Positions 1 through 64,000 of a DNA stretch of 64,000 nt are shown here, one piece after another. Position 1 is the first letter of the stretch. The number at the start of each line of letters is the position of its first letter. This DNA is from Haematospirillum sp. H1815 (GTDB lineage Bacteria; Pseudomonadota; Alphaproteobacteria; Rhodospirillales; Rhodospirillaceae). Position numbers and translations under genes: made by a program. The DNA lies in contig NZ_JAAVTA010000004.1 of NCBI RefSeq assembly GCF_012102705.1, positions 62,001 to 126,000 on the forward strand, in the 5' to 3' direction. The notes under the pieces are model-generated. The model saw only the letters and a program-made list of their open reading frames with translations, had not been told where the DNA came from and searched no databases.

Positions 1-2115
1 GACAACGTCACAAACATCAACACGATTGGATACAAGGGGACAAAGACAAACTTTGCCACCTTTGTGACCCGTCAGGTCTCGTCAACCTCCTACAGCGCCG
101 GCGGTGTGCAGTCGCGCCCCCGCACTGGTGTTGACATACAGGGACTTCTGCAATCCTCCACCTCCTCAACCGATGTCGGCATATCCGGTGCCGGCTTCTT
201 TGTCGTGTCAAAGCAGGCCCTGAACTCCACGGGCTTCGGGTATTCCCGGGCCGGCTCCTTCAAGATCGATAAAGACGGATACCTGCAAAACGTTGGCGGG
301 TACTATCTGCAAGGGTGGCCCCTGGAAAACTGGGACGGATCATTAAGTGCAGCCACCGTTGTCAAAGACGGCAATACATATATGAAATCGTATAAAAACA
401 ATCTTGGCGAAACGTACTATATGAACGACAACGCCATTGATAATGTCAACCTGCAGCCTATGAACCTCAGCAGTATCGGGGGGACCGCACGGGCAACCTC
501 GATATTGTCCATCGCAGCAAACCTGCCATCCGGCGCCTTGGTTGGCGCCACCGAGAAGACAAATGCCCCGATTTTTGACAGCCTTGGAAACAGCCACAAC
601 CTGAACTTTTCATGGATCAAGCGGGGACAAAACCAGTGGGACTACGAAGCCATGCCCCCGGCAGGAACCACATACCTGACCCTTGATGACCAGACAGACG
701 CAAAACGCGTGTACTTCGCTGCAGGGCGGATTGATTTCAGCAATATCCCCGCTGATGGCAAAACCATGACGATGGCTCTGGGCGGAAACAACTACACATT
801 CCGCTTCAGCACAGCAGATCCAACCAGCGGATACCGTGATGACGGCGTAACAGCCAACACAACTACCGTTGGAGGAACGTTGCCTGTTAATGGGGATACA
901 CTGCAAATTGGCGGTATCACATTCACGGTTCGCAATCCTGGACCAGCCAGCAATGCAACCGAAGTTGACGTTAGTGGACTGTCAAATTCTACTGCCGTTG
1001 CCAACCAAATCGCACAAACAGCACAATCGTATTTCAGCACCCGTCTTGGTCCAGGGAACTGGGTAACCAGCGTGGGCGCACAAATCCAATCATCGCTAGC
1101 TATAGGCGCTGGCACAGGAAATCTCGTAACGGGAGCCTACAATGACATCACTGGCGGCACCGTGGCAAACAACGAGTTCGTCATAAACACCACCGGTAAA
1201 TCATTGAGCCAGATCTTGGATATTCTTGGCAAAATGATCAATACGGCCTCCTCCGCTTCGTTGAATGATGCTTCTGGCCGGTTTCCGCCCTCTCCTCCTG
1301 CCAACTTGGCTATCCGGGTGGCAGGGGAAAACGGCATTATGTTCCGTCAGTTCTCGGCCATACCCGGTCAGGAAATTTCTGTTGATGCATCCGCCCTTGA
1401 GGACATAAACAGCCAGAAATCCGTTCTCCAGAGCACTGTCTTTACGGTACCAGCGCTTGGCCCCAGCATGTCGTGGATCAAGCCTACCGGGGGTGAACCA
1501 CCCGCCGTCAAGTTCAATGGGGATGGTACGATCAACGAACTGCATGGGTCTGATGAAACAACAGCCGTTGATCCGCGCTTGCGGGTTCGGGTTGGCTGGG
1601 CCAACGGGGCGCTGAACATGGATGGGTCAACACCGCTGACAGGTGGCAGCCCCGGTATTGCCCTGTTTCTGGGCAACTACAACAGCCCCAACGAAGCCAT
1701 GCAGCAAAAAGCCGGGGCGTACCAGCTGAACAAGGTTGCCCAGAACGGTAACAAATTCGGTAACTTTGCCGGCCTGACAATCGGGGAAGATGGCGTTGTG
1801 ACAGCCCGTTTTGATAACGGGGTCACCATTCCCATCTTCATGATCCCCTTGGCCACATTTGTGAATCCGAATGGTATGAACAGCCAAACCGGCAACGTGT
1901 TCCAGGAAACAAGCCAGTCCGGCCTGCCAACCCTGCGCGAAGCAGGAAGCGGGACAGCCGGCATTGTATCCGGTGCATCGCTGGAGGCTTCAACCGTTGA
2001 TCTGGGGGAAGAATTTACCACGATGATCACGACACAAAGGGCCTATTCAGCGGCATCAAAGATCATCACAACAACCGACCAGATGCTAGATGAACTGGTC
2101 AATATCAAGCGCTGA
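1..2115 (+). CDS. flgE: Flagellar hook protein FlgE (5' end outside window)
   Basis: The reading frame is open from base 1, so the true start lies upstream; 704 residues are visible. The first residues resemble the hook/rod N-terminal helix (NTIGYKGT, as in the NT-GFK signature). The C-terminus carries the FlgE signature: ASTVDLGEEFTTMITTQRAY followed by ITTTDQMLDELVNIKR. The protein polymerises into the flagellar hook outside the cell after export by the flagellar type III system. The middle (about residues 200-600) is long and rich in Gly, Asn, Thr and Ser, as expected for the variable surface domains of large alphaproteobacterial hook proteins. The next gene, fliF, starts 266 bases downstream and probably has its own promoter. 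Confidence 0.93.
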   Translation, partial: DNVTNINTIGYKGTKTNFATFVTRQVSSTSYSAGGVQSRPRTGVDIQGLLQSSTSSTDVGISGAGFFVVSKQALNSTGFGYSRAGSFKIDKDGYLQNVGGYYLQGWPLENWDGSLSAATVVKDGNTYMKSYKNNLGETYYMNDNAIDNVNLQPMNLSSIGGTARATSILSIAANLPSGALVGATEKTNAPIFDSLGNSHNLNFSWIKRGQNQWDYEAMPPAGTTYLTLDDQTDAKRVYFAAGRIDFSNIPADGKTMTMALGGNNYTFRFSTADPTSGYRDDGVTANTTTVGGTLPVNGDTLQIGGITFTVRNPGPASNATEVDVSGLSNSTAVANQIAQTAQSYFSTRLGPGNWVTSVGAQIQSSLAIGAGTGNLVTGAYNDITGGTVANNEFVINTTGKSLSQILDILGKMINTASSASLNDASGRFPPSPPANLAIRVAGENGIMFRQFSAIPGQEISVDASALEDINSQKSVLQSTVFTVPALGPSMSWIKPTGGEPPAVKFNGDGTINELHGSDETTAVDPRLRVRVGWANGALNMDGSTPLTGGSPGIALFLGNYNSPNEAMQQKAGAYQLNKVAQNGNKFGNFAGLTIGEDGVVTARFDNGVTIPIFMIPLATFVNPNGMNSQTGNVFQETSQSGLPTLREAGSGTAGIVSGASLEASTVDLGEEFTTMITTQRAYSAASKIITTTDQMLDELVNIKR

Positions 2116-2381
2116 TGATCCCGGCTGATATTGTGTGTGCAAATCTTTTACACTGATAACGTGAAGGGAGCTTCGGAATACACAAGCCCGGGGCTTCCTT
2201 ACTGTCCGTCTCCTCTTGTCCGGAAAGCCATCAGACCAGGCAAAAATTGCCCGGTATTAACCGGTTGTTCACCGTCACAGCATAGCCTCCTGAATACGGG
2301 CGCAGGGGCGATCTGACCCTTGTTTTCAGAAACGTACGTTCTTGGGCACGAACCAAGACGTGGCTTGGCGGGAAGCAGACT
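2116..2381 (+). promoter_or_regulatory. flgE-fliF intergenic region with inverted repeats
   Basis: This gap contains no convincing gene. It holds a CCGGT/ACCGG inverted repeat at 2251-2264, a TTAA-N7-TTCA element at 2257-2271 (one base from the CtrA consensus TTAA-N7-TTAA), and a 10-base palindrome AACGTACGTT at 2331-2340. No sigma-54 element (GG-N10-GC) was found. A fliF operon promoter here is an inference from the position and gap size. Confidence 0.3.
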
Positions 2382-3998
2382 GTGGACTCATTTGTTCAGC
2401 AAATGCGCAATCTGGGGCCGGCGCGCCTGGCCGCTTTGGCTGGCGTCGCAATTGGTCTTCTTGGCTTTCTTGTTTACTTTGCCACACGTTTGGGCACACC
2501 GCCCATGGAACGCCTGTTTGGCGATCTGTCCACAGCTGATGCAAAAGCCATTATTTCCGAGCTGGAAAGCCAGAAAGTCCCTTTTGAGCTACGCAACAAC
2601 GGTACTGAAATTGCGGTACCATCCAGCCAGGTTCTTAAGCTTCGGGTACAACTTGCAGAAAAAACCTCCGCAACAGGTGGGGCCGTTGGTTACGAAGTAT
2701 TCGACCAGATGGACAGTCTGGGTGCCACCAACTTCATGCAGAACGTCAATCAGGTGCGGGCACTGGAAGGTGAGCTGGCACGGACCATCATGGCCATAGA
2801 GGGGGTCAAGGCGGCACGCGTACACCTCGTCATGCCCAAGCGGGAGGTATTTACCCGCGAAACGCAGGATCCATCTGCTGCCGTCTTCATCAAAATGCAC
2901 CGTGGCCGCCTGTCCCGTGAACAAGCCAATGCGGTACAGCGCCTGATCGCCGCCTCGGTGCCGCGCCTGAAACCAGCCCGGATTTCTATCGTGGATGATC
3001 GCGGCACCCTTCTGACACCGGGTATGGAAGATGAAGGGGTCGCCAAGCTCAATACCCAGGAGGAGATGCGCCGCAGGGAAGAAGCACGACTCGCACGCTC
3101 CCTGGAACAGCTTCTGGAAAATGTCGTGGGGCTGGGCAAGATTAGGGCCGAAGTCCGCGCCGATATCGATTTTGACAAAGTTGTGACCAACCAGGAAATC
3201 TACGATCCAGAAGCCCAGGTAGCCAGATCTACCGTAAATCGTCAGGAAAGCAACGAATCATCGGAAAATGATCCTGGCAATGTCAGCGTTGCCAACAATT
3301 TGCCCAATGCACAAACAGCCTCCGGTGGCCCTGCTGCCACATCGCGCGAGAACAGGACCGAGGAAACAACAAACTTCGAGATTTCCCGGAAGGTTACCAA
3401 CCAGGTTAAGGAAGGCCCCCAAATCCGGCGGTTGTCTGTCGCGGTCCTTGTTGACGGCATTTACAGCACGGGGGACAATGGGGAAAGGCAATTCCAACCG
3501 CGTCCAGCCGAAGAAATGGACAAGCTGGCTGCTATTGTGCGCTCGGCCATTGGTTTCAATGCCGCGCGCGGAGATCAGGTTGAACTGGTCAACATGCAGT
3601 TCCAGGCTTTGGACGAGGCTGATCTGGAAGCGCCGTGGATGTTCATGGGTTTCACCAAACCCGAAGTCATGCGTATGGCTGAAAGCTTCGGTGTTGCGAT
3701 TGTTGCGATCCTGATCATCCTGATGGTGGTGCGTCCCTTGGTGGCACGGGCCTTCGAGGGCATGGCGGCAAGCGAGGACAACCAGCTGCTGACCGCAGAT
3801 GGAATGCCCAATGCGCAGCTGTCCGGCCCAGCGCCTATTCCGGAGGAAGAGGACATTTCTGACGAGCTTATTGATATCGACAAGGTTGAGGGTCGCGTGA
3901 AAGCATCATCCCTGCGCAAGATCGGGGAGATTGTCGACAAGCATCCGGAAGAAGCCGTGTCGATCATTCGCAACTGGCTTTACCAGGAAGCCGCATAG
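2382..3998 (+). CDS. fliF: Flagellar MS-ring protein FliF
   Basis: FliF builds the membrane/supramembrane ring that nucleates the basal body and houses the export gate. The 538-residue product has a first membrane segment at about 17-34, the periplasmic YscJ/FliF region (ring-building motifs at about 40-220), a low-complexity Asn/Ser/Glu stretch near 285-325, a second membrane segment at about 434-455, and a cytoplasmic tail ending in the FliG-binding helix (SLRKIGEIVDKHPEEA, then NWLYQEA). The start is GTG with GGGAAG upstream. It is followed 70 bases later by fliG, consistent with the FliF-FliG contact in the rotor and with a shared operon. Confidence 0.95.
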   Translation: MDSFVQQMRNLGPARLAALAGVAIGLLGFLVYFATRLGTPPMERLFGDLSTADAKAIISELESQKVPFELRNNGTEIAVPSSQVLKLRVQLAEKTSATGGAVGYEVFDQMDSLGATNFMQNVNQVRALEGELARTIMAIEGVKAARVHLVMPKREVFTRETQDPSAAVFIKMHRGRLSREQANAVQRLIAASVPRLKPARISIVDDRGTLLTPGMEDEGVAKLNTQEEMRRREEARLARSLEQLLENVVGLGKIRAEVRADIDFDKVVTNQEIYDPEAQVARSTVNRQESNESSENDPGNVSVANNLPNAQTASGGPAATSRENRTEETTNFEISRKVTNQVKEGPQIRRLSVAVLVDGIYSTGDNGERQFQPRPAEEMDKLAAIVRSAIGFNAARGDQVELVNMQFQALDEADLEAPWMFMGFTKPEVMRMAESFGVAIVAILIILMVVRPLVARAFEGMAASEDNQLLTADGMPNAQLSGPAPIPEEEDISDELIDIDKVEGRVKASSLRKIGEIVDKHPEEAVSIIRNWLYQEAA

Positions 3999-4068
3999 AG
4001 GTTTGGCTTGTGCCCGGGCAGCACATGTTCTGGCCTTTTGATGCATACCTGACAGAGGAGAAGGCACC

Positions 4069-5088
4069 GTGGGGCGCCTGAAAGAAGATTACAGAAGCCT
4101 GACCGGACCACAGAAAGCGGCCATCTTTCTGCTGTCCTTGGGTGACGAGCATTCAACCCGCTTGTTCTCGATGATGAATGACGACGAGATCAAGGAACTT
4201 TCACAGATCATGGCGAACCTTGGTACCGTCTCAGCGGCCCTTGTCGAGCGCCTGTTTGTGGAATTTGCCGATGCCATCTCCAACACCGGGTCGCTGGTTG
4301 GTTCGTTTGACACGACAGAACGCCTGCTGATGAAGACCCTGCCGAAAGACCGCGTGGAATCCATTATGGAGGAAATACGTGGTCCCGCAGGACGTACCAT
4401 GTGGGACAAGCTTGGTAACGTTAACGAACAGGTGCTGGCAAACTACCTGAAGAACGAATACCCGCAAACCGTTGCCGTTGTGCTTTCAAAGATCAAGGCA
4501 GATCACGGTGCCAGGGTTCTGGGCCTTTTGCCCGAACCTTTTGCGCTGGAAGTCATCATGCGCATGCTGCACATGGAAGCGATCCAGAAGGAAGTTTTGG
4601 ATGGTGTTGAAAAGACACTGCGGACCGAATTCATGTCGAACTTGGCACGCACACAGCGCCGCGATGCGCATGAAATGATGGCCGACATCTTCAATAACCT
4701 TGATCGCAACACCGAGGCCCGGTTTATGGGCGCCCTTGAAGAGCGTAACCGTGAAAGCGCGGAAAAGATCAAACAGCTCATGTTCACATTCGAAGATCTC
4801 AACCGCCTGGATGCTGCTGGCGTTCAAACCTTGCTGCGGCATGTGGAAAAAGACAAGCTGGCGCTGTCCCTGAAAGGAGCCTCGGATGGCCTGAAAGACC
4901 TGTTCTTCAAGAATATGTCCGAACGCGCTGGCAAGATGCTGCGTGATGACATGGATGCCATGGGTCCTGTCCGTCTGCGTGAAGTGGACGAAGCGCAGAA
5001 TATTATTGTTGTCCTGGCCAAGGAGCTGGCCAATTCCGGGCAGATTGTCATCTCTGAAGGGAAGGAAGACGACGAACTGGTCTATTGA
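4069..5088 (+). CDS. fliG: Flagellar motor switch protein FliG
   Basis: FliG couples torque from the stator to the rotor and sits on the cytoplasmic face of the MS ring. Length (339 residues) is normal. The N-terminal FliF-binding domain spans about 1-100. The middle domain carries the EHPQ-type FliM-binding motif as EYPQ at residues 130-133, so His is replaced by Tyr. The C-terminal torque helix is intact, with charged residues R286, R292, D293, D294 and D296 before [12 protein letters not shown]. The start is GTG, preceded by GAGGAGAAGG at good spacing. It lies between fliF and fliH in the expected order. Confidence 0.96.
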
Positions 5089-5120
5089 TTCCTTTCCCTG
5101 CCTGATCCCCGGAGTACTTC

Positions 5121-6161
5121 ATGGCCCCGCCGACTGTCCGCAAATTTACCTTTGATGTCCGTTTCGACGAACCGACACCCTCGGAGCGACAGCCTGTTCT
5201 TTCCGAACTCCTGATCAGCGAACCTCCGCCGGAACCAGAGCCGGAACTGCCGCCGGAACCAGAAGAACCGCCCCCGGTTGTTTTCAGTCAGGAGGAACTG
5301 GAGTTCGCTCGTGAAGAAGCTTATGTCGCCGGACACGCTGCCGCCCTTCAAGAAGCAGCCGCATCCGTGGAGCAATTTGTGGCCGAGGCCTTGAATCGCT
5401 GCGCAGAGTCAATGACTGCTCTTGCAAACAAGACAGACCCTCTTGCTGATGCAGCCACATCCGCAGCCGTCCAGGTTGTACACACGATTTGCCAGAAGTT
5501 GCTGCCACATACAGCCGATGATTATGCCATACGCGAGATTGCGAGCCTTGTACAATCCCTGCTGCCGGATTTGATCGGACAGCCCCGTATCCTGATCCAT
5601 ACCAGCCCGAAAATGGTGGATCTCCTCCGCAAACGTCTGACCGAAACAATCAACAAAACGGGATTCGAGGGACGTATGGTTCTGCTGGGTGATTCCTCCA
5701 TGCTTCCCGCTGATGCCCGTGTTGAATGGGCTGATGGCGGCGCAGAGCGAAACATGGCCCGGGCACTTGATGAAATAAACGCTCTGGTACAGCGGAATAT
5801 TCCGCTGTTTCAGCAAGGGAAAACCCTGGAACCCGGGCACCTGTCCCATAGTGGGGAAACCGATACCGTAACAAGGACGGTCGAGGACATATGGCCCGAT
5901 GTTGATCCGGCCAACTGGTACACGCCCCCAAGCAAGCATGCGGAAACGGTCTTGGTACAGCAAGCAAGTCATCCGGAACCGGAACAGACAAGCGAAGCCT
6001 CTGAACAGACTGCCTTGGCCGAACCAGAACCCATGCCATCCGAGGTCATCACGAATGAAAACATAAATACAGGTGAAGACACTGAAATACTGCAAGCAGA
6101 CGAGATAACACAACACGCTGCAGATGCAGATCCGGCAGAAGACCTAAAACCCGACGCGTAA
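5121..6161 (+). CDS. fliH: Flagellar export regulator FliH
   Basis: FliH is the peripheral stalk of the flagellar export apparatus; it binds and regulates the ATPase FliI and docks it to FliN. The N-terminus (KFTFDVRFDEP) is typical of alphaproteobacterial FliH. Residues about 36-52 form a Pro/Glu repeat, followed by a helical region with alternating Ala/Glu (about 55-110) and the conserved C-terminal FliH/HrpE fold (about 110-215). The last 115 residues or so are an unusual acidic Glu/Thr/Pro-rich tail not needed for the core fold, making the protein (346 residues) longer than usual. It sits between fliG and fliN; its partner fliI is 14 kb away on the other strand. Confidence 0.85.
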   Translation: MAPPTVRKFTFDVRFDEPTPSERQPVLSELLISEPPPEPEPELPPEPEEPPPVVFSQEELEFAREEAYVAGHAAALQEAAASVEQFVAEALNRCAESMTALANKTDPLADAATSAAVQVVHTICQKLLPHTADDYAIREIASLVQSLLPDLIGQPRILIHTSPKMVDLLRKRLTETINKTGFEGRMVLLGDSSMLPADARVEWADGGAERNMARALDEINALVQRNIPLFQQGKTLEPGHLSHSGETDTVTRTVEDIWPDVDPANWYTPPSKHAETVLVQQASHPEPEQTSEASEQTALAEPEPMPSEVITNENINTGEDTEILQADEITQHAADADPAEDLKPDA

Positions 6162-6180
6162 ACAGGGAGGAACGCTTGTT

Positions 6181-6537
6181 ATGGCTGATAATGATCTTGA
6201 GCTGGATGAAATGCCGGAGGAAGAGGATGAAACCGGCCAACGCGATGACGATATGGAGATTGCCGAGGAGCTTCCGGACAAACCACGCTCGGCCGCTGAC
6301 CTTGAGGCTGTCTACGACATCCCGGTACAAGTATCCGCCGTTCTCGGGAAGTCATCCATGCAGGTCAACAACCTGCTGCGCTTGGGGCGCGGGGCCGTTG
6401 TCGAACTAGACCGGAAAGTCGGGGAAGCTATTGATATCTATGTCAACAATCGCCTCGTCGCCCGCGGAGAGGTTGTTGTTGTCGAGGACAGGCTCGGCAT
6501 TACCATGACAGAAATCATCAAGACAGACCGCACCTGA
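6181..6537 (+). CDS. fliN: Flagellar motor switch protein FliN
   Basis: FliN forms part of the C-ring and takes part in switching and export. The 118-residue product has an acidic N-terminal extension (about 1-35) followed by the complete SpoA/FliN domain: IPVQVSAVLGKSSM, LLRLGRGAVVELD, then the C-terminal NNRLVARGEVVVVEDRLGI. The start is ATG 19 bases after fliH with GGGAGGAA upstream. The gene order fliH-fliN is the one seen in alphaproteobacteria. No fliM is in the window. Confidence 0.95.
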   Translation: MADNDLELDEMPEEEDETGQRDDDMEIAEELPDKPRSAADLEAVYDIPVQVSAVLGKSSMQVNNLLRLGRGAVVELDRKVGEAIDIYVNNRLVARGEVVVVEDRLGITMTEIIKTDRT

Positions 6538-6571
6538 TACATCTCTCAACACGCATCAAGGACCAGACCTG

Positions 6572-7441
6572 ATGGCCGAAAGCGGTAACATACAGGAAAG
6601 CCTGCCGGACTCCTCGGATGACTATACAAGCCGGCCCCGGGGCATGGATGTTGCGACACTCTCGGGCATACTGGGTGCTGTTGCCCTTACGGTGATGGCT
6701 ATTGCAGCCAGCGGCTCGCCATTGTCATTTGTCGATATGTCGGGCCTGTTGATTGTGTTGGGTGGCACCATACTGATCACAGCAACCAGTTTCAGTTGGT
6801 CTGATATACGGCAAACACTACGCGAACTGGGTCGATCCGCTGGATACAAGATACCCGCCCCACAGGATGTCGCGCTCGATATGCTTCGTATCGCCGAATA
6901 TACACACCACCATGGCATCCTGAAACTGCGCGGCGTTGTTCTGAATTCGCTGCATCGCGACCAGATTCTGCACAAGGGGCTTCAGCTTGTGCTGAACGGT
7001 ACAGCCGAAAATGAGATTGTACGTATTCTTTCTTCAGATATCGCCTCAAGCCGAATTCACAGTGACCGGGCAGTCTGCGTCCTGCGGCGCGCGGCAGAGA
7101 CCAGCCCTGCCATGGGGTTGATCGGGACCCTGATTGGCCTGGTGCAGATGCTGGGGCATCTGGATAATCCGGCCGCGATCGGACCGGGAATGTCCATTGC
7201 TCTTCTGACCACTTTCTATGGTGCTGTCATGGCCTACATGATCCTCGGCCCACTTGGGTCACGGCTGGAACGCAATGGCCAGGAAGAAGCCTTGGTGCAC
7301 CAGATATGGCTGACAACAGTCCTGTCGATTGAACGCAGGGAAAGTCCATCGCAACTGGAACTGCACTTCAACAGCATCCTGCCCCCTGGTCAGCGGCTGC
7401 CCGTACACGCCAACATGATCCGACAACCGGCAGGAGGATAA
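6572..7441 (+). CDS. MotA/TolQ/ExbB-family proton channel protein
   Basis: This 289-residue membrane protein has four predicted membrane segments (about 30-48, 52-72, 180-200 and 210-230) and the MotA signature prolines: one in SPAMGLIGTLIGLV and one in TTFYGAVMAYMILGPLGSRL, matching E. coli MotA P173 and P222. A large cytoplasmic loop lies between segments 2 and 3, as in MotA/PomA. MotA with MotB forms the ion-driven stator around the rotor. No motB is adjacent; the downstream gene is flbD. It may be the real motor MotA with motB elsewhere, or a flagellar-cluster paralogue of unknown role. The family is certain, the exact role is not. Confidence 0.8.
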   Translation: MAESGNIQESLPDSSDDYTSRPRGMDVATLSGILGAVALTVMAIAASGSPLSFVDMSGLLIVLGGTILITATSFSWSDIRQTLRELGRSAGYKIPAPQDVALDMLRIAEYTHHHGILKLRGVVLNSLHRDQILHKGLQLVLNGTAENEIVRILSSDIASSRIHSDRAVCVLRRAAETSPAMGLIGTLIGLVQMLGHLDNPAAIGPGMSIALLTTFYGAVMAYMILGPLGSRLERNGQEEALVHQIWLTTVLSIERRESPSQLELHFNSILPPGQRLPVHANMIRQPAGG

Positions 7442-7519
7442 GAATTTTTTGACATTTGCCGTTCTATAGTGCGGTAGCAGCCTTGGGTCATGTCTGTTTT
7501 GTAGTGGGAGATTGCACGA

Positions 7520-8854
7520 ATGCGTTTGTTGATTGTTGGCTCCCTGGGCGGACAGATTGGTGCGGCAAGCCAGATTGCCATGCGCCGTGGCGCCAAGGTC
7601 AGTCAGGCCGACGATATTCACGCTGCGCTGACCCAACTGCGCAGCGGCCATGGTGCTGATTTGATGATGGTTGATATCGGGCTGGATATCCGTCTTCTTG
7701 TCGCCAGCCTTGAATCCGAACGCATATCTGTACCCGTCGTTGCCTGTGGCGTTTCTACCGATACCAAGGCTGCCGTGGAGGCGATACGGGCCGGCGCAAA
7801 GGAGTACGTCCCCCTCCCTCCTGATCCAGAATTGATTGCCGCTGTCCTTGCCGCCGTTGTGCAGCAGGACAACACTATTATATTCCGTGATCCCTCCATG
7901 CAAAAAATCATGGACTTGGCCAATCAGGTTGCTCCTTCCGAGGCCGGTATCCTGATCGTCGGAGAGTCCGGAACCGGCAAGGAACTGGTTGCCCGACACA
8001 TCCACCAGAAATCACGACGGGCAAACCGTGTTTTTGTTGCCGTCAACTGCGCCGCCATTCCCGAAAATCTTCTTGAGTCAGAACTGTTTGGTCACGAGAA
8101 GGGGGCCTTCACAGGTGCCATTGCCAGACGCATCGGCAAGTTTGAGGAAGCCACCGGCGGTACCTTGCTACTGGACGAGATATCGGAAATCGATGTCCGC
8201 CTTCAGGCCAAGCTGCTGCGCGTTCTTCAGGAACGGGAACTGACACGCGTCGGAGGCAACCAATCCATCAAAGTCGATGTCCGCATTCTGGCAACATCCA
8301 ACCGCAACCTTCAGGAAGAAGTACGCAAGGGCACATTCCGCGAAGACCTGTTTTTCCGCCTGAACGTCATGACACTGTCTCTCCCACCACTGCGTGACCG
8401 CCCCAAGGATATAGAGATTCTCGCCAAGCATTTTGCAGAAAAGTATGCGGCCCTGAACAAGGTACCGGCCCGCCCCATTGCAGCCAATGCGATGGAGGCC
8501 TTACAGCGGCACATATGGAAAGGAAATGTCCGCGAGCTTGAGAACACGATCCATCGCTCTGTTCTTTTGGCACGCGGCGACACAATTGACCGTGACGCCA
8601 TTCTTCTGACGGAAGACGGGGAGAATGTGCCCAACCCGAACGGCAGTATTGGAACCTTGGTAGGACGGACCGTTGCTGATGTTGAGCGAGATCTGATCAT
8701 CGATACACTGCGCCATACGCTGGGCAACAGAACACACGCAGCCAATATCCTTGGAATCTCGATCCGGACGCTTCGCAACAAACTCAGGCTGTACACCGAT
8801 CAAGGGCTTCCGGTTCCACCGCCAACAGGTGGGGAGGCCGATGTTCCAGCCTGA
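7520..8854 (+). CDS. flbD: Sigma-54-dependent flagellar regulator FlbD
   Basis: This is a bacterial enhancer-binding protein that activates late flagellar genes with RNA polymerase sigma-54. Domains: a degenerate receiver at 1-115, an AAA+ domain at about 122-350 with Walker A GESGTGKE (148-155) and the sigma-54 contact loop GAFTGA (195-200), and a Fis-type helix-turn-helix near the C-terminus (HAANILGISIRTLRNKLR). The receiver keeps an Asp at 52 but has lost the N-terminal acidic pair (VGS instead of V-D-D) and the conserved Lys-Pro, as known for Caulobacter FlbD. Its location between the motA-like gene and flhA fits. The ATG has a GGGAG upstream. Confidence 0.93.
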   Translation: MRLLIVGSLGGQIGAASQIAMRRGAKVSQADDIHAALTQLRSGHGADLMMVDIGLDIRLLVASLESERISVPVVACGVSTDTKAAVEAIRAGAKEYVPLPPDPELIAAVLAAVVQQDNTIIFRDPSMQKIMDLANQVAPSEAGILIVGESGTGKELVARHIHQKSRRANRVFVAVNCAAIPENLLESELFGHEKGAFTGAIARRIGKFEEATGGTLLLDEISEIDVRLQAKLLRVLQERELTRVGGNQSIKVDVRILATSNRNLQEEVRKGTFREDLFFRLNVMTLSLPPLRDRPKDIEILAKHFAEKYAALNKVPARPIAANAMEALQRHIWKGNVRELENTIHRSVLLARGDTIDRDAILLTEDGENVPNPNGSIGTLVGRTVADVERDLIIDTLRHTLGNRTHAANILGISIRTLRNKLRLYTDQGLPVPPPTGGEADVPA

Positions 8855-8926
8855 TTGTGAGATAGAATCAGGTTTTCGAATCTAGAACAGTTCAATACCA
8901 CTCTTTGCGCGGGAACTGACAAACGC

Positions 8927-11095
8927 ATGGCAGAACAGGCAACACACCTGCAAACGGCAGACCGCATTGATCCCTCTTCGACAGAGGCGACAACAACAGC
9001 GGGCTTGTCCGGTGCCATGGATGGCGGAGCAGCGTTTCTCAAACGGGCGGCACTGCGTGGTGACTTGTTCCTGGCCATTGGTATTGCCGCAACACTGGTC
9101 ATCCTGATTATCCCGCTGCCGCCATGGCTTCTGGATATTGCCCTGGCTCTGTCCTTGACCTTGTCTGTTCTTGTCCTGATGACCGTGATTTTCATCCAGA
9201 AGGCCATGGAGCTGAACAGCTTCCCGGTTATTCTCTTGATGACAACACTGCTTCGCCTGTCTCTGAACCTGGCATCAACCCGTCTGATCCTACAATACGG
9301 GCATCAGGGCACCGATGCTGCCGGGCACGTTATAGAAGCCTTCGGTGGCTTCATCATGGGCGGTAACTTCGTCATCGGAGTGATTGTCTTCCTGATCCTT
9401 ATTCTTGTTAACTTCATGGTTATTACCAAGGGATCAACCCGTATCGCCGAAGTCACGGCCCGGTTTACCCTGGACGCCATGCCCGGCAAGCAAATGGCGA
9501 TTGATGCAGACTTGTCTGCCGGAGTCATTGATGAACGTGAAGCCATCGCCCGCCGTCGTGAGTTGCAAAAAGAAACAGACTTCTTCGGGGCCATGGATGG
9601 TGCCTCGAAGTTCGTAAGGGGCGATGCGATTGCTGGCTTGATCATTACGGCTGTTAACATTATAGGCGGCATGATCATTGGCATGGTCCAGAACAATCTG
9701 AGCTTTTCGGTCGCTGCCGACACATATACCCGGCTGACCGTCGGGGATGGGTTGATCAGCCAGATCCCGGCCCTGATCGTTTCGGTATCCGCCGGTTTGA
9801 TGGTCTCCAAGGCAGGGCTGAGCGAAAGCACCGAAGTGGCCTTGGGCAGTCAGTTTACGCAGTATCCAAAAGCCTTGGGCATGTCATCGGCTGTTGCGGG
9901 CCTTCTGGCTGTTATCCCGGGCACACCGGCCCTGCCCTTTCTGCTTCTTGCAGGCATAACCGGCGGAGCCGCATGGTTTACAGATCACCGCCACCACAAA
10001 GCCGCCATACATGCGGCAGAGATGGCCGCCCAAGCAGAACGTGAGGCTGCACCGGTCGCAGAAGAACCTATTTCCAGCGCCCTGCGGATTGATATGGTTC
10101 GTCTCGAGCTTGGATATGGGTTGTTATCCATGATCTCTGCCGGGGGCAACCAAAGGCTGACAGACCAAATCAAGGCCCTGCGCCGCGCACTGGCTACGGA
10201 AATGGGATTTGTCATGCCCAGTGTCCGGATCCAGGACAACATGCAGCTTGCGGCCAATGAATACGCGCTTTTTATCAAGGAAGTCGAGGCCGGGACCGGT
10301 GATCTGCGCCCCAACATGCTGCTAGTCATGGATCCACGCGGTGAAGACATAACGCTGCCCGGCGAAAAAACACGCGAACCGACCTTTGGTCTGCCTGCTG
10401 TGTGGATCGAAAGCTCCAATCGCGAGGAAGCCCTGTTCCGGGGCTACACAGTTGTTGACCCTGCAACGGTTATCACCACACACCTGACCGAAGTTGTCCG
10501 CGATAACATGGCAGAACTTTTGTCCTATGCTGAAACGCAAAAACTTCTTGATGAGCTGGACAAGGATCACCAGAAGCTGATTGCCGACATTGTCCCCAAC
10601 CAGATCAACATCAACGGGATCCAGAGGATCCTGCAAAATCTTCTGGCGGAGCGGGTTTCGATCCGTGATTTGCCAACCATTCTGGAAGGCATATCCGAAG
10701 CATCGGGGATCAGCCGGAATCTGACAATGATGACCGAGCACGTCCGCATGCGGCTGGCCCGCCAGCTGTGCGATGCCTGCACCGATGAAGAAGGGGTTAT
10801 CCCCTTGGTCACGATGTCGCCAGAGTGGGAGCAGAACTTTGCTGAAGCGTTGGTCGGTCAGGGTGAAGAGCGCCAGTTGGCTATGCCACCATCCACACTT
10901 CACGAGTTCATCAACAGTGTGCGACAGGTCTTTGAACGCTTTGCCATGCAAGGGGAAACCCCGGTCTTGTTAACAAGTCCGATGATCAGGCCCTATGTGC
11001 GATCAATCATTGAACGCTTCCGTCCCATGACCATGGTGATGAGTCAGAACGAAATCCATCCTAAAGCTCGTATCAAAACACTGGGGCAGGTATGA
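8927..11095 (+). CDS. flhA: Flagellar export gate protein FlhA
   Basis: FlhA is the largest subunit of the flagellar type III export gate. The 722-residue product has an N-terminal membrane domain with eight predicted segments (about 45-340) containing the family signature NSFPVILLMTTLLRLSLNLA and the FHIPEP-region residues DAMPGKQMAIDADLSAG. The cytoplasmic nonameric ring domain occupies about 360-720, ending with the substrate/chaperone-docking part. It lies between flbD and flhF, and flhF starts 58 bases after it, so flhA-flhF-flhG probably form one transcript. Confidence 0.97.
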   Translation: MAEQATHLQTADRIDPSSTEATTTAGLSGAMDGGAAFLKRAALRGDLFLAIGIAATLVILIIPLPPWLLDIALALSLTLSVLVLMTVIFIQKAMELNSFPVILLMTTLLRLSLNLASTRLILQYGHQGTDAAGHVIEAFGGFIMGGNFVIGVIVFLILILVNFMVITKGSTRIAEVTARFTLDAMPGKQMAIDADLSAGVIDEREAIARRRELQKETDFFGAMDGASKFVRGDAIAGLIITAVNIIGGMIIGMVQNNLSFSVAADTYTRLTVGDGLISQIPALIVSVSAGLMVSKAGLSESTEVALGSQFTQYPKALGMSSAVAGLLAVIPGTPALPFLLLAGITGGAAWFTDHRHHKAAIHAAEMAAQAEREAAPVAEEPISSALRIDMVRLELGYGLLSMISAGGNQRLTDQIKALRRALATEMGFVMPSVRIQDNMQLAANEYALFIKEVEAGTGDLRPNMLLVMDPRGEDITLPGEKTREPTFGLPAVWIESSNREEALFRGYTVVDPATVITTHLTEVVRDNMAELLSYAETQKLLDELDKDHQKLIADIVPNQININGIQRILQNLLAERVSIRDLPTILEGISEASGISRNLTMMTEHVRMRLARQLCDACTDEEGVIPLVTMSPEWEQNFAEALVGQGEERQLAMPPSTLHEFINSVRQVFERFAMQGETPVLLTSPMIRPYVRSIIERFRPMTMVMSQNEIHPKARIKTLGQV

Positions 11096-11153
11096 TGGCA
11101 GACCGCGTTTCCCCATGTAAAGCACGGCTCTCCTCCAAGTGGGGAGGCATAGC

Positions 11154-12326
11154 ATGCGGATGAAATATTATACAGCGCCCTCGATGGCTGAGGGTATGGC
11201 CATGATACGGGCAGAGCTGGGGGATGATGCCATCATTATCTCGACCCAGAGAGCCAATGGCAGTGAAGGTGTACGTATTACCGCAGCACTGGAGGAAACC
11301 GCGCCGGATGAGGAAATCAACGAATACCTTGCCTTGGGGACACCGCCCTCTGCGTTGACCGAAACAATCCGCGAATGCCTCTCCTATCACGGCGTCCTAC
11401 CCCGCCTTTCAGAACGCATTGTGGCCGCAGCAAAGGCCATTGGAACCGATGATCCCACACTGGCGACGGCCGGTGCCCTGGATGAACTGTTTGCTTTTGC
11501 CGCATTGCCGGCAAAACGTTCGCCAGTGCCCGTCATGCTGGTTGGTCCTCCGGGGACAGGCAAAACAATCACGGTAGCCAAACTGGCCGCACGGGCACGT
11601 ATTGCAGGCCGCTCTGTTTCTGTTGTAACGGCGGACTCGGTCAGGGCCGGTGCCCTGGAACAGTTGTCTGCCTTTACCAATATTCTGGGCGTTGAGTTAA
11701 AGAAGGCACGCGGCATAACCAGCCTGGAAACGATGGTTGCAGAGGCTGCGGCCTGCAGCGACCTTGTTTACATTGATACCCCGGGCCTTAATCCGTTCAG
11801 CCCGGAAGACATGGGTTTTCTGCGTGGCCTGACCCGTGCCATAGAGGTGGAACCCGTGCTGGTACTGGCGGCGGGGGGAGATCCTGTAGAAGCAACGGAA
11901 GTCGCTGAGGCCTTTGCTGCAGTGGGAGCCACACGCATTCTGGCAACCCGTCTGGACATGACACGACGGCTGGGGGCCGTCCTCGCTGCAGCTGATTCCG
12001 GACAGTTCATGTTCTGCGATGTCAGCATCAATCCACATGTTGCCAATGGATTGTGCCCCATCAATCCAATCTCCATGGCACGCCTTCTGGTTCCGCCGGG
12101 TGATAACTCGCTGACGGCTGCTCCTGATGACTGGGCCAGCCGTAGACCTGCAACACCACCACAGCAGAAAACCTCGTGGAATCACGATACTCCAACTCTG
12201 ATGGACGAGCAGGAGGAGCCCGTGGACCTGCCCGACCCGGATCAGGATACCAGGCCAATGTTCGCCATCCACGCCGGGGCGGATATTCAAGAAACAGGAA
12301 ATGACATGAGTGAGGCCCGCGGATGA
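11154..12326 (+). CDS. flhF: Flagellar SRP-type GTPase FlhF
   Basis: FlhF is an SRP-family GTPase that sets the site of polar flagellum assembly. The ATG at 11154 is chosen over an in-frame GTG at 11139 because GGGGAGG lies six bases before it and because FlhF proteins begin MR-K-YYAPSM. The G domain shows G1 GPPGTGKT (131-138), ADSVRAGALEQL (160-171), DTPG (208-211, usually DTAG) and TRLD in place of TKLD. At 390 residues it is on the short side, mainly because the N-terminal B region is small. Its stop overlaps the start of flhG by four bases, implying translational coupling. Confidence 0.92.
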   Translation: MRMKYYTAPSMAEGMAMIRAELGDDAIIISTQRANGSEGVRITAALEETAPDEEINEYLALGTPPSALTETIRECLSYHGVLPRLSERIVAAAKAIGTDDPTLATAGALDELFAFAALPAKRSPVPVMLVGPPGTGKTITVAKLAARARIAGRSVSVVTADSVRAGALEQLSAFTNILGVELKKARGITSLETMVAEAAACSDLVYIDTPGLNPFSPEDMGFLRGLTRAIEVEPVLVLAAGGDPVEATEVAEAFAAVGATRILATRLDMTRRLGAVLAAADSGQFMFCDVSINPHVANGLCPINPISMARLLVPPGDNSLTAAPDDWASRRPATPPQQKTSWNHDTPTLMDEQEEPVDLPDPDQDTRPMFAIHAGADIQETGNDMSEARG

Positions 12327-13126
12327 CTCTTCAGACCGATTACGGACAGGCGCCCGTTCTTGCACCATCGGCTCCGGGCCGGCACAGCAGCAATATTATT
12401 GCCATTGCATCCGGCAAGGGCGGGGTCGGTAAAACATGGTTCTCGATCACATTGTCGCACGCCTTTGCCATGCGCAAACGCAAGACCCTGCTTTTTGACG
12501 GAGATCTTGGGCTTGCCAACGTGGATATTCAGCTTGGGCTGATGCCCCGGTATGACTTGGCCAGTGTCATCACCGGACGCGTAACCCTGAACCAGGCCTT
12601 TACTCCCTATCAAAGCGGGGGGTTTGATGTTCTCGCTGGTCGTTCCGGATCTGGTTCGCTGGCGAATATCCCGCTCTCGCGTCTGCAGGTACTGGCCGAA
12701 GACCTTGAGCTGGCCGCCCCGGCATACCACAAGGTGATTATTGACTTGGGGGCTGGGGTAGAAAAAAGCATACGCCAGCTTTCACGGGCTGCCGGAACCA
12801 TTCTGGTCATTACCTCGGATGAACCAACATCGCTGACCGATGCCTACGCGTTTATCAAGGTAACGACCATGGAACGTCCGAATGCGGATATCCGGGTTGT
12901 CATCAACGCCGCCAATTCCGTTCGTGAAGGGGAACGCACCTACGCAACCCTGCGCAAGGCCTGCGAGGGGTTCCTGAAAATAAGCCCGCCCCTGGTTGGG
13001 ATTATACGCAGGGACATGCGGGTTCGGGATGCAATCCGGAACCAGACGTCCATTCTGCTGCGCTCCCCGGGGGCAGATGCCGCAGTTGATGTAGAAGCAA
13101 TTGCCGACCGCCTGCTGGCGGGGTGA
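12323..13126 (+). CDS. flhG: MinD-like ATPase FlhG (FleN), flagellar number regulator
   Basis: This is a ParA/MinD-superfamily ATPase that limits flagellar number by counteracting FlhF. The deviant Walker A is SGKGGVGKT (30-38), followed by FDGDLGLANVDIQLG and the Walker B region HKVIIDLGAG. Length (267 residues) is normal for FlhG, although the N-terminal DQA-type activator motif of some homologues is not evident. It overlaps flhF by ATGA. The flhF-flhG pair points to a polar flagellar pattern. Confidence 0.92.
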   Translation: MTLQTDYGQAPVLAPSAPGRHSSNIIAIASGKGGVGKTWFSITLSHAFAMRKRKTLLFDGDLGLANVDIQLGLMPRYDLASVITGRVTLNQAFTPYQSGGFDVLAGRSGSGSLANIPLSRLQVLAEDLELAAPAYHKVIIDLGAGVEKSIRQLSRAAGTILVITSDEPTSLTDAYAFIKVTTMERPNADIRVVINAANSVREGERTYATLRKACEGFLKISPPLVGIIRRDMRVRDAIRNQTSILLRSPGADAAVDVEAIADRLLAG

Positions 13127-13149
13127 GCAAGGGCTGGGAAGGAGAGCAT

Positions 13150-14727
13150 ATGTCGAATGTTCCTCCGCCTCCCTCCTCGGGCTCCCCCTTGCCTCAGACG
13201 CCATCTGTTTCCGGCTCTGTCACCCTTCTTTCTCCCCCTGCCCCAGTGGCATCACTACCCGCCGGTACAAAGATCGAGGCAGTCGTCATTCGCACGCCGC
13301 AACCGTCTCGTCACGACGTTCTTCTTGATACGACCTATGGCCAAATAAAAGCCAAGCTGCCTGCTACACTTACACTTGCAGCGGGAACACGTCTTGTTCT
13401 GGAGACAACAGAAGCCCGACCCGGACAGGCTGTCATGCTCCGCATCATGGCTGTGAACCTTGTGCCATGGCTATCCCCCAAGCCTGATACTCTTTTGGGA
13501 TCCCCTCCTCCTAGACCTGGTGTAACTCCAACAGCTGCAGCTGTATGGCAAACATCATTACCCAGGCACATACCTGCGCAGGTTATTGCCGCACCGGATC
13601 GTTTCTTCCCGGTTCATGCTGATCGCAGTTCAGCCCCCTTGCCTCCGTGGCCAATAGGGACAACTGTTCTGGTCCGCCTCACCCCTATTGCGTCCGACAA
13701 TGCCGGAGCAGCATCCGCGTCATCATCCATACACTCTCCTGCCCCTGCCTCTCAAACAGGACTGCTGACAGGGCAAGGTTCCATCACCCAACCTGGGCTG
13801 CAGGGCACTCCATCCGCTGTTCCTCCCGGAGCATCAATACCCACTCCCGGATCTATAACCGGGATTATCGCCCCACACACCAATTCCGGGCATACCATTA
13901 TTGCCACTCCCATGGGCCTGCTATCCATGGATCGCCCTCTGTCCCTGCCCGCTGGTACCCCTGTTACGCTGGATGTTATGCAGATTACCCCACAACCCGG
14001 TCGTCCAGACATCATACCGTCAGCTGAAAGCATGAAGATCGGCCCCATATCCGCGCTGGGCTGGCCCGGGATGGAGCGGGCCTTGGCCCTGCAGAGCAGC
14101 GGACCTGAAGGTATCAAGGCCTTGCTCCACCACCTTCCAACCAGCGACGGACGCATGCTGCTCGCTCTTATGGCGTTCAGCCAGTTATCGCGCCCGGTTG
14201 GCAGCATGCGCCCATGGACGGGGGAGAGCGTGCGCGACATTCTTGAGCAATCCCTGGGGCGTGAAAGCGCGCGTACCCTTTCCGCAGAACTGCGCGAGAT
14301 GATACGCCCCTCTACAGACGGGGGAGGAGACTGGAGACTGCAGAATCTCCCCTTCCTGAATGGAAACAGTATTGAAAAGATTGCCCTTATCAGCAGGCGC
14401 GACGGAGAGCAGGACAGTGAAAAGGACACAGCGAAAGTAAAAAAAGGAGAGCGGTTCCGTTTTCTGCTTAATCTTGATCTTTCCCGCCTTGGCCCCATGC
14501 AATTTGATGGTCTTTACCTGTATAAGGATCGCCGTCTGGACCTGCTGATCCGCACGCACGTTCCCTTGGATACAGAGATCAGAACCACCATGCTGTCCTT
14601 GTATACCAACGCATCCCAAGCCCTGAACCTGGTCGGGAGCCTGTTGTTTCATGTCTCAACAGCCTTCGCCGGACCGGCTGATGCCATACCCGGACACCCT
14701 GATCCAGGCCCGGGCCTGATTGTATAA
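13150..14727 (+). CDS. Proline-rich FliK-like flagellar protein
   Basis: The 525-residue product begins at the ATG at 13150, which has GGAAGGAGAG directly upstream. Residues about 1-300 are extremely rich in Pro, Ser, Ala and Thr and look disordered. The C-terminal part (about 385-510) is globular and contains FRFLLNLDLSRLGPMQFDGL and VGSLLFHVSTAF, which resembles the C-terminal domain of FliK hook-length control proteins (Flg_hook type). Position directly after flhG in the flagellar block supports a flagellar role. I infer a FliK-like ruler/switch protein; the similarity is weak and a different flagellar function is possible. Expression as part of the flhA-flhF-flhG unit is likely (23-base gap). 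Confidence 0.55.
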   Translation: MSNVPPPPSSGSPLPQTPSVSGSVTLLSPPAPVASLPAGTKIEAVVIRTPQPSRHDVLLDTTYGQIKAKLPATLTLAAGTRLVLETTEARPGQAVMLRIMAVNLVPWLSPKPDTLLGSPPPRPGVTPTAAAVWQTSLPRHIPAQVIAAPDRFFPVHADRSSAPLPPWPIGTTVLVRLTPIASDNAGAASASSSIHSPAPASQTGLLTGQGSITQPGLQGTPSAVPPGASIPTPGSITGIIAPHTNSGHTIIATPMGLLSMDRPLSLPAGTPVTLDVMQITPQPGRPDIIPSAESMKIGPISALGWPGMERALALQSSGPEGIKALLHHLPTSDGRMLLALMAFSQLSRPVGSMRPWTGESVRDILEQSLGRESARTLSAELREMIRPSTDGGGDWRLQNLPFLNGNSIEKIALISRRDGEQDSEKDTAKVKKGERFRFLLNLDLSRLGPMQFDGLYLYKDRRLDLLIRTHVPLDTEIRTTMLSLYTNASQALNLVGSLLFHVSTAFAGPADAIPGHPDPGPGLIV

Positions 14728-14758
14728 GGAAACGGGGACAGCATGACGTGCAGATCAT

Positions 14759-14785
14759 TTGACATGCATGTAATGCCTGTACTAA
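14759..14785 (+). promoter_or_regulatory. Candidate promoter for the J-domain/SH3 gene
   Basis: A TTGACA at 14759-14764 is followed after 15 bases by TACTAA at 14780-14785, about 60 bases before the gene. The spacer is short and the -10 is imperfect, so this is only a candidate. Confidence 0.25.
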
Positions 14786-14844
14786 GGATCAGGACGTGAA
14801 GGACAGTCCGTACAGATTCAAAGGATACGAGGAGACCGTACGGA

Positions 14845-16116
14845 ATGGCTGCCAAGCTCACCGGTGATCCCAAAGGATATTACCGCGTTCTGGGCCTTGA
14901 TCCCGGATCGGATGGCACCGCTGTCAAAACAGCTTTTCGTCAAATGGCAATGGCGCTGCATCCAGATCGGAACAACAGCCCGGATGCGCACGAAAAGTTT
15001 CATGCCATCACCGCAGCCTATGAAATTCTCTCCAACCCCGAGAAAAAGGCGCAATACGATGCGCTGTCCCAGAATGCTGATACAGCCGAAAAACAGCAGA
15101 CACAGCATAAACGGCAAGCGTCAGCAGGAACAGGGGCACGGGACAAGCAGAAGTCCGAACGTACAGGCCCCAGATCCTCAGCCAATCAAACCAGACAGGA
15201 AAACCCGCAAGACCAACGGCGGAAACGGACATGGTCCACCTCCTCCCCTCCTCCCCTTCTTCCTCTCTCCACATGCGATCGCTGCCGCCGTGTTGCAGCA
15301 CAGCCGCGTTACGTTATTTTTCCACTGGTTCGCGGGACATTGGTACGCAGTCTGCACTCCAGCATCGAGGGTCTGTACTGCCGCCGCTGCGCCGATATAA
15401 CCGGCTTACAGGTTTCTGCCCGGAACTGGCTTTTGGGCTGGTGGAGCCTGTCTGGACCCGTTGATACCATTCATGCCCTTTGGGTAACCGCACGGGGAGG
15501 AATTCTGCCTGCGGATCGCAACTATCGGGCCCTTATGCACCAGGCGCGCGCCTTCCTGGCCAGGCAGGACAGGGACATGGCCCATAATATCGCACGGCAG
15601 GCCAGGCAATTTGCCACAACCGTCGGGCAGCAGTATATGGCAGATAGCCTTGTCCCTGCCTCCCCACAGTCGGCAGCCCGCCAACTGAGAAATCGATGGA
15701 GCGACGTTGGCATTTTCCGTCTGCTGCAGTTGTCGCCACTGTACCTAGCCGGCGCCGTAACAGCTGTTGTCAGCTGGAATACAGTCCGCGATGGCGAGCT
15801 GCCCCCTGTCAGGCCTGATCAGGACAAGCCTGGAAACACTGACTCTGTATCCCCGTCGTCACCATCCCTGAAAGCGGGGGGGCTGCATGAAACCATGGCC
15901 GCAGGCTTGGCCATACGCAGCGGACCGGGGACAGGTTTCCAAAAAACGGGAGAACTGGCAGCTGGTGCCATGGTTCTGGTGACAGAGATGGATACCGGCG
16001 GTAACTGGGCCCGCATTATCACACCGGAAGGCATGTCAGGCTATGTTCCGTCCCGGTTTCTTAACCCGGTTCATATTCCACGCCAGCAGCGAACAACGGG
16101 AACACAAAGGGAATAG
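14845..16116 (+). CDS. J-domain protein with zinc ribbon, membrane segment and SH3 domain
   Basis: The 423-residue product is a fusion. Residues 10-75 form a DnaJ J-domain with the HPD motif in MALHPDRNN. A charged Gln/Arg linker follows. Residues about 140-235 hold two CxxC pairs (CDRC and CRRC), likely a zinc ribbon, plus a hydrophobic stretch (NWLLGWWSLSGPVDTI). A probable membrane segment lies near 285-305 (LYLAGAVTAVVSW). The C-terminus (about 335-410) is a bacterial SH3 domain (LAIRSGPGTGFQKTGEL, then WARI and GYVPSRFL). This suggests a membrane-bound Hsp70 co-chaperone with an outward SH3 module that may bind cell wall. The substrate is unknown. The start has GAGGAGA upstream. It stands alone between flagellar and exb genes. 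Confidence 0.8.
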   Translation: MAAKLTGDPKGYYRVLGLDPGSDGTAVKTAFRQMAMALHPDRNNSPDAHEKFHAITAAYEILSNPEKKAQYDALSQNADTAEKQQTQHKRQASAGTGARDKQKSERTGPRSSANQTRQENPQDQRRKRTWSTSSPPPLLPLSTCDRCRRVAAQPRYVIFPLVRGTLVRSLHSSIEGLYCRRCADITGLQVSARNWLLGWWSLSGPVDTIHALWVTARGGILPADRNYRALMHQARAFLARQDRDMAHNIARQARQFATTVGQQYMADSLVPASPQSAARQLRNRWSDVGIFRLLQLSPLYLAGAVTAVVSWNTVRDGELPPVRPDQDKPGNTDSVSPSSPSLKAGGLHETMAAGLAIRSGPGTGFQKTGELAAGAMVLVTEMDTGGNWARIITPEGMSGYVPSRFLNPVHIPRQQRTTGTQRE

Positions 16117-16121
16117 GAGGA

Positions 16122-16145
16122 AGTATGCCTATAGTAAGGCATACT
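16122..16145 (+). terminator. Hairpin after the J-domain gene
   Basis: A perfect 9-base inverted repeat (AGTATGCCT / AGGCATACT) with a six-base loop lies six bases after the stop codon. There is no T-run after it, so it may be a terminator of the non-canonical type or an mRNA-protecting hairpin. Confidence 0.45.
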
Positions 16146-16337
16146 GGCAGAATCAGGCGAAAAAGCCCGATCATGGGCTGGACCCGTCTCTGTCAGAGCG
16201 TGTATGCTGGCACAAGTCTTGTTGCGGATGACTCTCACTTTCCATAAAGTGCCTGTCTCTCCGGACAATCGGGCAGCGCGGGAATCAAGGCAGCGCTGTT
16301 CCAGAATGCCTCGCTAGGGCGGACAGGGTTTTTTGAA

Positions 16338-17261
16338 ATGTATAAAATAAACGTAAAAGTATTCCCGACAGACACCATACGCCTTCTGACTATCCTGGCG
16401 GCCGTGACGCTTTTCTGCGTGTTTTCCCTCCCGTCCCAAGCATCAGCGACCGATGCCACAGAAGCAACAACCGCTGCAGTCGCAACCGCCGGAGCCGTTG
16501 AAGCCGCCCTTTCAGCACTGCCCCATGATCTTTCGCTGGGCGGTATGTTTATGGCTGCCGACAGCGTGGTCAAAGCTGTTATGGGATGTCTGGCTCTAGC
16601 CTCGGTTATGACATGGACCATTTGGGGGGCAAAAAGCCTTGAATTACGCACGGCAAAACGCGACCTATCCCGTGCCATTCACGCACTGGACACATGCCGT
16701 ACAGCGGAAGAAGCACGCACTGTATTCCGCGACCATACCGGCTTGTGCCACACAATGATCGAGGCTGCCATTACTGAAATCACCCTGTCCGGGGAGAGCG
16801 GCAAGGACGGCATCAAAGCTAGGACATCTTCACGGCTTGAACAGATTGAGGCCAATGCTGGACGCCGTATGGCCTCAGGTCTGGGTGTCTTGGCCAGCAT
16901 AGGGTCGAATAGCCCATTCATTGGTCTGTTCGGCACTGTCTGGGGAATCATGGATAGCTTTATTGGTATTTCAAAGGCACAAACAACGAACTTGGCGATC
17001 GTGGCACCAGGCATCGCCGAGGCTTTACTGGCAACGGCAATGGGACTGGTGGCAGCAATCCCGGCGGTTATCCTGTATAATCTGCTGGTTCGTTCGATCG
17101 GAGCGTACCGTGGTCTTGTTGGCAATATGTCGGCAACTATGCTGCGTTTGGTCAGTCGTGAGCTGGACCTGCGCTCGGACAGCTCTCCCGATATTCATCA
17201 GCCACGCAACCATCAACCCTCCCCCGTCCGGGTGGCAATCCCGCGCTCTGCTGCGGAGTAA
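16338..17261 (+). CDS. exbB: ExbB, TonB-system proton channel subunit
   Basis: ExbB with ExbD forms the inner-membrane proton channel that powers TonB. The 307-residue product has an N-terminal signal-like hydrophobic stretch (about 15-35, ending SQASA), an Ala/Thr-rich periplasmic segment, and three membrane helices (about 72-95, 190-215 and 235-258). The signature IGSNSPFIGLFGTVWGIMDSF and the later APGIAEALLATAMGLVAAIPAV are those of the TonB-associated ExbB group. It is followed six bases later by exbD, and then tonB overlaps exbD, so this is a complete energising operon. Confidence 0.95.
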   Translation: MYKINVKVFPTDTIRLLTILAAVTLFCVFSLPSQASATDATEATTAAVATAGAVEAALSALPHDLSLGGMFMAADSVVKAVMGCLALASVMTWTIWGAKSLELRTAKRDLSRAIHALDTCRTAEEARTVFRDHTGLCHTMIEAAITEITLSGESGKDGIKARTSSRLEQIEANAGRRMASGLGVLASIGSNSPFIGLFGTVWGIMDSFIGISKAQTTNLAIVAPGIAEALLATAMGLVAAIPAVILYNLLVRSIGAYRGLVGNMSATMLRLVSRELDLRSDSSPDIHQPRNHQPSPVRVAIPRSAAE

Positions 17262-17267
17262 GAAAGC

Positions 17268-17693
17268 ATGGCCGGCCCTGTTCATAATAGTCGTGATGAA
17301 CTAATGGAAAATCACGCTATCAATGTGACGCCCTTTATCGATGTTGTTCTGGTGCTGTTGGTCGTCTTCATGGTAGCCGCCCCCCTGTCGACCGTTGACA
17401 TACCCGTTGATCTGCCATCCTCAACCGCAATACCAACACCTAGACAAGACAATCCCGTCTTTCTGACAGTGACCCGCGACGGGAACCTTCTTCTGGGGCA
17501 CGAGACACTGTCCACCACCACGCTCCCCACAGTACTGGACGCACAAACCGGTCAAAACCGTGAACAGCGTATTTTTCTTATGGCAGACAAGGCGGTGAAT
17601 TACGGAACAGTCATGGCCGTCATGAATGTACTGCGGGACAATGGATATCTGAAAATTGCCCTGACCGGGGTGGAGGGAGGACAAAATCCGTGA
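17268..17693 (+). CDS. exbD: ExbD, TonB-system channel subunit
   Basis: The 141-residue product has the ExbD architecture: a short cytoplasmic N-terminus, one membrane helix (about 20-42) with the essential proton-carrying Asp in VTPFIDVVLVLLVVFMV (D25), and a periplasmic domain ending with the MNVLRDNGYLKIALTG motif. It lies between exbB and tonB, with a GTGA overlap to tonB. Confidence 0.95.
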   Translation: MAGPVHNSRDELMENHAINVTPFIDVVLVLLVVFMVAAPLSTVDIPVDLPSSTAIPTPRQDNPVFLTVTRDGNLLLGHETLSTTTLPTVLDAQTGQNREQRIFLMADKAVNYGTVMAVMNVLRDNGYLKIALTGVEGGQNP

Positions 17694-18430
17694 GGAAGCA
17701 CACAGCATCCTTGCCATGGGAGCCAGAGTCCTTCAATCGCTGGGCGAGCTGTCTTGGTACTGTACTTCTGGCTCACGGCCTTCTTGTTGCTGCCGCACTG
17801 GGGACCTGGATCACACCAGAGCCGACAGCAGGCTTTGTCACAGGGCAAACTTTGCTTGTTGACATGGTACCAGCACCGTCAACCTCTGCACCACTATCTC
17901 GTGCGTTAGAAGAACCACACCAACAAGAACAAAAGCTGCAACCCGTTCAGGCAGCAGAAGTGATGCTACCCAAGCCGGCCCCTAGGACAGAAACGCGCCG
18001 CCGCAGGACCAATCCCAAGTCTGCCGCATTACATACGGAACAGAACCCGGTACAACAGGACCAGTCGCAGGATACGGCAAGCCAACAAGCATCTTCTTCC
18101 AATACCAGCGTCATAACGCAGCCCAACAGCTCTGCTGCGGCCAAGATGTCGCTCTGGCATGGCCAGATCCTGTCACATCTTGAACGCCATAAGCATTACC
18201 CCCGCCTTGCAAAAGCACGCTATCAGGAAGGCACGGTTGTTATCCGGTTCAGGATTGCCAGAACGGGGGATGTTTTGTCCGTGGCCCTGGAAGAATCATC
18301 GGGCTTCCCGCTTCTGGATCAGGAAGGCCTGGATCTTGTAAGGCGCGCAAGCCCTCTTCCTCCCCCTCCGCCCGGAACGGAAAGCTCTGTTCTGGAGCTT
18401 GTCTCTCCGATACAATTCTATCTGAGATAA
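17690..18430 (+). CDS. tonB: TonB energy transducer
   Basis: TonB spans the periplasm and opens outer-membrane receptors for iron complexes and similar nutrients. The 246-residue product starts at GTG overlapping the exbD stop. It has an N-terminal membrane anchor (about 14-38), a Pro/Gln/Thr-rich periplasm-spanning middle, and the C-terminal TonB domain (about 155-246) with YPRLAKARYQEGTVVIRFRI and the final SPIQFYLR. No receptor gene is in the window, so the substrate cannot be told. Confidence 0.93.
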   Translation: MRKHTASLPWEPESFNRWASCLGTVLLAHGLLVAAALGTWITPEPTAGFVTGQTLLVDMVPAPSTSAPLSRALEEPHQQEQKLQPVQAAEVMLPKPAPRTETRRRRTNPKSAALHTEQNPVQQDQSQDTASQQASSSNTSVITQPNSSAAAKMSLWHGQILSHLERHKHYPRLAKARYQEGTVVIRFRIARTGDVLSVALEESSGFPLLDQEGLDLVRRASPLPPPPPGTESSVLELVSPIQFYLR

Positions 18431-18477
18431 GGCCAAAGATCCCGGTGACACATCTTGGTCAAGTATGCTGGTTTTGC

Positions 18478-18500
18478 GTGAGTATATTTGCGATACTCAC
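18478..18500. repeat. Perfect 8-base inverted repeat between tonB and the binding-protein gene
   Basis: GTGAGTAT at 18478-18485 and ATACTCAC at 18493-18500 are separated by seven bases. The repeat lies 48 bases after tonB and 66 bases before the next gene. It has no T-run, so an operator or a weak terminator are both possible. Confidence 0.4.
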
Positions 18501-18565
18501 TGTGGTCTTCCTGAATACTAGAATACCCAGTCAACACTCTATCGCATGACAAAGGGTGAGCGCAC

Positions 18566-19477
18566 ATGTTCCAGACCATCAGTCCCTGTCAGGTATGGCG
18601 GATGTTGAGGTTGGCAATGGTTGCGCTAATGCTTGCGCTGCTTCCTGTATCTGGCCCCTGCCTGGCGCAAGAGCCTATAGAAGTGCGGACACCTGCCCCG
18701 GAAAACCCGGATGATCCCCGCTTTGCCTGGTCTGTAGAGGTCCTGAAGATGGCTCTACAAGCGACAGAGCAAGACTTTGGTCCATGGAAATTGGTTCTGG
18801 AATCCAGGGTCTCGGATCGAACACGACTGGAAACGGAGCTTGAAAAGGGAGGGCTGATCAATGTTGCTCTTCTCCCCAGCTGCACGATCAGTGACAAACG
18901 GTTCATGCGGGTCAGTCACGTTGCGGACCGGGGTCTTCTGGGATACCGAGTTGCTATTATACGGGCCGGTGAGCAAAACAAGTTTTCCGGCGTCAAGACC
19001 CTGAATGATCTTGCTGCCTTCCCCGTTGCCTCTGGCCGGAACTGGCATATAAGCAAAATTTTCATAGGTAATGATTTGCCCGTGACTCTGTGGCCTGATC
19101 TGGATGGCCTGTATAATCTCCTGTCTATAGGTCGGGTGGATTATTTGTCCCGTAGCGTCTACGAAGTCATGCGTGAGCTTGATCACTACAAGCAGATATA
19201 CCCGAATCTGGCGATCGAACAAACACTGCTGGTCCGAACCCCGATTGCTATGTGGCTTTACGTGTCAGTCGGTGAAGACAAACTAAAAGAGCGCCTGGAA
19301 TCCGGGATGGGCCGCATCTTGGCTAGTGGAACCCTGAAGACCCGGTTTGACGTATTGTTCCGCAAGGATCTGGAGGCCCTGAACCTGAAGAGCCGTCGCG
19401 TTATTATGCTGAATGATCCAGATGCTCACGGTCCCACACTGGCAATTCCAACCACAGAGTTACTTACGGGTCAATAA
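18566..19477 (+). CDS. Periplasmic solute-binding-like protein
   Basis: The 303-residue product has a signal peptide (hydrophobic core about 14-30, cleavage near SGPCLAQ) and then a fold reminiscent of family 3 solute-binding proteins: ALLPSCTISDKRFMRVSH followed by GYRVAIIR, and later VDYLSRSVYEVMRE. No transporter permease or ATPase gene is nearby, so it may serve as a sensor or have another periplasmic role rather than feed an ABC transporter. Its 3' end overlaps the 3' end of the convergent fliJ by 18 bases. The substrate is unknown. Confidence 0.65.
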   Translation: MFQTISPCQVWRMLRLAMVALMLALLPVSGPCLAQEPIEVRTPAPENPDDPRFAWSVEVLKMALQATEQDFGPWKLVLESRVSDRTRLETELEKGGLINVALLPSCTISDKRFMRVSHVADRGLLGYRVAIIRAGEQNKFSGVKTLNDLAAFPVASGRNWHISKIFIGNDLPVTLWPDLDGLYNLLSIGRVDYLSRSVYEVMRELDHYKQIYPNLAIEQTLLVRTPIAMWLYVSVGEDKLKERLESGMGRILASGTLKTRFDVLFRKDLEALNLKSRRVIMLNDPDAHGPTLAIPTTELLTGQ

Positions 19478-19906
19478 ACTGGTCCGCCCCCCACGACGGC
19501 GATAAATCTCAAGACCAATATCATCTTGCAGGGCACGTTCCTGGCGTTCACGCATGGATGTCTCACGCCCGATACGGTTGTCCTCGGCAATTTCACTGGT
19601 CTTTAGTTCCTTGAATGCCTCGGCCAGCGTGTCACGGGCAGCACTGATCTGCCGGCGAAGGTCTTTCAGGGTTTTTTCAAGAGTCTCACGGCGCTCCTTG
19701 GCCCAGCGCACATAACCACCATAAGTCAGACCGGCACCCAAGGGATCAGCCGCTGCCGCATGACGCTCCTTGATCCCCTGCTCTTCCAGAGCAAGCAGCA
19801 AAGCAATAAGCTGCTCCTCAGAAGCGATGAGACGCGCCAGAAAACGACGTTTCTCATCCACATCCCACTTACGCAGACGCACAAGACCCTTCAGGGTACG
19901 CGACAT
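19460..19906 (-). CDS. fliJ: Flagellar export chaperone FliJ
   Basis: FliJ is the small coiled-coil stalk protein that fits inside the FliI hexamer and links it to the FlhA gate. The 148-residue product is almost wholly helical and rich in Arg, Glu, Leu and Ala (RKWDVDEKRRFLARLIASEE, then RRETLEKTLKDLRRQISAARD). It directly follows fliI on the minus strand (14-base gap) and has AAGAAGGGGGG before its ATG. Function is inferred from shape and neighbourhood, because FliJ sequences diverge strongly. Confidence 0.85.
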   Translation of the reverse strand: MSRTLKGLVRLRKWDVDEKRRFLARLIASEEQLIALLLALEEQGIKERHAAAADPLGAGLTYGGYVRWAKERRETLEKTLKDLRRQISAARDTLAEAFKELKTSEIAEDNRIGRETSMRERQERALQDDIGLEIYRRRGGRTSLLTRK

Positions 19907-19920
19907 AACAGCCCCCCTTC

Positions 19921-21267
19921 TTATCTGCTCTCAGCTGCCATCTTAAACCCCACGGCCTCGGCCAAGGCCGTATACGTTTGGTCCAGCGTTGCGGACTCAG
20001 TCTTTCCCTGACCCAGCACGGCTTCTATACGGGGATACAGGGCTATCGCCTCGTCCACTTCCGCATTGGATCCATCTTTGTAGGCACCAAGGCGTATCAG
20101 TTCACTCATATCCTCATAAACAGACACAATCCGGCGGCAACGGGAAACCAACTGGTTTTGCCATTCCGTGTTGCAGCCAGGCATGGTCCGGGAAACGGAT
20201 CGCAGAATGTTCATGGCAGGATAGCGACCTCTCTCGCTGATGGACCGCTCCAACACAACGTGCCCATCCAGAATACCGCGCACAGCATCCGAGACAGGCT
20301 CGTTATGATCATCTCCCTCAACCAGAACTGTGAACAGACCGGTTATATTGCCTTGCCCGGGACCTCCGGGGCCAGCACGCTCCAGCAACTTGGGCAATTC
20401 AGCAAAAACGGTTGGCGTATACCCCTTGCTGGCGGGTGGCTCTCCCGCAGAAAGGCTGATCTCGCGCTGGGCCATGGCAAAACGGGTCACACTATCCATC
20501 AAACAGAGGACCTCGGCACCCTTGTCCCGGAAATACTCTGCCACCGTCATGGTCAGATAGGCTGCCTGCCGCCGGATCAAAGGGGGCTCATCAGACGTGG
20601 CAATCACAACAACAGAGCGGGCCAAACCTTCAGGCCCCAAATCATCTTCTATGAACTCCCGGGCCTCACGCCCACGCTCTCCTATAAGCCCACAAACAAT
20701 CACATCAGCTGATGAGTACTTGGCCATCATGGACATAACAGAGGATTTCCCCACGCCGGACGCAGCAAAAATCCCCATACGCTGGCCAACGCAGCACGTT
20801 GTGAAGGCATTCAGGCACCGAATACCAAGGTCCAGCTTCCCCCCTACTCTCTGTCGTGCATGAGCCGGTGGCGGCGAGGCCCGGACCGGATAGGCAACGG
20901 GGCCCGACAACAAAGGCCCCAAACTGTCAGCAGGCTCAGCCATAGCGGTTATGACACGCCCCAGCCAGGATTCATGCGGATAGACAGCCGGAGCGGCAGC
21001 CATTACCTCGGCACAAGCCCCCAAACCTATCCCGTCCAAGGTCCCAAAAGGCATCAGCAGAGCCCGACCATCGCGAAAACCGACAATCTCACCAGGCACC
21101 ATGTGCTGGTCCCGCCTTGTGAGCATCACACGGTCACCGACTGAGACAGATGTTTGTATACCACCAACTTCGACCAGAAGCCCCTGCACAGCAACCACGC
21201 GACCAAAAAGTCTGTAATCAGGCAAGCGAGCAATGTCTGTCAGCAGATTGCTTATCGGTATGGGCAT
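19921..21267 (-). CDS. fliI: Flagellum-specific ATPase FliI
   Basis: FliI is the hexameric ATPase of the flagellar export apparatus, related to the F1 beta subunit. The 448-residue product has Walker A ASGVGKSS (169-176), the following GLIGERGREAREF, and CLMDSVTRFAMAQREI as Walker B region. The ATG at 21267 is preferred to a GTG 33 bases upstream because alignment of FliI N-termini begins near this Met and a GGCGGAAAG precedes it. It is divergent from ctrA across a region with a perfect CtrA box, so CtrA control is likely. Confidence 0.95.
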   Translation of the reverse strand: MPIPISNLLTDIARLPDYRLFGRVVAVQGLLVEVGGIQTSVSVGDRVMLTRRDQHMVPGEIVGFRDGRALLMPFGTLDGIGLGACAEVMAAAPAVYPHESWLGRVITAMAEPADSLGPLLSGPVAYPVRASPPPAHARQRVGGKLDLGIRCLNAFTTCCVGQRMGIFAASGVGKSSVMSMMAKYSSADVIVCGLIGERGREAREFIEDDLGPEGLARSVVVIATSDEPPLIRRQAAYLTMTVAEYFRDKGAEVLCLMDSVTRFAMAQREISLSAGEPPASKGYTPTVFAELPKLLERAGPGGPGQGNITGLFTVLVEGDDHNEPVSDAVRGILDGHVVLERSISERGRYPAMNILRSVSRTMPGCNTEWQNQLVSRCRRIVSVYEDMSELIRLGAYKDGSNAEVDEAIALYPRIEAVLGQGKTESATLDQTYTALAEAVGFKMAAESR

Positions 21268-21367
21268 ACGAGGATCTTTCCGCCATGAATCACAAGACAC
21301 TGTGTCCTGTTACACTACGGGCACACAGACACTTGGTGCTTGCACGTAACAATCAATCACTCTATCG

Positions 21368-21382
21368 TTAATGTCGGGTTAA
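21368..21382. promoter_or_regulatory. Perfect CtrA box between fliI and ctrA
   Basis: TTAA at 21368-21371 and TTAA at 21379-21382 are separated by exactly seven bases, matching the CtrA consensus TTAA-N7-TTAA. The site is 62 bases before ctrA and 101 bases before fliI. It suggests autoregulation of ctrA and/or control of fliI-fliJ by CtrA. Confidence 0.7.
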
Positions 21383-21443
21383 TCGGATGTCCGGATTCAA
21401 AGAACAGGGATCAAGACATCTGCGCAGAGCATGAGGGTGCCCC

Positions 21444-22169
21444 ATGCGCGTTCTTGTCGTAGAAGACGATACAGCCACCCGGCAGAGTATCGAACTCATG
21501 CTTCGTAAAGAGCAGTGGGTTGTTGATTCCACCAACTTGGGCGAAGATGGTCTGGAAATCGGCAAGCTCTACGACTATGACATCATCTTGCTCGACTTGG
21601 TCCTCCCGGACATGGACGGAATGGATGTCATCCGGCAGTTGCGAGCTGCGCGGATTGAAACACCCGTCCTGATCCTGTCCGGCCTTGACGAACCAGACAG
21701 AAAAGTCCGCGGGCTTGGCAGCGGTGCCGATGACTATTTGACAAAGCCATTCGACCGCTCAGAACTGATCGCGCGCATTCAGGCAATCGTGCGACGCTCA
21801 AAGGGTCACTCCCAGTCCGTTGTTCGAACCGGACGCCTGTGCGTCAATCTGGATGCCCATACCGTCACGATCGACAGCAATCCCGTACACCTGACGGTCA
21901 AGGAATACGGTATTCTTGAGCTTCTGGCTCTCCGCAAGGGCACGACACTCACCAAGGACCAATTTCTCAGCCATCTTTACAATGGCATTGATGAACCAGA
22001 GCTGAAAATTATCGATGTTTTCATCTGCAAACTGCGTAAAAAACTTGCCGTAGCATCCGACGGGGACAATTACATCGAAACAGTCTGGGGACGTGGCTAT
22101 GTGCTGCGCGACCCATCCGCTGCCGCCGATACAGCAGCGTCTCAGACATCCGATGCTGTATCGGCCTAA
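21444..22169 (+). CDS. ctrA: Cell-cycle and motility response regulator CtrA
   Basis: CtrA is an OmpR-type response regulator; in Rhodospirillales it mainly controls motility, chemotaxis and related genes. The 241-residue product has a receiver (1-120) with E7/D8/D9 and the phospho-acceptor D51 in [12 protein letters not shown], and a winged-helix output domain (about 125-225). The N-terminus ([13 protein letters not shown]) and [20 protein letters not shown] match CtrA rather than other OmpR-family members. The last residues after VLRDP are Ala/Ser/Thr-rich; the C-terminal proteolysis signal of Caulobacter CtrA (a final AA) is not exact here (ends SA). A CtrA box lies upstream. Confidence 0.95.
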
Positions 22170-22181
22170 AACAAGCACATA

Positions 22182-23060
22182 CTACGCAAGAATTTCAGCA
22201 TCAAACAGGTATGGGGGTGTCAGAAGATATTCTTGGCATACAATCAGTTGTGGCTCCGCCTCTTCCCGACGAACGGTCTCTTTAATAATGGCATGCAGCG
22301 AGGATGCCGCATGCGCCATGGCCTGAGGAACCGGCACATCATGTAACAAGGCACCGGTCAATAATGCGGTGAAGATATCACCGGTTCCGTGCATACTGGC
22401 CTTGACGGGAATACGTTCGGCACGAACCAACCAAGCCTGCGCAGCAGTTACAGCCAGGCAACCAATCTCGCCAAGATCAGGCAAAGGAAGGCTGGTCGTG
22501 ACCACAAGACGGGGCCCCCGTCCAATAACAGCCTTGGCTGCCTTCAAGGCATCTTCAACTGTACGAACATCCAGGCCGGCAAGGAGAGCCAACTCAAAAC
22601 GGTTTGGAACCACAACATCAGCCATTGGCACCAAATAATCAGCAAAGAAGGCTGGAATATCCGCAGGTGCATACAAGACCCCGGTTCCGGAAGCATTGTC
22701 ATCTCCCATCACAGGATCACAGACATACAAGCTTTCCGGGTTGGAATCACGCATACGACCAACGGCCTTGGCAATGACCTTTCCCAGCGCAGCGCGTCCG
22801 AGAAAACCCGATATCATGGCAGAGCATTGCCCAAGAATGCCATTCCCCTCCAGGCCCGACAAAACATCGCGGACATGCGCCGGACGAAAAATATCGCCGC
22901 GGACATCGGGATAACCAAGACGGCTGGACAGCTGACATGTATGAACGGGCCACACCTCAAATCCCATGCGCTGCAAGGGAAAGACAGCCGCAGCATTGCC
23001 GACATGGCCATAGGCTACATGCGACTGCACAGATACGATACTACGGACAGGAGGAAACAT
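22182..23060 (-). CDS. pdxY: Pyridoxal kinase PdxY
   Basis: The enzyme phosphorylates pyridoxal to pyridoxal 5'-phosphate in the B6 salvage pathway. The 292-residue product matches PdxY along its length: SVQSHVAYGHVGNAAAVFPL near the start, YVCDPVMGDD in the middle, and the ribokinase-family anion hole/catalytic base in KASMHGTGDIFTALL (GTGD). The start at 23060 is chosen because family members begin a few residues before IVSVQSHV; upstream in-frame Met codons add a Cys/Arg-rich stretch unlike the family. It is convergent with ctrA (12-base gap). Confidence 0.9.
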   Translation of the reverse strand: MFPPVRSIVSVQSHVAYGHVGNAAAVFPLQRMGFEVWPVHTCQLSSRLGYPDVRGDIFRPAHVRDVLSGLEGNGILGQCSAMISGFLGRAALGKVIAKAVGRMRDSNPESLYVCDPVMGDDNASGTGVLYAPADIPAFFADYLVPMADVVVPNRFELALLAGLDVRTVEDALKAAKAVIGRGPRLVVTTSLPLPDLGEIGCLAVTAAQAWLVRAERIPVKASMHGTGDIFTALLTGALLHDVPVPQAMAHAASSLHAIIKETVRREEAEPQLIVCQEYLLTPPYLFDAEILA

Positions 23061-23359
23061 GCCCAAAAAACACCCCTGAAGAACAAACCTGCATCGCACA
23101 AAACATCGAGACCGATCTTTCCAGTACCGCACCGTGTTGCGCTCACAGCACCAGAATGAACCGGTATATCTCCGAACAGAAAATTTGCTAAGATGACGCC
23201 ATGGGGTAACATCTTATAACTATCGGCATCATAAAAAGAAGTCATGGCTGTACGTTCCATGAATTTTAGCAGCTGTTGTCACCTCTTTGCATCCGTCATG
23301 GCCTCGCTCATTCTCACTACCGCTCTAGAACACAATCTGGATTTCGGGGGGAAGAATCC
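23061..23359. promoter_or_regulatory. pdxY-katA divergent intergenic region with inverted repeat
   Basis: This region serves both divergent genes and holds no convincing gene. A TAAGATG / CATCTTA inverted repeat lies at 23189-23195 and 23210-23216, about 145 bases before katA. I could not match it to an OxyR site. It could be an operator for the catalase gene or a terminator-like hairpin. Confidence 0.3.
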
Positions 23360-24925
23360 ATGGCCAGTACACCGACATCACATCGCCGCTTACGCACAAA
23401 AGCCGGCGCACCGGTTACCGACAACCAGAACAGCATGACCGCAGGCCCCCGGGGGCCACTCCTGTTGCAGGATGTATGGTTCCTGGAAAAGATGGCGCAC
23501 TTCGACCGTGAAGTTATCCCCGAGCGCCGGATGCATGCCAAGGGATCAGGTGCCTATGGCACCTTTACCGTTACCAAGGACATCACCAAATACACCAAGG
23601 CGAAGATCTTTTCCAAGGTTGGCAAGAAAACCGACCTGTTCATACGCTTCTCGACCGTTGCAGGGGAACGCGGTGCCGCCGATGCTGAACGTGATATCCG
23701 GGGATTTGCCATCAAGTTCTATACTGAGGATGGAAACTGGGACCTGGTAGGCAATAACACACCTGTTTTTTATCTGCGCGACCCGCTCAAGTTTATCGAC
23801 CTCAATCACGTGGTAAAGCGTGATCCACATACCAACCTGCGCAATGCCACATGGAAATGGGACTTTTTCTCCCACCTGCCTGAAAGCCTGCACCAGTTGA
23901 CCATAGATTTCAGCGATCGTGGCATCCCCCGTTCATATCGTCATATGCATGGCTTTGGCAGCCATACATTCAGCTTCATCAATGCCAAAAAGCAGCGTTT
24001 CTGGGTCAAATTCCATCTGAAATCACGGCAAGGCATCCAGAACCTGGACCCCACAGAAGCAGCTACCCTGATCGGGCAGGATCGCGAAAGCTCTCAACGC
24101 GACCTGTACGATGCCATTTCAAACCGCAAATTCCCGCGCTGGCGTTTCTGTGTACAAATCATGCCGGAAAAGGACGCGGCCAAATATCGCTTCAATCCTT
24201 TTGACCTGACCAAGGTCTGGCCTCACAAAGATTATCCCCTGATCGAGGTCGGCGAGCTCGAACTGAACCGCAATCCTGAAAATTACTTTTCAGAAGTGGA
24301 GCAGGCAGCCTTCAACCCGGCTGATGTTGTGCCCGGCATTGGGTTCTCGCCGGACAAGATGCTACAGGGCAGGCTTTTCTCCTATGGGGACACACAACGC
24401 TACCGGCTGGGTGTCAACCACCATCAAATCCCGGTCAATGCATCACGTTGCCCGGCACATGGGATCTACCACCGGGATGGACCCATGCGCGTTGACAACA
24501 TCAACTCCGGGCGCGTGACCTATGAGCCGAACAGCTTCGGATACTGGAATGAACATCCGGAACATGCCGAACCCCCGCTGAAAATTGAAGGCGATGCGGA
24601 TCATTGGAACCATCGCGAGGATACAGATTACTACAGCCAACCACGCGCCTTGTTCGAGCTGTTCGACAAGGGGCAAAGAGAAAGGCTGTACCAGAACATT
24701 GCTGCTGATATGGACGGAATATCCAAGGATATCCAAAAGCGCCAGATTGCCCTCTTCAAGAAAGTGCATCCAGACTACGGGGCTGGCGTTGCCAAGGCAC
24801 TTGGCCTGAAAGAAGGTGGGTCAAGTGACAAAACCAAGAAAGCTGCAAAGGCAAAAAAAGAGACAAAGAAAAAAGCAGTGATCGCCAAAAGCAAAACGGC
24901 AAAGTCAGGAACACGTAAGAAGTAG
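23360..24925 (+). CDS. katA: Monofunctional haem catalase with lysine-rich tail
   Basis: The enzyme dismutates hydrogen peroxide to water and oxygen. The 521-residue product has the catalytic His (H59 in [12 protein letters not shown]), the catalytic Asn in [10 protein letters not shown] (N133), the distal-side [20 protein letters not shown] and the proximal haem Tyr in [14 protein letters not shown] (about 342). This is the clade 3 size class. The last 35 residues or so are a Lys/Ala/Thr-rich tail ([16 protein letters not shown] and onward), atypical for catalases and similar to histone-like tails. The ATG at 23360 has GGGGGAAG upstream and is chosen over an earlier in-frame codon for that reason. 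Confidence 0.95.
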
Positions 24926-24932
24926 ACCTAAT

Positions 24933-24968
24933 GCAGCACCTGTCATCTCACACGATGGCAGGTGCTGC
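24933..24968. terminator. Strong hairpin between convergent katA and ATPase genes
   Basis: A 15-base stem with a single G-T pair (GCAGCACCTG... / ...CAGGTGCTGC) and a six-base loop fills the gap between the two convergent stops. Neither side has a clear T-run, but position suggests a shared terminator. Confidence 0.6.
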
Positions 24969-26534
24969 CTAAGCGTCTACAGCATCCGGATGCCCCGGTG
25001 CAGTTTCCCAACCAAGACCCGGCAGTGCAATCGCCCTGTTTCCATACACATCGTCACGAATGACAATCACGCCTTGCTCCTCCAGATGGCTTAACAAGCC
25101 ACGGGCGCGACGGGATGACCGGCTGCCCCTGGCCTTGGCAATATCCGCATCGGACGGACAAGGGCCCTTCTCAAATGCGGCCTTGGCCAACATCAGGAAC
25201 AACGCCCGTAAATCTTCAGGAATCAGATCTGCGGCCGCCATCACACGATTCCAATCCTCTTCCGGCATGCAACGCTCGGTCAACCCGGCCCGCACAACAG
25301 CCAGACGGCGCCGGAAGCCAGGAAGATCAAGGCCCCGACCGCTGGCGCCATGACTACGACAGCGGACCAGGAAATCCTGATACAGGACGGCGACTGAACG
25401 ATAGGGCGCATCGTCATCAGACAATAGATCGCGGAGCACCATGTCGTAAAAAGCGCTCTGTCCAATTTCAGCGATAGGCTTGACTGCCTGGACCGGAGCC
25501 GGTGCAGCAACAGGACAAGGGGCTGGAAGGGAGTCAGCTTCTCCAGCTTCGACAAGAACAGACGACAGAATCTCTTGCCCCTCATCTTGGGCACGCGCCA
25601 ACGGCATGTCTGATATCGGAGGGGTAGGCTCCGTCATCACAGGGGTAATCCGCACACAAGACACAGGCCGAATATCATGCCCTTCGGAAGCCATCAGCAA
25701 ATCGCGGGCCTGCTCTCCCAGCGAAGGAGGTGGAGACAAAAGACGCGGGCTGGAAGAGCGGCCCGAAGTCTCGACCGCACCGATACGGATGGGCAAGGGA
25801 CGACGGGAAAGCGCCGGACCAAGCGCAATAAACTGCCCCCTCTGCAAATCACGGAACATCTCGGCCTGGCGCCGCTCCATCCCCAGAAGATCTGCGGCAC
25901 GTGCCATATCGATATCCAGGAAGGTCCGCCCCATCAAAAAATTTGAAGCCTCGGCGGCAACATTCTTGGCCAGCTTGGCAAGGCGCTGGGTTGCAATAAT
26001 CCCGGCAAGGCCCCGTTTACGCCCCCGACACATCAGGTTGGTCATCGCCCCAAGGGACACCTTGCGGGCCTCATCCGATATTTCTCCCGCTGCAGATGGC
26101 GCAAACAGCTGCGCTTCATCAACAACAACCAGAGCCGGATACCAGAACGTTCTATCTGAATCAAAAAGCCCCCCAAGAAAGGCTGCAGCCGACCGCAGCT
26201 GCCGTTCTGTTTCTTGGTGCTCCAAGGTCAGGACAACGGAAACGCGATGTTCGCGGACCCGGCCGGCCACTTTCTGCAGGCCATTCTCGGAATGCTCGGC
26301 CGCATCCACCACAACATGCCCAAAACGTTCGGACAGGGTTACAAAATCACCCTCAGGGTCAATAATAACCTGCTGGACATGACTGGCCGCCTGCTCTACC
26401 AAACGGCGTAACAGGTGTGACTTCCCCGATCCCGAGTTTCCCTGCACCAGCAAACGTGTTGCAAGCAGCTCTTCCAGATCAAGAAAAGCAGGGGTTCCCG
26501 TCTGCGTCCGGCCCATATCGATGCTGACGGTCAT
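24969..26534 (-). CDS. HerA-like P-loop ATPase
   Basis: The 521-residue product has an N-terminal HerA/DUF87-type ATPase domain (about 1-240): Walker A GNSGSGKS (32-39), QQVIIDPEGDFVTL, Walker B PALVVVDEAQLF and the RGRKRGLAGIIATQR sensor region. A Pro/Ala-rich linker (about 255-345) leads to a C-terminal helical region, including a winged-helix-like part (DIAKARGSRSSRRARGLLSHLEEQGVIV). HerA-family proteins pump or translocate DNA, often with a nuclease, but no NurA-like nuclease is adjacent. The Met at 26534 is chosen because GGAGAG precedes it. The biological role is unknown. Confidence 0.75.
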   Translation of the reverse strand: MTVSIDMGRTQTGTPAFLDLEELLATRLLVQGNSGSGKSHLLRRLVEQAASHVQQVIIDPEGDFVTLSERFGHVVVDAAEHSENGLQKVAGRVREHRVSVVLTLEHQETERQLRSAAAFLGGLFDSDRTFWYPALVVVDEAQLFAPSAAGEISDEARKVSLGAMTNLMCRGRKRGLAGIIATQRLAKLAKNVAAEASNFLMGRTFLDIDMARAADLLGMERRQAEMFRDLQRGQFIALGPALSRRPLPIRIGAVETSGRSSSPRLLSPPPSLGEQARDLLMASEGHDIRPVSCVRITPVMTEPTPPISDMPLARAQDEGQEILSSVLVEAGEADSLPAPCPVAAPAPVQAVKPIAEIGQSAFYDMVLRDLLSDDDAPYRSVAVLYQDFLVRCRSHGASGRGLDLPGFRRRLAVVRAGLTERCMPEEDWNRVMAAADLIPEDLRALFLMLAKAAFEKGPCPSDADIAKARGSRSSRRARGLLSHLEEQGVIVIRDDVYGNRAIALPGLGWETAPGHPDAVDA

Positions 26535-26919
26535 GGTCTCTCCGGTAATGGTCAACACAGCAAAGGGGCGAATCTGTCTATTGGGGCGTATATGTCAACC
26601 CTTGAGCCAACAACAAAGTTGTCTGTACAGCCCTTTGCCTCCTCCTGCCCAAGGCACCAATTACCCAGCCTTTCTGCCATTCAGGTCATGGAAATGGGCT
26701 TTCACACCGTAGCAAGGCGGATGATACCGGGGCTTTGGATTGCAGAAGCCCCGTGTCTGGGGCACGATACCGGACAATCCTTTGGAAACTGTTCCAATCA
26801 TTGACAAGAAACGAGACGAAGAGCTACATCACCGACGCACCGTAAACCAGAAATTTTCCGCACCATGCGCATCCAGGGTATTGCGCTCCGGCAGGGAAAC
26901 CCCGCAAGAGGCTTGGGCC
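26535..26919. promoter_or_regulatory. Divergent region between the ATPase gene and sdhC
   Basis: This gap of 385 bases contains no gene I can support. It holds a GGGGCTT / AAGCCCC inverted repeat (26729-26752, ten-base loop) and a promoter-like pair TTGACA (26801-26806) and CTACAT (26824-26829) with a 17-base spacer, about 90 bases before sdhC. The latter is a reasonable candidate for the sdhCDAB promoter. Confidence 0.4.
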
Positions 26920-27303
26920 ATGAAAGCTGATACCAGACCAGTATCCCCGCACCTCCAGATTTATGCCTTCAGGCTGCACATGGCGATGTCCATCAGCCAT
27001 CGCATTACCGGCGTTGCCCTGATCGCAGGAACCGCCCTGCTAATGTACTGGCTGTGGGCCGCGGCATCGGGCCCTGATGCCTATGCCCACGCGGCAGCCC
27101 TGATTGGTTCTCCTCTGGGCAAGCTCCTGCTTGCAGGATGGAGCTTTGCGCTGTTTTACCACGTATGTAACGGTATCCGGCACTTGTTCTGGGATGCCGG
27201 CAAGCTTTTCGAAATTCATGAAATACGGGGTTCCGGCATTGTTGTTCTCATTGCCTCTATTGCCCTGACCGCCCTGGCCTGGGGCGTAGGCATGATGCAC
27301 TGA
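26920..27303 (+). CDS. sdhC: Succinate dehydrogenase cytochrome b556 subunit SdhC
   Basis: SdhC is one of two membrane anchors of complex II and binds haem b and ubiquinone. The 127-residue product has three membrane helices and the family signatures PVSPHLQIY near the start, SISHRITGVAL (Ser and Arg of the quinone site) and the haem ligand His in HVCNGIRHLFWD. The frame stays open upstream for 60 codons, but the Met at 26920 fits the family start. Confidence 0.95.
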   Translation: MKADTRPVSPHLQIYAFRLHMAMSISHRITGVALIAGTALLMYWLWAAASGPDAYAHAAALIGSPLGKLLLAGWSFALFYHVCNGIRHLFWDAGKLFEIHEIRGSGIVVLIASIALTALAWGVGMMH

Positions 27304-27327
27304 GCCGGACAGGGAGTTGAAAATACC

Positions 27328-27714
27328 ATGACCTTGCGCACTCCACTTTCCCGGGCCCGCGGGCTTGGATCTGCCCACGAGGGTGCACACCACTGGTGGC
27401 AGCAACGTGTCACGGCGGTTGCCATGATCCCCCTCGTTTTCTGGTTTGTTGCCTCGCTGGCATCACACGTAGGGGCCGACCATGCAGCGATGCGGGGCTG
27501 GCTATCTTCGCCGCTCAATGCAACGCTGCTGATTGCGCTTCTGGTTGCCGTTTTTCACCACGCCCAACTGGGCCTTCAGGTGGTGTTTGAAGACTACGTC
27601 CACTGTAATGCGGCAAAGGTTGCCGGAATTATTGTTACCAAACTGCTTGCAGTCTTGTTCGGCATCTTTTCTGTTGTTTCGGTGCTGATGATTGCAATGG
27701 GAGGCCGGGGCTGA
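27328..27714 (+). CDS. sdhD: Succinate dehydrogenase membrane anchor SdhD
   Basis: The 128-residue product has three membrane helices and the SdhD signatures [20 protein letters not shown] and the haem/quinone region [16 protein letters not shown]. It is 24 bases after sdhC and shares one base with the sdhA start (TGATG), so it is translationally coupled. Confidence 0.95.
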
Positions 27715-29504
27715 TGGCTGCATATACCTTTATTGACCACACGTATGATGTTGTTGTTGTCGGCGCAGGCGGGGCTGGTTTGCGCGCCACATTCGGCATG
27801 GTGGCTGCCGGGCTGAAGACGGCCTGCATCACCAAGGTTTTTCCTACGCGCTCACATACTGTTGCCGCACAGGGCGGCATCGGCGCTGCCTTGGGCAACA
27901 TGGCCGAGGACAAGTGGGAATGGCATATGTACGACACAGTCAAAGGATCAGACTGGCTGGGCGACCAGGATGCCATTGAATACATGTGCCGCGAGGCTAT
28001 ACCTGCTGTCCACGAGCTGGAGCACTTCGGGGTTCCCTTTTCGCGTACTCCCGAAGGCAAGATCTACCAACGTCCCTTCGGCGGCCATATGCGTGATTTT
28101 GGCAAGGCCCCGGTACAACGGGCCTGCGCTGCTGCGGACAGGACCGGCCACGCCATTCTGCATACGCTGTACCAGCAAAGCCTGAAGCACAAGGCAGAGT
28201 TCTTTGTTGAATATTTTGCCCTTGATCTGATCATGGATCCATCCAGTGGAGAATGTCTGGGCGTTGTCGCACTCGACATGGCAACCGGTGCCATCCACCG
28301 CTTCCGGGCACACCAGACGGTATTGGCAACCGGGGGATATGGCCGTGCCTATTTCTCCTGTACATCCGCCCACACCTGTACCGGAGACGGAAATGGCATG
28401 GTTGCCCGCGCCGGGTTGCCTCTTCAGGACCATGAATTTGTCCAGTTCCACCCCACCGGCATTTATGGATCAGGCTGCCTGATTACAGAAGGTGCCCGTG
28501 GAGAGGGCGGCTATCTGACAAACTCCGGCGGCGACCGTTTTATGGAGCGTTATGCACCAACGGCCAAGGATCTGGCATCACGCGACGTCGTATCCCGCGC
28601 CATGACCATGGAAATCCGCGAAAGACGGGGTGTTGGAAAAGAGCAGGACCATATTTTCCTGCATCTGGAACATCTGGGTGCTGATGTTCTGCATGCACGC
28701 CTGCCCGGCATTACAGAAACCGCCAAAATTTTCGCCGGGGTTGATGCCACGCGTGAGCCGATCCCGGTTCTGCCAACCGTACACTATAACATGGGCGGCA
28801 TCCCAACGATCTACACTGGCGAGGTTGTGCGCCCCAAAGCGGGAAGCCCGGATAACCTGTGCGGGGGCTTGATGGCTGTCGGAGAGGCCGCCTGCGTTTC
28901 CGTTCACGGGGCAAACCGGCTTGGTACAAACTCCTTGCTGGATCTTGTTGTCTTTGGGCGCGCCGCAGCACACAGGGCAGCAGAGCTGATAAAGCCGGGA
29001 TCCAAGCACAAGCCACTGCCCGCCGATGCCGGACAGAATGCGCTGGACCGTCTGGATCGCGTGCGTCACGCAAAAGGGCCGCGTCGCGTGTCTGATATTC
29101 GCCTTGACATGCAAAAAGCCATGCAAATGGATGCAGCTGTGTACCGCACCTCCAAATCCCTGCAAGAAGGCGTGGGCAACCTGAAGAAAATCGCAGGCAC
29201 CATGCCGGATATGGGCATTACCGACCGCTCGCTGATTTTCAATACCGACCTGATCGAGGCGCTGGAGCTTGAAAATCTTATGGCCTGCGCCAATGCCACA
29301 ATGGTTTCTGCCGAGGCCCGAAAAGAATCACGCGGGGCGCATGCCCACGAAGATTACCCGGAACGCGATGACCAGACGTGGATGAAGCACACGCTGGCTT
29401 ATGTTGACGAGAAATACTCTGTCCGCTTGGACTATCGGCCGGTGCATACCTACACGCTGTCGAACGAGGTTGAGTATATCAAGCCGCAAAAGCGCGTTTA
29501 CTGA
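27714..29504 (+). CDS. sdhA: Succinate dehydrogenase flavoprotein subunit SdhA
   Basis: SdhA oxidises succinate to fumarate using covalently bound FAD. The 596-residue product has the Rossmann FAD motif [16 protein letters not shown], the His for covalent FAD in [11 protein letters not shown], the active-site [21 protein letters not shown], and the C-terminal RYDDQTW-like residues ([13 protein letters not shown]). The length is usual for the family. It is the third gene of sdhCDAB. Confidence 0.98.
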
Positions 29505-29530
29505 GCGCGCTGGCTGAAAGGGAAAACACC

Positions 29531-30313
29531 ATGGTTGAATTCAACCTACCTGCCAACAGCCGGGTTACTGAAGGAAAAACTGTCAAGGCCCCGGCTGGTG
29601 CCAAGAACGTCAAGACCTTCCGGATTTATCGCTATGATCCGGACAGCGGGCAGAACCCGAGACTGGACACCTTCGAGATTGATCTTGATGCGTGCGGCCC
29701 AATGGTTCTGGATGCACTGCTGAAAATAAAGAATGAGATTGACTCGACACTAACCCTCCGTCGCTCCTGCCGGGAAGGTATCTGTGGCTCATGTTCCATG
29801 AACATCGACGGCACAAATACACTAGCATGCCTGAAACCTATTGCTGATGTCGCAGGTGACGTAAAGATCTACCCGTTGCCGCACATGCCTGTGGTCAAGG
29901 ATCTGGTGCCGGACCTGACCCACGTCTATGCCCAGTATGCCTCCATAGAACCCTGGATGCAGGCTGATACCCCCTTTCCCCCGAACGGGGAGCGCCTCCA
30001 GTCTCCAGAAGACCGGGAGAAGCTTGATGGACTGTGGGAATGCATCCTGTGTTTCTGCTGCTCCACGTCCTGCCCCAGCTACTGGTGGAATGGTGATCGC
30101 TACCTGGGACCTGCGGTGTTGCTGCAGGCTGCACGCTGGATTAATGATTCCCGTGATGAGGCAACAGGGAAACGCTTGGACGCGCTGGAAGACCCGTTCA
30201 AGCTGTATCGCTGTCACACGATCATGAACTGTACCAATACGTGCCCGAAAGGCTTAAACCCAGCCAAAGCCATTGCCGATATCAAGAAGAAGATCATCGA
30301 GCGCTCACTCTGA
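29531..30313 (+). CDS. sdhB: Succinate dehydrogenase iron-sulfur subunit SdhB
   Basis: SdhB carries electrons from SdhA to quinone through three Fe-S clusters. The 260-residue product shows the [2Fe-2S] motif [15 protein letters not shown], the [4Fe-4S]/[3Fe-4S] motifs [12 protein letters not shown] and [17 protein letters not shown]. It starts 26 bases after sdhA with AAAGGGAAAA upstream and ends the operon before a terminator. Confidence 0.98.
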
Positions 30314-30336
30314 TCGAACGCACGAACACTATCCAG

Positions 30337-30372
30337 AAGGGGAAGCATGATCGCGCTTCCCCTTTCTCTTTT
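30337..30372 (+). terminator. Rho-independent terminator of sdhCDAB
   Basis: A perfect 10-base stem (AAGGGGAAGC / GCTTCCCCTT) with an eight-base loop is followed by TCTCTTTT, 23 bases after the sdhB stop. It also lies at the 3' end of the convergent recJ. Confidence 0.8.
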
Positions 30373-30373
30373 C

Positions 30374-32143
30374 TCAGGCCGGTGCCGCATCCTCGACAAC
30401 CAGCTGGCACTCATTCCGCCCCTGCCACGTATCCAGACGCAGGGACCCGGCCAGATGGTACGCTGTCCCTTGGGCATTGAGCAGAGCAACACCAAGATCG
30501 GTATCAACGCTGCGGAAAGCAATGGCCTTCAGGCGCCCGCCACATGCACCGGTCAGGGTCATCCGCACATGACCTTGCCCGACAACATCTGCACGAATAA
30601 TACGGGCAGAGGGCACAACAAATTTGGGCGGTTCATTACCCGCTCCGAACGGACCAGCTTTCTCGACGGTCTGCAAAAGATCAGGCGTGGCCGCACGAAT
30701 ATCTACAGCACCATCAACCTCAAGAACGGATGACAAGCCCCCCTCTCTCAGCTGGCTTGCCAACCTGTCAGCCAGAAACTGACGGAATTGGTCTAAACGC
30801 TCTGCTTTCAGGGAAAAACCCGCCGCCATGGCATGACCACCACCGGCTTCCAAAAGGCCGGCTTCACGAGCAGCAAGAACCGCTCGTCCCAAGTCCAAGC
30901 CAACAACGGAGCGCCCTGATCCCTTGGCCATCCCCCCATCAAGCGCAACCACGCAAACAGGCAGATTATAGCGCTCCTTCAAACGCCCCGCGACAATACC
31001 AATAACACCGGGGTGCCAGTTTTCTCCGACCACCATAACCAGCGGATCATCCGTGTTTGTGCGACTCTCTGCCTGTTCGATGGCCTCGAACAGGACAGCA
31101 GCCTCTATATCCTGACGCTCTGCATTATACTCGTGCAGACGCAAGGCCAGAACGCCAGCCTCGGCGGGATCGTCACACGCCAGAAGCTTGGCCCCAAGAT
31201 CTGCTTGTCCTACACGCCCACCGGCATTAACACGTGGCCCCAGAAGATACCCCAGATGAAACGCTGTCGGAGTTTCGGTGATCTTTGCCACATCGGCCAA
31301 AGCTACCAAACCGACATTACCGCGACGCCCCATCACCTCCAGCCCACGCGTAACCAAGGCCCGATTGACCCCGACAAGGGGGACCACGTCGCAAACCGTA
31401 CCAAGGGCAACAATATCGAGCCATGTCATCAAATCAGGCTCGAGCCGGGATGAACTGCTGTACCAACCCTGCTGACGCAGCGCACGGTTGACGGCAACAA
31501 TCAACAGAAAAACCACACCAACAGCAGCCAGATGCTTGTGCTCGCTGGGGTCATCCAGACGCTTGGGGTTAATAACCGCCACCGCTTCAGGCAAGGTCGG
31601 CTCTGCCTCGTGATGGTCGACCACAATAACATCAAGACCCGCGGTCGCTGCAGCCTGAAGCGGCTCAAACGCTGTTGTTCCACAATCAACTGTTATCACC
31701 AGATCGACACCGCGCTCCCTGAGCGCAAGCATGGCAGCGGTGTTGGGTCCATATCCCTCGGCAATACGATCGGGAATATAAAGAACGGGTTGCAGGCCAA
31801 GTGTCCGCAAGAAACGCAGCAGCAAAGCAGATGAGGTAGCCCCGTCCACGTCATAGTCACCAAATATGGCAACCGTTTCACCTTCCCTGATAGCAGAGCA
31901 CAAACGCTCTACCGCCTGTGTCATGCCCTTCAGATGGAGAGGATCCGGCAAAAGAGCCTTCAAGGTTGGATTGAGGAACAAGGGCGCTGCATCCACATCA
32001 ACACCTCGCGCAGCCAGCATGCGACCAACAATACCAGGAAGCCCGAAACGCTGGCTGATGGTTTCAGCATGGCGCTCGTCACCGGCACGCAGACACCACC
32101 GACGGCCAGCCAATGACCGCTCCACATCCAGAAATGCAACCAT
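30374..32143 (-). CDS. recJ: Single-stranded-DNA exonuclease RecJ
   Basis: RecJ degrades single-stranded DNA 5' to 3' in recombination and mismatch repair. The 589-residue product has the DHH-family motifs: FGDYDVDGATS, TVDCGTTAFE, VVDHHEAEP, and the DHHA1 motif region with GKGSGRSV-like residues (GMAKGSGRSVVGLDLG) and GGGHAMAAGFSL. The length is usual. It is the last gene of the minus-strand aminotransferase-hom-glpX-recJ run, 18 bases after glpX. Confidence 0.96.
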   Translation of the reverse strand: MVAFLDVERSLAGRRWCLRAGDERHAETISQRFGLPGIVGRMLAARGVDVDAAPLFLNPTLKALLPDPLHLKGMTQAVERLCSAIREGETVAIFGDYDVDGATSSALLLRFLRTLGLQPVLYIPDRIAEGYGPNTAAMLALRERGVDLVITVDCGTTAFEPLQAAATAGLDVIVVDHHEAEPTLPEAVAVINPKRLDDPSEHKHLAAVGVVFLLIVAVNRALRQQGWYSSSSRLEPDLMTWLDIVALGTVCDVVPLVGVNRALVTRGLEVMGRRGNVGLVALADVAKITETPTAFHLGYLLGPRVNAGGRVGQADLGAKLLACDDPAEAGVLALRLHEYNAERQDIEAAVLFEAIEQAESRTNTDDPLVMVVGENWHPGVIGIVAGRLKERYNLPVCVVALDGGMAKGSGRSVVGLDLGRAVLAAREAGLLEAGGGHAMAAGFSLKAERLDQFRQFLADRLASQLREGGLSSVLEVDGAVDIRAATPDLLQTVEKAGPFGAGNEPPKFVVPSARIIRADVVGQGHVRMTLTGACGGRLKAIAFRSVDTDLGVALLNAQGTAYHLAGSLRLDTWQGRNECQLVVEDAAPA

Positions 32144-32161
32144 GGTTTTCTCTCGCGCGTC

Positions 32162-33166
32162 CTACATATCGACAGGCAGAAAGCCTACCTTGCGATCAAA
32201 ATTATGCAAGGCCTCAACCCAACGGACCGTTCCGGAACGCGAACGCATAACCAACGAATGTGTCCGCGCCCCGTTATACCACCGCTGCACACCACGCAAC
32301 ATGGCACCATCCGTTACCCCTGTTGCGGCAAACATAACGTCCCCCTTGGCCATATCGGCAAGGCCATACTTGCGATCGAGATCCGTAATACCCCAACGGG
32401 CGGCACGCGCACGCTCATCATCGTTCCGGAACAAAAGTCGCCCCTGCATCTGGCCGCCAATACAGCGCAAGGCCGCAGCAGCCAAGACACCTTCCGGGGC
32501 ACCACCGCTGCCAATATACATATCAACGCCAGACCCCGGCGTTGCTGTTGCGATCACACCCGAAACATCTCCGTCCGGGATCAGGGTAATGCGTGCACCG
32601 GCTTCCCGCACAGCTCTGATCAAGTCCTTGTGACGTGGGCGATCAAGAATACATACAACCAAGTCCGAGACCGATGCCTTCCTGGCAGATGCCAAGGCTT
32701 CCAGATTATCCTGTGGCGTTGCATCAAGATCGACGAGATCATCCGGGAGACCTGCCCCAACCGCTATCTTGTCCATGTAAACATCAGGAGCATTGAGAAA
32801 ACCCCCATGTTCAGCACAGGCAACAACAGCCAGCGCGTTGGCTCCTCCGGTTGCAACAATTGTGGTCCCTTCAAGCGGATCCAATGCAATATCGACTTTA
32901 GGCCCCTGCCCTTGCCCGACTTTCTCCCCGATATAGAGCATAGGCGCTTCGTCGCGCTCTCCCTCTCCAATCACAACGGTTCCGTCAAAAAGAATGGAAT
33001 TGAGGGCACGACGCATGGCGTCAACAGCAGCTTGGTCTGCGGCCTTTTCGTTGCCACACCCCATCCAGCGGGATGCTGAAAGAGCCGCCGCTTCGGTAAC
33101 CCGGCACATTTCCAGTGCCAGATTCCGTTCCAACCCGGGAACCGATGTACGTGATGTATCAGCCAT
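32162..33166 (-). CDS. glpX: Class II fructose-1,6-bisphosphatase GlpX
   Basis: The enzyme hydrolyses fructose-1,6-bisphosphate in gluconeogenesis and carbon fixation. The 334-residue product has VIGEGERDEAPMLYIGE, the metal-site DPLEGTT, and GSGGAPEGVLAAAALRC, all GlpX signatures. The ATG at 33166 is preferred to a GTG 18 bases earlier because GCGGAG lies at normal spacing before it. It lies between hom and recJ, an order seen in related alphaproteobacteria. Confidence 0.95.
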   Translation of the reverse strand: MADTSRTSVPGLERNLALEMCRVTEAAALSASRWMGCGNEKAADQAAVDAMRRALNSILFDGTVVIGEGERDEAPMLYIGEKVGQGQGPKVDIALDPLEGTTIVATGGANALAVVACAEHGGFLNAPDVYMDKIAVGAGLPDDLVDLDATPQDNLEALASARKASVSDLVVCILDRPRHKDLIRAVREAGARITLIPDGDVSGVIATATPGSGVDMYIGSGGAPEGVLAAAALRCIGGQMQGRLLFRNDDERARAARWGITDLDRKYGLADMAKGDVMFAATGVTDGAMLRGVQRWYNGARTHSLVMRSRSGTVRWVEALHNFDRKVGFLPVDM

Positions 33167-33234
33167 AACACCGGCTCCGCTCACCCGTGATCAACAAAAC
33201 AGAACTATGCCGCAAGAATTCCGGCAAAAGAATG

Positions 33235-34527
33235 TCAGAAGGATTCAATGCGGATAACCTGCGGAGGCTCAACAACAGCTGCAATGATACGGATCCGGCG
33301 CAACGCTTCATTCAAGGCAGCCTCCACCGTCTCATGGAGGATCATGACCACCGGCACCGCTTCACCCGGCGCACGACCTCTCTGGACGACCGCTTCCATC
33401 GAAACCTTGGCATCACGCAAGGCTGCAGCAATCTCGGCAAAAACACCCGGCAGATCTTCGACCATCAGACGCACATAATAAGCACCCTTGCGGGCTTCCA
33501 TGGTCCACTCCGGCAAAGGCACAAGATCAGACACCGGAACACCAAAGACAGGACCAACACGCCCCGCCGCAATATCCATCAAATCAGCCACCACAGCAGA
33601 AGCGGTCGGACCACCACCGGCACCCCTGCCCTCCAGGACCGAGCGCCCGACAAACTGACCCTCGGCGACAACGGCATTAAAAACACCCTCTACGGCAGCA
33701 ATGGGGGCATCCTTGCGAACCAAGCACGGATGTACCCTCTGCTCGATACCACGATCTGTGGCCCGGGCAATTCCCAGCAGCTTGATGCGGTATCCCAGCT
33801 CGTCAGCAAAGGCTATATCCATGGCTGTCAGCGAACGAATACCCTCGACATAAATGGCATCAAAGTCCGTACGTGTACCAAATGCAAGGCTGGTGAGAAT
33901 GGCAAGCTTATGAGCTGTATCAACACCATCGACATCAAAAGATGGATCTGCTTCCGCGTATCCCAGCTTCTGGGCATCCAGAAGAACATCCGCAAAATTC
34001 CGTCCGGTCTCGCGCATGTTTGTAAGGATATAATTGCAAGTACCGTTCAGGATACCATAAACGCAGTTGATCTGGTTGGCAGACAGCCCCTCCCGCAAGA
34101 CCTTGACGACAGGAATACCACCAGCAACAGCAGCCTCCCAGCCCAAGGCAACACCCTTCTTTTCCGCAAGGGCAGCCAGTTCAACGCCATGGTGAGCCAA
34201 CAAAGCCTTGTTGGCCGTAACCACGTGGTATCCACGCCCCAAGGCTGCCCTGACAACCTGTCCAGCTACACCATCTTCGCCGCCTACCAGCTCGCAGACG
34301 ACATCAACATGGTGTTCGGAAACCAACGCCACAGGGTCGTCGTACCACGTAATCCCTTCCATGGAAAAACCGCGTTCCCGGCCAGGGGTTCTGGCAGAAA
34401 CCGCAACAACCTCTATCGGGCGCCCACAACGGGCCGCGATAACCGGGGCATTTCTCTGCAAGACCCTGATCGTTTCCGCACCAACTGTACCAAGACCTAC
34501 AACAGCAACCTTCAGGGAATTGGGCAC
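33235..34527 (-). CDS. hom: Homoserine dehydrogenase
   Basis: The enzyme reduces aspartate semialdehyde to homoserine on the route to threonine and methionine. The 430-residue product has the Rossmann motif VVGLGTVGAETI, the NKALLAHHG region, the catalytic/substrate motif GILNGTCNYILTNM and the KLAILTSLAFG region, plus a C-terminal ACT domain (about 350-425) for feedback control, probably by threonine. The start is GTG with AAGGAG upstream. It lies 33 bases after the aminotransferase gene on the same strand. Confidence 0.96.
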   Translation of the reverse strand: MPNSLKVAVVGLGTVGAETIRVLQRNAPVIAARCGRPIEVVAVSARTPGRERGFSMEGITWYDDPVALVSEHHVDVVCELVGGEDGVAGQVVRAALGRGYHVVTANKALLAHHGVELAALAEKKGVALGWEAAVAGGIPVVKVLREGLSANQINCVYGILNGTCNYILTNMRETGRNFADVLLDAQKLGYAEADPSFDVDGVDTAHKLAILTSLAFGTRTDFDAIYVEGIRSLTAMDIAFADELGYRIKLLGIARATDRGIEQRVHPCLVRKDAPIAAVEGVFNAVVAEGQFVGRSVLEGRGAGGGPTASAVVADLMDIAAGRVGPVFGVPVSDLVPLPEWTMEARKGAYYVRLMVEDLPGVFAEIAAALRDAKVSMEAVVQRGRAPGEAVPVVMILHETVEAALNEALRRIRIIAAVVEPPQVIRIESF

Positions 34528-34560
34528 GAGAAAACAAGCTCCTTGGAAATTAAGAGGAAT

Positions 34561-35796
34561 TTATATAACCGGACGGTCCATAACGCGCCCGATCTCGGAT
34601 TCCAGCGATACGCCCACACCCTGGCGTTGCAGAAACCCCTTGATATTGCGGACAGCCTGGCGGATCCGGTGTTTGTTCTCAACCAAGCCAATGCGGACAT
34701 GGCCATCGCCATGCTCCCCGAAACCAAGGCCAGGAGCAACCGCGACCTTGGCCTCTTGCATCAGCAGCTTGGCAAATTCAACAGACCCGAGATGACTGAA
34801 AGCGGGTGGAATAGGTGCCCAGGCAAACATGGAAGCCGGCGGGCTGGGAACCATCCAGCCTGCATGGTGCAGCCCCTCTATCAAAACATCACGGCGCTGG
34901 CGGTACATAGTGCGGATCTGTTCCACACAGTCCTGAGGACCATTCAGGGCTGCTGTGGCGGCCACCTGAATGGGTGTAAAGGCACCATAGTCCAAGTAAC
35001 TTTTGACACGGGCCAATGCCTTGATCAACCTTGGATTCCCCGCAGCAAAGCCAATACGCCACCCCGCCATGTTGTAAGACTTGGACATGGAGGAAAACTC
35101 CACTGCCACATCCTTTGCACCCGGAACCTGAAGGATGGATGGCGGGGGATTCCCGTCAAAATAAATTTCACAGTAAGCAATATCGGACAGCACAAAGATG
35201 TCATGCTTACGACAGAACGCGATGATATCCTTATAAAAATCAAGCGTTGCAACCATTGCTGTCGGGTTGGACGGGAAGTTGACGATGACAGCAACCGGCT
35301 TGGGAACACTGTGGCGTACCCCACGCTCCAAGGCGCGCAAAAACTCTTCATCCGGACAGGCGGGTATTGACCGCACAGCTGCACCGGCAATGATGAAGCC
35401 AAAGGCATGAATGGGATAACTGGGATCCGGAGACAGGATCACGTCACCCGGGCTGGTTATGGCTTGGGCCAGATTGGCAAGCCCTTCCTTGGAACCGATG
35501 GTGACAATCACCTCGTCTTCGGAATCAAGGCTGACATCAAACCGACGACGGTAATACCCTGCCAAGGCCTTGCGCAGACCAGGTATACCCCGGGACTGCG
35601 AATAACAGTGTGCCCTTGGATTAGTGGCAGCTTCGATCAATTTTTCAACGATATGGGGCGGCGTCGGCTGGTCGGGATTCCCCATGCCAAGGTCAATAAT
35701 ATCTTCCCCGGCAGCACGAGCTTTTGCTTTCATCGCGTTGACTTCAGCAAAAACATAGGGCGGAAGGCGTTTTATACGATGAAATTCCTGGTCCAT
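34561..35796 (-). CDS. PLP-dependent class I/II aminotransferase (alanine/AlaC-like)
   Basis: The 411-residue product is a fold-type I aminotransferase: IIDLGMGNPDQPTP at the N-terminus, VNFPSNPTA, the SDIAYCEIYFDG loop and the PLP lysine in SMSKSYNMAGWRIGF. It belongs to the group of AlaC/LL-diaminopimelate-type enzymes that is commonly next to hom in alphaproteobacteria; I infer glutamate-pyruvate or a related transamination. It heads the operon with hom, glpX and recJ. Confidence 0.88.
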   Translation of the reverse strand: MDQEFHRIKRLPPYVFAEVNAMKAKARAAGEDIIDLGMGNPDQPTPPHIVEKLIEAATNPRAHCYSQSRGIPGLRKALAGYYRRRFDVSLDSEDEVIVTIGSKEGLANLAQAITSPGDVILSPDPSYPIHAFGFIIAGAAVRSIPACPDEEFLRALERGVRHSVPKPVAVIVNFPSNPTAMVATLDFYKDIIAFCRKHDIFVLSDIAYCEIYFDGNPPPSILQVPGAKDVAVEFSSMSKSYNMAGWRIGFAAGNPRLIKALARVKSYLDYGAFTPIQVAATAALNGPQDCVEQIRTMYRQRRDVLIEGLHHAGWMVPSPPASMFAWAPIPPAFSHLGSVEFAKLLMQEAKVAVAPGLGFGEHGDGHVRIGLVENKHRIRQAVRNIKGFLQRQGVGVSLESEIGRVMDRPVI

Positions 35797-35960
35797 GTCC
35801 CGTTCCGGAAAAAAAACTGCGCACTTGATACTGCACTGTTTACCGCGTCACACAAACGGAAGCGATAGTTGTTTTTCAGAAAACAGCTTTCCAGTGATCA
35901 AAATACGATCAAAGCAATTTTCGGGAACATTCATAACAAAAAAAGGAAAAACATAGAATA

Positions 35961-36770
35961 TCAATAACCAAACCAGATCTGGGTATAACGCCCCCCTTCA
36001 TCCAAAGAAACCTCCGATTCATGACTTTCCCTGTCAGCTGTGACAATAGCCGATACATGGAGAGCCGTAGCAGGAATTCCCTGGGCTTGTAGAACATCGA
36101 CCACGCTGCGAGCCCGCTGCAGGGCTGTACCATAAGATGCAGCGTGACCAACCACATGGACGGTCTCATCTGCCCCGCGCTGATGCCTGAGATGTGCAAC
36201 TTGGCGCAGAATGTCATGGCCTGTGCGGTCGAGAGAAAAAGATGCGGGCTGGTATTCAATGGTTGCCACCAACGTAGCTTTCCCGGACTCTTGGGCCATC
36301 CTTTCAGGAATGATCATCCTGCCAGGTGGAAGAGCAGATACGCCTTGAGAATCAACAAGCACAGTAACGGGAAATTCCGGCTGAGTATCAACGACAGGCT
36401 TTGCCACGAAGGCTTTGCCCCCATTACTTGGGGTTGCTGATGGAGCAACACTATCAGCAACAGACCCCGCTTTTACAGTATCAACGGGCTTTGATACAGC
36501 AGGGGGAGACGCTGTATCGACAGAATCATCAGACTTAACAGCAGAACCGCTAAGCATCTTTTGCTCTGAAGGCTGCTCTCTCTTCCTGCCCGGTAAATAA
36601 TCTGGGCGGGATGGAGCAGCGACCAACCCTTCAGACTCATGAGCCTGATCACGTACAAGGTCCGGATTCGTCCCGTCAGCCTTGGCAGGCATAACCACTT
36701 CCAAGCAGCAGATCAGCACAGCAAGAAACCAAGACATGACAGAAAGATGCACATAGAAGGCCCTGAACAT
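35961..36770 (-). CDS. Secreted protein with OmpA-like C-terminal domain
   Basis: The 269-residue product has a signal peptide (about 1-30, ending MPAKA), a disordered Ser/Pro/Val-rich middle (about 31-130) and a C-terminal domain that looks like the OmpA peptidoglycan-binding fold: YQPASFSLDRTGHDILRQVA, VHVVGHAAS and ALQRARSVVDVLQAQGI. The typical NxxLSxxRA segment is changed to TALQRARSV. The Met at 36770 is chosen for its signal peptide and AAGGGGG upstream. It is divergent from phaC. The function may be cell-wall anchoring; the identity is unknown. Confidence 0.65.
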   Translation of the reverse strand: MFRAFYVHLSVMSWFLAVLICCLEVVMPAKADGTNPDLVRDQAHESEGLVAAPSRPDYLPGRKREQPSEQKMLSGSAVKSDDSVDTASPPAVSKPVDTVKAGSVADSVAPSATPSNGGKAFVAKPVVDTQPEFPVTVLVDSQGVSALPPGRMIIPERMAQESGKATLVATIEYQPASFSLDRTGHDILRQVAHLRHQRGADETVHVVGHAASYGTALQRARSVVDVLQAQGIPATALHVSAIVTADRESHESEVSLDEGGRYTQIWFGY

Positions 36771-37002
36771 GTCTTGAATACCCCCTTGCCAGAAACCCGT
36801 TCCATACCCCACCCGGATTTATTATAACTCCCAAGCAAAACAATCTACTGAAAGGTAGTGAAATTCACAAAAACTATCTTCATGATGGTATCTTCTCGTT
36901 CCTTCCCCAGATCCTGATTTCTGGGCCCTCCTCTTTCGTCTGCCTGATTTGTGACCCATCACCAAGACCTGAACGATCAAGGACCCAGGAAAGAAAAAGC
37001 CC

Positions 37003-38817
37003 ATGCCGGACAAGAGCCCTGATCATCCAGCGCGCCCGGACGCCCAGATCCCAGACCCCACGGACATATCCCGGGCCTTGTCCAATATTGCAGAACGCAG
37101 CCAGCGCCTGATTCAGGAATTTATCCGGCGTCATCCCGAAAATGTAGAACCAGATACGCTCGACCCTCTCAATATTGCCGGTGCATTCTTGGAAATGACA
37201 ACCCGCCTGATGGCCGACCCCGCCAGGCTTGTCGAAGCTCAGGTGTCTCTTTGGCAGGACTACGTCAATCTTTGGCAGAACACGGCCTTGCGCATGATGG
37301 GTGAAAAAGCCCCCCCCGTGGTAGAGCCTGACAAGAACGACAAACGCTTCCGTGACGAGGCATGGCAAAATAACGAACTCTTCGACTTTATCAAACAGTC
37401 ATATCTTCTGACAGCGCGCTGGATCCGCAGCACCGTCAAGGATGTTGAAGGTCTTGATGAGCAGTCAGCACGCAAGGTTGACTTCTACACACGCCAATTT
37501 GTCGACGCGATGGCTCCCTCCAACTTTGTTCTGACCAACCCGGAAGTTCTTCGCATTACAGCCGAGACTGGCGGGGAGAACCTGATCAAGGGCCTTGAGC
37601 ATCTGCTGTCTGATCTTGAACGCGGGCGCGGGCGGCTCCGGATTTCAATGACTGACGAGAATGCTTTCGATATCGGCCGGAATGTTGCATCCACACCGGG
37701 GCAGGTTATTTTCCAGAATGACCTTATCCAGCTTATTCAGTACGCGCCATCAACAGAAACTGTGAAACATGTACCCCTTCTTATTATTCCGCCTTGGATA
37801 AACAAGTACTACATTCTTGACCTGAGAGAGAACAACAGCCTCGTCAAATGGTGTGTTGATCAGGGTTTCAGTGTCTTTGTCATCTCGTGGGTCAACCCGG
37901 ATGAACATCTGGCGGCAAAGTCTTTTGAAGATTACATGACCGAAGGCCCACTGGCTGCAATAGAGGCAATCAAGGCCCAGACACACACGGAATCCATCCA
38001 TGCCTTGGGCTATTGCCTTGGCGGCACACTGCTGGCAAGCACATTAGCATGGCTCAAGGCCAGGGGGCAAAACAAGTGCGTAGCCTCTGCCACCCTTCTG
38101 GCAGCCCTGACCGATTTTTCCGATCCCGGTGAGATCAGCGTGTTTATTGATGACGAGCAGCTGGAAGTTCTGGACAGCAAGATGTCAAGGACAGGGTACC
38201 TTGATGGCGCAGACATGGCGAACAGCTTTAACATGCTGCGCTCCAACGAGCTGATCTGGTCTTTTGTCGTTAACAACTACCTGCTTGGCAAGGAACCGTT
38301 TCCTTTTGATCTTCTTTACTGGAACAGCGATTCCACACGGATGCCGGCATCCATGCACAGCTTCTACCTGCACAACATGTATAGGGAAAACAATCTGGTC
38401 AAACCTGGTGGTATTACCCTGAAGGGAACACCGATAAACCTCCGCTGCGTGGATACCCCGGTCTATATGCTGTCCTGCCGCGAAGATCATATCGCCCCAT
38501 GGAAAGCAACCTATACCGCAACACATATTTTCACGGGGAAGGTACGCTTTGTATTGGGAGCATCAGGCCACATTGCCGGCGTTATAAACCCTCCGGCAGC
38601 CGGTAAATATGCATACTGGACCAACGGCCAGAAGGCCAAAACACCGGATGACTGGCTGCAGAAAGCCAAGGAACACAAAGGAAGTTGGTGGACGGACTGG
38701 ATGACATGGCTCAAGCCACAAAGTGGTGAAGACGTACCGGCCAGAGACCCCGGACAGGGCCCACTGACACCACTTGAACCCGCGCCGGGCCAATATGTCC
38801 GCATCCGTGCCGGCTGA
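37003..38817 (+). CDS. phaC: Class I polyhydroxyalkanoate synthase PhaC
   Basis: PhaC polymerises hydroxyacyl-CoA into storage polyester. The 604-residue product has the N-terminal PhaC domain (about 60-230) and an alpha/beta-hydrolase fold with the lipase-like box GYCLGG holding the catalytic Cys (C338). The Asp (in SCREDHIAPW) and His (in GASGHIAGV) of the triad are present. The length fits class I. AAGAAAAAGCCC precedes the ATG. No phaA, phaB or phasin gene is next to it. Confidence 0.96.
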   Translation: MPDKSPDHPARPDAQIPDPTDISRALSNIAERSQRLIQEFIRRHPENVEPDTLDPLNIAGAFLEMTTRLMADPARLVEAQVSLWQDYVNLWQNTALRMMGEKAPPVVEPDKNDKRFRDEAWQNNELFDFIKQSYLLTARWIRSTVKDVEGLDEQSARKVDFYTRQFVDAMAPSNFVLTNPEVLRITAETGGENLIKGLEHLLSDLERGRGRLRISMTDENAFDIGRNVASTPGQVIFQNDLIQLIQYAPSTETVKHVPLLIIPPWINKYYILDLRENNSLVKWCVDQGFSVFVISWVNPDEHLAAKSFEDYMTEGPLAAIEAIKAQTHTESIHALGYCLGGTLLASTLAWLKARGQNKCVASATLLAALTDFSDPGEISVFIDDEQLEVLDSKMSRTGYLDGADMANSFNMLRSNELIWSFVVNNYLLGKEPFPFDLLYWNSDSTRMPASMHSFYLHNMYRENNLVKPGGITLKGTPINLRCVDTPVYMLSCREDHIAPWKATYTATHIFTGKVRFVLGASGHIAGVINPPAAGKYAYWTNGQKAKTPDDWLQKAKEHKGSWWTDWMTWLKPQSGEDVPARDPGQGPLTPLEPAPGQYVRIRAG

Positions 38818-38824
38818 GAGTCTC

Positions 38825-39361
38825 TCAAAGTGAGACGATCATCTCCCTGTACTCTTTTCCCAGTGCAGAGTAATGCGCGCACTGACTGACGATAAAGTCT
38901 GTCTCGTCCGGCGTCAGATCCCTCATTTTACGGGCAGGACTCCCTCCCCATAATTCCCCGGACGGTATCCTGCGCCCTTGGGGTACCAAGGCACCGGCAG
39001 CAACCATAGCCCCGCTTTCCACCACGGCAAAATCCATAACAACGGCCCCCATGCCTATGAAGGAGCGACTTTGCAAGGTACAGGCATGGATAATACAGTT
39101 ATGACCGACCAGAACATCATCCCCTATAGCGGTACCAGACTTCCCGCGTGAGACGTGGACAACCGTCCCATCCTGAATATTGGAGCGGCACCCAATCCGG
39201 ATCTGGTGAACATCCCCCCGCACCACAGCCCCGAACCAAACCGAAGATCCCGCACCAATCACCACGTCACCAATCACACTGGCACCCGGGGCGACAAAAA
39301 CCGTGGGGTCAAGAACGGGTGCCACACCACGCCACGGCAGGATGATAGGGTTTGTCTGCAT
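38825..39361 (-). CDS. Gamma-carbonic anhydrase family protein
   Basis: The 178-residue product is a left-handed beta-helix hexapeptide-repeat protein (GASVIGDVVIGAGSSVWFGAVVRGD and similar turns) with the metal-binding His in HVSRGK and GHNCIIHAC. This matches the YrdA/PaaY group, often annotated as gamma-carbonic anhydrase or transferase hexapeptide protein. Catalytic activity is not certain from sequence. AGGAG lies seven bases before the ATG. It is convergent with phaC (seven bases). Confidence 0.9.
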   Translation of the reverse strand: MQTNPIILPWRGVAPVLDPTVFVAPGASVIGDVVIGAGSSVWFGAVVRGDVHQIRIGCRSNIQDGTVVHVSRGKSGTAIGDDVLVGHNCIIHACTLQSRSFIGMGAVVMDFAVVESGAMVAAGALVPQGRRIPSGELWGGSPARKMRDLTPDETDFIVSQCAHYSALGKEYREMIVSL

Positions 39362-39388
39362 GCGAAAGCTCCTTTTGCCTGCGCAGAC

Positions 39389-40120
39389 TTAATACAAGTG
39401 CTGCCCGCCGGTCACAAAAATTTCGCTGCCATTTATATAACCAAACTCTGACGAACAAAGCCGAAACACACAAGAGGCGACATCCTCGGGTGTTCCCATA
39501 CGATCCAGCGGAATACGTGGAATCAGAGCCTCATACTCGCTCGACACCATTTCTGTTTTTATCTCTCCGGGGGCAACAGCATTAACCCGGATACCCAATT
39601 GGGCCATTTCAGCCGCCATCTCCCGGGTCAATCCCGACAGGGCACTTTTGCTTGTGGAGTAGGCAGAACCGGCAAAGGGATGCACAGCATGCCCTGCAAT
39701 CGAGGTAATATTGACAATTGCACCCTGCCCCCGGTGCAGATCAGCAGCAAACCCCCGTGCCAAACGCAGGGGGGTGAAGAAGTTAAGCTCGAAGACAGAG
39801 CGCCACCCATCGAGATCACCATTCAGGACCCCCAAACGCTCACGGAAAGGCGTTTTAGGGGAGATCCCCGCGTTATTGACCAATGCATGCAACGGATCAC
39901 CACCCAAGACCGAATGCACCTGCTCCACCAAACGCTCGACAGAATCAGGGCAGGATAAATCGGCACAGAGGTGCTCGCTCCATTCCCCGGGACGCGGCAC
40001 AGACACAGCACCCCTGGCACAGGTTATAACCCGCCACCCTTCATCACAGAAACGTAAGGCGGTTGCCAAGCCAATGCCACGGCTGGCGCCACTGATAAAA
40101 ACAGTCTGCACAATAGCCAC
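39389..40120 (-). CDS. Short-chain dehydrogenase/reductase
   Basis: The 243-residue product is a classical SDR: cofactor motif GASRGIG (11-17), NNAG in LVNNAGIS, catalytic Ser in NITSIAGH and YSTSK (about 154-158), and a C-terminal NGSEIFVTGGQ. It resembles 3-oxoacyl-ACP reductase-type SDRs, but the substrate cannot be assigned. The start is GTG; a second GTG lies three codons on. It is 27 bases from the gamma-carbonic anhydrase gene on the same strand, so it may be co-transcribed. Confidence 0.85.
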   Translation of the reverse strand: MAIVQTVFISGASRGIGLATALRFCDEGWRVITCARGAVSVPRPGEWSEHLCADLSCPDSVERLVEQVHSVLGGDPLHALVNNAGISPKTPFRERLGVLNGDLDGWRSVFELNFFTPLRLARGFAADLHRGQGAIVNITSIAGHAVHPFAGSAYSTSKSALSGLTREMAAEMAQLGIRVNAVAPGEIKTEMVSSEYEALIPRIPLDRMGTPEDVASCVFRLCSSEFGYINGSEIFVTGGQHLY

Positions 40121-40295
40121 AATCGATGCCCTTTACTCTTCCCCAGTCAGAAGACCATCACTATGACACAAAGCATGACAGATATCGGTCTACATATTGG
40201 CCTGAACAGGAAAATATCCCGATTGAAAGGACAACGTTTCACTTCTATACATCCGCGCCCGAGCCTGCTTCCACCAATGAGGGAAGAATACCACC

Positions 40296-41447
40296 ATGGG
40301 CCTTGTCACGCCCACACTGCCTGCAACCAAACTGCGCGATCCCAGGGTTGATTTCTTCCGGGGCCTGGCGCTGGTATTCATGTTCTGGGACCACCTTCCA
40401 GACAATCCTCTGGGCTTGATCACAATCCGGAACTTCGGATTGAGTGATGCCGCTGAAATCTTTGTCTTTCTCGCCGGATACTCTGCGGCTATGGCATGGG
40501 GGAACCTTCTGCGACTGAAAGGGTACTGGATTACGGCAAAACACATCCTGAAACGGGCCGTAACGCTCTATGGAACGTATCTCCTGCTGACAGGGTTGCT
40601 CGTTGCCAATGTCTGGGCCCTACAGCTCCTGCCACAATTATCAGCACATAAAGAGGAATGGAGCCAACTGCCGATCTGGCTGAATGACACACAAGCGTGG
40701 TGGGGCATTGTAACCCTGCAATACTGCCTGCCACTGCTCGATCCACTGCCACTCTATGTCATTCTTCTGCTTGGCATGGTTATTACAATACCCCTTCTCG
40801 TCTACCGTCCGCTTGTTCTCGGTGCCTTGTCGGCATGCTTGTATGCATCAACCCTGTTATTTGACCTTTCTGTTCCGGGAACAGCCGCAAATCCCCTTTT
40901 CTTCAACCCCCTTGGGTGGCAGTTTCTTTTTTGTCTGGGTAGTCTGTGCGCGTTATACGGTGATTGCTTCCTTCCATCCTCATACTCCTCACGTACCCGC
41001 ACCATAGCCCTGCTGATTCTCGGCACCAGCTTCCTGCTTTCCTGGAGCTGGAAATTTCCGGAACTGCACGACGCTTTCATGCCCCAAACGTTAGCGGCAT
41101 GGCTTTATCCCATTGACAAGAGCCTGCCAGATCCCTTGCGCATCTTTCATTTTCTTGCCCTTGCCTGGATTGGCAGGGCGATGATCCCGTCGGGGACATG
41201 GCTGGATCACACGTATTCTGTTTGCCTGAGAAGAATGGGCCGTCACTCCCTGCTTGTTTTTGGCACCGGCGTTATCATCACGCCTCCCCTGACTATTACA
41301 GCCCGGACGGTGGGAAACAGCCCTGTCGCCCATATTGTGACCGGCCTTGCCGGAACGATGCTCCTGGCACTGCTTACAAACGCCACAGACAGGAAAGCGG
41401 GCATTATTCCAGTGCACTCATCCAGAACAGCCGCAAAAACAGCCTGA
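40296..41447 (+). CDS. OpgC-family membrane protein
   Basis: The 383-residue product has about ten membrane segments and the OpgC signature near the N-terminus: DPRVDFFRGLALVFMFWDHLP and GLSDAAEIFVFLAGYSAAMAWG. OpgC of enteric bacteria adds succinyl groups to periplasmic glucans; here no opgG or opgH is nearby, so the substrate is an inference. GAGGGAAG precedes the ATG. It is divergent from the SDR gene. Confidence 0.85.
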   Translation: MGLVTPTLPATKLRDPRVDFFRGLALVFMFWDHLPDNPLGLITIRNFGLSDAAEIFVFLAGYSAAMAWGNLLRLKGYWITAKHILKRAVTLYGTYLLLTGLLVANVWALQLLPQLSAHKEEWSQLPIWLNDTQAWWGIVTLQYCLPLLDPLPLYVILLLGMVITIPLLVYRPLVLGALSACLYASTLLFDLSVPGTAANPLFFNPLGWQFLFCLGSLCALYGDCFLPSSYSSRTRTIALLILGTSFLLSWSWKFPELHDAFMPQTLAAWLYPIDKSLPDPLRIFHFLALAWIGRAMIPSGTWLDHTYSVCLRRMGRHSLLVFGTGVIITPPLTITARTVGNSPVAHIVTGLAGTMLLALLTNATDRKAGIIPVHSSRTAAKTA

Positions 41448-41814
41448 AAAGTTTTCTGGAAAGACACAATATCAAAGACCCACATACAGACAGAGAGTTT
41501 CTGACGAATCGATACTGCCAGTAAAAAATGTTAAGCATTCCCCCTGCTTCAGAAAGGATCATCCAGAAAAAATCATCGTTAAATTATGGGGTTGCGTGTT
41601 TTTACAGGGGCATGCCATTCAATGAGGGTGTAGTATGCATCCGTGCTCTCCTGTTCGAGGGCACATGCCCCTGCACCGGGTGTGAGCGCCCCTCTCTCGC
41701 CTCGCATGGAGCTTCGGCTCTGAAGGACGCTCTCGGCAACTCGATATTCCGAAACACTTGGTGCGGGGGCTCCTCACCTGCTATTCGGCGTGCGAGCACA
41801 GGTCCCCTGTCCGA
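41448..41814. other. opgC downstream region; no gene identified in its first half
   Basis: The first 140 bases (41448-41590) are AT-rich and hold nothing I recognise. The remainder is the structured segment described separately. No protein homology was found in any frame; short open frames exist on both strands but look random. Confidence 0.5.
41605..41799. ncRNA. Candidate structured RNA of unknown family
   Basis: This stretch is dense with inverted repeats. A perfect 10-base repeat CAGGGGCATG / CATGCCCCTG (41605-41614, 41664-41673) encloses a hairpin with an eight-base stem (41643-41650, 41657-41664). Next, GTGAG plus GCCCC (41682-41692) can pair with GGGG-C and CTCAC (41766-41777) around an inner GAGC-TTCG-GCTC tetraloop hairpin (about 41709-41720). 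An ACCTG / CAGGT repeat (about 41776-41802) follows. Strand is undetermined. It does not match tRNA, tmRNA, RNase P or SRP RNA motifs that I know. Confidence 0.35.
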
Positions 41815-42063
41815 TCAAGGATCAATCAGATCAGCCATCATTGCCTTCACAACCAGGTGAGTCCGGCTTGTGGCATCCATCTTCTTCTTCGCATTTTCTA
41901 TGTGATACAGGACCGTTCTCTCGGCCAACCTAAGAATCTGACCGATCTCCCAGGTACTCTTTCCTCGCGCAACCCAAGTGAGCACCTCAGCTTCACGATC
42001 TGTCAACACAGGCAAGTCCCCCAAAAACTTACGCCAAACCAGCTTGAGCAACCCCTGTGGCAA
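41815..42063 (-). pseudogene. LuxR-type helix-turn-helix fragment
   Basis: The 82-codon frame encodes a complete GerE/LuxR DNA-binding domain: LTDREAEVLTWVARGKSTWEIGQIL, then LAERTVLYHIENAKKKMDATSRTHLVVKAM, which matches the HTH of quorum-sensing LuxR proteins (WVARGKS-WEIG, TV-HI-NA--K). There is no N-terminal signal-binding domain: a stop lies nine codons upstream of the first possible start, which is TTG. A weak LuxR-like stretch (GFRSGFTLLV) occurs upstream in a different frame. I infer a truncated or frameshifted LuxR solo; a genuine small regulator is possible. It follows the XRE gene terminator. Confidence 0.55.
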
Positions 42064-42184
42064 AAGCCGGACTACACAGACACAGAATCAACTGCACGCT
42101 TCCTTCTTGCCAGGCAAGCATACAAAACAAGACGGCGAAAGAAGCCCCGACACAAACCCCGAAGGGCATCCTGCAGGAACCTGC

Positions 42185-42208
42185 GTTGAACGCACCGAGC
42201 AGTTCAAC
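42185..42208. repeat. 7-base inverted repeat upstream of the LuxR fragment
   Basis: GTTGAAC (42185-42191) and GTTCAAC (42202-42208) are separated by ten bases, 120 bases upstream of the LuxR-type frame. It could be an operator; it does not match the lux-box consensus well. Confidence 0.3.
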
Positions 42209-42282
42209 CAATAAGGTAAATCCGCTTCGGAAACCAACTATAAGGAATGGGGATACCGGATCAAAGCCCCAAAGACAAAACA

Positions 42283-42331
42283 AAATCAAAAAACAAGCAG
42301 CAGGCGCGGAAGAGTCTCTCAACCGCGCCTG
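42283..42331 (-). terminator. Rho-independent terminator of the XRE regulator gene
   Basis: A perfect 9-base stem (CAGGCGCGG / CCGCGCCTG, 42301-42309 and 42323-42331) begins seven bases after the stop and is followed on the minus strand by a T-run (42288-42293). Confidence 0.75.
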
Positions 42332-42337
42332 TCTCAA

Positions 42338-42772
42338 TCATTCCCGATTGGCTCTTGCCAAGGTATCAACCAAGGCCCGGATTTTCTCTCTCTGGTTGGC
42401 CGGCATATGCCAATAAGACCGAACAAGCTCAAGACTCTCTGTCTTGTTCATAAGGTCACCAACCGGTCGCCGACCCCGTCCGCCAAGGGCAGCAGGATCA
42501 ATAACATCAGCGTTGCGCTTGCGGGAACGCAACAATTCTTCGGTAATATCCTCGAAGAAGTAGAGCATCGAAACACCAAGCGCCTGACATACATCAAAAA
42601 GGCGGCTGGCACTCAATCGATTCAGACCTCGTTCATATTTCTGAACCTGTTGAAATGATACACCAATGGCTTTGGCCAATTGTTCCTGCGTCATGCCCAT
42701 CAAGGTACGGCGCAGCTGCATCCGCGAACCGACATGGATGTCGATCGGATCAGGATCTTTTTCACTATTCAC
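42338..42772 (-). CDS. XRE-family helix-turn-helix regulator
   Basis: The product is about 144 residues. A Cro/C1-type HTH lies at about 12-68 (LRRTLMGMTQEQLAKAIGV, FQQVQKYERGLNRLSASRL), followed by a helical C-terminus (SRKRNADVIDPAA and onward). This is the common alphaproteobacterial SinR-like type, whose members often regulate symbiosis, surface or cell-cycle functions; the target is unknown. GTG at 42772 is chosen over a GTG nine bases earlier because GAGAGG lies eight bases before it. Confidence 0.85.
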   Translation of the reverse strand: MNSEKDPDPIDIHVGSRMQLRRTLMGMTQEQLAKAIGVSFQQVQKYERGLNRLSASRLFDVCQALGVSMLYFFEDITEELLRSRKRNADVIDPAALGGRGRRPVGDLMNKTESLELVRSYWHMPANQREKIRALVDTLARANRE

Positions 42773-43143
42773 GTTAGACACCTCTCAACAACTCGATAGC
42801 ACTTATAAAGCACAACCTTGCAGAGAAGGTCAATTACCCGCGCCACACACCATACAAGAGGACTATGAAATAGCCATCCCAAGTAGCTCTTATATCCCAA
42901 AAGTAAATATGAATACATACATTATAACGCCAAGGTATGCCAAAAAGAGATCAATCATGAATTGCAAATAACCTCAGAGCCCCAATGTCCAGGATGAGAC
43001 AACACAACCATCAGCATGCCAAAACAATGAGATAATCCGGCACAGTATGCAGCAGGGCTCTTGCAACGCCACGAATACGGGAACAGAATACCCAACCAGC
43101 CTTAATGCAGGGCGCTATCTCAGGGGGGGGAGGGACAGTAAGT
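42773..43143. promoter_or_regulatory. Divergent AT-rich region between the XRE gene and an unknown gene
   Basis: This region of about 370 bases holds no gene I can support. The part at about 42840-42970 is distinctly AT-rich (runs such as TATAAC and AATATGAATACATACATT). It probably carries promoters of both divergent genes, but I could not place them. Confidence 0.4.
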
Positions 43144-43479
43144 ATGCCGACAGAAGTTCGCAGGCTGCTTTTCACACAAGATGAGGTATGCAAGGCCATG
43201 TCAATAGATATGGACGATCGGCGAGAGGAAGATGAAAGCGGCACTGTTATTGGCATAGAAATTATCAACAGCGATCCAGTCAACGTGCGCGGCGTTATTC
43301 AGATGCAAAGCGGACGACAGGTATCCAAGAGCTACGATGCAGCCCTGCTGTGTTCTGCCTTGATTGCCTGGTGTATGGACCAAAAAATCCCGATCGCCCG
43401 CAAGGCTCACAAGGCAGCCCGCATAACCCGGGATAAAACCATCGCCTTGGACCTGACAGTCTCTGCGCCTCCCAAGTAA
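43144..43479 (+). CDS. Small protein of unknown function
   Basis: I do not recognise this 111-residue product. It begins MPTEVRRLLFTQDEVCKAMS and has a central Asp/Glu-rich part (MDDRREEDESGTV) followed by beta-like segments (VIGIEIIN, VRGVIQMQSGR) and a helix with two Cys (LLCSALIAWCMDQK). No signal or membrane segment is seen. Similar N-termini (VRHLVFS---L) occur in alphaproteobacterial proteins of unknown function, so it is probably a real gene. A GGGGGGAGGGA precedes the ATG. Confidence 0.6.
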   Translation: MPTEVRRLLFTQDEVCKAMSIDMDDRREEDESGTVIGIEIINSDPVNVRGVIQMQSGRQVSKSYDAALLCSALIAWCMDQKIPIARKAHKAARITRDKTIALDLTVSAPPK

Positions 43480-43483
43480 CCCC

Positions 43484-43855
43484 TCATTCTTCCTCTTCTT
43501 CAATATCCGTGACGATGACCGAACCGCTCCAAACCGGAGCAAGTCCCTCGTCAGCCACAACGACACTGGTGGATCCCCTTAGACGTCCGACAATAAACAG
43601 CATGTTGGGGTCTCTTAGGTAAAGGTTGGCAACCTCCGGTGCCGAAGAAATAATAATCTTCCCTCCAGCCGGCAAGCGGATGATTTCCAGAGAATCTCTC
43701 ACCACCTTCACGTCATGAATCTTGTCCGGGTTGATAACGGGTGCTTTTGCCTTTTCATCTTCCCAAGGCATCCTGAAGGCTTGGGCCATTACTGGACCAG
43801 ATAAAAACCATAAAAACATAGACACGAAGATAACAATAAACCTTAAGATACGCAC
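43484..43855 (-). CDS. Secreted orphan pilus-assembly N-terminal domain protein
   Basis: The 123-residue product has a signal peptide (VRILRFIVIFVSMFLWFLSG, cleavage near VMA) and then one copy of the domain found at the N-terminus of CpaC/RhcC-type secretins: DSLEIIRLPAGGKIIISSAPEVANLYLRDPNM (LPA---I-V--P-VAN) followed by LFIVGRLRGSTSVVVADEG. It lacks any secretin domain and no cpa genes are near, so it is an orphan. It ends in five Glu. The start GTG at 43855 has GGGGAG at normal spacing. Confidence 0.65.
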   Translation of the reverse strand: MRILRFIVIFVSMFLWFLSGPVMAQAFRMPWEDEKAKAPVINPDKIHDVKVVRDSLEIIRLPAGGKIIISSAPEVANLYLRDPNMLFIVGRLRGSTSVVVADEGLAPVWSGSVIVTDIEEEEE

Positions 43856-44062
43856 CGCAACACTCCCCTGCAACAACCCTTTTCTACACTGCCAAAAAGG
43901 CTATCCACTTGGCAACTCTGCCGACGGGGGAACGCCCGGGTAGTCATGATCACAGGAATTCCTTGACAGGAATACGCCCCGACCGGATTTTCCGGATGCT
44001 TCATTTGTCCCCTTCATACAGGACTAGGCCCCCAATACACCAATCCTATCAGGAGAAAAGCC

Positions 44063-45382
44063 TTGATTCCCCGTTACTCCCGCCCCGAAATGGTTTCTGT
44101 CTGGGAACCTGCCAACCGGTTTCGCATCTGGTTTGAGATCGAGTCTCACGCTTGCGATGCTCAGGCAAAACTGGGAATCATTCCACAGAAAGCCGCTGAG
44201 TCTGTCCGCACATACGGCGACAAGCCATACACGCCTGAACGGATCGCACGGATCGATGCCATAGAACAAACAACAAAGCACGACGTGATTGCCTTCACCA
44301 CAGAGCTGGCTGAACATATTGGTGAAGATGCCCGCTTTGTGCACCAAGGCATGACATCTTCGGATGTTCTGGATACCTGCCTGGCTGTACAGCTGACACA
44401 GGCATCAGACATTCTTCTGAGAGATATCGATGCCCTTCTGGATGCCCTCAAGACCCGTGCCTTGGAACACCGGTTGACGGTTTGCATGGGGCGAAGCCAC
44501 GGCATTCATGCAGAACCCGTAACAATGGGGCTAAAGTTTGCAGGCTTCCACGCCGAGTTCCAGAGAGCACGCGCCAGATTGCTCCGGGCACGGGACAATA
44601 TAGCAACATGCGCTATTTCCGGGGCTGTCGGGACCTTTGCCAACATCGATCCTTTTGTTGAGGAATACGTCGCAGAGAAACTGGGGCTGAAGCCTGAACC
44701 TCTGTCCACCCAGGTTATTCCCCGTGACCGGCATGCTGAATACTTTGCAACCTTGGGGGTCATTGCTTCTTCCATTGAACGGATCGCAACCGAAATACGT
44801 CATCTCCAGAGGACAGAGCTGCGCGAGGCTGAAGAATTCTTCTCGGAAGGACAAAAGGGCAGTTCTGCAATGCCCCATAAACGCAACCCGATCCTGACAG
44901 AAAACCTGACAGGACTGGCGCGTCTGGTACGTGGCTATGTCATCCCCGCGATGGAGAACGTAGCCCTGTGGCATGAACGCGACATCAGTCATTCATCCGT
45001 CGAAAGGATGATTGCCCCAGATGCCACCATAACCCTTGATTTTGCCTTGGCCCGGCTGACCAGCGTTGTCAGGAACCTGGTCATTTACCCCGAAGCCATC
45101 GAACGCAATCTCAACCAGATGGGTGGCCTTATCTTCAGCCAGAGGATCCTTCTGGCTCTTACGCAGGCGGGCGTCAGCCGGGAAGATGCCTATGCACTGG
45201 TGCAACGCAATGCCATGAAGGTCTGGCAAGGAAACGGTGATCTTTTGTCCATTCTCAAGCAGGACAAGGACATCACCACCCATATACCGGAGACGGACCT
45301 GATAAAGCTGTTTGACCTTGGCTATCATACACGCCACGTGGACACTATATTTCGCCGGGTTTTTGGGGATAAAATTATCTGA
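44063..45382 (+). CDS. purB: Adenylosuccinate lyase
   Basis: PurB acts twice in purine synthesis (SAICAR to AICAR, adenylosuccinate to AMP). The 439-residue product has the fumarase/aspartase-family signature SSAMPHKRNP, TSSDVLDTCLAVQL and the catalytic loop region GRSHGIHAEPVTMG. The start codon is TTG, with AGGAGAAAAG at good spacing; the following IPRYSRPEMVSVWE is where family proteins begin. It is the first of a purine cluster and ends at a strong terminator. Confidence 0.96.
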   Translation: MIPRYSRPEMVSVWEPANRFRIWFEIESHACDAQAKLGIIPQKAAESVRTYGDKPYTPERIARIDAIEQTTKHDVIAFTTELAEHIGEDARFVHQGMTSSDVLDTCLAVQLTQASDILLRDIDALLDALKTRALEHRLTVCMGRSHGIHAEPVTMGLKFAGFHAEFQRARARLLRARDNIATCAISGAVGTFANIDPFVEEYVAEKLGLKPEPLSTQVIPRDRHAEYFATLGVIASSIERIATEIRHLQRTELREAEEFFSEGQKGSSAMPHKRNPILTENLTGLARLVRGYVIPAMENVALWHERDISHSSVERMIAPDATITLDFALARLTSVVRNLVIYPEAIERNLNQMGGLIFSQRILLALTQAGVSREDAYALVQRNAMKVWQGNGDLLSILKQDKDITTHIPETDLIKLFDLGYHTRHVDTIFRRVFGDKII

Positions 45383-45397
45383 AATTGAAGACCAATC

Positions 45398-45426
45398 AAA
45401 AAGCCCGGCGTTATGCCGGGCTTTTT
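45398..45426. terminator. Bidirectional terminator after purB
   Basis: A perfect 12-base stem (AAAAAGCCCGGC / GCCGGGCTTTTT) with a five-base loop. It terminates purB on the plus strand and, through the A-run, the convergent zeta-inhibitor gene on the minus strand. Confidence 0.9.
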
Positions 45427-45451
45427 GCAGAGCAACAAGCAAAACAAGACT

Positions 45452-45778
45452 CTACCCATCACGCAAGATGCTATCCCTTGCCTCAGCCATTATTTTCTCG
45501 ATCTTCACTTTCAGATGTGCCTCCGTCATCTCCACATCTTGGCTCTGAAAGTCAGTGAGTATCTTCCTGATCACACCCTCCTCTCCGGCTTTCTCCAGAG
45601 CGACCGCAACAAGGCTGCGCGCGTACTCTTCGGCCCCACCGCCAGCTATTCCCAAGGCTTCGGCTACCCATAGACCCAGCATTTTATTACCCCGGGCCCG
45701 AATCCGGAATGCCAGATCCTGATCATGCCCGAACTGGGCCTCAAATGCTTTCTCACGATCGCGAAAAACCTCAGCCAT
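45452..45778 (-). CDS. F1-ATPase inhibitor zeta subunit (DUF1476)
   Basis: In Paracoccus this family blocks ATP hydrolysis by F1 in alphaproteobacteria. The 108-residue helical product matches the family: FRDREKAFEAQFGHDQDLAFR, ARGNKMLGLWVAEALG, and the final DVEMTEAHLKVKIEKIMAEAR. The Met at 45778 is chosen because family proteins begin a few residues before FDDRE/FRDRE. It lies on the opposite strand between purB and purC, a location seen in related genomes. Confidence 0.9.
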   Translation of the reverse strand: MAEVFRDREKAFEAQFGHDQDLAFRIRARGNKMLGLWVAEALGIAGGGAEEYARSLVAVALEKAGEEGVIRKILTDFQSQDVEMTEAHLKVKIEKIMAEARDSILRDG

Positions 45779-46232
45779 GCTGCACATATCCCCCATTGCG
45801 GCCAGAGATCACGGACCAAGACCCCGTAAAAGGAGAATCTGGCCACCCAAGAAAACCCGGGGATTTACTTCCATCCCCAATTCATTGCCCACCGAAGATC
45901 CCGAAGCTCTACAGGGTCCATTGTAACAGACCCCTGTGCATAAGGACAAGCTCATGGAACAAGATAATTATATGATATAAAAAGGAATCATAACGTAGTG
46001 CATCATACTCATACCCACACGGGCACACTGCTCTTCCCCAAATGCCCGACTCTGACAAAGGTCCGGAAGACTATCAGTTCACCATTGTCGGTAACGGTGG
46101 CGCCTGCTATACCGCTTCCGAACCGGAAGAACCCCGGCCTGCCCTGCTTTTTGGCGGACGGCTTCATCCTTGTACCTATTCCGCTCTCCTGCCGTGCGGC
46201 AAGGTGGAGCCACGAACGGACAATCGCTTACG
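45779..46232. promoter_or_regulatory. purC upstream region
   Basis: This 454-base region separates the zeta gene and purC. It contains two hairpin-capable repeats: GGGGAT / ATCCCC (about 45874-45893) and CAGGGTC / GACCCCTG (about 45912-45937, one bulge). A short open frame starting ATG at 46042 runs into purC in another frame; I do not support it as a gene. An AT-rich stretch near 45962-45990 may be a promoter. Confidence 0.35.
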
Positions 46233-47000
46233 ATGGGACGTCGCAGACAGATTTATGAAGGAAAAGCCAAAATTTTGTTCGAGGGCCCCGAGCCCGGAAC
46301 CTTGGTGCAGTACTTCAAAGATGATGCAACCGCTTTCAATAACCAAAAAAAGGGTACCATTACCGGCAAGGGTGTTCTGAACAACCGGATTTCTGAATAC
46401 CTGTTCCAGAAACTGGGTGACATTGGGGTCCCGACACACTTTATCCGGCGCCTGAATATGCGGGAGCAACTGGTCAGGGCCGCAGAAATCATACCGATCG
46501 AAGTTGTTATTCGTAACAGCGCCGCCGGCTCCCTTTCCAAGCGGCTGAGCATTCCCGAAGGCACACTGCTCCCCCGCACAATCGTCGAGTATTATTACAA
46601 AAATGATGAGCTGGGGGATCCCATGGTTTCCGAAGAGCACATCACCGCTTTTGGCTGGGCCACGATTCAGGACATTGACGAAATTCTTTCCGTCAGCCTG
46701 CGCATCAATGACTTTCTCTCGGGTCTTTTTCTTGGGGTCGGGCTACGCTTGGTTGACTTCAAGCTTGAATTTGGCCGGATTTATCACGAGAGTGGCGAGC
46801 CACAGATCATCCTGGCCGATGAAATCAGCCCCGACAATTGCCGTCTGTGGGATGTAAAGACCAACGAAAAACTGGACAAGGACCGCTTCCGCCGTGACAT
46901 GGGTTCTGTGGAAGAGGCCTATCAGGAAGTGGCGCGCCGCCTCGGAATCCTGCCCGAAGGTGGCCCACGCGACATGCCCGGCCCCGCAACCATGCAATAA
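46233..47000 (+). CDS. purC: SAICAR synthetase
   Basis: PurC joins CAIR and aspartate in de novo purine synthesis. The 255-residue product has [11 protein letters not shown] at the N-terminus, [37 protein letters not shown] and [10 protein letters not shown] with [15 protein letters not shown], all PurC signatures. The Met at 46233 ([13 protein letters not shown]) fits the family start; the frame is open further upstream but not conserved-looking. purS follows 48 bases later. Confidence 0.97.
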
Positions 47001-47048
47001 GGCAGGGCTGGACTCTACCCCGAGATTTCTGCGGAAGGACTAAAATCC

Positions 47049-47291
47049 GTGAAGGCAACGGTACATATCACACTGAAGAACGGTGTTCTCGACCCCCAGG
47101 GCAAGGCCATCGGAAACGCGCTGAAAAACCTGGGCCTGTCAGGAATACAGGATATCCGCCAAGGCAAATATATCGAACTTGAACTGGCAGACAGCAATCC
47201 GGAGGAAGCCCGTGCACTGGTGGAAAAAGCCTGCCGGGATCTTCTGGCCAATACCGTTATGGAAAATTACACCATCACCATAGAGCCATAA
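47049..47291 (+). CDS. purS: FGAM synthetase subunit PurS
   Basis: PurS is the small structural subunit of the three-part formylglycinamidine ribonucleotide synthetase (PurS, PurQ, PurL) found in many bacteria. The 80-residue product has KATVHITLKNGVLDPQGKAI and VRQGKYIELEL-like residues (DIRQGKYIELEL) and ends NYTITIEP. The start is GTG. It precedes purQ and purL as expected. Confidence 0.95.
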   Translation: MKATVHITLKNGVLDPQGKAIGNALKNLGLSGIQDIRQGKYIELELADSNPEEARALVEKACRDLLANTVMENYTITIEP

Positions 47292-47366
47292 GCCGGAATC
47301 AGGTGCGCCCCTGACCGGGGTGACCTGAACTACCACCCCGTCTCCTGACATATAGCAGGATATCCG

Positions 47367-48062
47367 ATGAAAGCCGCCGTTATTGTATTTCCCGGCTCCA
47401 ACTGCGACCGAGACCTTGCTGTCGCTCTGGAGAAAAGTTCGGGCAAGGCTCCGGCCATGATCTGGCACCGTGAAAGCCAGCTTCCTGATGATCTTGACCT
47501 TGTTGCCATCCCTGGCGGCTTCTCGTACGGGGATTATCTGCGCTGTGGTGCCATGGCTGCACAAAGCCCTGTCATGCGTGAAGTCAAACGCTTGGCCGCA
47601 CGGGGAACCCGTGTTCTGGGGATCTGTAATGGATTCCAGATCCTGACCGAGGCCGGCCTGCTACCCGGTGCCTTGATGCGTAACCGTAATCTGGCTTTTA
47701 TCTGCCGTGATGTCTTCCTGAGAACAGAAAACAATCAAAGCTCCTTTACGGCTCAGTACGCGTCGGCGCAAGTCATTCGCATCCCGGTGGCCCATCATGA
47801 TGGAAACTTTTTCACCGATGATGAAACCCTTGCCCGAATTGAAGACAACGGGCAGGTCGCCTTCCGTTACTGCACGGTCGACGGCGTTGTGGATGAGCGC
47901 GCAAACATCAACGGCAGCCGTAACAGCATTGCCGGCATCCTTAATGAAAGCAAAACGGTCCTTGGCATGATGCCCCATCCTGAACGACTGGCTGACGAGA
48001 AACTCGGCGGCATGGATGGCAAGCCATTGTTTGATTCCCTGGTGGAGACCCTGTCACGATGA
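47367..48062 (+). CDS. purQ: FGAM synthetase subunit PurQ (glutamine amidotransferase)
   Basis: PurQ supplies ammonia from glutamine to PurL. The 231-residue class I amidotransferase has [10 protein letters not shown], the nucleophile Cys in [21 protein letters not shown] and the His/Glu pair in [14 protein letters not shown] precedes the ATG. Its stop overlaps the purL start by four bases (ATGA). Confidence 0.97.
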
Positions 48063-50254
48063 CCGCACTGACTCCGGATGTTATTGCCAGCCATGGCCTG
48101 AACCAGGACGAATATGCGCTGATCCTGGAGATCATGGGGCGGGAGCCCAACCTGACCGAGCTTGGGATCTTTTCGGTCATGTGGTCGGAGCACTGCTCCT
48201 ACAAATCATCCAAGAAATGGCTGAAAACACTGCCAACCAAGGCGCCGTGGGTGATCTGCGGACCGGGTGAGAATGCTGGCATCATTGATATCGGCGAAGG
48301 GTTAGCTGCTGTTTTCAAGATGGAAAGCCATAATCACCCGTCCTTTATCGAACCCTGCCAAGGGGCAGCAACGGGCGTCGGCGGCATTTTGCGGGATGTG
48401 TTCACCATGGGTGCTCGTCCGGTCGCCAATCTCAATGCCCTGCGCTTTGGTACCCCGGATCATCCCCTGACACGCCACCTGATATCAGGCGTTGTGGCGG
48501 GGATTGGTGGATACGGAAACTGTGTTGGCGTGCCCACTGTCGGCGGCGAGGTTAACTTCCACCCGTCTTACAATGGTAACATTCTGGTCAATGCCATGAC
48601 GGTCGGCGTTGCCCGCCAGGACCGTATTTTCTACTCTGCCGCAGCAGGGGTGGGAAATCCGGTTGTCTACGTTGGCTCCAAAACCGGGCGCGATGGCATT
48701 CATGGCGCCACCATGGCATCGGCTGAATTTGGTGAGGGGGCCGAGGAAAAGCGGCCAACGGTACAGGTTGGCGACCCGTTCACGGAAAAACTCTTGATCG
48801 AAGCCTGCATGGAACTGATGGCCACCGATGCGATCGTGGCCATTCAGGACATGGGGGCTGCCGGGCTTACATCGTCTTCCTTCGAAATGGCCTCCAAGGG
48901 CGGCATGGGCGTGGAGCTGGAGCTGGACAAGGTTCCTATGCGTGAACCTGGCATGACTCCCTACGAACTGATGCTTTCTGAATCTCAGGAACGCATGCTG
49001 ATGGTACTGGTTCCGGGCAAGGAAGATATGGCCCGCCGTATCTTCGAGAAGTGGGAACTCGACTTCGCCATTATCGGCACCCTGACCGACAGCGGGCGCA
49101 TGGTGCTGAAGTGGCACGGCGATGTGGTCGGTGACCTGCCGATTGATCCCTTGGCCGAGGCCAGTCCGGAATATGATCGCCCGTGGGTCCCTACCCCACC
49201 ACAGCCAGAGCTGACACCCGATGACGTTCCGGAACATCCGTGGACAGAGGTTCTGCCAAAGCTTCTCTCCTGCCCCAACATGGCCAGTCGCCGCTGGATA
49301 TGGGAACAATATGACCACATGGTGATGGGCGACACCGTAGTTCGCCCAGGTGGCGATGCGGCTGTTGTCAGATTGCACGGCACAAACCGCGCCCTGGCCA
49401 TGACGACCGACTGCACGCCACGTTATGTCAAGGCTGATCCGGTTGAAGGCGGGAAACAGGCTGTGGCCGAAAGCTGGCGGAACTTGACGGCATCCGGCGC
49501 CCGCCCTCTGGCCATTACCGACAACATGAACTTCGGCAACCCGGAAAAGCCCGCCATCATGGGGCAGTTCGTCGGGGCCTGCCAGGGTATTGCACAAGCC
49601 TGCACGACACTGGACTACCCCGTGGTTTCGGGTAACGTGTCCCTGTATAATGAAACCAGCGGCCAAGCGATCTTGCCAACACCAGCCATAGGCGGTGTCG
49701 GGCTGATCGAGGATCTGGACCGAACAGCAACCATTCCATTCCAGGCACCAGGGCAAACGATTATCCTGGTTGGTCAGGGAGAGCGACGGGGCTGGCTGGG
49801 GCAGTCTCTTTACCTGCGCGAAATCCTTGGCCGGGAAGACGGTGCCCCGCCGCCGGTTGACCTGCACCACGAACGCAAGACAGGGGACTTTGTGCGCTCC
49901 GTGATCCAGTGTGGCCACACCCGCACGGTGCATGATGTATCCGATGGCGGCCTGCTGGCTGCGGTTGCTGATATGGCGATGGCCTCAGGCATCGGGGCAG
50001 AGCTGACGGTTGACTTTGGCGGCCCGCTGCACGCAGCCCTGTTCGGGGAAGATCAGGGCCGCTATGTTGTGGTGACAGAAGATGGAGAACCCGCACGCAC
50101 CATACTGGCGATGGCAGCCGGAGCCGGGGTTTCAGCCCGCGTGATCGGGCGCACCGGCGGTGACCGCATCACCGTCAACGATCAACCTGGCCCCACTGTG
50201 AAAGATCTCCACCATACCCACGAAGCTTGGCTGCCGGATTACATGGCTGGCTGA
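48059..50254 (+). CDS. purL: FGAM synthetase large subunit PurL
   Basis: PurL catalyses the ATP-dependent amidation step of purine synthesis. The 731-residue product is the small-type PurL that works with PurS and PurQ. It has [43 protein letters not shown] and the later [12 protein letters not shown] and [14 protein letters not shown]. The overlap with purQ points to coupled translation. Confidence 0.97.
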
Positions 50255-50296
50255 AACCGGCACCACAACAACACAACGAAAAGGACGACACACTCC

Positions 50297-50530
50297 ATGG
50301 CCATGCACGCCGCTGATATCGAAGCCCTGATCCGCGAGGCATTTCCCGATGCCGACGTGGTGATCGAGGATCTGGCCGGAGACGGTGACCATTATGCCGC
50401 CCGGGTTGTCTCCCGCGCTTTTGCCGGCAAAAGCCGCGTGCAGCAGCACCAGATGGTGTACGCTGCGCTGAAGGGCAAAATGGGCGGAGATCTGCACGCC
50501 CTGGCGCTGCAAACCGCCGTACCGGAATAA
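50297..50530 (+). CDS. BolA-family protein
   Basis: The 77-residue product has the BolA fold signature: IEALIREAFPDADVVIEDLAGDGDHYAARVVS, then AFAGKSRVQQHQMVYAALKGKMGGDLHALALQT, with the His in HYAARV and the RVQQHQMVY helix. BolA proteins cooperate with monothiol glutaredoxins in Fe-S trafficking. In alphaproteobacteria purL-bolA is normally followed by grxD; here a truncated globin follows instead. Confidence 0.92.
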   Translation: MAMHAADIEALIREAFPDADVVIEDLAGDGDHYAARVVSRAFAGKSRVQQHQMVYAALKGKMGGDLHALALQTAVPE

Positions 50531-50535
50531 ACGCC

Positions 50536-50967
50536 ATGACACCGGTCGATCACCCCCCCCACTGGCACGCGTGGACCCCGCAGGAACGGGCTGCGGTGAT
50601 CGACCGGGATTCCCTGCGCCGTCTGGTGCTGGCCTTTTACGACCGCGTGCGGTCACACCCCGACTTGGGGCCGGTGTTCGAGAACACGATCCAGGGCAAC
50701 TGGCAACCACACCTAGACAAGATGGTGGAGTTCTGGTGTTCCATGATGCTGGGCACCCGCACTTACGACGGGCGCCCCCTGCCCGCACACTTGGCTTTGC
50801 CGGATTTGCAGGATCATCACTTTACCCAGTGGCTGGCCCTGTTCCGCGCCACCGCAACTGATGTGTTCTGCCCTGAACCGGCGGAGCAACTGTGCATACG
50901 CGCGGAACGCATGGCGGCATCATTCCGCATGGCGCTGGCCATCCAGCGCGGCGAGCGTTTGTTCTAG
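50536..50967 (+). CDS. Group III truncated haemoglobin
   Basis: The 143-residue product matches the trHbP class: LVLAFYDRVRSHPDLGPVFE (helix B/E region), WQPHLDKMVEFWCSMMLG with the proximal His motif HFTQWLALFRATATDVF. Such globins bind oxygen, NO or sulfide; the physiological ligand here is unknown. It starts five bases after bolA with no intervening gene, so the two are co-transcribed. Confidence 0.85.
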   Translation: MTPVDHPPHWHAWTPQERAAVIDRDSLRRLVLAFYDRVRSHPDLGPVFENTIQGNWQPHLDKMVEFWCSMMLGTRTYDGRPLPAHLALPDLQDHHFTQWLALFRATATDVFCPEPAEQLCIRAERMAASFRMALAIQRGERLF

Positions 50968-51182
50968 CCCATCCTGTTTTTATTCCGTCACAACATAGCC
51001 TGTGTTCTGAAAAGCACGGGCCATGTTTTTGCGTACTTTTATACAAAAAAGTTACGAAATATATTTTATTTTATACGGTAGATTTCGTATAAGTAATCGC
51101 GTTAATAGAAACAGTTCATTTTGGTACGCGGTTCGTGTGCCGTTGTTGTCTGGCGTTCATGCACAAGGATTATTCCCCCGTT
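50968..51182 (+). promoter_or_regulatory. AT-rich promoter region of the autotransporter gene
   Basis: The first 170 bases are much richer in A+T than the surroundings. A perfect 8-base inverted repeat TACGAAAT / ATTTCGTA (51053-51060, 51082-51089) flanks an AT-rich 21-base spacer (51061-51081). The composition would suit silencing by a nucleoid protein or binding of a regulator, but this is inference. Confidence 0.45.
51053..51089. repeat. 8-base inverted repeat upstream of the autotransporter
   Basis: TACGAAAT and ATTTCGTA are separated by 21 bases of nearly pure A+T and lie 95-130 bases before the autotransporter start. This is a plausible operator. Confidence 0.45.
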
Positions 51183-54100
51183 ATGTCTGAAATCCGTACA
51201 AACCTTCTGGCCACCACCGCTTTGGCCGCTGCCCTGTCCCTGCCCGGCGTGGCGTATGCAACAACCTGCGACACTGATGATGATTTCAAGGCAGACCGGA
51301 CAGGCGATATTATCAAAGTCTGCGTTACTCAAGCCAGGATAAATGGCAAAAATGCTGTGCTGACAGCTGCAACAACCAAGGCACAGAATGCGCTAGCAAA
51401 GGCGGAGATAACCGTAACGGACTACGACTCTGTGGTCGGGAAAGAAACAGATGTTCGACCTTCAGAGAGTGTTGCGTCAGAGGTAGAAGGCTTTGATTTC
51501 AATACAAGATTGTCAGAAGAAGCTAACCCCCAGCCCTTCACCGGCTCCGCAAGTACCCCGGGGCAGGAAAAGCTGCCCGAGTTGGCCAATGCTGTGGCCA
51601 CAACCTCGAGCGACTTTGACGCAACCATTCTGAGCACACATACGGTGGCTTTTAATACGGATGGGAATCTGAAGGACACAGCTACTCTTCAGCAAGAGAA
51701 GGTAACCAGGGCAAAATCCTACGCAAAGGCTTGGCTGGAACAGAAACTGGGGGAAGCGGCCTCAAACAATCTGTGGACTGCGGCAGGTTTGGATATCCCC
51801 GCAAATGATGGGGACAAGACTTTCAAAAATTTTCTGGCGCAGGAGAAAGTCTACAAGGACTTGGCAGGAGAAAACGATGCGCCAACCGACACGACGGGAT
51901 ACGCTGCGGTTCTGGATGCATTGCTAGCACAAAAAGCGACAATACAGGGACAGGAAGAAGAGCCTGCCCATGCCATTGCCCGCCTTGAAGGTGAGATTGG
52001 AACTGCGCGAAAAGCCGAAATAAAGAATACCGCGCTAGCCTCTCTAAAGGATACAGATGTACAAGACCTGAAAGGCCGGATTGATGACCTGAGTGGATTG
52101 AGGATACGAACCGTCGGGGACACCGCTGTCATCTTCAGAACTCTGATTGGCGCGAATACCGATGCCCTTGACGGCATCAAAGCTGAAGCGGACGCCATAA
52201 CCAGCGGCCTGACGGCACCGGGAGAAGGCTTCGCAGATAGTAGCGTCGAGAAACACGCCAAAGCTGTGTCTGATCTGCTGGGCGATAATACCAAAAAGAA
52301 TGACGTTAAAGGCGTCCTTGAAAAGATCAAAACGGCGGGCCTGACCGGGACTGTTGCTGATGTCAAAATTGCCGTAGGAGCAAAAGGCGCTGCCGCAGAA
52401 ACCCTCAGCACGACAAATAGCGATATCGCTGCCTTGAAAACCGCTCTGGGCACAGCAAGCCTGCTGGATACTGACGATACTACAGTCTTGACTATAAACG
52501 GCACCACCACACTCGGCACATTGCGGGGCACACTGGGCACAGCCAAGGCGAAGGCTGTTGAGGCTGTAAAGGCTGTAAAGTCTGACTGGGATGAAACCGC
52601 TGAGATCAACGAGAACGTCCGGAACGGTTGGACTCCTGAGCAAAAAGCGGCCTACACCGTATGGGAAAAAGCCAAAGCCCTGGAAGGCAAGCTGGATGCC
52701 ACAGCTCTTGATACAAACCTCAAGGCTGTTGATCATAATTGGGCAGCAACCGACAACACGCCGTTTTCTGATCTTTCTAGCTATGCCTCGGATGACAAGG
52801 TCAGCGCCCTGTCCGGTCTGGCAGGCGTAACAGATGCAACGTGGACTGATCTTGAAACCCTGCACACGGGCGTGACCGGGGCCAACTTGCACACCGGGGG
52901 GGCTGTTCTGACGGTAACGGCAGATACCAAACTTGCGGATTTGACTGCGGCACAGATTGAAGCTGAAATAAAACGGCTTCCCGGTCAGGGTAGTTGGACG
53001 GATGATGGACGGGTTTTGTCGAGTACGCCAGTCACCCGCCTCGAGCGCCTGACCAAAGCCTATCGGGACCTGAAGGCGATAGAGGCGGAACAAACAAAAA
53101 TCAAAGAAGAGGCAAAGGCGGCTGGACTTGGGACTCTGGGCGATCAACCCACCTTGGGGGCCGTGAAGGACGTTCTGGAAAAAGCCGAAAGAAAGTCCTT
53201 AGAAGCCGTTACGACGTCATCCAGCGTTCTGGAAACGCAGAAGAAGACTGTTGCTGTTTTCAGCAAGCTTGGGGACGCATCGCCCACCGAAATCATAAAG
53301 AAGGCTGGAGAAAAAGGCCCGAAACCGGCAAACCTTGCCGCTATTGCAGTGTACGAACTAGGCGACATCACAGGAATTAATGATCTTGGTAAAAAGATTG
53401 AGGCCCTTGATGCCGCAATCAACGCCCTTCAGGCCGCAATCGACAACTACCGTACCATACAAACAGCGAATACAGCAAAAACGACCTTGGAGACGGCCAA
53501 CGCCGCCCTGCGGACCAAATTGGTTGCCCTTGGCGTAACAAATCTGGCCGGTAAAAATGCCGACCCCAAACTGGAAGCCGCGTATCTGCAAGGCATAGCC
53601 AACGAAGCCATCACCAAGGCCATCGCCTACCGGAATATTCAGGACGCAAAGGTTGCAAAAGACGCAGCGGACAATGCCGACAAATTCCCTGCATATGGCA
53701 CGGTGGATGCCTATCGCGAAGGCGGCAAGATCCATCTGGAAGCCAGTGGCGCTGGTGTTATCGGGAAGGCCAGCGGCGGTATCTATAATAAAGAGGATAT
53801 CTTCCTGACAGGCCGACTGGACTTGATGAAGGTTGCATCAGATGGGGACATCTGGCTGAAAGATAATGAGCTGAAAAAAATTCAGGCCCTGAAGGGGCAC
53901 ATGCGCGTTGAAAGGGACGGTGATGGAAACTTCCACATCACGCATGACACGGCCGCAGACTCCGCAGGGAATATCGGTGAGGCCGGCAAGCAGATTGGCG
54001 ATGGTCAAATTGATACCGCGAATGGTGAAATCGTTACCCACAATGAGGTCCATGTCAAACGGTTGCTCTTGAAAGGCGAGGGTACCTTTGCTGTCACGAA

Positions 54101-56012
54101 AGCCGCCAGCGGTGATGTATGGACCTTGGATTCAAAGCGGACATTGTTGCTGGCAGGCGATGCAACCGGCCTGCAAAAGGTGGTGGGTGAGAACGACGGG
54201 GACGGAACCGTCCTGTTCTCTGCTAACGCTGACGAAGTAAAGAGCCAGAAGACCCAGCTGGGTGAAGCCGGGAAAAGACTGGGGCGGGTCGAATACAGCG
54301 GCGGTACCCACAAAAGGGAAGTCGGGGCACCGTCTTACGACTACGTGAGGGACGTTTTCATCGACAGGGACACTGTGTTTGAAGACAACATCGCCGTAAC
54401 GTATTCCAATAACGTTACCAACCAAGGCACCCACAAGACCAATGCCGCAACAACGGTCAAAGGAAGCTACACCAACAACGACACCCACGACATCAACGCC
54501 GCAATGAAAGTTGAGGGTGATTATACCAATACTGCCGGAAGTACACTGAACCTGAACAACAGGCTGGACGTTGTCGGAAAATTCACGTCCGGAAACGGCT
54601 CCCAGGTCAATATGTCGGCAGAAAACCCGAATGCCGGGATCAAGGCCCATAGCTTCGACTTTGACCAAACAACACTTAATGTTTCCGGCGTGGTCAATAA
54701 TGCCATTCGCGTGTTTGAAGGCACTGTCACCGAGGACGAACTGAAGGAAATCATCCTGAAGATCGAAAACAATGCCTATAACAACATTCTTGATTACAGG
54801 ATGGTCAACAAAGGCAACGGGTCTTACCTGATTGGCTCTTCCAACAGTGCAAAAACGGCAGATCTGGTATCCAGCAGCGGGGCCAGTGCAACCGTGGCCA
54901 AAGCCTTTGCCTCCGGTCTGGCTGTAGCTGAAAAAACCGGAGACGGTGACCTGCGCCAAGCTTATGAAACAGTTCTGCTGTCTGGAAATGTCGCTGATAT
55001 CAAGCTGGCCGCCGAGCAAAGCACCACCAGCAGCAATGTTGCCGCAACCCAAGCCATTACCGGTGCTTCGCGCGCAGCAGCCGGGGCTGTCTCAACACGC
55101 CTGGCGGCAACCCGCGGGGAAGCACAGACCGCCGGCCTTCAGCAAAGCGGCGTTGCTGCCGGTGATGATACCAGGCGCAACGGGGCATGGATGAAAGCGA
55201 CTGGCGGAATTGCCACCCAGAAGGCCCGCAATGGCATAGCCGGAGGCCGCACCAACACCTATGGGGCCACCATCGGGTTGGACAACAAGGTAACGGAAAC
55301 GCTTCGTCTGGGCGGGGCGCTCAGCTATGCCCAGTCTGATGTCAAAGGAAAGGACAGCGGCCAATCCAAGACCGACATCAACTCCTATCAAATTGCCTTT
55401 TATGGGGCTTACGAGCCGGGTCGGTATTTTGTCGAAGGTCAGCTGGCCTGGGCCTACAACACCATCAAGACATCGCGTCGGATTACCTTTGGCGGCCTGA
55501 ACCGTACCGCAAACGGTGAATACGATGCGCACCAGTACTCGGCCAGCACCGCTGTCGGCATGCCTCTGCACAAGGGAGCGGTAACCCTGACCCCGAAAGC
55601 CGGGATGTTCTACAGCTACAACAGCCCGTCCAGCTATACGGAAACCGGGGCCGAAGGGTCGAACCTGACAGTCAACCCACCCTCGACCCAAATTCTGGAA
55701 GGAAGTCTGGGCGGTATTGTTGCCTATGATCATACAATGCGATCCGGAGCAGAGCTGCGGCCGGAACTGCGGGCTGCGGCCCTGTATGAATTCCTCGGCG
55801 ATGATGCCACGGCCACAGCCAAGTATGCCGGGGCGGGCGCAACCATCCAGACACCGGGCCTCAAGCCCTCGAAACTGGGCGGTACTGTCGGAGCCGGCAT
55901 GGGCTATACGACGTCCGATGGTGTGTGGGAAGTACGTGCTGATTACGATGCAGAAATGCGCGCCGGCTATATGTCTCATAACGGCATGTTGACCGGACGT
56001 CTTAACTTCTGA
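51183..56012 (+). CDS. Very large autotransporter with mostly helical passenger
   Basis: The 1609-residue product starts at ATG 51183 with a signal peptide (1-26, ending VAYA). Residues about 30-830 are helical-looking, very rich in Ala, Lys, Thr and Asp with many Leu/Ala heptad-like stretches and coiled-coil character; two Cys at 29 and 47 could pair. Residues about 836-1250 turn beta-rich and repetitive (NNDTHDINAAMKVEGDYTN and similar), like autotransporter beta-helices. A Ser/Ala-rich linker precedes the C-terminal translocator (about 1334-1609) with GAWMKATGGIATQKARNG, alternating beta strands and a final aromatic residue (GRLNF). It is a type V secreted surface protein; passenger function is unknown. 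Confidence 0.88.
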   Translation: MSEIRTNLLATTALAAALSLPGVAYATTCDTDDDFKADRTGDIIKVCVTQARINGKNAVLTAATTKAQNALAKAEITVTDYDSVVGKETDVRPSESVASEVEGFDFNTRLSEEANPQPFTGSASTPGQEKLPELANAVATTSSDFDATILSTHTVAFNTDGNLKDTATLQQEKVTRAKSYAKAWLEQKLGEAASNNLWTAAGLDIPANDGDKTFKNFLAQEKVYKDLAGENDAPTDTTGYAAVLDALLAQKATIQGQEEEPAHAIARLEGEIGTARKAEIKNTALASLKDTDVQDLKGRIDDLSGLRIRTVGDTAVIFRTLIGANTDALDGIKAEADAITSGLTAPGEGFADSSVEKHAKAVSDLLGDNTKKNDVKGVLEKIKTAGLTGTVADVKIAVGAKGAAAETLSTTNSDIAALKTALGTASLLDTDDTTVLTINGTTTLGTLRGTLGTAKAKAVEAVKAVKSDWDETAEINENVRNGWTPEQKAAYTVWEKAKALEGKLDATALDTNLKAVDHNWAATDNTPFSDLSSYASDDKVSALSGLAGVTDATWTDLETLHTGVTGANLHTGGAVLTVTADTKLADLTAAQIEAEIKRLPGQGSWTDDGRVLSSTPVTRLERLTKAYRDLKAIEAEQTKIKEEAKAAGLGTLGDQPTLGAVKDVLEKAERKSLEAVTTSSSVLETQKKTVAVFSKLGDASPTEIIKKAGEKGPKPANLAAIAVYELGDITGINDLGKKIEALDAAINALQAAIDNYRTIQTANTAKTTLETANAALRTKLVALGVTNLAGKNADPKLEAAYLQGIANEAITKAIAYRNIQDAKVAKDAADNADKFPAYGTVDAYREGGKIHLEASGAGVIGKASGGIYNKEDIFLTGRLDLMKVASDGDIWLKDNELKKIQALKGHMRVERDGDGNFHITHDTAADSAGNIGEAGKQIGDGQIDTANGEIVTHNEVHVKRLLLKGEGTFAVTKAASGDVWTLDSKRTLLLAGDATGLQKVVGENDGDGTVLFSANADEVKSQKTQLGEAGKRLGRVEYSGGTHKREVGAPSYDYVRDVFIDRDTVFEDNIAVTYSNNVTNQGTHKTNAATTVKGSYTNNDTHDINAAMKVEGDYTNTAGSTLNLNNRLDVVGKFTSGNGSQVNMSAENPNAGIKAHSFDFDQTTLNVSGVVNNAIRVFEGTVTEDELKEIILKIENNAYNNILDYRMVNKGNGSYLIGSSNSAKTADLVSSSGASATVAKAFASGLAVAEKTGDGDLRQAYETVLLSGNVADIKLAAEQSTTSSNVAATQAITGASRAAAGAVSTRLAATRGEAQTAGLQQSGVAAGDDTRRNGAWMKATGGIATQKARNGIAGGRTNTYGATIGLDNKVTETLRLGGALSYAQSDVKGKDSGQSKTDINSYQIAFYGAYEPGRYFVEGQLAWAYNTIKTSRRITFGGLNRTANGEYDAHQYSASTAVGMPLHKGAVTLTPKAGMFYSYNSPSSYTETGAEGSNLTVNPPSTQILEGSLGGIVAYDHTMRSGAELRPELRAAALYEFLGDDATATAKYAGAGATIQTPGLKPSKLGGTVGAGMGYTTSDGVWEVRADYDAEMRAGYMSHNGMLTGRLNF

Positions 56013-56025
56013 CCTTGGAAAACAC

Positions 56026-56057
56026 TGGCAGAGGTGCCCCTCTTGGGACCTCTGCCA
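56026..56057 (+). repeat. Hairpin just after the autotransporter stop
   Basis: A perfect 10-base stem TGGCAGAGGT / ACCTCTGCCA (56026-56035, 56048-56057) with additional inner C/G pairing begins 13 bases after the stop. It precedes the main terminator. Confidence 0.55.
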
Positions 56058-56083
56058 GAAACTTGCGAGATCTCATGAATAAT

Positions 56084-56119
56084 AAAAAGCTCCCCGGCAA
56101 TTACCCGGGGAGCTTTTTT
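56084..56119. terminator. Bidirectional terminator after the autotransporter
   Basis: A perfect 14-base stem (AAAAAGCTCCCCGG / CCGGGGAGCTTTTT) with a seven-base loop and T-run. It serves the autotransporter gene and probably the convergent DUF2336 gene. Confidence 0.92.
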
Positions 56120-56140
56120 ATGCAGAAATAGAGGCAAAAG

Positions 56141-57277
56141 CTACGAAATGCCGCCCGTGGGATGAGGCAGCTTTTCGACTTTGGCCAGAAGGTATTCAAG
56201 ATCGGACTTCTCAAGATCAACGCCAAGATCACCATACTGGGTCAGAATTCTTTCCAGAACCCGGCGCTGGTGACGCTCAATATCCCCATCCTCGCCATCA
56301 AAGTCTGTTTCGGCAATAACATCAATGGCAGCGCGAACGGCAGGATACATGCTCTCCGGCATACGGCACTTCTGGAAAATACCTTTCAGGCCCAAGGCAC
56401 CGCTGTCATGGATCAAACGACGTACGTTGACAACAGGAAGGCGGGAACGGGCTGCCATCGCATATTCAAAGAAAACCAAATCACCCATGCAGATGGCACG
56501 CACAATAATCGAAGGCGTCAAACGCTTGTGATCCGACATCTGCCGCACCAAACGCTCTACATCGTCTTCCGATGATTCGGACGACAGTGAAATAACCGCA
56601 CGCTCCCGCGTTTGCATCACCAAGTCAGCAGCTAGGTCCGGGGGCAGTTCATGGCGGTGAAGAATATGCTCCTTCAGTGCCTCCGACACACGGTTCACCA
56701 AGCGCTCCGTAACGGTTACCGGCAAATAGGCACGGGTTGCCAATGGCCTATGCACAACTTCATGGTCTCCAAACCGCTCCACAATTTTCAGCATGGACTT
56801 CTCGGTCAGCTCGGCACCGGCATTTCCCGCCAACGTGGCTGCCACGTCTGCATCACCCCGGTTCACCAGTTCATCAGCGACATTTGCCTCAACAACCCGG
56901 CGCTTGGCTACAGCCTTGAGAACGTCCTGACTTTGCTGACTACGGACAATTTCAACCAGATCTTCGGCGGTCAGTACCTCGGAAAACTGCAACAGGGGCA
57001 AGGACACACTGTCTACATCCCGGGCCAATGACAGGGCAACATCACGCGGCACCATCGAATTATCCTTGAGATTCAGCGCGAGGGCTTCACGAACACGCAC
57101 CTCAGCATCCTGCACCATGATACGAAAAATTTCTTCGGCAATTTCACGCTCGGACTCCGAGAGATCAACCGCATCAAACTGACGGGCAACCTTGGACGCC
57201 AGATCCACCCGGATCTCAGGGGACGGCTCCCGCAGCAGGTTTTGTACATCTTCGGCTGTCAGCTGAATATCTGCCAT
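56141..57277 (-). CDS. DUF2336-family protein
   Basis: The 378-residue product is almost wholly helical with repeats like HEAT repeats (LSESEREIAEEIFRIMVQ, AEVRVREALALNLKD, ALATRAYLPVTVTERLVNRVSE-type segments). This is the alphaproteobacterial DUF2336 family, of unknown function and often near motility or chemotaxis genes. The Met at 57277 (MADIQLTAEDVQNLL) is chosen because AGGA precedes it and upstream residues are Arg/Cys-rich and unlike the family. It is divergent from apt. Confidence 0.85.
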   Translation of the reverse strand: MADIQLTAEDVQNLLREPSPEIRVDLASKVARQFDAVDLSESEREIAEEIFRIMVQDAEVRVREALALNLKDNSMVPRDVALSLARDVDSVSLPLLQFSEVLTAEDLVEIVRSQQSQDVLKAVAKRRVVEANVADELVNRGDADVAATLAGNAGAELTEKSMLKIVERFGDHEVVHRPLATRAYLPVTVTERLVNRVSEALKEHILHRHELPPDLAADLVMQTRERAVISLSSESSEDDVERLVRQMSDHKRLTPSIIVRAICMGDLVFFEYAMAARSRLPVVNVRRLIHDSGALGLKGIFQKCRMPESMYPAVRAAIDVIAETDFDGEDGDIERHQRRVLERILTQYGDLGVDLEKSDLEYLLAKVEKLPHPTGGIS

Positions 57278-57460
57278 TGCATCCTGCCCATCTGCCTTGT
57301 TACGGAGCTGGCCGCACCATATACTGCTTCGCACTTGCACAAAAAGCACAGAGAAATAAAGGGCCTGCCCCTGCTTTTCTTCTTTCTGTATACCACGGGT
57401 CAGGGTGGCACTTCTACGTTTCCTGATCAAGACTGATCCATTAAAAAATGCCTTATTTTG

Positions 57461-57489
57461 TTGACGTTAAACGCAACCCTTTCTATTAC
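57461..57489 (+). promoter_or_regulatory. Candidate apt promoter
   Basis: TTGACG at 57461-57466 and TATTAC at 57484-57489 with a 17-base spacer resemble a sigma-70 promoter. The start would give a leader of about 100 bases, which is the structured segment upstream of apt. Confidence 0.5.
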
Positions 57490-57506
57490 CTTGGCAATCA
57501 GCTACC

Positions 57507-57592
57507 ATTGGGTTCCTCTTCGGAACAGCTTGAAGTGCCTCTCCCCGAAGAGGTGGGGTGCCCTTGGAATGCTTCAGACCCAATACCCAAGG
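57507..57592 (+). promoter_or_regulatory. Structured 5' leader of apt
   Basis: An outer stem ATTGGGT / ACCCAAT (57507-57513, 57578-57584) encloses at least two hairpins: GTTCC / GGAAC (57512-57526, partly competing with the outer stem) and a TGAAG / CTTCA stem (57531-57535, 57572-57576) enclosing a CCTC/GAGG loop. CCTTGG (57562-57567, and again 57489-57494) can pair with CCAAGG (57587-57592) that includes the Shine-Dalgarno. This suggests a regulatory leader; it is not a recognised riboswitch. Confidence 0.4.
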
Positions 57593-57599
57593 AAAAAAT

Positions 57600-58121
57600 A
57601 TGCCCATCGATATTCGGAGCCATATACGATCAATCCCGGACTTTCCCAAACCGGGCATAAACTTCTACGATATATCGACCTTGCTGCGTGATCCCGATGC
57701 TTGGCAGGTCACCATGGGGCGGCTGGCCAAAGCTGTCGGGGCTTGGAGGCCGGATGTATTGGCCGGCATTGAATCGCGTGGTTTCCTGACTGCAGCCCCT
57801 CTGGCACTAAAGCTGGGATGCGGGTTTGTCATGGTGCGCAAGCGCAACAAGCTACCGGGGCCAACAATCAGTTATTCCTATGATCTGGAGTATGGCACTG
57901 ACACAATCGAAATACAGGCCGATGCCATACAGCCTGGGCAGCGTGTCGTTGTTCTTGATGATCTCTTGGCTACTGGGGGGACAGCTAACGCCGCCGTGAA
58001 CCTGCTAAGAAAGGTCGGCGCCGAGGTCGTAGGACTGGCCGCTATCATTGAACTGAATTTTCTCAAGGGGCGAGACAGGCTGGACGTTCCGGTCGCAACG
58101 CTGGTCGACTATGACACATAG
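57600..58121 (+). CDS. apt: Adenine phosphoribosyltransferase
   Basis: Apt salvages adenine to AMP using PRPP. The 173-residue product has [15 protein letters not shown] at the start, [29 protein letters not shown] and the PRPP-binding loop [17 protein letters not shown]. The Met at 57600 is chosen because AAGGA lies five bases before it and the family starts near [15 protein letters not shown]. It stands alone between the DUF2336 gene and cheR. Confidence 0.95.
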
Positions 58122-58150
58122 CCTCTGGGTCGAAGAATAAAAGCCGTTAG

Positions 58151-59008
58151 TTACTTGGCAGGCTCTGCACCAAGACACGGAACATTGCCTGCCCCTTTTA
58201 CAACGGCGTAAGCACCACGCTGGTTGGGAACGGGCTTGAACTTGTCCGTGATGCCCAAGACAGTCTCGGCACCGCCCAAGTAAAGAACGCCATCGTCAGA
58301 CATCAACTTGGCAATGCCTTCAAGGACGCGGCCCTTTGTCGCCTGATCAAAATATATCAAGACGTTACGACAGAAGACGACATCAAAACCTCCCAGCGAA
58401 CTAAGATCACTCAGAAGGTTGAACTCCCGGAAGTTAACCATTGCCCGTATACCCGCATCAATCTCCCACTGGTCGTCACGCTTGTGGAAGTATTTGACAA
58501 GTAGAGTGATGGGCAAGCCACGTTGAACCTCAAACTGGCTGTAAAGGCCTGTCTTTGCCTTTTCCAGGATTTCTTTGGACAAATCTGTGCCAATAATTTC
58601 TGTCTTCCATCCTGCCAGCTTTGCTGCCTCTTCCTTCAGAATCATGGCAAGCGAATATGGTTCCTGCCCAGAAGATGCCGCAGCACACCAGATACGGAAG
58701 GACTTCTTGGTTGCGCGCGTACGCAGAAGGTTGGGAAGCACAATGTCCTTGAACTGATCAAATGGCTTCTGGTCCCTGAAAAAGAAGGACTCATTTGTTG
58801 TCATGGCTTCGGTCACATCAGAAGCCAAGGCTTCATCATTAGCCCGCAGCTTTTCTGTCAGCTCCTCAATCCCCTTGAATCCGCGCTTGCGGGCAATGGG
58901 CATCAGCCGGCTTTCCAGCAGATACGACTTATCTGCGTTCAGGACAAGCCCGGAGCGGTCCTTGAGGAGTTTGGCGAGATATTCGAAGTCTTCTGGTTTC
59001 ATGCTCAT
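58151..59008 (-). CDS. cheR: Chemotaxis protein methyltransferase CheR
   Basis: CheR methylates glutamates of chemoreceptors with S-adenosylmethionine. The 285-residue product has the N-terminal CheR helical domain (about 5-75) and the SAM-binding domain with WCAAASSGQEPYSLAM, IIGTDLSKEILEKAKTG and FDVVFCRNVLIYFD. It overlaps the cheB stop by four bases (ATGA), so it is the last gene of the cheA-cheY-cheB-cheR run. Confidence 0.96.
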   Translation of the reverse strand: MSMKPEDFEYLAKLLKDRSGLVLNADKSYLLESRLMPIARKRGFKGIEELTEKLRANDEALASDVTEAMTTNESFFFRDQKPFDQFKDIVLPNLLRTRATKKSFRIWCAAASSGQEPYSLAMILKEEAAKLAGWKTEIIGTDLSKEILEKAKTGLYSQFEVQRGLPITLLVKYFHKRDDQWEIDAGIRAMVNFREFNLLSDLSSLGGFDVVFCRNVLIYFDQATKGRVLEGIAKLMSDDGVLYLGGAETVLGITDKFKPVPNQRGAYAVVKGAGNVPCLGAEPAK

Positions 59009-60216
59009 GCTCGCCTTGTGGCGAATTTCTGGATGTAGGAACCGATCTCATCAATCGGAAGGACAGCTGAACACATACCTGTCTGTGCCGTTGCGCCCGG
59101 CATACCCCAGACAACACTGGAAGCTTCGTCCTGCGCAATGACGGTACCTCCGGCCTCGGCAACCACCTTCCCGCCCTTGGCACCGTCAGCCCCCATACCG
59201 GTGAGCACACAGGCCAGAACCTTCTTGCCATACGCCTTGACGATAGAGCGGAACATGGGGTCGACAGCAGGCCGGCAGAAGTTTTCCGGCTCGCCCTGTT
59301 CAAGCTGGACGTAGCGCTCTCCACCCTTGCTGTCGATCAACATATGCCAATCACCAGGAGCAATGTAGATCATGCCACCATTTATCTTCTCACCCTGCGT
59401 CGCCTCTTTGGCCGCAAGACCGGCAATACGGGTAATATGCTCAGCCAAAATGGCCGTAAATGTTGGTGGCATGTGCTGGGTAATCAGAATGGGCTGTTCC
59501 ACTCCCCCGGCTGCCTTCAGCGCTGTCAGCACCGTAAATAGAGCCTGTGGCCCCCCGGTCGAGCTACCAATGGCAATAACATCAGGGCGTTCGGTCGATG
59601 CCTGGCGCAACTGAATCGGTGCCGTAGGAGACAACAGGCTGACGCGCGGTGCAGCAGCAGGAGCTGCCGTCGCTGGCTTGGCTGCTGCAGGCGCCGCCGG
59701 AGATGCAGCCGCAGGGGGCGCCGTACCAGCCCCGAATGTACGCCGAACGCCTGTACCCCGACGCGCCGATGCCCCCAGAACCTTGACCTTGCTAACCAAA
59801 AGCTCCTGAAAGTCACCGGCCCCTGTCAGTTCCTTGGAAGAGCTGGGCTTCGGAATATAGTCCGTTGCACCAAGCTCCATGGCTTTCATGCTGATTTCCG
59901 CGTTCTTGTGCGTCAGTGTCGATGACATCAGAACACGAATACCAGGCTTCTTTTCAATAATTTTCGGGAGTGCTGTAAGGCCATCCATAACCGGCATTTC
60001 GATGTCCAGAACAACAACCTCGACATCGATACGATCCAAGGCCTGCAACGCAGCCTGACCATTACCAACCGACGCAACAACCTTGATTTCCGGATCAGCC
60101 TCAAGCATGCGGGTTTCAAGACCACGCACAACCGCAGAGTCGTCAACAACCATCACGAGGTACGGCCCATCACCGCCTGAAGAACCTGCCCCTCCTGTGT
60201 CCTGCGCAAAGGCCAA
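59005..60216 (-). CDS. cheB: Chemotaxis methylesterase CheB
   Basis: CheB removes methyl groups from chemoreceptors and deamidates Gln, activated by phosphorylation. The 403-residue product has a receiver (about 18-130) with D25/D26 and phospho-acceptor D71 in VVLDIEMPVMDG, an Ala/Pro-rich linker (165-200), and the methylesterase domain with IGSSTGG (Ser219), QHMPPTFT (His248) and LTGMGADGAKG. The start codon is TTG, with GAAGGAG at good spacing; no better in-frame start precedes the receiver. Confidence 0.96.
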   Translation of the reverse strand: MAFAQDTGGAGSSGGDGPYLVMVVDDSAVVRGLETRMLEADPEIKVVASVGNGQAALQALDRIDVEVVVLDIEMPVMDGLTALPKIIEKKPGIRVLMSSTLTHKNAEISMKAMELGATDYIPKPSSSKELTGAGDFQELLVSKVKVLGASARRGTGVRRTFGAGTAPPAAASPAAPAAAKPATAAPAAAPRVSLLSPTAPIQLRQASTERPDVIAIGSSTGGPQALFTVLTALKAAGGVEQPILITQHMPPTFTAILAEHITRIAGLAAKEATQGEKINGGMIYIAPGDWHMLIDSKGGERYVQLEQGEPENFCRPAVDPMFRSIVKAYGKKVLACVLTGMGADGAKGGKVVAEAGGTVIAQDEASSVVWGMPGATAQTGMCSAVLPIDEIGSYIQKFATRRA

Positions 60217-60253
60217 ACCCCATCTCCTTCAAAAGTCCCAAGGACACCACGCG

Positions 60254-60622
60254 TCAGTCAAGAAGACCAACCTGGGAAAATTTGGCCTGCAGGATTTCAC
60301 TGTCAAATGGCTTCATGATGTACTCGTTGGCACCGGCCTCTATAGCTTCCTGAATGTGGGCTATGTCGTTTTCTGTTGTACAAAAAACAACAACAGGCTT
60401 CTGCCCCCCCGGAAGCCGCCGAAGCTCCCTCAGGAAGTCGATACCGCTCATAACCGGCATGTTCCAGTCCAAGAGAATGGCATCAGGAAGCTCCTTGCGA
60501 CATATGTCCAAGGCACCTTGGCCGTCCTCGGCCTCCAGGGTCGTAAACGACATTTCCTGAAGAATCTTCTTGGCTACCATGCGGATAACCTTGGAGTCAT
60601 CGACGATCAGACACGATTTCAT
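60254..60622 (-). CDS. cheY: Chemotaxis response regulator CheY
   Basis: CheY is a single-domain response regulator that binds the flagellar switch when phosphorylated. The 122-residue product has D8/D9 (LIVDDSKVIRMV), phospho-acceptor D52 in ILLDWNMPVMSG, T82 in FCTTEND and K104 in YIMKPF. GGAGAAGC precedes the ATG. It lies between cheA and cheB. Confidence 0.95.
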   Translation of the reverse strand: MKSCLIVDDSKVIRMVAKKILQEMSFTTLEAEDGQGALDICRKELPDAILLDWNMPVMSGIDFLRELRRLPGGQKPVVVFCTTENDIAHIQEAIEAGANEYIMKPFDSEILQAKFSQVGLLD

Positions 60623-60745
60623 GCTTCTCCGTGCCCCTCCTTGCAGGGTTCCCTGTCAGCCGGCACCCGCGCCGGATCTTGCACTCTGACAAACCACCAT
60701 TCCATGGCAGGAAACAACTCTCTGCCCGAATACAGCTTGCCTGTC

Positions 60746-63580
60746 TTATGCCGCAGCCGCACCAAGAATCTGTCCCAAAGTATTAATCAGGGCATCCCGG
60801 TCAAACTTGGCAACATAATCGTCAAATCCTACTTCGCGGCCACGCTCAAGATCACGCTCTGTTGCCCGCGAACTCAGGGCAATCAGTGGAATTGTCGCGA
60901 ACCGCTCATCCTTGCGCAAGGCCTCCGCAAATTCAAAGCCATTCATGCCCGGCATTTCGATATCCGAAACAACGGCATCAAAGCGTGCACCTGAATTCAG
61001 GATAGCCATCGCTTTTTCGGCGCTGTCGACGGTTGTAACATCGTAACCCGACACCGACAGAAGTGGCGTCAAAAGATTGCGGAAGAACGGACTGTCATCA
61101 ACCAACAACACAGAAGGCCCACCAGCGACACGATCCTGACTGGATGGAAGCTGCGGCTTGCCGAACCAGTCACCAAAGGCCCGTGTCAGATAGTAACCGG
61201 TATCGATCACATCTGTTGCACGATCACCGATAATGGCTGTCCCAATGATGCCTTGAGTTTCGGCCTTCAGTTCGACCTTCAGGCGATCCTCGACGATGTC
61301 GACAATCTCGTCCACCATCAAGCCCATGGAACGATCGCGATCCGAGAAAACAAGAATAGGCTGGCGCCCTTCTTTCCGGAACTCAATGCCATCGGTAACC
61401 GTGACCAATGGCATCAGTTGCCCGCGATACTGCACAACGGGCTTGCCAAAGGAGTATTCGACCTTTTCAAGCTCAATCTCTTCCAACCTGGCAACCAGCG
61501 CCAGGGGAACAGCTTTCAATTCGGCTGTTGCTGCGCGGAAGATAAGCAAGCTGGTCATATCATCCACACGGGCACCCTCGTAGGCAGATGCCCCCTCACC
61601 ACCAGCAGAATTCATCGTTACTTCGCCGGTTGCAGTGGCAATACCGTTCGGATCCAGGATCATGATAACAGACCCGTCCCCAAGGATCGTATTCCCGGAG
61701 AACATGGAAATATGGCGGAGGATGGGAGCAACCGGCTTGACGACGATTTCTTCGGTATCAAACACGCGGTCGACAATAATCCCGAAGGTATAGGTCCCGA
61801 CTTGGGTAACAACAATAAACGTTTCGTTCAGGTCGTTGTCCACATCCGCCAGACGTGCGGCAAGGTCATGGATATCGTCCTGACGCAGCTTGAGTAGATT
61901 ACCCAGGGAGACAAGAGGCAGCAAACGATCACGCAACCGCAGCACAGGTGCACGGTTGATCTTTTCGATCTTGGTTTCGGAATTCGCTGTCACCCGGACC
62001 AGTTCCAGCACACTGATCTGGGGAATGGCAAAACGTTCTGCCGCACATTCCACAATCAGGGCCGAGACGATCGCAAGGGTCAGCGGGATCTTGATGGTAA
62101 ACGTCGTGCCCTTTCCATAGATGGTCTTGAGCTCGATGGTTCCACCAATCTTTTCGATATTGGTGCGAACCACGTCCATACCAACACCACGGCCCGACAC
62201 GCTGGTAATCTTCTCGGCCGTAGAGAATCCCGCCTTGAAGATAAACTGCGCAATCTGCTGTTCGTTCATCGAGTCGAGATCGGCTTCGGAAGCCAGGCCA
62301 TTCGCAATAGCCTTCTCCCGGATACGGTTGATATTCAGCCCGCGACCGTCATCAGAAATCTCGATAATGATGTGCCCACCTTCGTGGAACGCATTCAGCT
62401 TGATAATCCCGACTTCGCTCTTCCCGGCGTTACGGCGGCCTTCGGTATCTTCCAACCCATGGTCTGCGGAGTTGCGAACCATGTGGGTCAAAGGATCCTT
62501 GATCAGCTCCAGAACCTGGCGGTCGAGTTCGGTTTCAGCACCATACATCTGGAGATCGATCTTCTTGCCGGTTTCAATCCCCAGATCGCGAACAATACGA
62601 GGCAATTTTGACCAAGCATTACCGATAGGCTGCATCCTGGTCTTCATCACGCCTTCCTGCAAATCAGACGTAATGTGAGACAACCGCTGCAGCGGAGCTG
62701 CAAACTCGCTATCATCGCGGCCACGAATCATCTGCAGAAGTTGGTTACGTGTGAGAACCAGCTCGGAAACCAAGGTCATCAGATTTTCAAGCAGGTCCAC
62801 GTTGACGCGGATAGACTGTGCCGCAATAGAGTTTTCACCACCGCCACCGCCGCCACCCCCTGCGGGGGCTGCAGGAGCAGCAGCCTTGGCCGACTCCTTC
62901 GGCGGCTCTTTTGCTGCTGCGGGAGGCTTGGCGGCTGCAGGCTTCTCAGCCTCAGGTGGGGCAGCAGCAGGCTCTTCGGCAGCCGGGGCAGGCTTGGCAG
63001 CCGCAGCTTCCTTCGCACGCTCGGCGGCTAGCTGGGCATCAAGCTCTGCCTGACTGGTTGCTTTCTTGCCTTGGGATACAGCCTGCTGGACCTCAGCCAG
63101 CAATTCTGCTGCCACCGGAAATGCTTCTGCTGCTGGAGGTGCTTCAGGGGCAGAAGGAGGCGGTGGGGGAGCCGCAGCAGCCGGAGCACCGCCGCCCGAG
63201 GTATTCCCCTCGGCCATGGCGTTCAGCTGGTCGATCAGATCGCGGTCATTCCCTTCGGGTTCTGTCTCGTTGGCTTCCAGATGTCCCAGAAGTTCCTTGA
63301 TTCGGTCGATAGAGGCCAAAATAAGGGTGACAGCCTCGGCCGTGACAGTCAGCTCACCATCACGGAACTTGCCCAGAACGTTCTCCCCCGAATGGGCCAA
63401 CGACTCAAGGCGTGGCAATCCAAGGAACCCGCACGTGCCTTTTATGGTGTGAACCAACCGGAAGATATTGGACAAGATGCCCGTATCGTTGGGATTCTGC
63501 TCCAGATTCACCAACTCAATATCAAGCGTGGCAAGGCTTTCCGCTGTTTCGGTCAGGAATTCACTGAGCAGGTCGTCCAT
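60746..63580 (-). CDS. cheA: Hybrid chemotaxis histidine kinase CheA with receiver
   Basis: CheA phosphorylates CheY and CheB in response to chemoreceptors. The 944-residue product has an Hpt domain with phospho-His 44 (RLVHTIKGTCGFLGL), a long Ala/Pro/Glu linker (about 125-260), dimerisation and ATPase domains (DHGLE, DDGRGLN, GRGVGMDVV), a CheW-like domain (FAIPQISVLELV), a second CheW-like domain (SLLIFRAATAELKAVPLALVAR), and a C-terminal receiver (VLLVDDSPFFRNLL, SDIEMPGMNGFEFAE). The Met at 63580 has GGGGAG six bases upstream; an earlier in-frame start adds unrelated residues. It is first in cheA-cheY-cheB-cheR. Confidence 0.96.
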   Translation of the reverse strand: MDDLLSEFLTETAESLATLDIELVNLEQNPNDTGILSNIFRLVHTIKGTCGFLGLPRLESLAHSGENVLGKFRDGELTVTAEAVTLILASIDRIKELLGHLEANETEPEGNDRDLIDQLNAMAEGNTSGGGAPAAAAPPPPPSAPEAPPAAEAFPVAAELLAEVQQAVSQGKKATSQAELDAQLAAERAKEAAAAKPAPAAEEPAAAPPEAEKPAAAKPPAAAKEPPKESAKAAAPAAPAGGGGGGGGENSIAAQSIRVNVDLLENLMTLVSELVLTRNQLLQMIRGRDDSEFAAPLQRLSHITSDLQEGVMKTRMQPIGNAWSKLPRIVRDLGIETGKKIDLQMYGAETELDRQVLELIKDPLTHMVRNSADHGLEDTEGRRNAGKSEVGIIKLNAFHEGGHIIIEISDDGRGLNINRIREKAIANGLASEADLDSMNEQQIAQFIFKAGFSTAEKITSVSGRGVGMDVVRTNIEKIGGTIELKTIYGKGTTFTIKIPLTLAIVSALIVECAAERFAIPQISVLELVRVTANSETKIEKINRAPVLRLRDRLLPLVSLGNLLKLRQDDIHDLAARLADVDNDLNETFIVVTQVGTYTFGIIVDRVFDTEEIVVKPVAPILRHISMFSGNTILGDGSVIMILDPNGIATATGEVTMNSAGGEGASAYEGARVDDMTSLLIFRAATAELKAVPLALVARLEEIELEKVEYSFGKPVVQYRGQLMPLVTVTDGIEFRKEGRQPILVFSDRDRSMGLMVDEIVDIVEDRLKVELKAETQGIIGTAIIGDRATDVIDTGYYLTRAFGDWFGKPQLPSSQDRVAGGPSVLLVDDSPFFRNLLTPLLSVSGYDVTTVDSAEKAMAILNSGARFDAVVSDIEMPGMNGFEFAEALRKDERFATIPLIALSSRATERDLERGREVGFDDYVAKFDRDALINTLGQILGAAAA

Positions 63581-63795
63581 TGGTATCTCCCCAATGCTCT
63601 TCCACGAGAGCGCCGAGAACGAAGCCGTCAAAAACCACCATATCCGGCGGTGCGGCGCACAACGCCCCTCCCTGACCGGATAATCCGGCACCCAGAACGC
63701 TTTTGTAACACGGAAAAAACGGGACCAGAAGGGTTCTTGCTGTCCATTGCCACAGCGCCATCAAATGGAAAACCTCAGGATTACAAGAAACATTA

Positions 63796-64000
63796 TTATA
63801 AACGCATTGGTGTTGCGCAAAGGGTTATTTCCTGCTTTGAAAAGGCGTGGGACAGGCACCATCCAGCCCGCATGGCAAGCTGATGAAGCAGGATAACCGG
63901 GGCATTGCGTGGTCCGGGAACAACGGGCTGCCCAGACAAAAGATGGTCAAGATCCGGGATAAGGGTAACCTGTGTCCCTGTAGCCGCAACCACAACGCCT
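63796..64000 (-). CDS. Partial unknown gene at right edge
   Basis: The minus-strand frame is open from the window edge to a TAA at 63796, giving about 68 visible C-terminal residues (VVVAATGTQVTLIPDLDHLL, then PVVPGPRNAPVILLHQLA). I do not recognise the family. A GTG at 63993 could also start a 65-residue protein, but an extension beyond the window is more likely. Confidence 0.35.
   Translation of the reverse strand, partial: GVVVAATGTQVTLIPDLDHLLSGQPVVPGPRNAPVILLHQLAMRAGWCLSHAFSKQEITLCATPMRL

Follow-up and report, generated by a model that had tools for sequence, protein, structure and literature searches.

A putative CtrA operator fused to the −10 element of the ctrA promoter in Haematospirillum and other Rhodospirillales

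The window analyzed here is a 64,000-nucleotide stretch of the Haematospirillum sp. H1815 genome, in which the gene for the response regulator CtrA and the flagellar export genes fliI-fliJ are divergent. The region between them contains TTAATGTCGGGTTAA at 21368–21382, an exact TTAA-N7-TTAA, which is the full CtrA binding motif and the only exact match in the window. From comparison with related sequences, the preferred reading of the box is an autorepression operator for CtrA and not a −35 activator site; it is probably an operator within the ctrA promoter through which CtrA would exert negative feedback on its own level. The initial annotation had reported both the exact motif and its location between ctrA and the divergent fliI-fliJ genes, and the gene calls and coordinates bear out the two statements. 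The genes and the box are as follows:

19460–19906, reverse strand: fliJ-like export chaperone gene (TIGR02473, E 3e-7, below the curated cut-off), at the expected place after fliI
19921–21267, reverse strand: fliI, flagellar export ATPase, clade 3 (NCBIfam TIGR03498, 635 bits against a cut-off of 587), with a frame open to a GTG at 21300
21368–21382, no strand assigned: CtrA box TTAATGTCGGGTTAA, proposed ctrA autorepression operator, extending from about −7 to +8 relative to the predicted ctrA start and conserved in the six members sampled from five genera
21444–22169, forward strand: ctrA, response regulator CtrA, 241 aa (NCBIfam NF045991, 394 bits against a cut-off of 350; Pfam receiver and DNA-binding domains)

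The ctrA-fliI intergenic region probably spans 21268–21443, because the ATG at 21267 is a likelier fliI start than the GTG at 21300. A 303-aa protein encoded at 18566–19477, between a TonB-type cluster and fliJ, has no Pfam or NCBIfam match.

Shuffles of the window gave an expectation of 0.29 exact N7 boxes, and 23 of 100 shuffles held at least one, so that the window count alone is not significant. The 2.27 Mb genome holds exact N7 boxes at 5 places and N6 boxes at 5 places, and TTAA-Nk-TTAA occurs 52 times in total over spacings N2–N14, about 4 per spacing; compared with these spacings, there is no genome-wide excess of exact boxes at spacing 6 or 7. Genome-wide counts, being at chance level, were uninformative and were set aside as a measure of the box. 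The box alone is therefore not convincing, and the case rests on comparison. For a given region of about 176 bases, the chance of an N7 box is, by our arithmetic, about 4 × 176 / 2.27e6 = 3e-4.

Alignment of the upstream regions of relatives revealed a ctrA promoter, TTGCAC-N17-TATCGT, at 21340–21368. A generic promoter scan of 21200–21500 gave no match, because the −35/−10 pair misses the scan threshold, and the promoter was obtained by comparison instead. Its elements are as follows:

21340–21345, forward strand: −35 element TTGCAC, of the order-wide TTG-N20-TAnnRT pattern with a 17-base spacer
21363–21368, forward strand: −10 element TATCGT, sharing its final T with the start of the CtrA box
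21375, forward strand: predicted ctrA transcription start, 7 bases past the −10 and inside the box, placed from the position of the −10
21394–21398, forward strand: GATTC, a CcrM (GANTC) methylation motif at about +20, and not at the −29 position of Caulobacter P1

The CtrA motif is thus found over the −10 and predicted start of a sigma-70-type promoter recognized by its conservation, which is the arrangement of a CtrA-repressed promoter. The box lies 76 bases from the ctrA ATG.

We compared 108 ctrA upstream regions of the order, from 26 families and 74 genera. The comparison revealed that (i) the sigma-70-type pattern TTG-N20-TAnnRT (17-base spacer) occurs in 65 of the 108 regions, against 2.3 in shuffles and 2 on the reverse strand, and other −35/−10 spacings near 17 occur in 0–6 regions each (the distant spacer 23 in 17); (ii) in 47 of the 108 regions, a TTAA has its first T at the final position of the −10, against 0.12 in shuffles with a maximum of 1, and this fusion is found in 19 of the 26 families and 39 of the 74 genera; (iii) a second TTAA follows one helical turn further, N6 boxes being present in 47 of the 108 regions against 0.55 expected; and (iv) the aligned profile of the 65 promoters has a conserved −35, a conserved −10, and both half-sites. 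The 108 regions are related, so the shuffle expectations overstate their independence, and the spread of the fusion over 19 families limits this overstatement. Neither the promoter pattern nor an exact box was found in 24 of the 108 order members, including 11 of the 35 sampled regions of the window's own family. One subgroup of that family (loci L027, L030, L032, L034, and L115) is without the promoter-operator arrangement, and its ctrA upstream regions have in common other stretches that look conserved (TAACAT... and GGGGCAC).

Boxes are also enriched upstream of ctrA in the class outside the order: among 67 such regions, 18 hold N6 boxes and 20 hold N7 boxes, with about 1.6 expected. The fused promoter was found in only 1 of the 67, and the fusion of the box to the −10 is therefore largely a feature of this order.

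The spacing of the half-sites sets the window's clade apart within the order. N7 boxes occur in 10 of the 108 order regions, N6 being usual, and the N7 boxes fused to the −10 are confined, among these regions, to the nearest clade of the window (genomes G000, G001, G004, G011, G017, and G029; five genera). The initial annotation had left its reading to stand or fall with conservation of the box in close relatives; an exact N7 box occupies the same place in the promoter in all six sampled clade members. In these six, the box is anywhere from 65 to 184 bases away from the ctrA ATG, while its place on the promoter is kept. The six form one side of a branch in the CtrA tree (SH-aLRT 97). Among CtrA residues that could account for the 7-base spacing, a few clade-specific changes were found, none of which could be tied to DNA reading. 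Rhodospirillum rubrum ctrA (locus L022, genome G027) carries TATCGTTAATGGAGGTTAAC, the same arrangement with 6-base spacing.

The order-wide conservation of the box together with the promoter strongly supports the predicted autoregulation of ctrA through the box, which the initial annotation had also proposed. With the box on the −10 and the start site and not on the −35, this autoregulation is probably negative. RNA polymerase would start ctrA from TTGCAC-N17-TATCGT. A CtrA~P dimer would bind TTAA-N7-TTAA, whose first half-site overlaps the −10 with its first base and whose second lies at about +5 to +8; once bound, the dimer would sit over both the melting region and the start site. Initiation would thereby be blocked, giving negative feedback on the CtrA level. 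In Caulobacter, a CtrA site that covers the −10 is repressive, as at ctrA P1 and P3, and one near the −35 is activating (PMC4287350). In Sinorhizobium meliloti, by contrast, CtrA bound to the promoters of its gene acts only weakly and in a mildly positive direction (PMC4433202), so the sign cannot be read from promoter occupancy.

Caulobacter crescentus ctrA P1 and P3 are the closest counterparts in that they likewise have a TTAA motif over the −10 upstream of ctrA, and GcrA, CcrM, and ChpT have counterparts here too. The geometry differs. P1 has a single half-site at −14 and a GANTC at about −29, and P3 has a full box at −14 (PMC4287350), whereas the window has a full box whose 5′ base is at about −7, with its GANTC at about +20. 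A P1-type GANTC at about −29 is absent from the spacer of the window promoter; 10 of the 65 order promoters carry a GANTC at −29/−28, the Caulobacter P1 position.

Three other readings of the box were weighed against autorepression. One is that the TTAA pair arose by chance or is purely a promoter feature, such as an extended −10 or discriminator, that CtrA does not read. The chance-level counts in the genome agree with it, as do some f22 members that keep TATGGTTAC without the full TTAA. A promoter, however, hardly explains a second TTAA at a fixed distance of one turn; TATGGTTAAC includes the reverse complement of the known CtrA half-site TTAACCAT; and the enrichment of boxes upstream of ctrA extends beyond the order, to regions where the promoter is nearly absent. 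We regard this reading as very improbable. Somewhat less improbable, but still doubtful, is a relay as in Caulobacter, in which the box would repress an upstream ctrA promoter (start at about 21375) and activate a downstream one (about 21405). The Caulobacter full box, at −39 of P2 and −14 of P3, is thought to activate one of these promoters while repressing the other (PMC4287350); the CtrA-activated P2, with its full motif near −39, resembles the arrangement here in having a full or near-full box upstream of ctrA, and the 76 bases between the window box and the ATG give space for a second promoter. Against the relay, the aligned profile of the 65 promoters has no conserved element downstream of the box and hence none that would mark an activated promoter like P2. 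Moreover, 28 of the 47 fused cases have the box no more than 41 bases from the ATG, which is too close for an activated promoter further downstream, as its start, about 39 bases past the box, would be at or inside the gene.

The remaining alternative, the likeliest of the three and still an unlikely one, gives the box a double duty: CtrA would repress ctrA and also activate fliI-fliJ, the box substituting for a −35 with a start near 21343. The roughly 100 bases between the box and fliI permit this. The divergent ctrA-fliI order is widespread, with 89 intergenic regions of the order and 34 from elsewhere in the class qualifying and a divergent fliI in 39 of the 67 class-level upstream regions, and flagellar genes are under CtrA in all orders studied (PMC8116508). 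There is also precedent in the Rhodobacter sphaeroides fla2 genes (fliF2-fliL2 and flgB2-fliI2), where CtrA boxes, some of them 6-base spaced, likewise lie in a divergent region beside fliI and one CtrA site serves the divergent promoters fliF2p and fliL2p (PMC6180460). In that system, however, CtrA activates flagellar genes on both sides, whereas here one side is ctrA and the box is on its −10. The stretch where a fliI −10 would be presumed (about −17 to −25 on the ctrA strand) is almost unconserved in the 65 order promoters, and the six N7 members have no common fliI-oriented −10 at a fixed distance from the box; CtrA-type −10s are weak, which makes their absence moderate evidence at most. 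Many order members have the box 29–41 bases from ctrA, at a long distance from fliI. CtrA control of fliI-fliJ from the box at 21368, the other half of the regulation proposed in the initial annotation, is thus possible but unsupported. Some fliI-ctrA regions hold other boxes.

On the motility side, a box upstream of fliF is predicted to be a better candidate for a link to CtrA than the ctrA-fliI box. The features concerned are as follows:

2257–2272, forward strand: CtrA-like box TTAACCGGTTGTTCAC upstream of fliF, of activator-type geometry with its 5′ base at about −36
2281–2286, forward strand: candidate fliF −10 CATAGC, downstream of the 2257 box, identified by eye
2382–3998, forward strand: fliF, flagellar MS-ring protein (Pfam PF01514 and PF08345), the first gene after the 2257 box

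This box reads TTAAC-N6-TTCA in five of six relatives and TTAAC-N6-TTTA in the sixth. CATAG is found at the same distance past the box in G001, G011, and G029, and has diverged in the other three.

The autorepression reading may extend beyond the window's clade. We rate at about even chances the proposal that a negative CtrA operator fused to the −10 is old and order-wide in early-branching Rhodospirillales, including R. rubrum, with N6 as the usual spacing and a single re-spacing to 7 in the window's clade. When Rhodospirillum and Magnetospirillum were surveyed in 2010 with a matrix built on Caulobacter, no clear CtrA feedback, whether positive or negative, was reported for cell-cycle factors (PMC2877005); we infer that the R. 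rubrum arrangement could have escaped a matrix 16 bases long in which the spacing is fixed at 7. Our literature search, which covered few of the subscription papers, found no paper on Rhodospirillales ctrA promoters that describes this arrangement. The Rhodospirillales examined to date can do without CtrA, whose ancestral role is believed to lie in motility (PMC8116508). The arrangement bears on the question of whether feedback of CtrA on ctrA is older than its takeover of the cell cycle, and the presence of an operator fused to the promoter core in members of 19 families suggests that simple negative feedback is common in this order.

The genome also encodes ChpT, GcrA, and a CcrM-like methylase. 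GcrA (PF07750) and the CcrM-like protein (PF18755) are over their cut-offs, and the latter, a RAMA-domain protein, has a DPPY methylase motif. The chpT gene crosses the window end:

63850–64000, reverse strand: part of chpT, the phosphotransferase feeding CtrA, which extends past the window end (PF10090 at G000:C19:125850-126197, E 2.3e-15)

It adjoins a CheA-like gene (60746–63691); ctrA is on the same contig, about 42 kb away.
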